Made by a program: the position numbers and the translations under genes
Shown: in pieces, positions 1 to 40,962 of the stretch
Layout: each line of letters begins with the position of its first letter
Position numbering within the stretch: position 1 is the stretch's first letter
The notes under the pieces: generated by a model
Database searches by the model: none
Told to the model about the DNA's origin: nothing
The model's input: only the letters and a program-made list of their open reading frames with translations
DNA from: an uncultured Succinivibrio sp.
GTDB lineage: Bacteria; Pseudomonadota; Gammaproteobacteria; Enterobacterales; Succinivibrionaceae
Assembly (NCBI GenBank): GCA_934218695.1
Contig: CAKQDA010000016.1
Location: 1 to 40,962 of the forward strand
Length of the DNA: 40,962 bases
Direction: 5' to 3'

Positions 1-548
1 GGAATGTATCTAGTGTAACTGACATGAGTGCAATGTTCAAAGACGCAATATTATTTAACCAGCCTATCTACAATTGGGATGTTTCCAATGTTACAGATAT
101 GAGTGCAATGTTCAAGGGGGCCGCATCATTTAACCAGCCAATTGGATATTGGAATGTTTCTAGTGTTACTAATATGTTTGCTTTATTTTATCGAGCAAAA
201 TCTTTTAATCAGTCACTTGAAAATTGGAATGTATCTAGTGTAACTGACATGAGTGCAATGTTCAAAGACGCAATATTATTTAACCAGCCTATCTACAATT
301 GGAATGTTTCTAATGTTACCGATATGAGCGAAATGTTTTGTGGGGCAATATCTTTTAACCAACCTTTAGAAAATTGGGATGTTTCCAATGTTAAAAATAT
401 GAAGGAAATGTTCAAAGGAGCTACTTCATTCAATCAGCCAATAGAAAATTGGAACGCAGCGAATGTTGTTGATATGCGAGGAATGTTATATGACGCTAAA
501 TCTTTTAAACAGAAAATTCCTAACTGGAATATTTCGTATAATTACAAC
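1..548 (+). repeat. Tandem 75-bp coding repeats, with a 77-bp exact copy
   Basis: Seven in-frame 75-bp units run from 24 to 548, with the end of an earlier unit before them. Bases 1-77 are identical to 226-302, an offset of exactly three units (225 bp), while neighbouring units differ at many positions. The first mismatch is base 78 against 303. This points to a recent three-unit duplication or gene conversion. Confidence 0.9.
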
Positions 549-620
549 GCAAAAGAGATGCTAAATATCGTCCGTATGAATTTAAGTGAAATTGCAAGTA
601 CATTAAAAAATGGTTCATAA
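1..620 (+). CDS. BspA-like DUF285 repeat surface protein, 3' fragment
   Basis: The reading frame is open from the first base of the window, so this is the C-terminal part of a longer gene. It encodes seven consecutive 25-residue repeats with the pattern M-x-x-M-F-x-x-A-x-x-F-N-Q-x-x-x-x-W-[ND]-V-S-x-V-x-[DN], the DUF285 (BspA-type leucine-rich-like) repeat. The last repeat degenerates (K for N, I for V), followed by about 23 non-repeat residues and a stop. Family members are generally surface or secreted proteins of host-associated bacteria, often implicated in adhesion. The N-terminus and any signal peptide lie outside the window, so export is inference. No anchoring motif is visible at the C-terminus. 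Confidence 0.85.
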   Translation, partial: NVSSVTDMSAMFKDAILFNQPIYNWDVSNVTDMSAMFKGAASFNQPIGYWNVSSVTNMFALFYRAKSFNQSLENWNVSSVTDMSAMFKDAILFNQPIYNWNVSNVTDMSEMFCGAISFNQPLENWDVSNVKNMKEMFKGATSFNQPIENWNAANVVDMRGMLYDAKSFKQKIPNWNISYNYNAKEMLNIVRMNLSEIASTLKNGS

Positions 621-676
621 GATGACTAATTTTTAACTATATTAGTGGAAATGTTCTTATATACAGTTGCATGTCC

Positions 677-701
677 AAAATAATGCCGGCATAAGCCGGC
701 A
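677..701 (-). terminator. Intrinsic terminator of the solute-binding protein gene
   Basis: On the minus strand TGCCGGC-TTAT-GCCGGCA forms a perfect 7-bp GC-rich stem (684-701), followed by TTATTTT. It lies about 25 bp past the stop of the minus-strand gene that ends at 725. Confidence 0.65.
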
Positions 702-724
702 CATTATGGAGATGATGAATCTGA

Positions 725-1855
725 TTAACCTTTGGTTCTCTTTGCTTCTACCATGATGTCGTGTGCTTTATCATAGTCAGGAACAATATCGTAAGCACGT
801 GAACGTGACATTTCTTCCTCTAATGAATCCCACTGAATTGCATCTAACTCATCTGATGTAAACAGATCAAGGCACTTCTTGTTACCCATCTGAGCTACAG
901 GGTTAAAGGTACCTTCTGCAAATGCTACGGTATGAGCAACTTCAGGATCCTGTACGTGCTTTAAGAAATCCTCAGCTAAAGGTGAGTGAACAGGGTTATT
1001 TACAACAGAGGTTACCTCAACCCACATTAACGCATTCTCAAGAGGAGAGATTGCTCTAATATTATCTAAGCCTTCAGCTCTTGCTAAAGATGCTGTATAG
1101 GTACCACCAGAAATGTAAGCATCAATGTCACCATTTACCAGAGCCTGGTTTACTGCAGCAATATCACCTACGAACTTGGCATTGCCAAAGATCCTCTTGC
1201 ATGTTTTTTCAAAAGAGGCCATTTCATCTGCTGTATGTTCCTTATAAGGATCAATTCCCGCAATTGTGAACATATGTGCCACGTTCCAGTCATCAGCCTC
1301 ATTGATGGCGTACTTTCCACTCAGACTGTCATCTGCCCAGAGTTTCCATCCTGTCTTTTCAGCTGTCTCTCTTGAGATCTTGTCGGTATTTACTACGAAG
1401 TTGTAAGGCCCGAATCGCTGCACCATACCAAGCAGTTTGGTTCCGTCCTCGCTCATAGCCCAGCTGTATGGGTATTTAAAGGTAGGCAGCATACTGTCAA
1501 AGTATGGCGCAAAGACCTTTTCATCTAGGGGTGTAATAAGACCTTCAGGGAAAAGAACTTTTCTTGCCCATGGGTTGTTAACGTTGATTAAATCCCAGAT
1601 CTTGGTCTCACCGGCACGCAGCTTATTTACCATGGTAGGATCATTAGTTGCAGATTCTGCCTTAACTGATGCCTCGGTCAGTTTTCTGTATGGATCAAGT
1701 ACATCAGCACTGTTATAGCCTTCCCAGCACAGAATATTCAATTCCTTATCTCTTTCACCTGCAAATGCCTTAGATGACAGAACTGCAGGAGCACAGGCAG
1801 CAGTAGCGCATGCCCCCATCATTTTTAACATAGAACGGCGTGTTAACTCAGTCAT
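725..1855 (-). CDS. Tat-exported PotD-like ABC solute-binding protein
   Basis: A 376-residue periplasmic binding protein that resembles the spermidine/putrescine (PotD/PotF) class. The mature protein opens with an N-I-L-C-W-E-G-Y strand typical of that group. The N-terminus is a twin-arginine signal: TRRSMLK at residues 5-11, a hydrophobic segment, and an AFA|G cleavage site near residue 32. I chose the ATG at 1855 because TGGAGGTC precedes it and the Tat motif follows directly; the frame is open further upstream but without a ribosome site. No permease or ATPase gene is nearby, so it must use a transporter encoded elsewhere. It is divergent from the kinase gene at 2147, which suggests an amino-alcohol or polyamine-like ligand (inference). 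Confidence 0.8.
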   Translation of the reverse strand: MTELTRRSMLKMMGACATAACAPAVLSSKAFAGERDKELNILCWEGYNSADVLDPYRKLTEASVKAESATNDPTMVNKLRAGETKIWDLINVNNPWARKVLFPEGLITPLDEKVFAPYFDSMLPTFKYPYSWAMSEDGTKLLGMVQRFGPYNFVVNTDKISRETAEKTGWKLWADDSLSGKYAINEADDWNVAHMFTIAGIDPYKEHTADEMASFEKTCKRIFGNAKFVGDIAAVNQALVNGDIDAYISGGTYTASLARAEGLDNIRAISPLENALMWVEVTSVVNNPVHSPLAEDFLKHVQDPEVAHTVAFAEGTFNPVAQMGNKKCLDLFTSDELDAIQWDSLEEEMSRSRAYDIVPDYDKAHDIMVEAKRTKG

Positions 1856-2002
1856 AATGACCTCCAGATGTGTAACTTTATTCATAAAATGTTGAAGTTG
1901 TATATAACAATACATAAAAAATGTGGTGAATACAATAAAAAAATGTAAAAACAAAAATATTTTTGTTAGATATTGACTGACAAGCAACAAAGAATTATTT
2001 TT

Positions 2003-2018
2003 ATGTTAAAAGTACAAC
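2003..2018. promoter_or_regulatory. Operator-like site between binding protein and kinase genes
   Basis: ATGTTAAAAGTACAAC differs at two positions from ATGTTGTAAGTACAAC at 6285-6300, upstream of the phospho-lyase gene. The ideal palindrome would be ATGTTGTAAGTACAACAT, reminiscent of GntR/HutC-type operators. The same AT-rich divergent gap (1856-2146) holds further TTGT/ACAA dyads, for example TTGTATATAACAA at 1898-1910. No regulator gene is in the window. Confidence 0.5.
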
Positions 2019-2146
2019 ATATTGTGTTGAAAAGTTCCAATATGCTTTGAAGTTCAAATCAGGTTCAACATTTAATCGCGGATACGGTAGAAACATGCTT
2101 TAAAGCCTGCTCCTCCTGTATACAAGCTTTATAGAAAGGTGACATT

Positions 2147-3166
2147 ATGAGCAAAGAATACGAGCCACAAACAGTAAAAGAACTTACTGACATGGTAAAC
2201 AGTTCCTTAAAACTGTGGGGAATGAGCGATAAGGCTTATGCAAAACTAATCAATCTGTCAGAGAATGCCACTTTCTGTGCAACTGATCCTAAAGAGGGCC
2301 CAGATAAGGGGCGATCACTAATCTTAAGAGTTCAGCGTAACGACTATTCAACCAAAGATGCAATTAGATCAGAGCTTGCATGGGTTAAAGCTCTTGCAGA
2401 TGATCATGTCATTTCCACTGCAAGGCCGGTTCCCCTGTCAACAGGAGAGTATGTGGCAATGACCATGACAGCATCAGGAGATCACAGAATGATAGTTGCC
2501 TTTGAAAAGCTCAACGGAAGCGAGCCTTCATTAAAGCTATCAGGACTTGATCACTGGTTTGAAGTTGTAGGTGAGATCAGTGCCAAAATGCATAATCACG
2601 CCAGACAGTGGAAAAGACCAGACTGGTTTACAAGGCGAGTCTGGGATTTTGACGGCATTATCGGAGAGCACGCCTACTGGGGTAACTGGAAGAACAGTAA
2701 CGGTCTTGATGATTCTGGAAAAATAACCGTAGGCCGGACAGTTGATGTGGTCAAAACACTCATGGATGATTATGGAGAGAATAATTACAACTTTGGAGTG
2801 ATCCACTCTGACTGCAGAGCTACAAACCTGCTTGTAGACGGTAGTGAACTTCATGTAATCGATTTTGATGATATGGGATTTGGCTGGTATCTGTTCGACT
2901 TTGCTGCAGCTTTAAGCTTTATGGAGCAGTCTGAGGATGCAGTGAAACTTGCCAGAGCGTGGATTAAAGGTTATGAAAAGGTAACTAAGCTTTCTGATTA
3001 TGAAAAAGATCTTCTGCCAACCCTGTCGATTATGCGTCGTATTGAACTTATGTCCTGGTGTACAAGCCACAGTGAGGTTCCATTTGCCGCTAAGGAAGGC
3101 CTTCAAGTTACAAAGGATACTGTAAGACTGTGTGAATCATATCTTGCAGGAAGATATTTAAAGTAG
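2147..3166 (+). CDS. APH-fold small-molecule kinase (phosphotransferase)
   Basis: A 339-residue protein of the aminoglycoside phosphotransferase/choline-kinase fold. The Brenner motif is intact: H220-S-D222-x4-N227, then the metal-binding D-F-D-D at 239-242 and G-F-G-W. The N-terminal lobe has L-S-E-N-A-T-F and an I-L-R-V-Q-R strand, as in SrkA/homoserine-kinase-II-like members. AAAGGTGA precedes the ATG. The gene ends 13 bp before the dehydrogenase gene, so they are probably cotranscribed. Bacterial and animal relatives paired with class-III phospho-lyases phosphorylate amino alcohols such as 5-hydroxylysine; that pairing recurs here (lyase at 4890-6221). The fold is clear and the substrate is inferred from context. 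Confidence 0.75.
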   Translation: MSKEYEPQTVKELTDMVNSSLKLWGMSDKAYAKLINLSENATFCATDPKEGPDKGRSLILRVQRNDYSTKDAIRSELAWVKALADDHVISTARPVPLSTGEYVAMTMTASGDHRMIVAFEKLNGSEPSLKLSGLDHWFEVVGEISAKMHNHARQWKRPDWFTRRVWDFDGIIGEHAYWGNWKNSNGLDDSGKITVGRTVDVVKTLMDDYGENNYNFGVIHSDCRATNLLVDGSELHVIDFDDMGFGWYLFDFAAALSFMEQSEDAVKLARAWIKGYEKVTKLSDYEKDLLPTLSIMRRIELMSWCTSHSEVPFAAKEGLQVTKDTVRLCESYLAGRYLK

Positions 3167-3179
3167 GGAGAATTTTATT

Positions 3180-3992
3180 ATGTATGACAGCTTAAAGGGC
3201 AGTACTGCAATTGTGACTGGTGCCGGATCTGGTATAGGCAGGGCAATGGCTATAAGCTTTGCCAAATCAGGATGTAAGGTTGTATGTGTAGCCAGACGCA
3301 AGGGGACACTTGACGAGGTTGTAGATGAAATAAAAAAATCAGGTGGTGAGGCTGTTGCCTTTGCAGGAGATGTAACCTCCTATGAGCAAATGGAGGCTAT
3401 GGCCAAAACTGCTATTTATACCTACGGAAAGATTGATATCCTACTGTCAAACGCTGGTGTGATCCCTCAGGTGCCGTTATCGGAGATGACAGATGAAGAC
3501 TTTGATCTAGTAATGGATATCAATGTCAAAGGTATGTTTCATTCTATAAAGGCAGTAATGCCTCAGATGAAGAAACAGAAATACGGCAGAATAATTTTAA
3601 CATCATCAATTACAGGTCCTATCACAGGCTATCCTGGATGGGCTGTATATGGAGCAAGCAAGGCCGCTCAGTTAGGTTTTATGAGAACAGCTGCCATGGA
3701 ATTAGCTCCATATGGAATTACCGTAAATGCTGTATCTCCAGGTAATGTTATGACTGAAGGACTGAAATCCTTAGGACAGAACTATGTGGATATTATGGAA
3801 AAAGCAGTACCCGTAGGAAGACTTGGCACAGGATTTGACATTGCCAATGCTGCTTTATTTCTGGCTCAAAAAGAATCATGGTACGTAAACGGGCATAATC
3901 TTATCATTGACGGTGGTCAGATTTTACCTGAATCATCTGGTGCCTTAGATGAAATGCGCAAGCTTTACGAAAGTGAAATGGCAAAATCATAA
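3180..3992 (+). CDS. Short-chain dehydrogenase/reductase, UcpA/FabG-like
   Basis: A 270-residue classical SDR. It has the T-G-A-G-S-G-I-G cofactor loop (residues 13-20), the N-A-G motif (91-93), serines at 142-143 and the Y157-x3-K161 catalytic pair. The C-terminal I-I-D-G-G-x-x-L-P-E resembles UcpA. An A or R after the second strand (V-A-R-R) hints at NADP(H) preference, but this is weak. GGGAGA precedes the ATG. It sits just downstream of the kinase gene and may oxidise or reduce the carbonyl released by the phospho-lyase, or the amino alcohol itself. The substrate cannot be read from sequence. Confidence 0.8.
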   Translation: MYDSLKGSTAIVTGAGSGIGRAMAISFAKSGCKVVCVARRKGTLDEVVDEIKKSGGEAVAFAGDVTSYEQMEAMAKTAIYTYGKIDILLSNAGVIPQVPLSEMTDEDFDLVMDINVKGMFHSIKAVMPQMKKQKYGRIILTSSITGPITGYPGWAVYGASKAAQLGFMRTAAMELAPYGITVNAVSPGNVMTEGLKSLGQNYVDIMEKAVPVGRLGTGFDIANAALFLAQKESWYVNGHNLIIDGGQILPESSGALDEMRKLYESEMAKS

Positions 3993-4031
3993 CTATCTTT
4001 TTTTTCTCAACCGTTCATTTTTCTTATTTTG

Positions 4032-4059
4032 GGCGTTATCGTCAGATAACGCCGTTTTT
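4032..4059 (+). terminator. Intrinsic terminator after the dehydrogenase gene
   Basis: A perfect 9-bp stem, GGCGTTATC-GTCA-GATAACGCC, followed by GTTTTTG, 40 bp after the SDR stop. It ends the kinase-SDR transcript. Confidence 0.85.
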
Positions 4060-4274
4060 GGCTCCTGAATATAGAGCTGTCACAAAGACTTTTTGAGAAC
4101 CAGAACCACAGAACCGTTCTTTTTTTCATCTTATAGTTGAATTTTAAATGTAGAAAGTAGAGTGTCATTTACCGCTTAGTAAAGGCATGGTACTTAGTAA
4201 GAATATGTGGTCGTAAGAGCGTTATTAAAAACAAATGAATAATGTATGGATCATAAATAATCACTTCAGTCTTT

Positions 4275-4803
4275 TTACAGTGACAGCACAGGTCTTGCCG
4301 CAAAGGCAATTCCATAGGCATAAATACTCATAACTGATCTGTTTGTCATCATAGGTTCAGCGTAGTTTTTCTCTTCTATCTGAGAAAGCGCATTCTCACT
4401 TGCAGTTACAAAGTCAGAGCCTACAGGTGAAGATTTAATCTCAACAATGGCTACCTTTCTGCTACCGGCATCCTTAAAGAAAATATCAGGATATCCGTCT
4501 CCAGATTCAGTATTTTAATGATATCCTCCAAGGTTACCTTTATGTAATCTGATGACCTTTAAAAGGTAAAAATTTCGTTTCCTTCTTCTCTCTTAGACAA
4601 AGATGATATCTGTCGTACCAGTTAAAAATGTTAAATTTTGCAGCACCATTAGGAAATGCATTTTATGTGGTCAGATCATAATAGATATCAGAGGCAGTAT
4701 TCTATTTTGTATATTCCATATATAGCGGATTATGTATAAATAAAGCTAAATCATGATGATTGCAGTTTGATGGGAGATATTGTTTCAGGTGTTGCTGAAA
4801 CAT
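4275..4803 (-). pseudogene. Decayed AAA-ATPase-like/PD-(D/E)XK (DUF1703) remnant
   Basis: Read on the minus strand, this stretch gives pieces of the C-terminal half of the AAA-ATPase-like/DUF1703 family. The clearest piece is the end: D-G-Y-P-D-I-F-F-K-D, then V-A-I-V-E-I-K (the PD-(D/E)XK core), E-K-N-Y-A-E-P and I-Y-A-Y-G-I-A-F, with a natural stop at 4275-4277. Upstream there are in-frame stops (one just before N-T-E-S-G, others near T-T and Y-T-K) and a frameshift after N-W-Y-D-R-Y-H. The ATPase half is missing. An apparently intact relative starts at 40649. It separates the two arms of the putative amino-alcohol cluster. Confidence 0.8.
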
Positions 4804-4834
4804 AAGAGGCTGTTTACAAGATCACAAAGATATA

Positions 4835-4863
4835 AAAGGCACGAAATCATCTTTCATGCCTTT
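4835..4863 (-). terminator. Terminator of the phospho-lyase gene
   Basis: The minus strand forms a 12-bp stem with one G-T wobble (AAAGGCATGAAA / TTTCGTGCCTTT), a 5-base loop, then T-ATATC. It lies 27 bp past the stop of the gene ending at 4890. The T-run is short. Confidence 0.6.
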
Positions 4864-4889
4864 ATAAATTGATGGTTGGTTAACAGTTT

Positions 4890-6221
4890 TTATTTGCCAA
4901 TCTCTTTTAAGGATTTTGTAATTGCATCTATAAAGAAATCGGCGTCTTTTCTGTAGAATCGCAGTGGAGGTCTGATCTTGAGAATGTTGCCATAAGGACC
5001 TGCAGCACCAATGAGAACGTTGTTATAGCGTAATCTGTTGATAAGCAGAGTGGCGCTTTCTGAATCAACTCCTTTGGTATCAGGATCTTTTACAACTTCA
5101 AGCCCTGTAAATAAGCCTGCACCTCTTACATCACCAAGACATGGATGATCTTTTGAAAGTTCTCTCAGACCTGCCCTTAAATAGTCACCGGCATCCTTTG
5201 CGTTGCTGATTAAATCATCTTCCTGTAAAACTTCCAGTACAGCAGTACCTGCTGCCGCAGCGCCAGGTGTACCGCCAAAGGTGTTAAAGTAACCCGTGCC
5301 CTTTAGGGCATCAATGATTTCACTTCTGGTTACCATAGCCGCCATAGGATAACCGTTACCCATAGGTTTACCCATGGTTACAATATCAGGTACCACATCG
5401 TGTCTCATGAACCCCCACATCTTACCGGTTCTTCCAAAGCCTGGCTGAACCTCATCGGCAATATAGACACCGCCGTGTTTATGAACCACATCGATGGCTT
5501 TTTTAATAAATCCCTGAGGATCTGCAAATACACCATCAGATGAAAAGATATCATCAAAAAGAATTGCTGCAAATTTAATTCCATGAGCTTCAAGATCTTC
5601 AATTGCCTTTTCAACATCACTTGCAAACCTGTCTGCAAGAACATCAGGGGCAATTCTGTAGGTGTCAGGAGCAGGTACAGTTCTTACAAAGTCAGCTGTC
5701 ACCTTACCCTTTGTGCTCGATGGAGATACAAAGGTGGTCAGATAGGAGTTGCCGTGATAGGCTCCGGAAGTAACAATTACACCTTTACCACCTGTTAGGT
5801 AAAAAGCTGCTCGCAAAGCAAGATCGTTACTTTCAGATCCTGTACAGGTCATAGCAATCTTGTCTAAAGGTGCAGGAAAGGTCTTTAATAATTTTTCCGC
5901 ATAATCGTCAACTACCTTGTTCAGATATCTTGTATGGGTGTTGACAACAGAGAGCTGTTTACCTACATATTCTGCTACACGGGGATGACCGTGACCGATA
6001 CAGGCCACATTGTTATAGCAGTCTAAAAACCTGGTTCCTCGGTTGTCAAACAGATAACAGCCTTCACCTTTTACCACTTCAATGGGTTCTTTAAAAAAGA
6101 GAACCGAAGCAGAGCCAAACACATCTAAACGACGCTTTGTTTCATCTTTTATGTCTTCAGGGAGAGAGCCTACATCGCTCTGATCAAAGGCATTCATTGA
6201 AAGAATTGATTTAATTGCCAT
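4890..6221 (-). CDS. Class-III PLP enzyme, amino-alcohol phosphate phospho-lyase-like
   Basis: A 443-residue class-III aminotransferase-fold protein. It shows T-G-S-E-S-N-D (127-133), Y-H-G (155-157), A-D-E-V-Q with Asp256 for the pyridoxal ring nitrogen, and K285 in M-G-K-P-M-G-N-G-Y-P as Schiff-base lysine. D-C-Y-N-N-V-A-x-I-G-H-G-H-P, V-P-D-I-V-T-M-G-K-P and N-I-L-K-I-R-P-P closely match my recollection of animal ETNPPL/PHYKPL, which split ethanolamine phosphate or 5-phosphohydroxylysine into aldehyde, ammonia and phosphate. An ordinary aminotransferase role remains possible. The ATG at 6221 is preceded by AGGAG at 5-base spacing; the frame is open upstream. With the kinase at 2147 it would form a two-step pathway. 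Confidence 0.75.
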   Translation of the reverse strand: MAIKSILSMNAFDQSDVGSLPEDIKDETKRRLDVFGSASVLFFKEPIEVVKGEGCYLFDNRGTRFLDCYNNVACIGHGHPRVAEYVGKQLSVVNTHTRYLNKVVDDYAEKLLKTFPAPLDKIAMTCTGSESNDLALRAAFYLTGGKGVIVTSGAYHGNSYLTTFVSPSSTKGKVTADFVRTVPAPDTYRIAPDVLADRFASDVEKAIEDLEAHGIKFAAILFDDIFSSDGVFADPQGFIKKAIDVVHKHGGVYIADEVQPGFGRTGKMWGFMRHDVVPDIVTMGKPMGNGYPMAAMVTRSEIIDALKGTGYFNTFGGTPGAAAAGTAVLEVLQEDDLISNAKDAGDYLRAGLRELSKDHPCLGDVRGAGLFTGLEVVKDPDTKGVDSESATLLINRLRYNNVLIGAAGPYGNILKIRPPLRFYRKDADFFIDAITKSLKEIGK

Positions 6222-6284
6222 AAGAACTCCTATCATATTCAGAAAGCCAGTTTGTTGTTTTGTTATGTTTAAAGTATCACATAA

Positions 6285-6340
6285 ATGTTGTAAGTACAAC
6301 TAAAATACAACAAAAGATATTAAAAATGTTGTAATTGCAA
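6285..6340. promoter_or_regulatory. Two operator-like sites upstream of the phospho-lyase gene
   Basis: ATGTTGTAAGTACAAC (6285-6300) contains the perfect dyad GTTGTA-AG-TACAAC. A second copy, ATGTTGTAATTGCAA (6326-6340), matches the first at 13 of 15 positions. The first also matches the site at 2003-2018 at 14 of 16. The shared motif suggests one repressor for both arms of the cluster. Confidence 0.55.
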
Positions 6341-6394
6341 AGTAAATGCTCATAAATAATGTGGAAGTGCACACTAATGTCAGAAACAGAGCAA

Positions 6395-6415
6395 CATGAT
6401 CTGTTTCAGATCATG
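6395..6415 (-). terminator. Hairpin, probable tatC terminator
   Basis: CATGATCTG-AAA-CAGATCATG on the minus strand is a perfect 9-bp stem with a 3-base loop, 49 bp past the tatC stop. It is followed by TTGCTCTGTTTC, so the T tract is poor. Confidence 0.45.
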
Positions 6416-6463
6416 CTGTTCTGAATAGTGATGTAAATAAGAACAGAATGCAGGCTTTAACGG

Positions 6464-7234
6464 TTATTTTGCGATCTGAGCGGAAAGTTCTGTATTTTCT
6501 CTTTTTCTGAAGAGAAGGCTCGAGAAAATAACTCCAATCTCGTAAAGAATGATAACTGGTAAAGCCAGCATCAGCTGAGAGGTGACATCAGGAGGTGTAA
6601 GAACAGCTGCAATTAAGAATGCAATAACGATTAGATAGCGGCGAAATTTTTTGAGTTTTGTTGGAGTTACAACATTAAGTGCGCTTAACAGAATGACTGC
6701 TACCGGTACTTCAAAGGTAATTCCAAAAGCTAAAAACATATGCAGAACAAAACTGATATACGAATCGATATCTGGCGCAAAAGAGATAGTTTCAGGTGAA
6801 AAGGATGCAATAAACTTAAACAGAAAACCGAAAACAATAAAGTAACAGTAGGCAACTCCAAGTATAAACATGAAAACCGAAGAAATAATAAAAGGGATCA
6901 CCACTTTCTTTTCATGTTTATATAAGCCAGGAGAGAAAAATTCCCAGATCTGAAACAGCGTAAAGGGAAAACTGATACAAAATGCAGAGAACAGAAGCAC
7001 TTTTAATGGCCCCATTACAGGAGCAATTACACTTACAGAAAGCAGCTGTGTACCCTGAGGCAGCGCACTTAACAGAGGTTTTGACAGATAATCAAAAAGA
7101 AGTTGCATGAAAGGCGCAAGGGCTGCAGTGCAGATGACTATTCCTGCAATAATCAGTATTACTCTTTTTCGCAGTTCCAGAAGATGCTCTGTTACTGTCA
7201 TGCTCTGAAGTTTTTCTGTTGTATCTTCTTTCAT
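6464..7234 (-). CDS. tatC: Sec-independent translocase subunit TatC
   Basis: A 256-residue polytopic inner-membrane protein with six predicted membrane segments. It is the receptor that, with TatB, binds twin-arginine signal peptides. The N-terminus has the family-typical E-H-L-L-E-L-R-K-R, with F-S-P-G-L-Y-K-H-E-K in the first periplasmic/cytoplasmic loop region and F-G-I-T-F-E-V-P in mid-protein. The frame also opens at a GTG at 7243; I prefer the ATG at 7234 because AAGGTGA lies ahead of it. Third gene of tatA-tatB-tatC on the minus strand, 54 bp after tatB. The length is normal for the family. Confidence 0.95.
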   Translation of the reverse strand: MKEDTTEKLQSMTVTEHLLELRKRVILIIAGIVICTAALAPFMQLLFDYLSKPLLSALPQGTQLLSVSVIAPVMGPLKVLLFSAFCISFPFTLFQIWEFFSPGLYKHEKKVVIPFIISSVFMFILGVAYCYFIVFGFLFKFIASFSPETISFAPDIDSYISFVLHMFLAFGITFEVPVAVILLSALNVVTPTKLKKFRRYLIVIAFLIAAVLTPPDVTSQLMLALPVIILYEIGVIFSSLLFRKRENTELSAQIAK

Positions 7235-7288
7235 ATAGGTCACCTTGTAAAAGGTCTCAGAAAGGCTGCAAAATCATCAGAATATCCG

Positions 7289-7738
7289 TTATTGTGCAAT
7301 ATTCTCTTTGAGTTTGGCAATTTCCTGTTCAAGCTTTTCAACTCTTTCTGCTAACTGCAGGCTGTTGCTGTTATTTTTCTTTTCATCTGTCTGTACCCTG
7401 TCTTTAGGCACTTCATTTCTGTCTGATGATTTCTCATCTTTTTCCCTGAAATCATCAGCAGTCACCGTCCACTGCCTTTTTCCGTTGTGATGAGAGCTGT
7501 CAGCTGCAGAGGGAGATATTCTGTTTACAGTATCGTGAAAGTCATTTTTTCTGATTACAGAAACTTCCTGTCTTATTTCATCTAGCTGTAACTGGGTTTT
7601 GACAGAATTGAGGTAATTCCTCGCTTTTGCAAAAAAGTGTCCCAGGCTGAACATAAGTTTAAAGGTCCTGACAGGTCCTAAGACTATCAGCGCAATGACG
7701 ACGATTATTATGAGTTCGTCAAAACCAATAAAGTCCAT
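7289..7738 (-). CDS. tatB: Sec-independent translocase subunit TatB
   Basis: 149 residues. A short N-terminal periplasmic tail and one membrane helix (about residues 7-21) are followed by the V-L-G-P hinge and an amphipathic helix. The charged C-terminal half is rich in K, E and D and ends in a likely coiled coil (A-E-R-V-E-K-L-E-Q-E-I-A-K-L-K). TatB forms the substrate-recognition complex with TatC. The start codon overlaps the tatA stop by one base (TAATG), so translation is probably coupled. I separate it from TatA by the V-L-G-P hinge, the longer tail and its position in the operon. Confidence 0.9.
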   Translation of the reverse strand: MDFIGFDELIIIVVIALIVLGPVRTFKLMFSLGHFFAKARNYLNSVKTQLQLDEIRQEVSVIRKNDFHDTVNRISPSAADSSHHNGKRQWTVTADDFREKDEKSSDRNEVPKDRVQTDEKKNNSNSLQLAERVEKLEQEIAKLKENIAQ

Positions 7739-7932
7739 TATTTTTTCTCAATTGAACTTTCTTTTGCTACAGGTTTGTCTTCAAACTCTTCCTGTGCTTC
7801 CTTCATACCTTCTTTAAAACCTTTGACAGCACCGCCAAGATCTTTGCCAATGTTCTTCAGTTTTGATGTGCCAAACACCAAAGCTACGACAACTAAAAGG
7901 ATCAGCCAGTGCCAGATTGATAGTGCGCCCAT
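7738..7932 (-). CDS. tatA: Sec-independent translocase subunit TatA
   Basis: 64 residues: a membrane helix from about residue 8 to 20, then the F-G-T-S-K-L hinge, an amphipathic helix ([14 protein letters not shown]) and an acidic tail. TatA polymerises to form the transport pore. AAGGAG precedes the ATG at good spacing. It is the first gene of the operon. A 7-bp inverted repeat (AACTAAA/TTTAGTT, 7952-7970) lies just upstream of the ribosome site and may affect mRNA folding. The Tat substrate encoded at 725-1855 lies nearby. Confidence 0.93.
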
Positions 7933-8304
7933 AGTAAAGCTCCTTAAGATTAACTAAAGAATGTTTAGTTCAGTATCATTTTTTAGTGTTTCACTTTCAA
8001 CATAATTCAAAGTAAATGTGGTAAATGGCAACACGATGGAGCAGTTTTGAGATTAAAAGCTGAAGATGGTGCAATATTGCACTAATGAGGATCCGTATAA
8101 CTGGAAATATTAAGAAATTACAGATTTGTCAGGAGCCAAATGCTCATAATTGAGAATTGAAGAGTGCAAATTACAGAAATTTGAGGATTTTATGGATCAA
8201 ACGAAGGTATAACCCGTTTGTCTCTATATTATTTGGGACGCTGACAGCAGAAAGTTTCTGCTGCCAGCGCTGTGATCACCTAATGAAGAAATACTTTTTT
8301 TAAT
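7933..8304. other. 372-bp intergenic region between prmA and tatA, with hairpins
   Basis: No gene is seen. The right part holds two hairpins downstream of prmA. The stronger is CGCTGACAGCAGAAA/TTTCTGCTGCCAGCG (8239-8269), two 15-base arms with a single A-C mismatch and almost no spacer, with no T-run on either side. The weaker is CAAACG/CGTTTG with an inner GGT/ACC (8198-8220). The left part must contain the tatA promoter; I could not pick a convincing -35/-10 pair. Confidence 0.6.
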
Positions 8305-9192
8305 CTATTTTTTAGTTCCGGTCAGTAAGGCCCAGCCATCAAGATCTTTAACCTTATTCATCACAAAGTCTTTTGAATATGCTTCGATAACAGACTGTGA
8401 CTGTTCAGTTAAGATACCTGACAGAGCCAGCAGACCGCCAGATTCTGTCAGTGATGCAATAACAGGTTCGAGCTCAGCCAGGGGACCTGCCAGAATATTG
8501 GCAACAGTGACAGGTGATTTTGGAAGATTCAGTTCTTTATCTGTTCCCATTACAAGCTGTAGTTTTTCTGCAACTCCGTTTCTTTGTGCATTCTCTTTGG
8601 AAGCAATTAAAGCCTGTTCATCAATATCAACACCGATGGCATTCTTTGCCCCAAGTTTTAAAGCGGCAATTCCAAGAATTCCAGAACCGCAACCATAGTC
8701 TAAAACCTGTTTGTCCTTTAAATCAAGAGAATCAAGATACCCAAGACATAAGGCGGTGGTAGGGTGAGTTCCTGTACCAAAGGCAAGACCTGGATCGAGC
8801 ATAACTACAACACTGTCCTTCTCGTCAACGCTAAGCCATGAAGGGCAGATCCACAGTCTTTTGCCAAACTTTAACGGTTTGAACTGATCCATCCAGGCTC
8901 TGATCCAGTTTTTATCTTCAAGATGGGTAGCAGCCATTGGGATATGATCTCCTAAGAGGGCTCTTAACTTATCAAGTATTGGCTTAGGATCGGTGCCCTG
9001 AGCTAACAGACCTGTAACCTCAGTGTTGGGCCACAGTCTTCTCTCACCAGGTCTTGGCTCAAGAATAGGAGAGTCTTCAGCGTCGGTGTAACTTACAGCC
9101 AGAGCTCCAAAGCTCTCTAATAACTCTGCAATAGTATCAGCTGACTGATTTGTGGTACGAAGTTTTATCTGTATCCAGTCTGTATCACTCAC
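8305..9192 (-). CDS. prmA: Ribosomal protein L11 methyltransferase PrmA
   Basis: A 295-residue SAM-dependent methyltransferase that trimethylates ribosomal protein L11. The N-terminal substrate-recognition domain (about residues 1-60) and linker are followed by D-P-G-L-A-F-G-T-G-T-H-P-T-T (133-146), the SAM motif D-Y-G-C-G-S-G (165-171) and A-N-I-L-A-G-P-L in place of the usual N-I-L-A-x-P-L. The start is GTG at 9192 with AGGAG six bases upstream; E. coli PrmA has a similar length. The first 8 bases overlap the end of the preceding membrane-protein gene, so the two are probably translationally coupled. Confidence 0.95.
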   Translation of the reverse strand: MSDTDWIQIKLRTTNQSADTIAELLESFGALAVSYTDAEDSPILEPRPGERRLWPNTEVTGLLAQGTDPKPILDKLRALLGDHIPMAATHLEDKNWIRAWMDQFKPLKFGKRLWICPSWLSVDEKDSVVVMLDPGLAFGTGTHPTTALCLGYLDSLDLKDKQVLDYGCGSGILGIAALKLGAKNAIGVDIDEQALIASKENAQRNGVAEKLQLVMGTDKELNLPKSPVTVANILAGPLAELEPVIASLTESGGLLALSGILTEQSQSVIEAYSKDFVMNKVKDLDGWALLTGTKK

Positions 9193-10612
9193 TTTTGTCT
9201 CCTTTCTGTGCTTTTAAATAATCATCAATTCTAAACGGTTCTGATAAGGATATTTCATTCTGGGTATAGTTTTCTGAATCTGTAACTATATTATGCAGTC
9301 TCGTGTAGATCACGTTTGTCATATTTCCCAGATTAAGATTTACATTATTTATAGATCGTACAAACAGAACATTCTTTGCTCCGAGTTTCCCTAATTCTCT
9401 TGAGGAGATGTGCTTATAGTTAAAAACTTTGATAATAAGCTCACTTCCTAACTTTGACACTGCTTCAATGTTACTCTTTCCACCGATATTTTTTAAGATT
9501 GCAATAAGCAGCAACTCAGGATTGTCAATTTCATCAATAGCCAGTCCGCCGGTGTAGGTTCTCTTTTTAAACTTGTTCTTAAGATAGTTTACTGTACCCA
9601 GTTTTGACAGAACAACCTGCATGATGGCAGGCAGGATAACTGAGAGCAGAACCAGTGCGTAATGGCTTGTGGTCAGCTGCAGAAAAACCAGATTCTTCAG
9701 CACAAGATCAGGCTGATAGAGCATAAAAAAGTTTGTAAATGTTGACAAATCAAGATACAGGCTTAAAAAGAATAGCATAACTGAGGAGATGCACAGGACG
9801 ATTAAGGTTCCAGGATAGAAGAGCATTAAAATGGAGAGCTCAACCGAGATGCATGATCCTATTTTTGAGGTCAGACAGGTGATCATGGCTAAAAATACCA
9901 GAAACAGCCTGTTGTAGGATTTTGCCATAAATGCTCTGACCAGAATCAGGGATGGCAGGGCAAAAAGATTGGTCATCAGAATGCTGTTGAGCATCGCATG
10001 GATAGTGTCGCTCTCGGTCTGAAGGCTGACAAGAGAGTTTAAAAGTGAGCTAAAACCGAGTGTCAGCATAATTTCGTAAATAGGTACAAACAGACAGGAC
10101 AAAAATGAATCTACGAAGACTGAGGTAAAAGTGATGAGAATAGAATGCTCGATATTTTTGATGATCACCACAAAGCTCAGCAGTATTAGAGCCGGCACAA
10201 AGAGTACGCCGGTCAGCTTGATTAAAATGGCTCCAAAGCTTGCTCGCTCTGCACTCTGATCAAGATCGTGAGAAGGCAACATGAACATGGTTGAAGCTAG
10301 AGACGAGATCACCCAAGCCGTAGGCTGACTGAACAGATGCGGATAAAAAACTATGGATATTCCGCATAAAAGGGAGTAGTTCAGACCTACTGCAAAAAGC
10401 TGGTAAAAACGGTTGAATGTAGGAATAAGACAGGCAACAGAAACAGCAAACAGACCCGGGAGCATGGTTCGGCAGATTTCCAAAAGAATGGTCTGTATTG
10501 TAAAGTCTATTCCGATAGGAATTCTTTTATCCAGTGCAAAAGAGGCAATTGCGAGCAGTCCTAATGGAAACAGAAGTAATAAGCTTCGCTGCTGATAATT
10601 TGCATTGTTCAT
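9185..10612 (-). CDS. Degenerate glucose-type PTS EIIC-EIIB-like membrane protein
   Basis: 475 residues. An N-terminal polytopic region of about ten hydrophobic segments is followed by a soluble domain at about 367-442. The soluble domain follows the EIIB(Glc) plan: L-L-I-A-I-L-K-N-I-G-G-K-S-N-I at its start and E-L-G-K-L-G-A-K-N-V-L-F later. Where EIIB has the phosphorylated cysteine (D-A-C-I-T-R-L-R), this protein reads V-S-K-L-G-S-E-L, with no cysteine. The EIIC G-I-T-E-P sugar-binding motif is also unrecognisable (T-S-K-I-G-S-C). It therefore looks like a pseudo-PTS protein that cannot pass phosphate, perhaps a sensor or relic. The start is uncertain: ATG at 10612, or TTG at 10657. It is cotranscribed with prmA. 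Confidence 0.55.
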   Translation of the reverse strand: MNNANYQQRSLLLLFPLGLLAIASFALDKRIPIGIDFTIQTILLEICRTMLPGLFAVSVACLIPTFNRFYQLFAVGLNYSLLCGISIVFYPHLFSQPTAWVISSLASTMFMLPSHDLDQSAERASFGAILIKLTGVLFVPALILLSFVVIIKNIEHSILITFTSVFVDSFLSCLFVPIYEIMLTLGFSSLLNSLVSLQTESDTIHAMLNSILMTNLFALPSLILVRAFMAKSYNRLFLVFLAMITCLTSKIGSCISVELSILMLFYPGTLIVLCISSVMLFFLSLYLDLSTFTNFFMLYQPDLVLKNLVFLQLTTSHYALVLLSVILPAIMQVVLSKLGTVNYLKNKFKKRTYTGGLAIDEIDNPELLLIAILKNIGGKSNIEAVSKLGSELIIKVFNYKHISSRELGKLGAKNVLFVRSINNVNLNLGNMTNVIYTRLHNIVTDSENYTQNEISLSEPFRIDDYLKAQKGDKSE

Positions 10613-10961
10613 AATTAAAGAAACCCAACATAAAATCCATGTTTCATATTTTATCAAATTTTAAAGCTTCTCTAATTTCATAACTCAAGCTTTTGTAAAG
10701 ATTTCTTAAAGGCACATTCTGCAGTCTGCTATTTACAGGTTTAAAAATGTCACTTCGTGTGATATAAATTTTCTGTATTTATCGTAAATTCTAAGCTGCT
10801 ATGAAAATCCAAATCGTAATGCTCTCTTACGATCAATGCCTTCTGTCACAAAAAGAATTTTATTGGTTTTGCTCTATATAAATTTTCGTTCAATACAAAT
10901 ATAATTGAACCACATATCAATATTTATCGCTTTAAAAGATACTGAACCCTGGGGATCAATC
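10613..10961. other. Divergent intergenic region before recJ
   Basis: An AT-rich gap of about 350 bp between the PTS-like gene (minus) and recJ (plus). A TATATAAA stretch at 10875-10882 could be the recJ -10 region, but no good -35 lies 16-18 bp upstream. No gene, repeat or RNA is recognised. Confidence 0.4.
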
Positions 10962-12659
10962 GTGAAAATCGTGCGTCGAGATGTCATTGATGACAGTTAT
11001 TTAGAACCTTATATTCCGGATCAGGTTATCCGTCAGATTTTGGCAAGACGAGGCATCAGAACAGAGCAGGATATCACCTGTAAGCTCGGTGATATTCTTC
11101 ATTACAGGGATTTTCATGATATCGAAAAAGCAAGTTCCATCATCGCAGATTCCATCATAAATCAGGAGTCGATTCTGGTTGCCGGTGACTATGACGTGGA
11201 TGGTATTACAGGTACTGCTCTTGGGGTGAGAGGTCTTAGAGATTTAGGCGCTAAAGATGTAACCTACTATGTTCCTTCAAGATATGAGGGTGGCTACGGT
11301 GTGAGTGAGGGGGCTGTAGACAGGGCTATAGCTCAGGGAGTAAAGCTTATCCTGACCGTTGACAATGGTGTAAGCTGCAAGGAATCAATAGATTACGCAA
11401 AATCAAAGGGGCTTAAAGTTGTGATAACAGATCACCATGAAACCCCTGAGGAGTTGCCTCTTGCTGATGCGATTGTTGATCCTAAATTACCCTGCGACAG
11501 ATTCCCTTCTAAAAACCTGTGCGGAGCAGGTGTACTGTTCTATGTGCTAGTGGCTACAAGGGCCTGTTTAAAGGAAAGAGGATATTACGACGGCAGGGCA
11601 GTCCCAAGGATAGGCCGATTTCTCGATCTGGTTGCACTGGGGACTATTGGCGATGTAATGCAGCTTGATGCGAATAACCGAAAACTTGTGAAATACGGAT
11701 TTGAAAGAATTCGTCGCGGGGAGTGCGTTGTAGGCATCAGGGCACTTGCCTCATCATGCCGTGTCGATTTACCTTCAATAAACTCCGTCTCCATTGCCTA
11801 TGATTTATGTCCAAGACTGAATGCCCCCGGCAGAATAAAACTTGAGAAAAATCCTGCTGTAGATTTAATGCTTACAGATGATGATACTGACGCCTGTATC
11901 TATGCAAGAGAGCTTGAGATGTGCAACAGGCGGCGTGGAGATTATGAGCGTGTGTTCATAAAGGAAGCTTGTGAGGATGCTCAAAAGCAGGCAGGAAATT
12001 CAGCAATAGTGCTTTACAGACCAAACTGGCTTGTGGGTCTTGGTGGGCTGATTGCAAGCAGAATTAAAGAAAAGTTCTCAGTTCCATGCTTTGTATTCTC
12101 AGGAACAGGGGATGAGCTGTCAGGCTCAGCACGTTCCGTTCCTGGTTTTAGTATTGTAAAAATACTGCAGACTCTGTCAGAGAAGAGTCCTGATCTTTTA
12201 ATCAGATTCGGGGGGCATGCAATGGCTGCAGGAGCCTCGATTCACAAAGACAACTTTGAGAAATTCAAGATCCTCTTCAATCAGGTGGCAACCGAGAATT
12301 TAGGACAGCCTGCTGAGGATGAAATTGTTTCAGACGGCAGTCTGCCATCAAACTATGTAACAGTGGCCTTTGCCCGTGATTTAGAGTCGTATGGTCCATG
12401 GGGTAACGGTTTTGAAGAACCCTGCTTTGATGGAGAGTTTACTGTTGAAGATGTATTTTTAGTTGCCAACCGTCATTTGAAATTCAAACTCAGAAACGAT
12501 GACGGTTCGAGCATGAATGCAATTAAGTTAAGAGCAACTCCCAATGAGCGCTCCATAACAAAGTACATGCGTGTAAGAGCAGTGTATACAGTAGGAATCA
12601 ACCACTACATGGGCTCACAGAGACTTGAGATTAAGGTAAATGCCATTGAGCCTGTATAA
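10962..12659 (+). CDS. recJ: Single-stranded-DNA 5'-3' exonuclease RecJ
   Basis: A 565-residue DHH-family exonuclease for recombination and mismatch repair. The catalytic motifs are intact: D-Y-D-V-D-G (76-81), D-N-G (134-136) and D-H-H (157-159), with R-F-G-G-H-A-M-A-A-G in the DHHA1 domain and a C-terminal OB domain. The frame is open to a TTG at 10905. I chose the GTG at 10962 because GGGGAT lies 5-7 bases upstream and the resulting N-terminus (M-K-I-V-R-R-D-V) matches E. coli RecJ. It stands alone here; in E. coli recJ lies between dsbC and prfB, so its setting differs. Confidence 0.95.
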   Translation: MKIVRRDVIDDSYLEPYIPDQVIRQILARRGIRTEQDITCKLGDILHYRDFHDIEKASSIIADSIINQESILVAGDYDVDGITGTALGVRGLRDLGAKDVTYYVPSRYEGGYGVSEGAVDRAIAQGVKLILTVDNGVSCKESIDYAKSKGLKVVITDHHETPEELPLADAIVDPKLPCDRFPSKNLCGAGVLFYVLVATRACLKERGYYDGRAVPRIGRFLDLVALGTIGDVMQLDANNRKLVKYGFERIRRGECVVGIRALASSCRVDLPSINSVSIAYDLCPRLNAPGRIKLEKNPAVDLMLTDDDTDACIYARELEMCNRRRGDYERVFIKEACEDAQKQAGNSAIVLYRPNWLVGLGGLIASRIKEKFSVPCFVFSGTGDELSGSARSVPGFSIVKILQTLSEKSPDLLIRFGGHAMAAGASIHKDNFEKFKILFNQVATENLGQPAEDEIVSDGSLPSNYVTVAFARDLESYGPWGNGFEEPCFDGEFTVEDVFLVANRHLKFKLRNDDGSSMNAIKLRATPNERSITKYMRVRAVYTVGINHYMGSQRLEIKVNAIEPV

Positions 12660-12686
12660 ATCAGGATCGCATCTGTGAAAAAACTT

Positions 12687-12704
12687 CTGAAAATGTCAGT
12701 TTTT
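12687..12704 (+). terminator. Weak terminator-like hairpin after recJ
   Basis: CTGA-AAATG-TCAG followed by TTTTT, 28 bp past the recJ stop. The stem is only 4 bp (extendable across a bulge with upstream A residues), so support is limited. Confidence 0.35.
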
Positions 12705-12771
12705 GCCGTCTTATGATGACTCTTATATGGAAGAGTATTGATAACTGACAGGTGGATGCTCTGATATCTGA

Positions 12772-12805
12772 TAAAAAATCCTGTTAAGTATCACCTTAAC
12801 AGGAT
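12772..12805 (-). terminator. Intrinsic terminator of the glucokinase gene
   Basis: On the minus strand an 11-bp perfect stem (ATCCTGTTAAG / CTTAACAGGAT, 6-base loop) runs into a T-run (TTTTTTAT). It starts 15 bp past the stop of the ROK gene. Confidence 0.85.
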
Positions 12806-12819
12806 AAGACTACTAAAAA

Positions 12820-13557
12820 TTAAATTCTGGTTTTAGCGTACATGGCGGCACCTATGATACCTGCCAGATTTAATGTCTTTGCAGGGACAACCTTAGTGTT
12901 TAAGGTTAACTTTGAAGCATATTTTTCAAACTTCTTAGAAACACCACCACCTAAAACAATGAAGTCAGGCTGAGTCAGGAAAGCTATGTACTCGAGGAAC
13001 TTGTTTAATCTCTCTCCCCATTCTTTAAACCCGAGATCTTCTTTATCACGGACAGAATCAGCACAATAGTGTTCGGCGATATCACCTTTGAATTTGATAT
13101 GACCAAATTCTGTATTAGGGTACATCTGGCCGTTGATAAACAGTGCAGAGCCAATGCCTGTGCCGATGGTTAGAAACAGTACAGGTCCTTTATAATCCTT
13201 TACAGCACCAAAGGTAAGTTCAGCCAGACCTGCCACATCGGCATCATTTGCAACGTATACATTCTGACCTACAGTCTTTGTAAACAGTTCTTCAACTTTT
13301 ACATTGATCCATGACTTGTCAATGTTGGCTGCTGTAAGTACCTCACCATCAATAACACGAGCAGGAAAACCGCATCCGATTGGTCCTTTGAATCCTATCT
13401 GGTCAACAAGCTGTTTTAATGTCTGTGCAACAGCCTCAGGAGTTGCAGGCTGTGGTGTGGGAATTCTGATCCTCTCAGTTTTTAATTCGCCTGTCTGAGT
13501 GTCTACTACTGCTCCTTTTATTCCGCTGCCACCAATATCAACACCAAGGATATCCAT
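12820..13557 (-). CDS. ppgK: ROK-family polyphosphate glucokinase-like protein
   Basis: 245 residues of the ROK/actin fold. The phosphate-binding D-I-G-G-S-G-I-K-G (7-15), G-T-G-I-G-S-A-L-F and E-F-G-H fit polyphosphate glucokinase, which phosphorylates glucose from inorganic polyphosphate (or ATP). The [10 protein letters not shown] segment, D-K-S-W-I, and the absence of the ROK zinc motif (C-x-C-x-x-x-x-C) also fit that group. The ATG at 13557 has AAGGTGA upstream; a GTG at 13566 is also in frame but lacks a ribosome site. It is a single-gene unit with its own terminator. This enzyme is best known from Actinobacteria and some other phyla; another ROK glucokinase is the alternative. Confidence 0.75.
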
Positions 13558-13594
13558 ACTAATCACCTTTTATAGTTGTTTTAACCTAATCTGA

Positions 13595-13627
13595 TATAAA
13601 TCTGTTATAAATCTGTTATAAATCTGA
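13595..13627. repeat. Three tandem 11-bp repeats upstream of the glucokinase gene
   Basis: TATAAATCTGT occurs at 13595-13605 and 13606-13616, with a third copy (last base A) at 13617-13627. The array lies 38 bp upstream of the ppgK start, in its promoter region, so it may be a helical-phase binding array or a slippage product. Confidence 0.75.
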
Positions 13628-14216
13628 AATTGTTTGAAAACTGTAAAATTTATGTTTTGAGTATAGGCAAAAGTTTTAACTCTTATCTACCTAATTTTTG
13701 TTAAATTTTGAAAAACATAGGCTACGGCACAAAATATGGGCAGAATTTATGGATTATGCATCTGTTTTAGTTCGTGGTTGAATATACTGTTAAAAATAAT
13801 TAGACATTGGTTCAGTGTAAAAGATATAAAGTTCATGCTGTGTATTGTCTGAATTTTTGTCATGTTCCTGAATGGAATGTATCTTTTACAGGAAAATATT
13901 TTACACATGATTTTATTAAAAAATTGATGTAAATCCCTGTCAGAATACGCTTTACAGCAATGTAATATTTAATAACTATGTGTGAAAACAGAGAATAATG
14001 AATTTCTTTAGAAGAGATGCCGTGATCTGATAATTCATTCCTCAAAAGACTGAGCATAAAGAGTGGTGCTGTTCATTTGAGGAAACTCTCTGTTTTGTAT
14101 TTTACAAGTAATGAAAAGAGTCAGAAAATACTGTAATTCAGACCTTATAAGAGCACATCAGCAGGTTAATTGTCTCTGATTTCCTGCAAAAACTGTTTTT
14201 ATATCAGTGTATTGTC

Positions 14217-14222
14217 TATAAT
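14217..14222 (+). promoter_or_regulatory. Probable -10 box for the gene at 14264
   Basis: A consensus TATAAT lies 42 bp before the start codon. The hexamer 17 bp upstream (TGTTTT, 14194-14199) is a poor -35. Confidence 0.45.
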
Positions 14223-14263
14223 TAAAAACATATATACAGAGGCAATACCTAAAAGGAAAGAGC

Positions 14264-14722
14264 ATGTCAGAAATTTACTGTTCAGAAATTTACTGTATAA
14301 GTTATTCTGATTTTGGATATCTGCTTACAGAGAATGACTGGTCTGTCAGTATCCGCAAATTAGACGACTATGATTTTGATGTATATGAGGATCTTTTAAA
14401 AACAGGAGAGATCATACTCAAACGCCGTTTTTTAGGCAGTGTTCCCTCTGTTTTTGAAGACAGTTCCGAGTTTAAGTCAGAGCCTGAACTTCCTTCTGAT
14501 ATAGAAAGATTTCTCATGACCTACAAAGGTGTTAATGCTGTTGTTGTAGGTTCTTACGACTTTGACAGATTATTTAATGGTTTGCCAAAGGACAGTTTTG
14601 GTTTTGTTTTAACAGATAAGGCTCAGATCACCTGTAATCAGTACTCAGCTGAAGATCTTGCCGAGGATGTGGTTTTGCTGGCCTCAAATGGTAATGATTT
14701 AAACTGTACTGACAGTCTTTAG
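14264..14722 (+). CDS. Hypothetical acidic protein, 152 residues
   Basis: I do not recognise a family. AAGGAAAG precedes the ATG and a TATAAT box lies 42 bp upstream, so it is probably expressed. The protein is acidic and cytoplasmic-looking, with no signal peptide or membrane segment; hydrophobic strands occur at about 91-97 (V-N-A-V-V-V-G) and 112-117. Its start is odd: residues 2-6 (S-E-I-Y-C) are repeated exactly as 7-11 through a perfect 15-bp duplication. It lies 80 bp upstream of nnr on the same strand and might share transcription with it. No close fit to a toxin, antitoxin or immunity family was seen. Confidence 0.65.
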   Translation: MSEIYCSEIYCISYSDFGYLLTENDWSVSIRKLDDYDFDVYEDLLKTGEIILKRRFLGSVPSVFEDSSEFKSEPELPSDIERFLMTYKGVNAVVVGSYDFDRLFNGLPKDSFGFVLTDKAQITCNQYSAEDLAEDVVLLASNGNDLNCTDSL

Positions 14723-14802
14723 TCTTCATTGAGACAGCGGTTGAACAGATTTGGTACTCTTATACAGAGTTAGCAGACAGATTAAGGTATAACGGAGTAT
14801 TT

Positions 14803-16350
14803 ATGGAACAGCTCCCATTGGAAGTTTATACAAGTGACGAGGTTAAATTCATCGAAGCAGAGCATGCCAAAGCGCATAACGGTCACTGCTTTGATCTTAT
14901 GCAGCAGGCCGGAAAGGCTGTTTTTGACTTTATTGTAAGGGAATGTGCACAGGCTAAGGATGTGTGGATCTTCTGTGGTAAGGGAAATAATGGCGGAGAC
15001 GGATATATCGTTGCAAATCTGCTGCTTGAAAACTCCATAAATCACAGAGTGTTTTCAGTAGGTACTCCGCATGAGGAAACTGAAGCTAGCATTGCCTATG
15101 AATACTATGTGCGTCAGGGCGGTGTTGTTGAATTTGAATTGCCAAATCACGGACAGTTACCTGATGACGGAGTCATTGCCTACAGTGCCCCTGATGTTAT
15201 TGTAGATGCTCTTTTAGGCACTGGTATAAGTTCTTCACCTAAAGGCGATATGGCAAAGTGGATTGCCTATATCAATCAGCTTAATACCTATGTGGTAAGT
15301 GTTGATATTCCGTCAGGTGTAATTTCTGATACAGGCAGTGTTCCCGGCATGTGTGTAAGCGCTGATGCCACGGTATGCATGCTAGCTTTAAAACCAGGTC
15401 TTTTGACATCAGATGCTGTCGACTTTGTGGGTAAAATTGAATTTGCTCCATTAGGAGTTGATGCATACAGCTACTATGACGCCTTTGATTATTCTAAAAC
15501 AGCATATCCGCTTCCGATAATGCGTGTATCCTACAGGGCTATTAAGTCTCAGTTACCGGTGCGTTATCCTTCCTTTAACAAGGGGGATAACGGAAAAGTT
15601 CTAATAATTGCAGGCTCCTCTGGCTTTGGCGGAGCTGCAATTCTGTCAGGAACCGGTGCTTTAAGAGCCGGTGCTGGTCTTGTTAAGGTCGCTCTGGAAA
15701 AAGATAACTACCAGCCACTTTTGAGTGTAAGACCGGAACTTATGACTGTTGATTTAAACTCAGCCGAAGCATTACAGAAAGCTATCGATTGGGCGGATGT
15801 CATAGCTGTTGGTCCTGGTCTTGGGGTAAACGAGAGAACAAAGAGAATTTTAGATACACTCGATGACGTTATAGACAAGTATGTGGTTTATGATGCTGAT
15901 GCCCTGAATGTCCTGTCGGGGTATGAGGACAAGTTCTATAACGAAAACCGTGTTATTACTCCTCATCCAGGAGAGGCTGCAAGACTTTTGGGCACTACAG
16001 TTGAGGCTGTCAATGCAGACAGGCTCGGCTCATGCTACAGGTTGTGGCAGAAGTTTGGTGGAGTGGTTCTCCTAAAAGGTGCCGGCAGTATAGTCTGTGA
16101 CGGCAACAGACTGTCAATTGTCAATGAGGGATCGCCTGCCCTTGCAACAGGAGGTTCTGGCGATCTTTTAACCGGTATCATTGCCTCATTAATTGCACAG
16201 GGTCTGGGTCTTGAAATGGGAACGATTGTTGGCGCATGTATTCACGGCAGAGCAGGAGCTCTCTGTGGAGAAAAGGAAGGGGTAATCGGTACTCTGCCTA
16301 TGGATGTAAGTCGGTACGTAAGAGAACTCGTCAACGGAATAAAGCAGTAA
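14803..16350 (+). CDS. nnr: Bifunctional NAD(P)HX epimerase/dehydratase
   Basis: A 515-residue YjeF-type fusion that repairs hydrated NAD(P)H. The N-terminal epimerase domain has G-N-N-G-G-D-G-Y (61-68) and V-D-I-P-S-G; the C-terminal ADP-dependent dehydratase domain has G-S-S-G-F-G-G-A, the N-x-G-S-P-A-L-A-T-G-G-S-G-D motif (ending near residue 454) and H-G-R-A-G. ACGGAG precedes the ATG. It opens the tsaE-amiB-mutL-miaA gene string, as in E. coli. Length and domain order are normal. Confidence 0.95.
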   Translation: MEQLPLEVYTSDEVKFIEAEHAKAHNGHCFDLMQQAGKAVFDFIVRECAQAKDVWIFCGKGNNGGDGYIVANLLLENSINHRVFSVGTPHEETEASIAYEYYVRQGGVVEFELPNHGQLPDDGVIAYSAPDVIVDALLGTGISSSPKGDMAKWIAYINQLNTYVVSVDIPSGVISDTGSVPGMCVSADATVCMLALKPGLLTSDAVDFVGKIEFAPLGVDAYSYYDAFDYSKTAYPLPIMRVSYRAIKSQLPVRYPSFNKGDNGKVLIIAGSSGFGGAAILSGTGALRAGAGLVKVALEKDNYQPLLSVRPELMTVDLNSAEALQKAIDWADVIAVGPGLGVNERTKRILDTLDDVIDKYVVYDADALNVLSGYEDKFYNENRVITPHPGEAARLLGTTVEAVNADRLGSCYRLWQKFGGVVLLKGAGSIVCDGNRLSIVNEGSPALATGGSGDLLTGIIASLIAQGLGLEMGTIVGACIHGRAGALCGEKEGVIGTLPMDVSRYVRELVNGIKQ

Positions 16351-16411
16351 TCAGGACAAAACAGTAAAACAGTACAATTTCAGATCTGTAAGGCAGAAGA
16401 TTATATATACC

Positions 16412-16900
16412 ATGGCAGAAACAGAATTTAAGATAAATGGAGAGACTGAGACTGTAAAGCTAGGAGAGCTTATGGCCTCAGTCTGCATTCCTCTGTGCAA
16501 AAAGTTAAAAAAGAGTGTTCTTGTAAATCTTGAAGGAGATCTCGGTGCAGGTAAAACCACATTTTCACGCGGTTTTATTGTAGCCTGCGGCTATAGGGAT
16601 ATTGTCCGCTCTCCAACCTATACTCTGGTTGAACCATATGACTTTGATTCCTACAGCATCTACCACTTTGATCTTTACAGACTTTTAGATCCTGAAGAGC
16701 TTGAGTACATGGGAATTCGAGATTACTTTGAAAAGACCTCGGTCTGCCTTATTGAATGGCCTGACAAGGCTCAGGGGGTTCTGCCAGCTGCAGATATCAC
16801 AATTGAATTCAGTTATTCGGCTGATTCGAGAGATGTTGTGATAAAATCAGAGCTTATAGAACAAGAAGATCTCGACAGAATAAGCTCAAATTTCAGATAA
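16412..16900 (+). CDS. tsaE: tRNA t6A37 biosynthesis ATPase TsaE
   Basis: A 162-residue P-loop protein needed with TsaB, TsaC and TsaD for N6-threonylcarbamoyladenosine in ANN-decoding tRNAs. The Walker A G-D-L-G-A-G-K-T-T is at 42-50, followed by S-P-T-Y-T-L-V-E-P-Y, H-F-D-L-Y-R-L and L-I-E-W-P-D. The ribosome site is weak. It lies 61 bp after nnr, and its stop is one base from the GTG that may start amiB. The length is typical. Confidence 0.95.
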   Translation: MAETEFKINGETETVKLGELMASVCIPLCKKLKKSVLVNLEGDLGAGKTTFSRGFIVACGYRDIVRSPTYTLVEPYDFDSYSIYHFDLYRLLDPEELEYMGIRDYFEKTSVCLIEWPDKAQGVLPAADITIEFSYSADSRDVVIKSELIEQEDLDRISSNFR

Positions 16901-16901
16901 C

Positions 16902-18686
16902 GTGAAACACCTTTTTATTTACATCTGCAGATTGTTTAAATATACCAAAATGATTTGCAGACAGTTCCTGCTGTTTTTGACAATGACTCTGACAGCTCTT
17001 GCTGTATGCTGTGCCTTTTCAGGTGCGGCCTCGGCATCTGCCATCAAGTCAGTACGTTCATTTCACAATTCCCAGAAAACCAGAGTGGTTCTGGATTTGG
17101 ACTCAAAACCTGAATATGCAACCTCGTTAAGTCAGAACAGAGCTGTATTCTCAATAAGAGTTCGCAATTTATCAAAAGCGGCACTTTCTCCTTCAAAAAT
17201 ATCTCTGTCATCGCAAAGCTGCGTAAAAGGAGCTCAGAGACGAATTGACAGAAATGATGTCAGATACCTTTTCTCCCTAAGGGGCTGTGCCACTCCTAAA
17301 ACCTTTGTTCTGGCACCTAAAGGCGGTAGCAGTGACTACAGACTGGTTATCGATTTTGAAAATGGAACTGAGGTTAATTCTTCAGCTTACAGTAAGACCT
17401 CATCAGTAAGCACTGCAGCAAACGGTACTGTAATAAAAGATACTGTAGTGTCATCATCAAAAACCATAAACGGCAAACTGGATACATCTGTTCCTCTTTC
17501 AACCTATGAAAGAGATCTCTTTATCAGGTATTCGACTGCCTCAAAAGACGGCTTTCGCTCTATGACAGCAGCTAATGCTGCAAAGTATCAGCAGGAGCTT
17601 GCAAAATTAAGAAGCGATTACAAAAAAGCACAAAGTCAGAAGTCAGATCCTGCAAATCAGACCAGGGTAAAGACCACCATTACCAGAAAAGGCAAAACAA
17701 AAATTCAGTCTGAGGATGTTGAAGAGCTCGTTTCAGAGGCATCAGCACCTCCTGTACCTGTTAAGGCAACTCCTGTATCAAGGCCATTTATCATTGCCAT
17801 TGATCCTGGACACGGAGGAAAGGATCCTGGAGCAATCGGAAAACGCGGTGTAAGAGAAAAGAACGTAACTCTAGCAATTTCGAAGGCACTGTACAGCTAT
17901 ATCAATTCTAACCGTCATTTTAGAGGAACACTAACAAGATCAAGAGATGTTTTTGTTGATCTTGACAGGCGCTCTGAAATTGCAAGACTGAGAAAAGCTG
18001 ATCTTTTAATCTCCATCCATGCCGATTCTGTAGCTTCAGGCAGTTCTTCTGCACGTGGTGCGAGTGTGCTGGTGCTCTCCGAGAACAGGGCTGTTCGAGA
18101 AAACGGTAAAATTCTGCGCAACAACAAGCAAAAGAAGCTTATAGGCGGTGCAGGTGAGGTTATGGATCAGAGTGTGGGCAATCCATATCTGGCAACAGCT
18201 ATTCTGGATATGTCATCAACAAACTCACGTTCTGAAGGAAATCTTCTGGCGCAGGAGATCCTGCATCAGTTGTCCGCTTTTACTCATGTAAGAAAAAGTC
18301 AGCCTATTAAAGCTTCTTTAGCGGTGTTAAAGGCTCCTGATATTCCATCACTGCTCATTGAAACAGGTTACCTTTCAAACCGTTATGAAGAGATTCAGTT
18401 AAATCAGCCAAACTACCAGAAGCAGATTGCCTACAGAATTTATCTTGGTATCAAGTCCTATTATGAGAAGTATCCTGCTCAGAAATTAAGATCACGCCAG
18501 GAGTCATATGCAAGAACAAAGAATATGACAAAAAACGGTGCCTCCTCAAGAAGTGTTACTGTTAAAAAAGGCGAATCACTGGGGCTTATAGCCAAAAGGT
18601 ACGGTACTTCCATCTCTGCCATAAAAAAGGTAAATTCTTTAAAGAGTGATACTGTTCATGTAGGACAGGTTATATATCTGCCATAG
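16902..18686 (+). CDS. amiB: N-acetylmuramoyl-L-alanine amidase, AmiB type
   Basis: A 594-residue periplasmic amidase that splits septal peptidoglycan during cell separation. A signal sequence (A-L-A-V-C-C-A-F-S-G-A-A-S-A) is followed by an AMIN domain and a variable linker. The zinc amidase_3 domain follows, with D-P-G-H-G-G-K-D-P-G-A, R-E-K-N-V-T-L, S-I-H-A-D and I-E-T-G-Y-L-S-N. One C-terminal LysM domain ends in G-Q-V-I-Y-L-P. The start is uncertain: GTG at 16902, one base after the tsaE stop and perhaps coupled, or ATG at 16950, which gives a more usual signal peptide. Neither has a clear ribosome site. Confidence 0.93.
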   Translation: MKHLFIYICRLFKYTKMICRQFLLFLTMTLTALAVCCAFSGAASASAIKSVRSFHNSQKTRVVLDLDSKPEYATSLSQNRAVFSIRVRNLSKAALSPSKISLSSQSCVKGAQRRIDRNDVRYLFSLRGCATPKTFVLAPKGGSSDYRLVIDFENGTEVNSSAYSKTSSVSTAANGTVIKDTVVSSSKTINGKLDTSVPLSTYERDLFIRYSTASKDGFRSMTAANAAKYQQELAKLRSDYKKAQSQKSDPANQTRVKTTITRKGKTKIQSEDVEELVSEASAPPVPVKATPVSRPFIIAIDPGHGGKDPGAIGKRGVREKNVTLAISKALYSYINSNRHFRGTLTRSRDVFVDLDRRSEIARLRKADLLISIHADSVASGSSSARGASVLVLSENRAVRENGKILRNNKQKKLIGGAGEVMDQSVGNPYLATAILDMSSTNSRSEGNLLAQEILHQLSAFTHVRKSQPIKASLAVLKAPDIPSLLIETGYLSNRYEEIQLNQPNYQKQIAYRIYLGIKSYYEKYPAQKLRSRQESYARTKNMTKNGASSRSVTVKKGESLGLIAKRYGTSISAIKKVNSLKSDTVHVGQVIYLP

Positions 18687-18693
18687 GAAATTT

Positions 18694-20805
18694 ATGTCTA
18701 CAATCAGACGTCTGTCAAAGCAGCTGGCAAGTCAGATTGCAGCAGGTGAGGTTGTGGAAAGACCTGCCTCTGTAGTCAAGGAACTTTTAGAAAATGCCGT
18801 GGACGCACATGGAACCTTCATTCTCTGTGAGATCAAAGATGCAGGCAAGCTTCTTATCAGAGTAAGAGACAATGGTTGCGGTATTGTCAGAGATGAACTG
18901 CCATTGGCTTTAGCTCCCCACGCAACTTCAAAAATCTACTCATCTGAAGATTTAAACTCAATTACCACTTTAGGTTTCAGAGGTGAGGCTTTAGCGTCCA
19001 TTGCCTCTGTTTCAAAACTTACTCTAACCTCAAAAACAAAAGATGAGGAAAATGCCTTCTGTGTCAGAGTCGAAGGCCCTGAACAGGAACCTGTAACAGC
19101 TCCTGCAGCACATCCTGACGGCACTACAGTGGATGTCTGCGAACTGTTTTTTAACACCCCTGCACGACGTCGTTTCCTAAAGTCTGACAGAACTGAATTT
19201 TTAAGGATCAGGGATACTTTTGTAAGAGTTGCACTGGCACATCCTGATACGGGATTTGAGCTTGTAAATGAAGGAAAGACTGTTTTCAAGGTCTCAAAAT
19301 CTCAGGTTGCACAGGGTATAGATCTGAAGAGAACCGCTGTCCTTTTAGGAAGCGATTTTTCACAGGAAGGCATCAGTGTTTTATGTGAAGATCCCAATCT
19401 TAAGATGGAGGGTATGCTCCTGCCTCCTCCTTCTGAAGAGCAGAGTGTTTCTGAACAGGTTTATCTGTTCCTCAACGGCAGACCTATTGCGGATAAAGTT
19501 GTAACACATGCTCTAAAAGAGGCCTTCTTTGAAGTGTTAGGAAAAACGCTGCCTATAAGATGTGTGCTGTATCTTGAGGTAAAACCTGATGAGGTTGATG
19601 TCAATGTTCATCCCCGCAAGGATGAGGTCCGTTTCCACGAGCCGTCCCTGATTCATGATCTCATCACAGATGCACTGGTACTGTCGTTAAGAAAGGCAGG
19701 AATAGGTCCTCACAGTGTAAGCCAGTCGGAGCTTGATTTTGCAGCAGAAGAGCCTTTAGTACCTGCAGCAGGAAGCTTTGAGTCTGATAAAACAAAATCA
19801 CCTCATGCCGCCTCTTTTGATATAGACAGTAAGGATCTGCCATCTTTTCCTGCTGGGGTAAGCTCATTTTTAGGTGGAAAAGCTGTCTCCGCCGGTACAG
19901 CTGCCACTTCACCGAAGCCAGGCATCTTACCGTCAGGTCCTGCTACTACCGGTAATTATCACTCAGCTCTTTCAGATCATGATACCGTTGAGCGTAACAT
20001 CAGTGTTTACAGATCAGCGGTTAATGCCTCAAATATAGGTGTGAATGCCAGAGTTAATCTTGCAGAGCCAGGGTATAAAAACGGGTCGTTTCCTTACGTG
20101 AAGGATCCTTTTTACAATCCATCTGGTTTGGCATCGGTTCATACTGAAAATACGCATGGCGGTAATATTGCTCAGGGCGTGTCTCAAAACGGAACTGAGC
20201 TTTCCTCTCAGAACGCTGCATCATCAAATCTTCTGGCAAACGGCATTGAATTTCTGGATATGACAGACAGAAACGTGGCTTTAGTCAAGCTGTCAAAGAA
20301 ATACTATCTTATAAGTTTAAAAAAGCTCAAAGCTTTAAAAATAGCCTTGGAGTATGAAAATGCGGTAAAACAGGCCTGTGTCCTGAAAGAAAAACTTATA
20401 ATGCCTTTTTCCTTTACAGTCGACCCATCTCTTGGCAAATCATTAAAATACTGCACCATCGCACTTGGTAGACTGGGCTTTGGGGTAAAAATCTTCAGAA
20501 ACAGAATTGAGTTAACCGAGATCCCCTCTCTTATCAGGGGGATTGATCTTGCAAGAGTGTGCAAAAAACTGTTTTTAATTGTCTGCGCTCAGTTCAGAGA
20601 AATCGAAGAGGGAAACTGCCCTAAAAAACTGTCTGCAGTTGTGGGTGAGGAAAGTCCGAAGTCCTCAGAGATTTTAGAATATGAGGCAAAATCTCTACTC
20701 TCAGACCTTAACCTGGATGACCCTCTAAAAGATCTTGACGGATCCTATCTTGAACTGAATTTTAAAAAGTTAAGCGAAAAACTCGGAGCAAACCTTGAAG
20801 AATAA
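18694..20805 (+). CDS. mutL: DNA mismatch repair protein MutL
   Basis: A 703-residue GHKL ATPase that couples MutS to downstream repair. The N-terminal half is strongly conserved: I-A-A-G-E-V-V-E-R-P-A-S-V-V-K-E-L, D-N-G-C-G-I, A-T-S-K-I, G-F-R-G-E-A-L-A-S-I and N-V-H-P-R-K-D-E-V-R-F. A long serine/alanine-rich linker (about 340-520) separates it from the dimerisation domain. I see no D-Q-H-A-x-x-E-R endonuclease motif, as in other MutH-type gammaproteobacterial MutL proteins. AGGAA precedes the ATG, 7 bp after amiB. Confidence 0.95.
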   Translation: MSTIRRLSKQLASQIAAGEVVERPASVVKELLENAVDAHGTFILCEIKDAGKLLIRVRDNGCGIVRDELPLALAPHATSKIYSSEDLNSITTLGFRGEALASIASVSKLTLTSKTKDEENAFCVRVEGPEQEPVTAPAAHPDGTTVDVCELFFNTPARRRFLKSDRTEFLRIRDTFVRVALAHPDTGFELVNEGKTVFKVSKSQVAQGIDLKRTAVLLGSDFSQEGISVLCEDPNLKMEGMLLPPPSEEQSVSEQVYLFLNGRPIADKVVTHALKEAFFEVLGKTLPIRCVLYLEVKPDEVDVNVHPRKDEVRFHEPSLIHDLITDALVLSLRKAGIGPHSVSQSELDFAAEEPLVPAAGSFESDKTKSPHAASFDIDSKDLPSFPAGVSSFLGGKAVSAGTAATSPKPGILPSGPATTGNYHSALSDHDTVERNISVYRSAVNASNIGVNARVNLAEPGYKNGSFPYVKDPFYNPSGLASVHTENTHGGNIAQGVSQNGTELSSQNAASSNLLANGIEFLDMTDRNVALVKLSKKYYLISLKKLKALKIALEYENAVKQACVLKEKLIMPFSFTVDPSLGKSLKYCTIALGRLGFGVKIFRNRIELTEIPSLIRGIDLARVCKKLFLIVCAQFREIEEGNCPKKLSAVVGEESPKSSEILEYEAKSLLSDLNLDDPLKDLDGSYLELNFKKLSEKLGANLEE

Positions 20806-21757
20806 AGCAGTTGTAATTTTAGGCCCCACAGCCTCAGGCAAGAGTGCTCTGTCTTTACAAATCGCAAAAAGGGAAAAAGTTGAGATCATAAGTCTTGATT
20901 CAGCTTTAATCTATAAAAACATGGATATCGGAACTGCTAAACCTACCAAAGATGAGCTGGCTTCTGTTCCCCATCACCTGATTGATATCTGTGATCCTAG
21001 TGACAGCTACAGTGCAGCATCTTTCAGGGAGGACTGCATCAGACTTGTCGGTGAGATCTCCTCAAGAGGGGCTGTTCCTGTGATCTGCGGCGGTACCATG
21101 ATGTACTACAAGGCACTAGTTGATGGCTTATCTCCTCTTCCACAGACAGACCCTGAGGTAAGAGAAAAAATTGCCAGAGAGGCAGAGCTTTTAGGGTGGC
21201 CTGCCATGCATGAGAAATTAAAGGATACTGATCCTGTTTCCTATCAAAAATTAAATCCCAATGACAGACAGCGGGTTTCAAGAGCTCTTGAGATCTTTAC
21301 CATGACAGGCCGAGCAATGAGCTCCTTCTTTGCACAAAAGCAGGATAAATGTCCTTTTGACAGACTTGAATATATCCTTTTACCAGAGACTGATGACAGA
21401 ACTGAATTGAGAAAACTGATAAGGGCACGCTTTTTAAAGATGGTGGATGACGGTTTAATCGATGAAGTGTCAGCTCTTAAAAAAAGAGGCGATCTCAACC
21501 TTTCGATGCCTTCAATGAGATGTGTAGGTTACAGACAGGTTTGGGAATATCTTGAGGGCAGTTATGACTTTGATACTATGATTGAGAAATGTGTAATAGC
21601 CACAGCTCAGCTTGCCAAGCATCAGATGACCTGGCTTAGAGGATCACTGTCAAAGGACGACAGTGCTCTTGTAAAGGAGAGGCTGCTTATTGGCGATAAG
21701 AATAATGAGTCGATTGTTTTAAAAGGCATCAGAAACAATTTTGAGACAACTTTATAA
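20795..21757 (+). CDS. miaA: tRNA dimethylallyltransferase MiaA
   Basis: A 320-residue enzyme that prenylates A37 of UNN-decoding tRNAs. The P-loop G-P-T-A-S-G-K-S is at 10-17, with S-L-D-S-A-L-I-Y-K-N-M-D-I-G-T-A-K-P right after it, I-C-G-G-T-M-M-Y-Y and the C-terminal R-Q-V-W-E-Y. The start is a TTG that overlaps the end of mutL by 11 bp, with CGGAG 7-8 bases upstream, so translation is coupled to mutL. In enterobacteria hfq follows directly; here an accessory block intervenes. Confidence 0.94.
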   Translation: MKNKAVVILGPTASGKSALSLQIAKREKVEIISLDSALIYKNMDIGTAKPTKDELASVPHHLIDICDPSDSYSAASFREDCIRLVGEISSRGAVPVICGGTMMYYKALVDGLSPLPQTDPEVREKIAREAELLGWPAMHEKLKDTDPVSYQKLNPNDRQRVSRALEIFTMTGRAMSSFFAQKQDKCPFDRLEYILLPETDDRTELRKLIRARFLKMVDDGLIDEVSALKKRGDLNLSMPSMRCVGYRQVWEYLEGSYDFDTMIEKCVIATAQLAKHQMTWLRGSLSKDDSALVKERLLIGDKNNESIVLKGIRNNFETTL

Positions 21758-21765
21758 AGGTCTGT

Positions 21766-23379
21766 ATGAAAAGTCTGTTTAAATTTCTGCTTATGATCCT
21801 GTCATTTGCTGTAGGGGCAGACAGATCATGCGCTGCTGAAAATCCTCTTGTTATCACTTCTGTCGGTGCAATTGAAGGTGTCAGTGCAAATGGAACTGAG
21901 CATTTTTACGGTATTCCCTATGCCAAATCTCCCGTAAATGAGCTGCGTTTTGCTCCAACTGTTGAAGCTGAGCCTTTTGCAGATACCTTTAAAGCAGATT
22001 CTTTCTGTCCTGTGGTGCCTCAGTCAAGTTTTATTGTAAAAAGAAATGGCTTCAGGACAGGAGACAATTCCCTGTGTCTTAATATCTATCGTCCTAAAAA
22101 CTCAAAAAAGGGTGACAGACTGCCTGTTTTTGTCTGGATACACGGAGGCGCCTACATGATGGGCGCTTCAAATAATCCCTACTATGACGGCAGTGCTTTT
22201 GCAAAGGACGGGGTGATCCTTGTAACAATCAACTACAGACTGCACGCTCTGGGATTTTATTCATCAAAATACACCTATCAGAAATACGGTACTACAGGTA
22301 ACTGGGGGCACCTTGATATGATTGAATCTTTAAAATGGATAAAGAATCATATTGAGTCTTTCGGAGGCGATCCTGACAGAGTAACCATAGGCGGTGAGTC
22401 TGCAGGCAGTATGGCTGTGTCTTCTCTTATCTTAAGTCCTCTGGCTCAGGGGTTGTTTAAAAGAGCCATCATGGAGAGCGGCACTATTTTAAGCTATCCT
22501 TTTGTAAGTCTTTTCAGAAGTGAAAATATAAAATCAGCCTTTTCAAACAGTGCCACCATTGCATCTTTATTTGGAGCTGATGATTCAGAGTCAGGTCTTG
22601 GGACTCTAAGAGAAATCGATCCTCTGCTAATGGCCTATAACTGTGGCTATGACTATGATATGGTCAAAAATACCTTCTCCTTTTTCAAACCCTGCTTTGA
22701 CGGAGTGGTACTGCCAGATGATCCCTACAAGGTGTTAAAAAAGGAAAGCACAATTGACAGAAATACCGGATCTTCAGACGGCATAGAGATATTAATCGGA
22801 TACAACACTGATGAGGGAACACTCTTTTCAGATGATCTTACAGCCTATGAATTAAAGACAGCTATTAAAAACACCTTTGGTGAGGCTAAGGCTCAGAGTA
22901 TCGCCTCTTTATATATAAAAGGCAGGGAGCCTTCTGATCATGTCTTTAATGAGGTCAGTGCATACAATGGTGACATCATGTTCAATCTTGGTATGAAGAT
23001 CTTCTCTGATGCCATGAGCAAAAATCACAAAGTATACATGTATCACTTTGACTATGCTCCATCTGAATATAAAAAGTCGCATCGTGGAGTAAGTCATTCA
23101 AGTGAGATTGCCTATGTTTTCTCAACCCTGCCAGAAGGTGCCGTAAAAGAGGCAAAAAATGTAAGTGACAATATGCATAAGAGATTTGTAAACTTTATAA
23201 AGACTGGCGATCCAAACTTTAACGGTAAGACAGTAACTCCAATCAGATGGCCTTTATACAGTGAGAAATCACCTAAAGTTTACAGAATAGACACTCTTCC
23301 ATACGTGGAGACCTTTAAATTAAGGGATAGACTCTCAAAGTTTGAGGAGATTTTATATTCTGACTATGAAAATGAGTGA
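21766..23379 (+). CDS. Secreted type-B carboxylesterase
   Basis: A 537-residue alpha/beta hydrolase of the carboxylesterase/cholinesterase family. A Sec signal peptide covers about residues 1-24 (cut near C-A-A|E). The oxyanion-hole H-G-G is at 126-128 and the nucleophile is S212 in G-E-S-A-G. The other triad members are likely E350 (T-D-E-G-T) and H444 (V-S-H-S-S-E). This makes a complete triad and a normal length. It should hydrolyse esters in the periplasm or outside, plausibly acyl or aromatic esters of plant material (inference). AAAGGT precedes the ATG only 8 bp after miaA, so it probably rides on the miaA transcript. Confidence 0.88.
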   Translation: MKSLFKFLLMILSFAVGADRSCAAENPLVITSVGAIEGVSANGTEHFYGIPYAKSPVNELRFAPTVEAEPFADTFKADSFCPVVPQSSFIVKRNGFRTGDNSLCLNIYRPKNSKKGDRLPVFVWIHGGAYMMGASNNPYYDGSAFAKDGVILVTINYRLHALGFYSSKYTYQKYGTTGNWGHLDMIESLKWIKNHIESFGGDPDRVTIGGESAGSMAVSSLILSPLAQGLFKRAIMESGTILSYPFVSLFRSENIKSAFSNSATIASLFGADDSESGLGTLREIDPLLMAYNCGYDYDMVKNTFSFFKPCFDGVVLPDDPYKVLKKESTIDRNTGSSDGIEILIGYNTDEGTLFSDDLTAYELKTAIKNTFGEAKAQSIASLYIKGREPSDHVFNEVSAYNGDIMFNLGMKIFSDAMSKNHKVYMYHFDYAPSEYKKSHRGVSHSSEIAYVFSTLPEGAVKEAKNVSDNMHKRFVNFIKTGDPNFNGKTVTPIRWPLYSEKSPKVYRIDTLPYVETFKLRDRLSKFEEILYSDYENE

Positions 23380-23418
23380 TAAGAGTCAGAAATCATAAAA
23401 GGAAAACCTTATAAAACA

Positions 23419-23440
23419 GCTCCTGTGTGTTTACAGGAGC
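23419..23440. terminator. Hairpin between convergent esterase and DUF2786 genes
   Basis: GCTCCTGT-GTGTTT-ACAGGAGC is a perfect 8-bp stem. On the minus strand it is followed by TGTTTTAT, 13 bp past the DUF2786 stop. It probably serves both convergent genes, better for the minus one. Confidence 0.65.
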
Positions 23441-23452
23441 AGCAAATGACTT

Positions 23453-24313
23453 TTACCTATTTAAAAGTTTTTTTTGCTGAGAGTGTCCGTGAACGGCATT
23501 CATCAGATTTACCTTCTCTCCCTGTTCACAGCCTTCACTGTAGGCATCAGCATGGATGCGACGAACATTGGTGGTACTTATCTTAAGACCTGAGAAATTT
23601 TTCGCTTTATACTTCTCAATGCTATCCTGTACCTTATCATCCTGGACAAATTCAGAGACTTTATCGTAGACGGCATTAAAATATCCAAACAGAAAACTGT
23701 CAGGCAGTTCTCTTTTGAGCTTATTAAAAACAAAATTAAAAGTAGCATCCAGAACACACGTTGCATCCACCATTACTTTTAAATTTTTGCTTCCTAAAGA
23801 ACTGCCTGTGAAGAAATCTCTGCTCTGTTCAAAATGATTCAGATTTTCCCTGGTAAACGTATTCTGACTTAAAGCTTTTCTGAGTTCCTGATTGCCAAAA
23901 ATAAAGTCTAAAATATGCCAGTAGATATTTTCGTTATAGAGCTTTTTTGCCGCCATTACAGAGCGCGTCAGGATCACAAAGATATATTCACAGCTTTCAA
24001 GACAGTCCTTTGGCCCTATCGCATGAACTTTTTTTACAGTTCCATTCTGATTTGTAATGTAGACAAAATCTACGCCCATGACCTTGGTCAGAATGTCACC
24101 TATTCTGGAAAGATATCTGGCTTTTGTCATTCCTCTTTCAGGTTCAATCTCAAGTTCGCAAATAACTGATCCTTCAAGATCATCCATTTCAATGTGGTAC
24201 TGCTGCATGAGCTTCTGTGCTCTTGACAGAGCAACTGCAGCCTCATTCGGATTAGAGCTGTCAGACAGAGCCAGGAGTTTTTTAATTCTTATGATGAGTT
24301 CTTCTTTTGTCAT
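23453..24313 (-). CDS. DUF2786 domain protein
   Basis: 286 residues. The N-terminal 40 or so match the DUF2786 pattern: I-I-R-I-K-K-L-L-A-L-S, then N-P-N-E-A-A-V-A-L-S-R-A-Q-K-L-M-Q-Q-Y-H-I. A second domain follows with I-G-D-I-L-T-K-V-M-G-V and A-I-G-P-K-D-C-L-E-S, as usual for the family. The role of DUF2786 is unknown; members occur in phages, mobile elements and chromosomes. No signal peptide or membrane helix is seen. The ribosome site is weak. It stands alone and convergent to the esterase, which suits an acquired single gene. Confidence 0.75.
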   Translation of the reverse strand: MTKEELIIRIKKLLALSDSSNPNEAAVALSRAQKLMQQYHIEMDDLEGSVICELEIEPERGMTKARYLSRIGDILTKVMGVDFVYITNQNGTVKKVHAIGPKDCLESCEYIFVILTRSVMAAKKLYNENIYWHILDFIFGNQELRKALSQNTFTRENLNHFEQSRDFFTGSSLGSKNLKVMVDATCVLDATFNFVFNKLKRELPDSFLFGYFNAVYDKVSEFVQDDKVQDSIEKYKAKNFSGLKISTTNVRRIHADAYSEGCEQGEKVNLMNAVHGHSQQKKLLNR

Positions 24314-24562
24314 AGATGCCGTTCACTGTTCAGACTTATTTATGATTATGGCACACAATATGATTTGTTAAACTGCAGGAGATTTTGTGCCGGCAGTTAT
24401 AAGAATGGTAATTATATACGTTTTCTGACTGGATTATAAAACGAGTGAAAAAACAGAAAGACCATCAAAAGAGTAGCATTGCCATTTAGTAAACGATCCT
24501 TTGATCTTGTCTGTTCAGTGAATGTCAGGTGATTTCATCAGAGATCCTGGCAATATGAAAAG
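24314..24562. other. Intergenic region with no recognised feature
   Basis: This AT-rich gap must hold the promoter of the DUF2786 gene (minus strand) on its left side. I find no gene, repeat or convincing promoter pair. Confidence 0.4.
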
Positions 24563-24593
24563 ATAAAAAAAGCAGGATCTTTTATGATCCTGC
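24563..24593 (-). terminator. Intrinsic terminator of the sugar-porter gene
   Basis: The minus strand reads GCAGGATC-ATAAAA-GATCCTGC followed by seven T residues, 54 bp after the porter stop. It is a textbook 8-bp stem. Confidence 0.88.
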
Positions 24594-24646
24594 CAGAATG
24601 TACAGAGATAACGACTCTCTCTTTATGTCCTAAATGAACTGTCTAT

Positions 24647-26251
24647 CTATTTTGAGGACAGCTCACTTGCAATTTCCTCTAGACTTCTGCCCTTAGTTTC
24701 AGGCATCATGCCAAGACACCAGATTAACTGCAGGATCATCATGAAGCAGAAGAATCCGAACATGTAGCCTGCATCAAAGTGTGCAATTGCAATTGGGAAT
24801 ATCAGAGTAAGACCTGCTGCAAAGATCCAGTGGGTAAAGCTTCCTAATGACTGACCTGCAGCACGCTGATCGTTAGGGAAGATTTCAGAAATAAATACCC
24901 AGATGATAGTGCCTGATCCGATGGCATGAGCTGCGATAAATACAACCATGCAGATTAAAACGGTCATACTTACGTTGCCAAGTGAGCCTGAAGCCTCATG
25001 CTTTAAGTTAAGAGCAATATCACGAACTTCCTGAACTGACTCACCGTCAAATACAACACTGGTTCCTGAATACTTAGAAGGAGAAGTTGCATCAGTTAAG
25101 GCCAGTTTTGCTGCATCATATGCTGCAACAGCCTTTTCATGATCTTCAGCTGTGAAGTAAACCTCACCGTTGTCCATACGCATCAGCTGATCTGCTGTTG
25201 ATGCTGTATCAACAGCTGATGACACAACTTTTAACTCATCATAGTGGAAGAATGCATAGGTACATACTGAAAGACTTGCGATGTAGCCGACACAACCGAT
25301 GATAAGAAGGGTCTTTCTGCCTAAAACATCGATAAGTCTGATACCTATGAAGGTTGCAATCAGGTTTGTAAAGCCAAGTGCGATAGATGCAGCTACAGGA
25401 TCTTCCATACCTGCAAGACCTAACAGTCTTGGAGCAAAGTACAGAATAATATTGATACCTGACAGCTGGTTGAAGGCTGCAATCAGGAAAGCAAACAGAA
25501 TTGGATAGCGCAGACGCTTGGTAAAGAATCTGGTTCTGCTCTGCTTTGACTTACCCTCTGATGCTGCACTTTCCTTTACTGACTGAACCAGCTCATCTAA
25601 CTCACTGTCAGTCATTTTAGGGTTGATTAAAGAGAATACGTGTCTGCCCTGTGCTTCATTTTTGGCATCTACAATTAACCAGCGTGGTGACTCAGGTAAT
25701 GAGAAGCACATCAGAGTGTAGATTAAAGCTGGAACCAGCTGAATACCCAGCATCCATCTCCATGCAGTCTCTTCAGGAGCTATGTGTACAATGATGTAGT
25801 TAGAGAAGAATGCCATCAGGATACCGAACACGATATTAAACTGGAACAGACCAGTCAGCTTGCCTCTGTCTCCTGCAGGAGAAATCTCAGAGATAAACAG
25901 AGGAGCTGCAATTGTGGAAATACCAATACCGATACCGCCTAAGAATCTGAAGACAAAGAATGATGATACGTCCCAGGCTACTGCTGAACCTATGGCACCT
26001 ACTACGAACAGAACACCGTTGGCAACCAGAGTTTTCTTTCTGCCAAATTTTGCGGCAGGGAAGCTTCCTATAAGAGAGCCTAATACAGTACCCCAAAGTG
26101 CTGCTGAGATAGCAAGTCCATGCATGGAGCCACTTAATGACCACAACTGCTGAATTTTGCTTTCAGCTCCGGAAATAACAACGGTATCAAAACCGAAGAG
26201 AAATCCTGCCAGGGCAGAGGTGATAGCCCAGAGTAATAATTTCTTGTTCAT
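24647..26251 (-). CDS. MFS sugar porter with a large periplasmic insert
   Basis: A 534-residue proton:sugar symporter-like protein of the XylE/GalP/GLUT group, with twelve membrane segments. Family signatures are G-R-K-K (70-73), R-F-L-G-G-I-G-I-G, P-E-S-P-R-W-L (186-192), Q-L-S-G-I-N (262-267), a second G-R-K (311-313) and P-E-T-K-G-R-S-L-E-E. Between segments 9 and 10 (about 337-426) there is a roughly 90-residue hydrophilic insert, predicted periplasmic, which XylE and GalP lack. The ATG at 26251 has AGGGAT upstream; an in-frame ATG at 26272 does not. It is divergent from a LacI regulator and PfkB kinase, so the likely substrate is a monosaccharide such as fructose. Confidence 0.88.
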   Translation of the reverse strand: MNKKLLLWAITSALAGFLFGFDTVVISGAESKIQQLWSLSGSMHGLAISAALWGTVLGSLIGSFPAAKFGRKKTLVANGVLFVVGAIGSAVAWDVSSFFVFRFLGGIGIGISTIAAPLFISEISPAGDRGKLTGLFQFNIVFGILMAFFSNYIIVHIAPEETAWRWMLGIQLVPALIYTLMCFSLPESPRWLIVDAKNEAQGRHVFSLINPKMTDSELDELVQSVKESAASEGKSKQSRTRFFTKRLRYPILFAFLIAAFNQLSGINIILYFAPRLLGLAGMEDPVAASIALGFTNLIATFIGIRLIDVLGRKTLLIIGCVGYIASLSVCTYAFFHYDELKVVSSAVDTASTADQLMRMDNGEVYFTAEDHEKAVAAYDAAKLALTDATSPSKYSGTSVVFDGESVQEVRDIALNLKHEASGSLGNVSMTVLICMVVFIAAHAIGSGTIIWVFISEIFPNDQRAAGQSLGSFTHWIFAAGLTLIFPIAIAHFDAGYMFGFFCFMMILQLIWCLGMMPETKGRSLEEIASELSSK

Positions 26252-26412
26252 GACAATAATCCCTAAAAACATAGTTCGATATTCGATTATCAGACGATCT
26301 GAATTTACATATAGAAATTTCTGCTAGGTAAATTTAGAAAATCCGATTTCTGTCTGAGGTAAATAATGTCACAGCAGTAAAAAATAAAATATACAATGCA
26401 TTCACAAAAAAG

Positions 26413-26430
26413 TATGCAAAATTTTGCATA
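26413..26430. promoter_or_regulatory. LacI-type operator candidate 1
   Basis: TATGCAAAATTTTGCATA is a perfect 18-bp palindrome, 162 bp upstream of the porter start. The even, spacer-free symmetry suits LacI-family operators. Confidence 0.65.
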
Positions 26431-26483
26431 TAATAAAAATCAAGGTCATTTTTATGCTTTCCTTTTTTTATGAATGAAAAATA

Positions 26484-26497
26484 TGCAAAACTTTGTA
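26484..26497. promoter_or_regulatory. LacI-type operator candidate 2
   Basis: TGCAAAACTTTGTA matches the 14-bp core of candidate 1 (TGCAAAATTTTGCA) at 12 of 14 positions; its centre is 69 bp from that of candidate 1. Confidence 0.5.
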
Positions 26498-26626
26498 AAT
26501 TTTGATCATGGAATTTGTTACAAAATCTTTTGAAAATTCAAAGCATAATCATGCTTATATGAATAACTATTTCAAATGAAAACTGAAAAGCTGATATTTG
26601 AAAATTGCAAAGTTAAATTCGGTTTA

Positions 26627-26640
26627 TGCAAAAACTTGCA
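26627..26640. promoter_or_regulatory. LacI-type operator candidate 3
   Basis: TGCAAAAACTTGCA keeps both outer half-sites (TGCAA/TTGCA) and matches the candidate-1 core at 12 of 14 positions. It lies 184 bp before the lacI start, so it could serve autoregulation or DNA looping. Confidence 0.5.
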
Positions 26641-26823
26641 ATAAAAATTTTGAAAATTGCCAAAAAGCAAAAAATTTTATTCCACAACAAAAATTTTCAT
26701 ACGTATAATTCAAAAAAGTTAAGTTCATGAGAAATTCGTATGAATTTACTGTAAAAGAAAAATTTCTTTTAACTGTCATGAATTTTGTTATGTTTTTTTT
26801 GAAAGTGTTGTGTACAGATTGTT

Positions 26824-27843
26824 ATGGCTAATATTACTGATATAGCAAAAGAGCTGGGTATTGCACCTTCAACGGTCTCAAGAGCTTTGAAAAAACCAGA
26901 GCTCGTTTCTCTGGAAACCAGACATAAGGTTCTGCAGATGGCAGAAAAACTCGGATATCTTCAGAAATTAAGAGACGATGCAACGGCCGCGACTGCCACC
27001 AACCTTATAGGCGTTATTGTCGCTGATCTTACAAATTCCTTTTCAAACCAGATTGTAAAAGCTGTTCACGACACATTAGAGAACAGTGGATACTCTGCAA
27101 TTGTCGGATGCAATTATGAGCAGAGCAGCATTGAAAACCGTCTTTTAAAGCAGTGGGCATCCTTAAATCTGAAAGGACTTATCATCATGCCTACAGCAAG
27201 ATTTTCAAAAACTATAAACTCTGTTGAGGCTAATTATCCGATAGTTCTTGTAGACAGAAACTGTGAGGATCTTAGTTTCGACAGTGTTATCGAAGACAAC
27301 CGCTATGGTGCCTGTCAGGCTATTGAGCATCTGAGGGAATTAGGTCATGAAAGGATTGTCTTTATCTCTGGGGCAAGACGTGTCTATACCTTCAACGAAC
27401 GCTGTCTTGGGGCTGAGGGGGCGACCACGGCTACAGGAAGATCGGCAAATGTGCAGATAGAAGAAATTGATGCTGAGTCCTATGACGAATTATTCATTGG
27501 CGCTTTTGAAAAGACCAATATTCTGATGATGAAAAACAGTGCTTTAAGACCTACTGCTATTGTAGGTGCCAACAACGCCATTACAGCAGGTGTTCTGTAT
27601 GCCCTGAATTTAAAGAATTTTAAGATACCGAATGATATTTCAGTGGTGTCTTATGGTGACAGTGACTGGTGCAGGTTCTATCCAACACCAATTACTTCAA
27701 TGTGCCAGCCGGTAGATGAGATGGGACGCGAGGCAGCCTCAATTCTCTTGGACAGAATAAAGGGAAAGAAAGGTGATCCTGAAAAGATCTGCCTTAAGTC
27801 TATGTTGTTAAGAAGAGCATCTAGTTCAGAACTTCAGATGTAA
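26824..27843 (+). CDS. LacI-family transcriptional regulator
   Basis: 339 residues. The N-terminal helix-turn-helix is canonical (I-T-D-I-A-K-E-L-G-I-A-P-S-T-V-S-R-A-L, residues 4-22), followed by the hinge and a periplasmic-binding-protein-like effector domain (I-G-V-I-V-A-D-L-T-N-S-F through S-V-V-S-Y-G-D-S-D). No clear ribosome site precedes the ATG. The kinase gene starts 33 bp downstream on the same strand and the sugar porter is divergent, so it most likely represses the local sugar uptake genes through the palindromes in the gap and responds to that sugar or its phosphate. Confidence 0.9.
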   Translation: MANITDIAKELGIAPSTVSRALKKPELVSLETRHKVLQMAEKLGYLQKLRDDATAATATNLIGVIVADLTNSFSNQIVKAVHDTLENSGYSAIVGCNYEQSSIENRLLKQWASLNLKGLIIMPTARFSKTINSVEANYPIVLVDRNCEDLSFDSVIEDNRYGACQAIEHLRELGHERIVFISGARRVYTFNERCLGAEGATTATGRSANVQIEEIDAESYDELFIGAFEKTNILMMKNSALRPTAIVGANNAITAGVLYALNLKNFKIPNDISVVSYGDSDWCRFYPTPITSMCQPVDEMGREAASILLDRIKGKKGDPEKICLKSMLLRRASSSELQM

Positions 27844-27876
27844 CCTATCAGTCAGTTCAACTTTGTGAGAGTTATC

Positions 27877-28776
27877 ATGTTAGATTTTTCAAAATTTCAG
27901 GGAAAGAGGATCAAGTGTGCAGGTTTGGGCGAAGTTTTATTTGACGTCCTGCCTACAGGAGCAAAAATTGGCGGAGCACCTGCCAACTTCGCATTCCACT
28001 GCAAACAGCAGGGACTTGATGCCATGGCAATCAGTTCTGTAGGTAAGGATGCACTTGGCTTTAAGGCCCGTGATTTACTTGCCTGTAATTTTCTGCCTGC
28101 ACTGCTTTTAGAGAATGACAAGCAGACTGGAGCTGTGAATGTCGATTTAAGTGAAGATGGTGTACCTACCTATACTTTCCTTGAAGATACAGCGTATGAC
28201 AATATTCCTTTAACACCATTACTTCTGGAGACAGCAAAGAGTCTTGATATGGTGTGCTTTGGCTCATTAGCTCAGAGAAACCGCCCTTCCCACGGAACCA
28301 TCATGGCTTTTCTTGATGTAATGAAAGAGGATTCCATCAAGGTTTTCGATGTGAATTTACGTCGTGAATACTATTCAAAGAACGTTATTGAAGAATCATT
28401 AAAGCGTTCTGATGTCTTTAAGTGCAATGAAGATGAACTCCCAGTTTTAAGCGAGATTGCAGGTCTTAAAGAGGCAACTTCCGACAGATATTTTGAGTAT
28501 CTGCAAAACAGAGGTATAGAGTGTTTTATCTTTACAGAAGGCGCAAAGGAAAGCACTATCTATCTGAATAATGAAAAATCGGTTCTACCTACACCAAAAG
28601 TTGAAAATATTGTGGATACTGTAGGTGCCGGAGATTCTTTTACAGCAACAGTCATCAGTTCCCTGATGAAAGGAGAATCTCTTGAAAAGGCTCATGAAAA
28701 AGCTGTAAACATCGCAGCTTATGTCTGCACTCAGAAAGGTGCAATGCCTGAGATCCCAAACAACTTTTTAAAGTAG
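27877..28776 (+). CDS. PfkB-family sugar kinase, fructokinase-like
   Basis: 299 residues of the ribokinase/PfkB fold. The N-terminus has G-L-G-E-V-L-F-D-V-L-P-T-G and the substrate-lid G-G-A-P-A-N-F-A; the C-terminal signature D-T-V-G-A-G-D-S-F (247-255) carries the catalytic base D253. The G-G-A-P-A-N-x-A pattern is typical of bacterial fructokinases. The ATG at 27877 has GTGAGAG upstream; an in-frame GTG at 27865 is less likely. With the porter it would import and phosphorylate one sugar, probably fructose; another ketose is possible. Confidence 0.85.
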   Translation: MLDFSKFQGKRIKCAGLGEVLFDVLPTGAKIGGAPANFAFHCKQQGLDAMAISSVGKDALGFKARDLLACNFLPALLLENDKQTGAVNVDLSEDGVPTYTFLEDTAYDNIPLTPLLLETAKSLDMVCFGSLAQRNRPSHGTIMAFLDVMKEDSIKVFDVNLRREYYSKNVIEESLKRSDVFKCNEDELPVLSEIAGLKEATSDRYFEYLQNRGIECFIFTEGAKESTIYLNNEKSVLPTPKVENIVDTVGAGDSFTATVISSLMKGESLEKAHEKAVNIAAYVCTQKGAMPEIPNNFLK

Positions 28777-28884
28777 AAAATCTGCTTGTTAAGATAAAAT
28801 GCAGCCACGGTTACAGTCTTGGCTTTATTTTCTGAAAACAGACAGTTCTAACTATAAAAAATTTCCTCATTTTCTTAGTATTTG

Positions 28885-28918
28885 CCTCCTTCACTCTCTC
28901 TGAAGGAGGATTTTTTTT
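28885..28918 (+). terminator. Intrinsic terminator of the lacI-kinase unit
   Basis: CCTCCTTCA-CTCTCTC-TGAAGGAGG is a perfect 9-bp stem followed by A and eight T residues. It lies 108 bp past the kinase stop. A weaker AGCCA/TGGCT hairpin with a TTTATTTT tail occurs earlier, at 28803-28832. Confidence 0.88.
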
Positions 28919-29065
28919 GATCTTGAGTGCATTTTTGTAACTTTCATTATAAATTCTGCAAATTTATCGTAAAATCAAAGCGATCATGGGATTTCATGTC
29001 CATCTGACAACAGATAAAAATTATTAAAATAACAAAACAGACTCTCTAATCTAATGGAGTAAAAA

Positions 29066-30268
29066 ATGTCGCCTCTGACAAAACTTACAGTTGTTTTTAC
29101 TGTAATGTGCTGTTCTCTGAGCTCAGGTAGAGCGCTTGAGCTTACAGTATGGGAAGATTATGGTAAGGGATCCGGTCTGGCTCAGGCTATAAGTGCCTTT
29201 ACTAATGAAACCGGAATCGATGTAAAAGTTGAAGAGAATAACTATATTTATGCTTTGCAGAAACTGCGCCTTGACGGTCCTGTAGGAAAGGGACCTGATC
29301 TGATTCTGCTGCCAAATGATCAGCTTGGTGTTGCCGCAAAGGAAGGTATGATCGATCCTGTATTTTTTTCAGATGATGACAGAGCTCTGTATCCTGAAAA
29401 TGTTATTGATGCTGTTTCAATCGATCAGGTTCAGTATTCAGTACCAAAGAGTGTTGAAACCATGGCTGTTTTCTACAATAAAAAGTATCTTTCAAAACCA
29501 TTTGACACTCTGGACTCCTATTTTAAATACACTCAACTTGAAAAAGAAAACGGCCGAAACGGGTTTGCAGCCAAATTCGATGATCTTTTCTACTGTATGC
29601 CACTTCTTTCATCCTATGGCGTCTATGTGTTCGGCAAAAACAAATTGGGTGGGGTTGTCATCAGTGATGTGGGGCTTGACAGTCCAGAGGCAATTAAAGC
29701 AGTTTCAAAAATAAAGGAATATTATGATAAAAAGCTGATCCCTCCTTCAATCAACGGCGTGAACGGAGTTCAGAACTTGATTGATATGTTCTGTCAGGGA
29801 AGACTTGCGGCTACTATTTTAGGTTCATGGAATGTCGGATCTGCCTTAAAAAGTCACGTTGATTTTGCCATAGCTCCTCTACCTGTAAACAGTGAGGGCA
29901 AACAGATGTCTGGTTTTTTAGGTGTTAGAGGATTTGCTGTTTCGCACTGGGCAAAAGACTATGATGCGGCTGTAAAACTTGCAAAATACTTAACTATGGA
30001 CAAGTACTCAAAACCAAGATTTAAAATCACAGGAGAGATCCCTGCATCTTTAAAACTGCTCGATGATCGGGATATACTCAATGACAAATATGCCAATGCC
30101 TTTATTCTGCAGGCAAAGATTGCACCTGAAATGCCTTCTGTAAGTGAAATGAATAAATTCTGGTTACCTTTTTCAAATCAGCTTCTGCAGATTTTCAACG
30201 GAAAGATTTCCGTAGAGGATGGTCTGCATGAAGTGGTTTCAAGTGTAAAGAGCGAATATCAGAACTAA
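29066..30268 (+). CDS. Orphan MalE-like sugar-binding protein
   Basis: A 400-residue extracellular solute-binding protein of the maltose-binding type. After a signal peptide (residues 1-23, cut near G-R-A|L) comes E-L-T-V-W-E-D-Y, then G-K-G-P-D-L-I-L-L-P-N-D-Q-L-G, A-A-T-I-L-G-S-W-N and P-L-P-V-N, the framework of MalE-like proteins. GGAGT precedes the ATG. No permease or ATPase gene lies nearby, so it must work with a distant maltose/maltodextrin transporter or act as a sensor. It is flanked by terminators and is its own transcription unit. Confidence 0.85.
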   Translation: MSPLTKLTVVFTVMCCSLSSGRALELTVWEDYGKGSGLAQAISAFTNETGIDVKVEENNYIYALQKLRLDGPVGKGPDLILLPNDQLGVAAKEGMIDPVFFSDDDRALYPENVIDAVSIDQVQYSVPKSVETMAVFYNKKYLSKPFDTLDSYFKYTQLEKENGRNGFAAKFDDLFYCMPLLSSYGVYVFGKNKLGGVVISDVGLDSPEAIKAVSKIKEYYDKKLIPPSINGVNGVQNLIDMFCQGRLAATILGSWNVGSALKSHVDFAIAPLPVNSEGKQMSGFLGVRGFAVSHWAKDYDAAVKLAKYLTMDKYSKPRFKITGEIPASLKLLDDRDILNDKYANAFILQAKIAPEMPSVSEMNKFWLPFSNQLLQIFNGKISVEDGLHEVVSSVKSEYQN

Positions 30269-30316
30269 CCTTCGTAAAGCACATATGTGAAAGAATTGCT
30301 CTTTTTTGAGACTAAA

Positions 30317-30340
30317 ATGAAAAAAATAGATTTTTTTCAT
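30317..30340. terminator. A/T hairpin after the sugar-binding protein gene
   Basis: ATGAAAAAAA-TAGA-TTTTTTTCAT is a perfect 10-bp inverted repeat with a T-rich right arm, 48 bp past the stop. A TGCTCTTTTTTG stretch lies at about 30296-30308. The stem is AT-rich, so termination would be modest. Confidence 0.45.
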
Positions 30341-30446
30341 TCATTTGTGGTAAAAAAGACAGTAAAGGAAAATCTTTTGCTGTTAGAATGTAAGTGTTCC
30401 GTTTTTGTGGAACTCTAATTTTAAATAGGATCAATTTTTTTAAGCT

Positions 30447-30503
30447 ATGACGATAGCAAAACAAACAGCTAAGAGAGCTCGCAAGAAGCATCAGCTGTTG
30501 TAG
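30447..30503 (+). CDS. Possible 18-codon basic leader peptide before hfq
   Basis: ATG to TAG encodes [18 protein letters not shown], with seven basic residues plus one histidine. It ends 44 bp before hfq. The start lacks a well-placed ribosome site (AGGATC is about 14 bases upstream). Its codons overlap two mutually exclusive stems: AACAGCT (30464-30470) with AGCTGTT (30493-30499), and AGCTAA (30467-30472) with TTAGCT (30504-30509). Chance is a serious alternative. Confidence 0.3.
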
Positions 30504-30547
30504 TTAGCTTCCCGTTCAGAATAATGATAATTAAGGGACATAATAAT

Positions 30548-30805
30548 ATGGCTAAAGTACAGTCACTTCAGGATCCGTTCTTAAATGCACTGCGTAAGGA
30601 TCGTATCGCTGTTTCAATTTATCTTGTAAACGGCATCAAACTCCAGGGACAGGTTGAGTCTTTCGATCAGTTCGTAATCCTGTTAAAGAATCAGGTAAGT
30701 CAGATGGTATACAAGCATGCGATTTCCACAATCGTTCCTGCCCGTGCAGTAACCATCAGCCCAGCTGAAGATAAGGATGAAGAAGCTCCTGCAGCTGAAG
30801 AATAA
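30548..30805 (+). CDS. hfq: RNA chaperone Hfq
   Basis: An 85-residue Sm-like protein that forms hexamers and pairs small RNAs with mRNAs. It is near identical to the E. coli core: [32 protein letters not shown] and V-Y-K-H-A-I-S-T (Sm1 and Sm2). The C-terminal tail is short and acidic ([11 protein letters not shown]). The ATG at 30548 follows AAGGGA; an in-frame ATG at 30524 would add eight unconserved residues. It heads hflX-hflK-hflC-purA and, being cut off from miaA, must have its own promoter; TAGAAT at 30384-30389 is a candidate -10. Confidence 0.96.
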
Positions 30806-30829
30806 TTTTGTGTTTGAGATAATATTCTA

Positions 30830-32173
30830 ATGCCTCAATCAGAGTTTGAGTCTTTAGGCTCAACACTACTTGTGCATGTCGAGTTACCTCAGACCCAATC
30901 ACAAGAAGATTTAAAGGAACTACAGCTCCTTGCCGAGTCTGGCGGAGGAGATGTAGTTTTTTGCGTTTCCTGCAGACGCGAAGCTCCAGATCCAAGTACA
31001 TTCATAGGCTCAGGTAAAGTGGTGGAAGTTGCCGATGCTGTAAAAGCCTATGAGGTTCAGACGGTAATTTTCAACAACAAACTTACACCTGCCCAGGAAA
31101 GAAATTTAGAGAAGGCCTTTGGCGTCAGAGTTATGGACAGAGTTGCTCTCATCCTGACTATTTTTGCCCAGAGAGCCAGAACCTATGAAGGCAAGTTGCA
31201 GGTTGAGCTAGCTCAGCTTCAGTATGAACAGGCAAGACTTGTAAGAGGCTGGACCCACCTTGAAAGACAGAAGGGCGGTTTCGGTTTAAGAGGTGGTCCT
31301 GGTGAAACTCAGATTGAGCTTGACAGACGTGCCTTAAGGGAAAGAATTGCAGCCATCAAAAAAGATCTTGAGGTGGTGGCTTTAAGACGTGAGCAAAACC
31401 GTAGCAAAAGAAAAAAGAATGCTGTACCTGTTGTCTCTTTTGTAGGTTACACCAATGCCGGCAAATCAACACTCTTCAACAGGCTTACAGATTCTGATGT
31501 CTATGCTGCAAATCAGCTGTTTGCAACACTTGATCCAACCTTAAGAACCGTGGCCATCCCGGTAATAGGCAAGGCGGTGTTTGCAGATACTGTTGGTTTT
31601 ATCAGGCATCTGCCACATGATCTGGTGGCAGCTTTCAGAGGAACCTTAGAAGAGACTGCTCAGGCAGATCTGCTGCTGCATATTGTAGATGCTTCAGATG
31701 AACATAAAGAATCAAATATTGAGGCTGTAAATGCTGTTTTAAAACAGGTTGGAGCTGAAGATATCAAAACTCTTATTGTTTACAACAAGGCTGATCTTAT
31801 CGAGGACAGTGCCTGCGAAATTATCAGAGATGACAATGGCAATCCTCATCGTGTATACGTCAGTGCGCTTACAGGTTTTGGCATTGATAAATTATTATCA
31901 GCTGTAAGTGAACTTCTGTCCGATAATTTGTGTGAATTTACTGTTAAGATAGACGGACGCCACGGCAAATTAAGAAGCCTGCTGTATGCATCAAATGCAG
32001 TAGATAATGAACAGTATGATGAAGACGGCAACTGTCTTTTAAACCTGAAAATTACAGCAGTCGATGCTGCAATTATAGACAGCAAAACCAATGGGGCCTT
32101 ATCTGAAACCTGTACTCAGGAGCAGAAACCCTGGATACAGAACAACGAATTTGATTTTGACTCAGTGAACTAG
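30830..32173 (+). CDS. hflX: Ribosome-splitting GTPase HflX
   Basis: A 447-residue GTPase that binds the 50S subunit and rescues stalled ribosomes. The N-terminal HflX domain ends in G-P-G-E-T-Q-I-E-L-D-R-R; the G domain has G-Y-T-N-A-G-K-S-T (G1), D-T-V-G-F-I-R-H-L-P (G3) and N-K-A-D (G4). The ATG lies 24 bp after hfq without an obvious ribosome site, so coupling to hfq is likely. The C-terminal extension (about 70 residues after the G domain) is in the family range. Confidence 0.95.
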   Translation: MPQSEFESLGSTLLVHVELPQTQSQEDLKELQLLAESGGGDVVFCVSCRREAPDPSTFIGSGKVVEVADAVKAYEVQTVIFNNKLTPAQERNLEKAFGVRVMDRVALILTIFAQRARTYEGKLQVELAQLQYEQARLVRGWTHLERQKGGFGLRGGPGETQIELDRRALRERIAAIKKDLEVVALRREQNRSKRKKNAVPVVSFVGYTNAGKSTLFNRLTDSDVYAANQLFATLDPTLRTVAIPVIGKAVFADTVGFIRHLPHDLVAAFRGTLEETAQADLLLHIVDASDEHKESNIEAVNAVLKQVGAEDIKTLIVYNKADLIEDSACEIIRDDNGNPHRVYVSALTGFGIDKLLSAVSELLSDNLCEFTVKIDGRHGKLRSLLYASNAVDNEQYDEDGNCLLNLKITAVDAAIIDSKTNGALSETCTQEQKPWIQNNEFDFDSVN

Positions 32174-32177
32174 AAAT

Positions 32178-33416
32178 ATGGAAAATAATAAAGATCTTAT
32201 GGGCTGGAATGCTCCTGGCTCAAATAATTCTTCAGATGAAGAAAAGAAGCGAGAACAACCTTCTCAGGATCCATGGGGGCGTCAGACAAGACGTTCTTCA
32301 GGAGACGATTTACTGTCAGGTCTTTTAAAATCATTAAAGGATCTTTTTGGCGGTAATGGAAAGAAGGGCTCTTCAAGAGGCGGCAAAAATGCCGCATCAG
32401 GACTGAACGTCTTTACACTGGCTACTGTAATTGCTCTTGGCTTTTACATCTTTACAGGCTTTTACACTGTAAAGGAAGCTGAAAAGGGTGTAGTCCTGAG
32501 ATTCGGTAAAATTTACGATGTCGTGGATTCTGGTCTGCGCTGGAAATTCTCAGGCGTTGATACAGTAAACGTGGTTGATATTGAACAGGTCCGTTCAATT
32601 CAGTCATCAGGCACCATGCTTACAGAAGATGAAAACGTGGTCATCGTGGAGATGGATGTTCAGTACAGAATTTCAGATCCTGTAAAATATCTTTACTCTG
32701 TGGTAAATCCTGACAATACTCTTTTGGAGGCTACTGACAGTGCACTGCGCTACGTGGTTGGTCATACTCTGATGGATGACATTTTAACCTCAGGCCGTGA
32801 GATGGTGCGTCAGAATACAAGAGAGCTTTTAACCTCAATTATTGAGCCTTACAATACCGGTCTTACCATTGTGGATGTCAACTTTCTGCCTGCAAGAGCT
32901 CCTGATCAGGTAAAAGAGGCTTTTGATGATGCCATTGCAGCACAGGAAGATGAGCAGCGCTACAAGAGAGAGGCTGAAGCTTATGCAAATGAGGTTCTGC
33001 CTAAGGCTGAAGGTCAGGTTCAGAGAATTAAACAGGAATCTGAAGCTTACCGTTCTCAGGTGGTTTTAAAGGCAGAAGGTGAGGTTGCACGTTTTGAAAA
33101 GGTATTGCCTGAGTACAATGCGGCACCTGAAATTACCAAGACCAGAATTTATCTTGAGACTATGCAGGAAGTACTGGGCAAGAGCCAGAAGATTTTCCTT
33201 GATGTACCTAAAGGATCTTCTCCTGTTCTGTATCTGCCTATGCCTCAGAACACAAATACAGACAGTGTAAAAAATGTGAACGGACAGAACTCATCTTCTG
33301 TTTCATCACAAAGCTCAGATACAAAGCATGTTCCTGTAAGAACAGAGGATCAGTATCCACCTCTTTCAGAGAACTCACAGAATAACTACGGAACTTCAGG
33401 CAGGAGGGTAAGATAA
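32178..33416 (+). CDS. hflK: FtsH modulator HflK
   Basis: A 412-residue SPFH/Band-7 membrane protein. The glycine- and charge-rich cytoplasmic N-terminus (about 1-75) precedes one membrane helix (F-T-L-A-T-V-I-A-L-G-F-Y-I-F) and the periplasmic prohibitin domain beginning T-V-K-E-A-E-K-G-V-V-L-R-F-G-K. With HflC it cages and restrains the FtsH protease. It starts 4 bp after hflX, and its stop overlaps the hflC start by one base (TAATG). Length and order match other gammaproteobacteria. Confidence 0.95.
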   Translation: MENNKDLMGWNAPGSNNSSDEEKKREQPSQDPWGRQTRRSSGDDLLSGLLKSLKDLFGGNGKKGSSRGGKNAASGLNVFTLATVIALGFYIFTGFYTVKEAEKGVVLRFGKIYDVVDSGLRWKFSGVDTVNVVDIEQVRSIQSSGTMLTEDENVVIVEMDVQYRISDPVKYLYSVVNPDNTLLEATDSALRYVVGHTLMDDILTSGREMVRQNTRELLTSIIEPYNTGLTIVDVNFLPARAPDQVKEAFDDAIAAQEDEQRYKREAEAYANEVLPKAEGQVQRIKQESEAYRSQVVLKAEGEVARFEKVLPEYNAAPEITKTRIYLETMQEVLGKSQKIFLDVPKGSSPVLYLPMPQNTNTDSVKNVNGQNSSSVSSQSSDTKHVPVRTEDQYPPLSENSQNNYGTSGRRVR

Positions 33417-34459
33417 TGAACAAGGGATTGCTTAATCTGCTGCTGGTTATAGTAGTTGTTTTAGGTTTTGTAGGCTTTAACAGTCTTTATGTGGTCAACG
33501 AAGGTACAAAGGGCATCGTAACACGCTTTGGTAAAGTTATAAGAAACTCTGACGGCAAGCTTAACATTGTAGATCCAGGTCTGCATATCAAGGCCCCTTT
33601 TATTGATCAGGTAAAAGCTCTTGATGTGCGTATTCAGACAATCAGTTCATCAGCAGACAGATTTGTCACCTCAGAGAAAAAAGACGTAATCATTGATTCT
33701 TATGTAAAATGGCAGATCCTCGATGCTGCAACCTATTATCTGACCACAGCTGGCGGTAACAAGCTGCAGGCAGAAGAGCTGCTGCGCAGACGTATCAATA
33801 ACTCTCTGAGAAGCCAGATTGGCCGTCTGACTATTCATGAAATTGTGTCAGGTCAGAACAACGGACAGGATACAGCCTTAGAAGAGAGTGATTTTGATAC
33901 AGTAGTTGATAATGGAGATACTGGTGTTGCAGTTGCTGACAATGCATCAGATTCTCTGTCACAGACTGCTACTCCTGAGGCAACAGTAAGCCAGAGCAAG
34001 CGTGATGAGGTTATGCAGAATGCCTTAAAGGATATCGGTGCATCAGCCAAGGCTTTAGGTATTAAGATTGTTGATGTCCGCATCAAGCAGATTAACCTGC
34101 CTCCAGAGGTTTCAAACTCAATTTATCAGCGTATGAGAGCTGAACGTGATGCTGTGGCCAAGCTGCACAGATCACAGGGTAGAAAGGAAGCTGAAGCAAT
34201 TAAGGCTCATGCAGACAGAGAAGTTGTAGTTAAGATCGCCGAGGCTGAACGCCAGGCACGCTCTCTGCGTGGTGAAGGTGATGCTGAGGCTACCAGAATT
34301 TATGCAGATGCCTATAAGCAGAATCCAAAACTGTTTGAGTTCCTGCGTTCAATGGATGCATATAAGAACTCAATTAAGGGTAAGGATACATTAGTTCTGC
34401 AGCCTGACAGTGAATTTTTCAAATTCTTTAACGATGCAGATGGTACAAGTAAACCATAA
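33416..34459 (+). CDS. hflC: FtsH modulator HflC
   Basis: A 347-residue partner of HflK. It has one N-terminal membrane helix and an SPFH domain with G-T-K-G-I-V-T-R-F-G-K, I-V-D-V-R-I-K-Q-I-N-L-P and the coiled R-M-R-A-E-R-D-A-V-A segment. An acidic, low-complexity insert (about residues 150-200) sits in the place where E. coli HflC also has a variable loop. AGGAGG lies before the ATG, inside the end of hflK. Confidence 0.95.
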   Translation: MNKGLLNLLLVIVVVLGFVGFNSLYVVNEGTKGIVTRFGKVIRNSDGKLNIVDPGLHIKAPFIDQVKALDVRIQTISSSADRFVTSEKKDVIIDSYVKWQILDAATYYLTTAGGNKLQAEELLRRRINNSLRSQIGRLTIHEIVSGQNNGQDTALEESDFDTVVDNGDTGVAVADNASDSLSQTATPEATVSQSKRDEVMQNALKDIGASAKALGIKIVDVRIKQINLPPEVSNSIYQRMRAERDAVAKLHRSQGRKEAEAIKAHADREVVVKIAEAERQARSLRGEGDAEATRIYADAYKQNPKLFEFLRSMDAYKNSIKGKDTLVLQPDSEFFKFFNDADGTSKP

Positions 34460-34464
34460 TTATG

Positions 34465-34470
34465 TATAAT
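34465..34470 (+). promoter_or_regulatory. Possible purA -10 box
   Basis: A consensus TATAAT lies 56 bp before the purA start, within the 66-bp hflC-purA gap. The -35 position (GGTACA) is poor, so read-through from hflC may matter more. Confidence 0.35.
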
Positions 34471-34525
34471 CTTAATTTCGGTGAATGTTTTTACACAGCT
34501 AAGGTTCTTCAACGAGGAATAAATA

Positions 34526-35827
34526 ATGCCTAATAATGTGATTGTGCTTGGTACACAATGGGGCGACGAAGGTAAAGGTAAAGTCGCTGATTTATTAACT
34601 TCAAAGGCTAACATAGTAGTTCGCAGCCAGGGTGGCAATAATGCAGGTCACACCTTAGTTGTAGGCGATAAGAAAGTAGTTGTTCGTCTGGTTCCTTCAG
34701 GAATTTTACACAAAACATGCCTGTGCCTTATAGGTTCTGGTGTGGTTGTAAACCCTGGTGCTCTTTTCGAGGAAATCGAAGAGCTTAACAGAGCTGGAGT
34801 TGAAGACGTAGAAAAGAGAATTAAGGTCTCAGGTGCTAGTGCCCTGCTCTTACCAGTTCATCCTGCAATTGACAGAGGTGCTGAGAAGCTCCGCGGTAAG
34901 AATGCCATCGGTACAACCGGCCGCGGTATCGGTCCTTGCTATGAGGACAAGGTTGCCAGAAGAGGCGTTCGTGTAGGCGATCTGTACGATATGGAGAACT
35001 TCAAGGTTCGCTTGAAGAGCCTTCTGGACTACAGAAACTTTATGTTAAAGAATTACTACAACGAGCCTGAAGTTTCATATGAGTCTGTTCTCTCATATAT
35101 TGAAAGCATCCGCGACCGTTTACTGGCTATGGTTGCCGATGTATCAGAGATCCTCTCTGAAGGTCGCAAGTCAAACAAGAAGATCCTGTTTGAGGGTGCT
35201 CAGGGTACATTCCTTGATATCGATTATGGTACATATCCTTTTGTTACCTCTTCAAACACAGTTGCAGGTGGCTGTGTAACAGGTTCAGGCGCAGGTCCTC
35301 TGGATATAGATTATGTTCTGGGAATTGCTAAAGTTTACACCACCCGTGTGGGTGGCGGTCCATACCCTACAGAGTTAAATGATGAAGTAGGTGAGGGGAT
35401 CCGTAAGCGCGGTGCCGAGTTTGGTGCTGTAACTGGTCGTCCACGCCGTACCGGCTGGTATGATGCTGTGGCAATGCGTCGTGCTGTAACCATCAATTCA
35501 CTGACAGGTCTTGCTCTAATGAAGATGGATGTGCTCGATGGTATGGACGAGGTTAAGATCTGTACAGCTTACAGAATGAAGGACGGTTCAGTCCGTCAGC
35601 TGCCTCCTCTGTCAGCTCATGAGTATGAAGGTATTACTCCTGTATATGAGTCAATGCCTGGCTGGAAAGAATCAACCTTTGGTGTAACCAAGTGGGAAGA
35701 TTTACCTGTTAATGCACAGAAATACATCAGACGCCTTGAAGAACTGTCTGGTGCCAAGGTTGCAATTTTATCAACAGGTCCTGAAAGAGATCAGACAATT
35801 TATCTTGATGATCCTTTTTCAAACTAA
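34526..35827 (+). CDS. purA: Adenylosuccinate synthetase
   Basis: A 433-residue enzyme that joins aspartate to IMP using GTP, the first committed step to AMP. The signature G-T-Q-W-G-D-E-G-K-G-K (9-19, catalytic Asp14) and its fixed partners G-N-N-A-G-H-T, G-T-T-G-R-G-I-G-P, G-A-Q-G-T and T-G-R-P-R-R-T-G-W are all present. GAGGAA precedes the ATG. It lies directly after hflC, as in E. coli apart from the small genes there, and is followed by a terminator. Confidence 0.97.
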   Translation: MPNNVIVLGTQWGDEGKGKVADLLTSKANIVVRSQGGNNAGHTLVVGDKKVVVRLVPSGILHKTCLCLIGSGVVVNPGALFEEIEELNRAGVEDVEKRIKVSGASALLLPVHPAIDRGAEKLRGKNAIGTTGRGIGPCYEDKVARRGVRVGDLYDMENFKVRLKSLLDYRNFMLKNYYNEPEVSYESVLSYIESIRDRLLAMVADVSEILSEGRKSNKKILFEGAQGTFLDIDYGTYPFVTSSNTVAGGCVTGSGAGPLDIDYVLGIAKVYTTRVGGGPYPTELNDEVGEGIRKRGAEFGAVTGRPRRTGWYDAVAMRRAVTINSLTGLALMKMDVLDGMDEVKICTAYRMKDGSVRQLPPLSAHEYEGITPVYESMPGWKESTFGVTKWEDLPVNAQKYIRRLEELSGAKVAILSTGPERDQTIYLDDPFSN

Positions 35828-35852
35828 CCTGAAATAACACAATCTGAATAAG

Positions 35853-35884
35853 AAGGCCTTCTCAGTGATGACTAGGCCTTTTTT
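35853..35884 (+). terminator. Intrinsic terminator after purA
   Basis: AAGGCCT (35853-35859) pairs with AGGCCTT (35874-35880), with an inner AGT/ACT, followed by TTTT. It starts 26 bp past the purA stop. Confidence 0.7.
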
Positions 35885-35909
35885 GTAAGTAAAGAGTAAG
35901 AGACAGAAT

Positions 35910-36320
35910 ATGATTAAAGATATTGTAAAAGACGAAGAGTTTTTAAAGATACCAGGTGTTAAAGCTACTGTAAAAGATAAGCAGGTAGCCATTGATTTAC
36001 TTGATACACTAGAACACCACAGTGACTCGTGCGTAGGTCTTGCAGCCAATATGATAGGACATTCGCTTAACATTATTGCGGTAAATATCCATCAGACTCT
36101 GGTCGTCATGTACAATCCTGTGATTGTGGAGAAGCATGATCCGTATGAGACAGAGGAAGGCTGTCTGTCGCTCGATGGTGTAAGAAAGACTACTCGTTAC
36201 AAGAGTATTGTGGTTGAGTATGAAGATCACAAGTTCAAAAAGAAGTCCAAGAAACTGTCAGGATTCTCGGCTCAGATAGTTCAGCATGAAGTTGACCATC
36301 TTCACGGCATAATTATTTAA
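35910..36320 (+). CDS. Peptide-deformylase-like protein with altered motif 1
   Basis: 136 residues of the peptide deformylase fold, the metalloenzyme that removes N-formyl from new proteins. Motif 2 is E-E-G-C-L-S (metal ligand C85) and motif 3 is Q-H-E-V-D-H (H126, E127, H130), so the metal site is complete. Motif 1, normally G-x-G-x-A-A-x-Q, reads V-G-L-A-A-N-M, with M48 where the active-site Gln should be. Short deformylase-like proteins with N-M-I-G are, as I recall, common in Firmicutes, so the gene may be acquired. It is probably a second deformylase or a related hydrolase, since the usual def-fmt pair is not here. The ribosome site is weak. Confidence 0.75.
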   Translation: MIKDIVKDEEFLKIPGVKATVKDKQVAIDLLDTLEHHSDSCVGLAANMIGHSLNIIAVNIHQTLVVMYNPVIVEKHDPYETEEGCLSLDGVRKTTRYKSIVVEYEDHKFKKKSKKLSGFSAQIVQHEVDHLHGIII

Positions 36321-36352
36321 AAGGTGAGTAACTGTTCAGACCTCCTAGGTTC

Positions 36353-36583
36353 TTGAAAAAATTTAACATCCCCTGGCTTTTACTGACAGAGCGTGATGTT
36401 TACAATGTAAAAACAAAGACAAAAGTCTCAGGGTGTTTTAGAAGTATTAAAGGAGCTCAGGACAACCTCAAAATAATGTCTTTCATCAGTACCGGAAACA
36501 AGCATGGTATTAACGCATTTGATGCTTTAATTGCTGCTTTTTCAAGTAATGCTGAAATTATTCTAGGTGAGGGTTCTGAATAG
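36353..36583 (+). pseudogene. IS66-family transposase C-terminal relic
   Basis: The translation carries the C-terminal hallmark of IS66 transposases: E-R-D-V-Y-N-V-K-T-K-T-K-V-S-G-C-F-R-S, then G-A-Q, I-M-S-F-I-S-T-G and K-H-G-I-N-A-F-D-A-L. The catalytic and zinc parts are absent, and the usual N-N-x-A-E-R-D entry is damaged (L-L-L-T-E-R-D), so only about 70 codons remain. No other transposase frame or clear terminal inverted repeat is seen around it. It lies between the deformylase-like gene and ispB. Confidence 0.8.
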
Positions 36584-36706
36584 TTACTATTTTTTTAATG
36601 ATCACCAGGAGCGTGCTGACTTACAGAAAAGCTATGCAGAAATCTTCTGGATATCAATATCTGTCATTTACTACAGTAACTGAGAACTGTTTTTTTATTT
36701 ACGAGT

Positions 36707-37678
36707 CTACCTAGTTCTGTTAGCCGCTTTTGTTGCAAGTTCAATCAGCATCTCTTTATATGGAGAGTCTTCTATAACCTCAAGGGCTTTCTTGGCTCTT
36801 TCAACTGCCTGAGATGCGAATTTGCGACATAAGGCCAAAGAGTCTGTTTCTCTGATAAAGGAGAGCACCTTTTCTAGATCACAATCCCTGATTGCCTTTT
36901 GAAGACCTTTTTTGTCATGAGTGTTCTTAAGTGCCAGAATTAAAGGTAAGGTGATCCTTCCGTCTTCAAGATCTTCACCTACAGATTTGCCAAGGGTTTT
37001 AGTGTCAGAAGAGTAGTCAAGAATATCGTCTGCTACCTGAAAGGCTATTCCCAGCTGCTTACCATACTCTTTAAACGCTTCAACAATGCTGTCTGGTGCT
37101 TTTTCCAGAACAGCGATTCCTGATGTTGTAAGTTCAAACAGTGCACCTGTTTTACAGTAAATGGTATGTTCATAATCGGCAATAGAGATGTTTAAATCGC
37201 CCTGATTGTGCAGCTGATTGATTTCACCCATTACCAGAGCGGCCAGAGTTTCGTTTACTAAAGCGAAAAGTTTTGGCTCATTTACATCATGCAGACAGAA
37301 AAAGCAGCGGGTAAATAAATAGTCTCCTGCCAGAACTGCTGCATGATTGCCTTCAGTATCGTTTAAAGTACTTACACCGCGACGTATTGTAGCTTTGTCG
37401 ATGACATCGTCATGAACTAGGGTAGCTGTATGAAGAAGCTCTGTTGCTGAGGCAAACTTGAGCATTCTTTCGTAATTGTCTGAAGCTTTAGTCTGAGAGT
37501 TTAAGGCTCGCCAGGAGAGGACTGATAATCTGGGTCTGATTCTTTTGCCCCCCGCATTAACAACGTGCTGACACATTGCATTGACATTAGCCTCGTAGGC
37601 AGAGCCTGACAGAAGTGTAGATAGGATTTCTTCGACTTTTTCCAGATCGTTTTTAATTTCATTATCAATTGTATGCAT
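36707..37678 (-). CDS. ispB: Octaprenyl diphosphate synthase
   Basis: A trans-polyprenyl synthase that makes the quinone side chain from farnesyl and isopentenyl diphosphate. Both aspartate-rich motifs are intact, D-D-V-I-D (90-94) and D-D-I-L-D (217-221), with G-G-K-R-I-R-P and G-K-x-x-G-E-D-L-E-D-G. The ATG at 37678 has GTGAGAG upstream and gives 323 residues, the E. coli length; the frame continues upstream without conserved sequence. It is divergent from rplU, the standard gammaproteobacterial layout. The minus-strand promoter must lie in 37679-37880. Confidence 0.95.
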   Translation of the reverse strand: MHTIDNEIKNDLEKVEEILSTLLSGSAYEANVNAMCQHVVNAGGKRIRPRLSVLSWRALNSQTKASDNYERMLKFASATELLHTATLVHDDVIDKATIRRGVSTLNDTEGNHAAVLAGDYLFTRCFFCLHDVNEPKLFALVNETLAALVMGEINQLHNQGDLNISIADYEHTIYCKTGALFELTTSGIAVLEKAPDSIVEAFKEYGKQLGIAFQVADDILDYSSDTKTLGKSVGEDLEDGRITLPLILALKNTHDKKGLQKAIRDCDLEKVLSFIRETDSLALCRKFASQAVERAKKALEVIEDSPYKEMLIELATKAANRTR

Positions 37679-37880
37679 GCTATAACTCTCACAAGACTGT
37701 GTAATTGTAACATTTAATAGAGAGTGAATAATGTAAGAACTAAAAAAATCTTGAAATTGCACTAAATAAGCTTTAAAATTCATACCGCTTTTTGTAGGTC
37801 GATTAATGCATTGAACAGCATGTATTAATGAAAAAGCATAATCTAGAGTCAATTAATAAGTGTAAGTCTTGAGAGAGAAC

Positions 37881-37909
37881 TTGCAATTTACTTATTTTGT
37901 CTGTAAAAT
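37881..37909 (+). promoter_or_regulatory. Sigma-70 promoter of rplU-rpmA
   Basis: TTGCAA (37881-37886) and TAAAAT (37904-37909) are separated by 17 bp. The likely transcription start is near 37916, giving a leader of about 75 bases before rplU. Confidence 0.75.
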
Positions 37910-37923
37910 AATGACCCATTATC

Positions 37924-37972
37924 GCCCCCAAGTGGGCACAGTTTTAATTGATTGCGGGAGCAGAACTCCTGC
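37924..37972 (+). promoter_or_regulatory. Structured rplU mRNA leader
   Basis: Two hairpins lie between promoter and gene: GCCC-CCAAGT-GGGC (37924-37937) and a 7-bp GCGGGAG-CAGAA-CTCCTGC (37954-37972, one G-T pair). The second ends 19 bp before the start codon. The placement suits autogenous control by a ribosomal protein (inference). Confidence 0.5.
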
Positions 37973-37991
37973 ATTTACCCGGAGTTTGAGC

Positions 37992-38303
37992 ATGTACGCA
38001 GTTATTTTTTGCGGCGGCAAGCAGCACAAGGTTTCCGAGGGCGACGTGCTAAGCGTTGAGCTACTCGATGCCCAGGCTGGCAGCGATATCGAACTAGACA
38101 AAGTTCTATTAGTATCAGATGGCACCAATATCAAGGTTGGCGCTCCATATTTAGATGGTGCAAAGGTTACCGCTAAGGTTCTAGGCGCACACGGTGGCGA
38201 GAAAGTTAAGATTGTTAAGTTCCGTCGTCGTAAGCACCACCAGAAGGTTACTGGCCATCGTCAGTGGTTTACCGATTTACAGATTACTGGTATTCAGCAG
38301 TAA
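37992..38303 (+). CDS. rplU: 50S ribosomal protein L21
   Basis: 103 residues, equal to E. coli L21. The conserved elements are M-Y-A-V-I-x-x-G-G-K-Q-H-K-V, G-A-P, and the C-terminal [19 protein letters not shown]. The ATG at 37992 is preceded by CGGAG at good spacing. The frame opens upstream at 37869, but that segment contains the promoter and leader, so it is not translated. Cotranscribed with rpmA, 21 bp downstream. Confidence 0.97.
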
Positions 38304-38324
38304 TTAGTTAGGAGAAAGGAATAA

Positions 38325-38588
38325 ATGGCACACAAGAAAGCTGGTGGTTCCGTTCGTAACGGCCGCGATTCCAATGCTCAGCGTTTAGGCGTTAAAGCTT
38401 ACGCTGGTGAGACTGTATCAGCAGGCAGCATCATTGTTCGTCAGCGCGGTACACACTTCCACGCAGGTGCAAACGTTGGTTTAGCAAAGGATGATTCATT
38501 ATTTGCTAAGGCAAACGGTAAGGTTACCTTCGTAACTCGTGGCGCTAAGGGCCGCAAGTTTGTTGAGATCGTTGAGACTCAGCAGTAA
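38325..38588 (+). CDS. rpmA: 50S ribosomal protein L27
   Basis: 87 residues, close to the usual 85. The N-terminal M-A-H-K-K-A-G-G-S that reaches toward the peptidyl-transferase centre is present and starts directly, without the cleaved Firmicutes extension. [14 protein letters not shown] and F-H-A-G-A-N-V-G follow. GGAGAAAGGA precedes the ATG. Codon use is strongly biased, as expected of a ribosomal protein gene. Confidence 0.97.
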
Positions 38589-38609
38589 TACCAGAATTGG
38601 TTTACAATT

Positions 38610-38636
38610 AAAGGGCTCGCAGATGCGGGCCTTTTT
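38610..38636 (+). terminator. Intrinsic terminator after rpmA
   Basis: An 11-bp stem (AAAGGGCTCGC paired with GCGGGCCTTTT, three G-T pairs, AGAT loop) ends in a T-run, 22 bp past the rpmA stop. Confidence 0.8.
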
Positions 38637-38674
38637 AGTCTGTACAGACTTTTTTTATCAGTATATTTAATTAA

Positions 38675-39865
<1,191 letters not shown>

Positions 39866-39867
39866 CC

Positions 39868-40350
39868 ATGGCAGATATTCAGATTATAGTAGCGATCGCA
39901 AAGAACTTTGTCATTGGCAATAAAGGTCAGATCCCATGGCATTTGTCTGAAGATCTGAAACACTTTAAGGAAATAACTACAGGTCATCCTGTAGTTATGG
40001 GCAGAAGAACTTTTGAATCTATAGGTCGTGTTCTTCCAAACAGAATGAATATCATGGTAAGTTCAACCTTTGATAAAGAGGTTGAAGGTCTTACTGTTGT
40101 AAAATCACTGGATGAAGCAATCTCTCTTGCAGGTGACAAGACTCTGATGGTTATAGGCGGTGCCCGTATGTATGCAGAAGCTCTGCCCCTTGCATCTACT
40201 TTACACCTGACAACAATTGATAAGGAATTTTCTGGGGACACTAAATTCCCTGATTTTACAGAATATCCTTTTGAATTAAAGGATGATGTCGCCTTTCATT
40301 CAGACAAGTGTGATTTTGATTATCATTTTCAGACCTGGGTAAAAAAATAA
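39868..40350 (+). CDS. folA: Dihydrofolate reductase
   Basis: A 160-residue enzyme that reduces dihydrofolate to tetrahydrofolate with NADPH. It has I-V-A-I-A-K-N-F-V-I-G, I-P-W-H-L-S-E-D-L-K-H-F-K (the acidic active-site position D/E is the E-D pair), V-V-M-G-R-R-T-F-E-S-I-G and M-V-I-G-G-A-R-M-Y near the cofactor site. The length is normal for chromosomal FolA. It starts 2 bp after obgE and is surely cotranscribed. I see nothing that marks it as a mobile trimethoprim-resistant type. Confidence 0.95.
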   Translation: MADIQIIVAIAKNFVIGNKGQIPWHLSEDLKHFKEITTGHPVVMGRRTFESIGRVLPNRMNIMVSSTFDKEVEGLTVVKSLDEAISLAGDKTLMVIGGARMYAEALPLASTLHLTTIDKEFSGDTKFPDFTEYPFELKDDVAFHSDKCDFDYHFQTWVKK

Positions 40351-40357
40351 AATCCAA

Positions 40358-40405
40358 AAGGCTCTGCGTATGCAAAGTAAAAAAATGCGTACAGGAGCCT
40401 TATTT
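40358..40405 (+). terminator. Terminator-like hairpin after folA
   Basis: AAGGCTC (40358-40364) pairs with GAGCCTT (40395-40401), followed by ATTT. The 30-base loop is long and the T tract poor, so support is moderate. Confidence 0.4.
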
Positions 40406-40648
40406 CACACCACTCCATTCTCTTCATGTAGTACTCGGATATAAGGTCATTGCTATTTTGGGCATTAAGCCGTTTTCAAATGGACAGTTGCTGATCTTTA
40501 GGTAAGGATTTAGCTTAATTAAGCAGTAAACAGTCAGGTAATTCCGTATATTCCAGAACACGTACTGTATTCACGATTTACAGTAAAAAAGAAGAAATCT
40601 CTATAATTTGCCTATATAATCAAAGAAGATCTTGAGGAGATAAAAGAT
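40406..40648. other. Intergenic region before the AAA-ATPase-like gene
   Basis: No gene is seen. TATAAT occurs twice (40602-40607 and 40615-40620); a TTTACA at 40577-40582 is 19 bp from the first, a weak promoter for the gene at 40649. The 12-bp palindrome GCTTAATTAAGC lies at 40513-40524. Confidence 0.45.
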
Positions 40649-40962
40649 ATGATGAAATCAATAAGTGTTTCGGGGTCATTTAAGGATTTTACAAATGACA
40701 ATTTTATCTATATTGATAAAACTGAAATTATCTTTAATCTTCTAAAAAAACAGAAAAAAGTTTTTATCTCCCGTCCCCGCAGATTTGGTAAATCATTAAC
40801 CTTAGATACCATAGGAACATTATTTGAAAAAGGTGTAGAGCCTTATTTTAAAGATACTTGGATTTATGATAAATGGGATGAGCCAACCTATCCTGTATTA
40901 AGATTGAACTTTCTCGAATATCCTGTAACAGATTTATGTCAGTTCAAAAGGCAGTTGACAGA
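40649..40962 (+). CDS. AAA-ATPase-like/PD-(D/E)XK (DUF1703) protein, 5' fragment
   Basis: The first 104 codons of a gene that runs off the window. It starts at ATG 40649 with GAGGAGA upstream and has the family's opening: F-I-Y-I-D-K-T-E-I-I, then F-I-S-R-P-R-R-F-G-K-S-L-T-L (residues 39-52), a Walker-A variant, and V-L-R-L-N-F. Full-length relatives are around 500-600 residues, with an N-terminal ATPase domain and a C-terminal PD-(D/E)XK nuclease domain. They occur in many copies in gut bacteria; their function is not established. It is intact as far as seen, unlike the relic at 4275-4803. Confidence 0.88.
   Translation, partial: MMKSISVSGSFKDFTNDNFIYIDKTEIIFNLLKKQKKVFISRPRRFGKSLTLDTIGTLFEKGVEPYFKDTWIYDKWDEPTYPVLRLNFLEYPVTDLCQFKRQLT

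What the first reader, a model, noticed from the sequence alone, without database searches (positions are those of the whole stretch)
725..6221. Putative amino-alcohol kinase/phospho-lyase catabolic cluster
A PotD-like binding protein, an APH-fold kinase with complete H-x-D-x4-N, an SDR and a class-III PLP enzyme that resembles ETNPPL/PHYKPL sit together. Known chemistry (ethanolamine phosphate and 5-phosphohydroxylysine phospho-lyases) predicts import, phosphorylation, then release of ammonia, phosphate and an aldehyde that the SDR could process. This would be a cofactor-B12-free route for amino alcohols in a gut gammaproteobacterium. The actual substrate is unknown.
Basis: partly seen in the sequence, partly recalled or inferred. 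Interest (0 to 1): 0.7.

Follow-up and report, generated by a model that had tools for sequence, protein, structure and literature searches.

The report
Shell-free aminopropanol breakdown gene cluster
A gut bacterium carries a compact set of genes that most likely takes up aminoacetone or aminopropanol and strips off its nitrogen without vitamin B12 or a protein shell; the route is of a known kind, but here it lies next to genes for a protein-export machine that may serve it.

Summary
In detail: SBP (725-1855, -), APH-fold kinase (2147-3166, +), SDR (3180-3992, +) and class III PLP enzyme (4890-6221, -) are intact. The kinase's nearest solved relative is the microcompartment-associated aminopropanol kinase 6ef6; the SDR's is the aminopropanol/aminoacetone dehydrogenase 6ci8/6ci9, so it probably acts on aminoacetone, not on the product aldehyde. 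The PLP enzyme groups with phospho-lyases 6tor and 5g4i. Best reading: a B12-free, shell-free aminoacetone/1-amino-2-propanol pathway in a Succinivibrionaceae relative. In 56 genomes of the nearest relative's family, kinase, PLP enzyme and SBP occur in the same 4. This kind is known, so it is a variant. New here: tatABC beside the PLP gene; tatC occurs in 8 of 56 genomes, including those 4, where it lies within about 1.1 kb of the PLP gene; the SBP has a twin-arginine signal. TWCAACAT boxes precede SBP/kinase and PLP. Two of the 4 genomes show no aldehyde dehydrogenase besides ProA, so the aldehyde may be reduced. No activity was measured.

The parts
725..1855 (-). PotD/PotF-like solute-binding protein (376 aa) with twin-arginine signal TRRSMLK; presumed amine importer subunit
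   Evidence: R6 R7 invariant in 14 rows; 15 solved putrescine/spermidine-binding chains match the 14-row profile, only 22-32 bits; TIGR01409 14.2 bits, below the 16.7 cut-off
683..702 (-). terminator-like hairpin just after the SBP gene (SBP probably transcribed alone)
   Evidence: consensus match only; 7 found in 7,801 bases against 5.3 in shuffles
1856..2146 (.). divergent promoter region SBP/kinase with TWCAACAT boxes at 1889 (-), 2013 (+), 2064 (+)
   Evidence: 3 exact, 0.12 expected in shuffles of this stretch
2147..3166 (+). APH-fold kinase, probable (S)-1-amino-2-propanol kinase (AptK-like)
3180..3992 (+). SDR, probable aminoacetone reductase / 1-amino-2-propanol dehydrogenase (AptD-like); 13 bp after the kinase gene, same strand
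4032..4053 (+). terminator-like hairpin after the SDR gene
   Evidence: consensus match only
4835..4863 (-). terminator-like hairpin after the PLP enzyme gene
   Evidence: consensus match only
4890..6221 (-). class III PLP enzyme, probable amino-alcohol-phosphate phospho-lyase; TMGKPMGNG around K285 (PLP lysine by homology, recalled)
6222..6463 (-). region ahead of the PLP gene: TWCAACAT boxes at 6285 and 6326 (-); terminator-like hairpin 6392-6418 after tatC
   Evidence: (2 exact, 0.13 expected)
6464..7243 (-). TatC
   Evidence: PF00902 217 bits; TIGR00945 198 bits, over cut-off
7289..7738 (-). TatB-like subunit (149 aa)
   Evidence: (TIGR01410 47.9 bits, below the 56.5 cut-off), position between tatA and tatC
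7738..7932 (-). TatA (64 aa)
   Evidence: NF002813 107.6 bits, over cut-off

Best explanation
A shell-free, B12-free module for using aminoacetone and/or (S)-1-amino-2-propanol, perhaps mainly as nitrogen source. Inferred steps: (1) a PotD-like binding protein, probably exported folded through the Tat system coded next to the cluster, feeds an ABC importer; (2) the SDR reduces aminoacetone with NAD(P)H to (S)-1-amino-2-propanol (or runs backwards); (3) the APH-fold kinase makes the O-phosphate with ATP; (4) the PLP phospho-lyase releases phosphate and ammonia and leaves propanal; (5) propanal leaves the pathway through host enzymes, perhaps Fe-type alcohol dehydrogenases giving propanol, since the nearest relative shows no aldehyde dehydrogenase besides ProA. 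Shown here: gene content, kinship of each enzyme to named solved enzymes, co-occurrence, linkage, shared upstream boxes, absence of detectable BMC shell and aldehyde dehydrogenase genes in the window and of BMC genes in four relatives. Not shown: any activity, the transported compound, Tat export, the fate of the aldehyde, and the rest of the window's own genome, which is not held.
Confidence: 0.64

Rival explanations
1. Same chemistry, but ethanolamine is the main substrate: the kinase makes phosphoethanolamine, the lyase gives acetaldehyde, ammonia and phosphate; the SDR does something else.
For: 6tor is human ethanolamine-phosphate phospho-lyase; a related kinase-lyase pair in Chimaeribacter lies beside an annotated ethanolamine permease with no SDR of this type; EutB in 0 of 56 family genomes, so no B12 route competes.
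Confidence: 0.16
2. Same chemistry on another amino alcohol or amino ketone (hydroxylated polyamine piece, 2-amino-alcohol, 5-hydroxylysine), for which the PotD-like SBP is the clue.
For: The SBP profile matches only putrescine/spermidine binders (15 chains); three SBP paralogues in L001 and two kinases plus three SBPs in L002 suggest several ligands; an isochorismatase-family hydrolase joins the cluster in Agrobacterium.
Against: Kinase and SDR both point to the C3 compounds; SBP scores are weak.
Confidence: 0.13
3. The PLP enzyme is an ordinary omega-aminotransferase acting on the amino alcohol, as proposed for the Aut microcompartment in PMC6620236 (abstract and passages read), and the kinase acts on a later product.
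For: Pfam and NCBIfam mostly say class III aminotransferase; that paper's published scenario.
Against: Tree and scores place it with phospho-lyases; the R. jostii microcompartment enzyme itself scores 320 and 298 bits to phospho-lyases against 168 for the next.
Confidence: 0.05
4. The genes are neighbours without common function.
For: Probably four separate transcripts, with terminator-like hairpins between them.
Against: Co-occurrence in the same 4 of 56 genomes and linkage across phyla.
Confidence: 0.02

Closest known systems
Aminoacetone/1-amino-2-propanol utilisation microcompartment (RMM, also Aut/AAUM) of Mycobacterium and Rhodococcus
   Same: Related kinase (6ef6), related dehydrogenase (6ci8/6ci9), PLP enzyme of the same lyase clade (R. 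jostii pRHL2, 44% identity).
   Different: No BMC shell or aldehyde dehydrogenase gene found in the window, no shell gene in four relatives; SBP-dependent importer in the relatives, where PMC6620236 (passages) describes a GabP-family permease in Rhodococcus. The ABC importer and DeoR regulator are not a mark of shell-free loci: shell loci L075 and L080 carry them too.
Shell-free aminopropanol kinase plus candidate phospho-lyase pairs (Mallette and Kimber 2018; paper not held, content recalled), here seen e.g. in Agrobacterium fabrum pAt ATU_RS25115-25070
   Same: Kinase, lyase, SDR, SBP, ABC and DeoR genes together; 42% (kinase), 55% (PLP) and 66% (SBP) identity.
   Different: Gene order and strands; no tat genes annotated in the two fetched Agrobacterium stretches; in the window no ABC or DeoR gene found.
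Ethanolamine-phosphate phospho-lyase ETNPPL (6tor) and Arthrobacter phospholyase (5g4i)
   Same: Same clade of class III PLP enzymes, 42% and 40% identity.
   Different: Part of a catabolic cluster with an aminopropanol-type kinase; substrate likely one carbon longer than phosphoethanolamine.
Tat operons coupled to a substrate gene (phoD with tatCd, efeB/ywbN with tatCy in Bacilli; PMC3827258, passages read)
   Same: tat genes near the gene of a presumed substrate.
   Different: Here the presumed substrate is an importer's binding protein, and the nearest gene is a cytosolic catabolic enzyme; not demonstrated.

Membership tests
(S)-1-amino-2-propanol kinase (AptK type) | Closest to the solved aminopropanol kinase, with family residues kept | tested here: met
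(S)-1-amino-2-propanol kinase (AptK type) | Phosphorylates (S)-1-amino-2-propanol | not testable with these tools
   no assay
1-amino-2-propanol/aminoacetone dehydrogenase (AptD type) | Closest to 6ci8/6ci9 in sequence, with the block TSSITGPITGYPGW | tested here: met
   fold scores nearly tied with other SDRs
1-amino-2-propanol/aminoacetone dehydrogenase (AptD type) | Interconverts aminoacetone and 1-amino-2-propanol | not testable with these tools
   no assay
Class III PLP phospho-lyase | Falls in one clade with ETNPPL and 5g4i, apart from transaminase and racemase outgroups | tested here: met
   (100/98); PHYKPL sequence not available, outgroups few and on long branches
Class III PLP phospho-lyase | Releases ammonia and phosphate | not testable with these tools
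   no assay
RMM/Aut microcompartment | BMC shell genes | tested here: not met
   three R. jostii shell proteins: no tblastn hit in the window at E 0.01, while they hit control loci L075 and L080; PF00936 in 0 of 4 relatives; the rest of the window's genome is not held
RMM/Aut microcompartment | Aldehyde dehydrogenase in the locus | tested here: not met
   three aldehyde dehydrogenases as queries: no hit in the window; relatives: only ProA in G001 and G063, ProA plus one ExaC-like enzyme in G002 and G096
B12-dependent ethanolamine utilisation (Eut) | EutB | tested here: not met
   0 of 56 family genomes; control rings in E. coli; the window's own genome is not held
Tat substrate | (S/T)RRxFLK-like signal in the SBP | tested here: met
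   TRRSMLK (M for F); RR invariant in 14 rows; consensus as in the abstract beginning of PMC3383694 (listing)
Tat substrate | TIGR01409 over its cut-off | tested here: not met
   14.2 against 16.7 bits; of the three SBPs scanned, only the Pseudomonas one (L035) is over it, 17.7

The most novel reading that the evidence does not exclude
In this family, where tatC was found in only 8 of 56 genomes held, the aminopropanol module travels with its own tatABC operon whose main job is to export the module's binding protein, and the module works as a nitrogen-scavenging electron sink: aminoacetone is reduced, phosphorylated and cleaved, and the propanal is reduced to propanol instead of being oxidised in a shell as proposed for the microcompartment version.
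Probability: 0.27. Interest if true: 0.6.

Novelty: new variant of a known kind. Interest (0 to 1): 0.42.

Why it matters
It ties a poorly annotated cluster (source names seen here: FabG, aspartate aminotransferase, Ser/Thr protein kinase) to one definite, assayable pathway, suggests that the shell is optional for it, and adds sequence evidence that the microcompartment 'aminotransferase' is a phospho-lyase, against the lactaldehyde scenario of PMC6620236. If the tat link is real, it gives a simple case of an export system carried along with a nutrient-uptake module, and gut Succinivibrionaceae become a test bed for aminoacetone use in the gut.

Tried and rejected
The paper by Mallette and Kimber on the kinase: not held; only titles of their papers in other papers' reference lists were seen, their content is recalled. 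Idea that the shell version uses a different lyase: first suspected because many loci with BMC shells carry another class III enzyme ('c8', 26-29% identity); withdrawn for the Rhodococcus RMM locus, whose enzyme is of the same clade as the window's, and kept only as a side note for the c8 loci. Endogenous aminoacetone from threonine: TIGR00692 over cut-off in 0 of 4 genomes; 3 of 4 have weaker matches, best 170 bits against a cut-off of 458. A dedicated TatC lineage: the five pathway-linked TatCs fall on one side of a branch, but support is weak (49/77, 50% of bootstrap trees). Exact TWCAACAT boxes in L002 (Succinatimonas): one of four promoters. Sigma-70-like promoters: no more than in shuffles (18 against 20.7). 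Paper searches listed no paper that I recognised as describing this cluster in Succinivibrionaceae or a tat operon tied to such an SBP (titles and abstract beginnings scanned; of the Tat papers one was opened, passages only).
Full report
WHAT IS THERE. Four intact genes match the finding. Pfam gives SBP_bac_8, APH, adh_short and Aminotran_3. NCBIfam names the SDR a FabG (NF004202, 362.7 bits, over its cut-off of 333) and gives no model over cut-off for kinase or PLP enzyme among the rows shown (best 25 of 70 for the PLP enzyme). The kinase and SDR genes are 13 bp apart on the + strand; SBP and PLP genes lie on the - strand. Terminator-like hairpins follow SBP, SDR and PLP genes, and one lies between tatC and the PLP gene (7 found against 5.3 in shuffles, so each alone is weak). 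The window therefore holds probably four transcripts: SBP, kinase-SDR, PLP, tatABC.

PLP ENZYME. 6tor (human ethanolamine-phosphate phospho-lyase) 342 bits, 5g4i (Arthrobacter phospholyase) 337, next a racemase 198. In a tree of 75 rows the window falls in a 57-row clade (100/98) with 6tor, 5g4i and the R. jostii pRHL2 microcompartment enzyme; putrescine aminotransferase, the racemase, 14 rows of another class III group (c8), a second Leisingera enzyme and the Tsukamurella enzyme, which stands beside a related kinase, lie outside. The tool warned of long branches meeting, and outgroups are few; PHYKPL was not available. Of 81 positions invariant in 49 type-A rows (16 short rows dropped), 6tor keeps 64, 5g4i 66, R. 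jostii 77, Tsukamurella 42, racemase 44, PatA 38, three c8 enzymes 35-39. PMC6620236 (abstract and passages) proposed that the microcompartment enzyme is an aminotransferase giving lactaldehyde; the R. jostii enzyme's 320 and 298 bits to phospho-lyases against 168 for the next speak for a phospho-lyase.

NEIGHBOURHOODS. Of these 80, 47 hold the lyase-type PLP enzyme, 14 another class III enzyme, 19 neither; of the 57 with at least 5 kb on both sides, 37 hold the lyase-type enzyme, 33 with SDR, 21 with SDR and SBP. In L001 (Succinivibrio) and in Agrobacterium fabrum pAt the SBP is followed by ABC ATPase and two permeases, and a DeoR regulator lies in the cluster; L002 (Succinatimonas) shows the ATPase and one permease, and part of the second, before its end. 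None of these four proteins of L001 has a tblastn hit in the window at E 0.01. I tested genomes of 50 of the 80 loci for shell genes: PF00936 in 10 of 50. Of the 50, 36 have the lyase-type enzyme near the kinase, 2 of them with shell genes in the genome (Thioalkalivibrio and Roseospira; not checked for nearness to the kinase); 13 have the other class III enzyme, 7 of them with shell genes; 1 (L069) has shell genes and no class III enzyme seen. Shell loci L075 and L080 also carry the ABC and DeoR genes.

CO-OCCURRENCE. In 56 genomes of the family of L001's genome (record named Succinivibrio): kinase in 4, PLP enzyme in the same 4, SBP in the same 4. For kinase against PLP the hypergeometric chance is 2.7e-6, relatedness not corrected. 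SecY, as a completeness control, is found in 51 of 56, so a few absences may be gaps in assemblies. EutB: 0 of 56. In the 4 genomes: BMC 0 of 4; aldehyde dehydrogenase family: G001 and G063 show only ProA, G002 and G096 ProA plus one ExaC-like enzyme; Fe-type alcohol dehydrogenases in 4 of 4; threonine dehydrogenase over cut-off 0 of 4. The window's own genome is not held; its nearest relative in this set (G001) shares 77% of kinase residues, and a protein 94% identical is known from 605 sequences without context (P0001).

TAT LINK. tatC, a TatB-like gene and tatA lie upstream of the PLP gene on the same strand. TatC is found in 8 of 56 family genomes; the 4 pathway genomes are among them, and in each a tatC lies near the PLP gene: within about 0.35 kb on the same strand in G001, G002 and G063, divergent and about 1.1 kb apart (tatA- and tatB-like frames between) in G096. 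In G063 it is the only tatC found, and the PLP start codon lies one base after the tatC stop; a DeoR-type gene 51% identical to that of L001 stands before tatA there. G001, G002 and G096 have a second tatC elsewhere, and 4 genomes have tatC without the pathway, so the link is not exclusive. The hypergeometric chance for 4 of 4 given 8 of 56 is 1.9e-4, relatedness not corrected, and this test was thought of after the genes were seen side by side. The SBP begins MTELTRRSMLK; RR is invariant in the 14 SBP rows, but TIGR01409 gives only 14.2 bits against a cut-off of 16.7. Tat export of the SBP is thus an inference. Tat genes beside a substrate gene are known in Bacilli (PMC3827258, passages).

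REGULATION. TWCAACAT occurs 10 times in the 40,962-base window, 5.0 expected, reached by 1 of 100 shuffles; 5 of the 10 lie in two stretches, 1856-2146 (3, expected 0.12) and 6222-6463 (2, expected 0.13). One more lies at 7996, ahead of tatA, in a stretch I had set as control (expected 0.09). The motif was chosen from the SBP/kinase regions of L001 and the window, so only other promoters are independent tests: window PLP 2, L001 PLP 1, L001 ATPase 2, L002 ATPase 1, L002 PLP 0; the G063 and G096 PLP loci have none, the G063 kinase/SBP gap has 1. Stretches without a box: window 3993-4889, L001 14010-14594, L001 6440-6667, and both L002 SBP/kinase gaps. A DeoR-type regulator is a candidate, unproven.

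VERDICT. The pathway kind is known, and from recall Mallette and Kimber already noted shell-free kinases with candidate phospho-lyases; so the cluster is a variant: shell-free, probably fed by an SBP-dependent importer, with tatABC beside it and perhaps a reductive end.

Noticed in passing
3-620 (+): Open frame of DUF285 (BspA-like) repeats, 235 bits to PF03382, where relative L001 has further SBP and ABC genes.
   Followed up: partly
4278-4475 (-): Decayed remnant of a PD-(D/E)XK nuclease-superfamily gene (PDDEXK_9, 26.4 bits, cut-off 25.5) between the SDR and PLP genes; L001 and L002 each have a different gene at this place (406 and 420 aa, not scanned).
   Followed up: partly
L053, L067, L068, L071, L075, L078, L080: Aminopropanol-type kinases near another class III PLP enzyme (26-29% to the window's; for the one searched, L068, best solved matches were 4ppm and putrescine aminotransferase), in genomes with BMC shell genes, some with an aldehyde dehydrogenase in the locus. 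Of 14 genomes searched with the window PLP enzyme (13 with this enzyme plus G042), 8 have no match of 40% identity or more; there this enzyme might replace the lyase.
   Followed up: partly
L098 (R. jostii pRHL2): Four microcompartment genes appear twice in a row with identical protein accessions.
   Followed up: no
L099, L100: Plasmid-borne kinase-lyase pairs without this SDR in Chimaeribacter (beside an annotated ethanolamine permease) and Acinetobacter ursingii (IS transposase genes in the stretch), each with an AraC-family regulator.
   Followed up: partly
L102: Leisingera plasmid: a PLP enzyme of the phospho-lyase clade followed directly by an annotated 'homoserine kinase' that keeps only 31 of 49 family residues.
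   Followed up: partly
L001 4136-7795; L002 2598-9014: Three SBP paralogues in L001 and three SBPs with two kinases in L002, which suggests more than one ligand.
   Followed up: no
24647-30268: Probable sugar-use group: sugar-porter-like protein, LacI-type regulator, sugar-kinase-like protein (named by eye from the translations) and an SBP_bac_8/SBP_bac_1 binding protein whose N-terminus has no twin-arginine pair.
   Followed up: no
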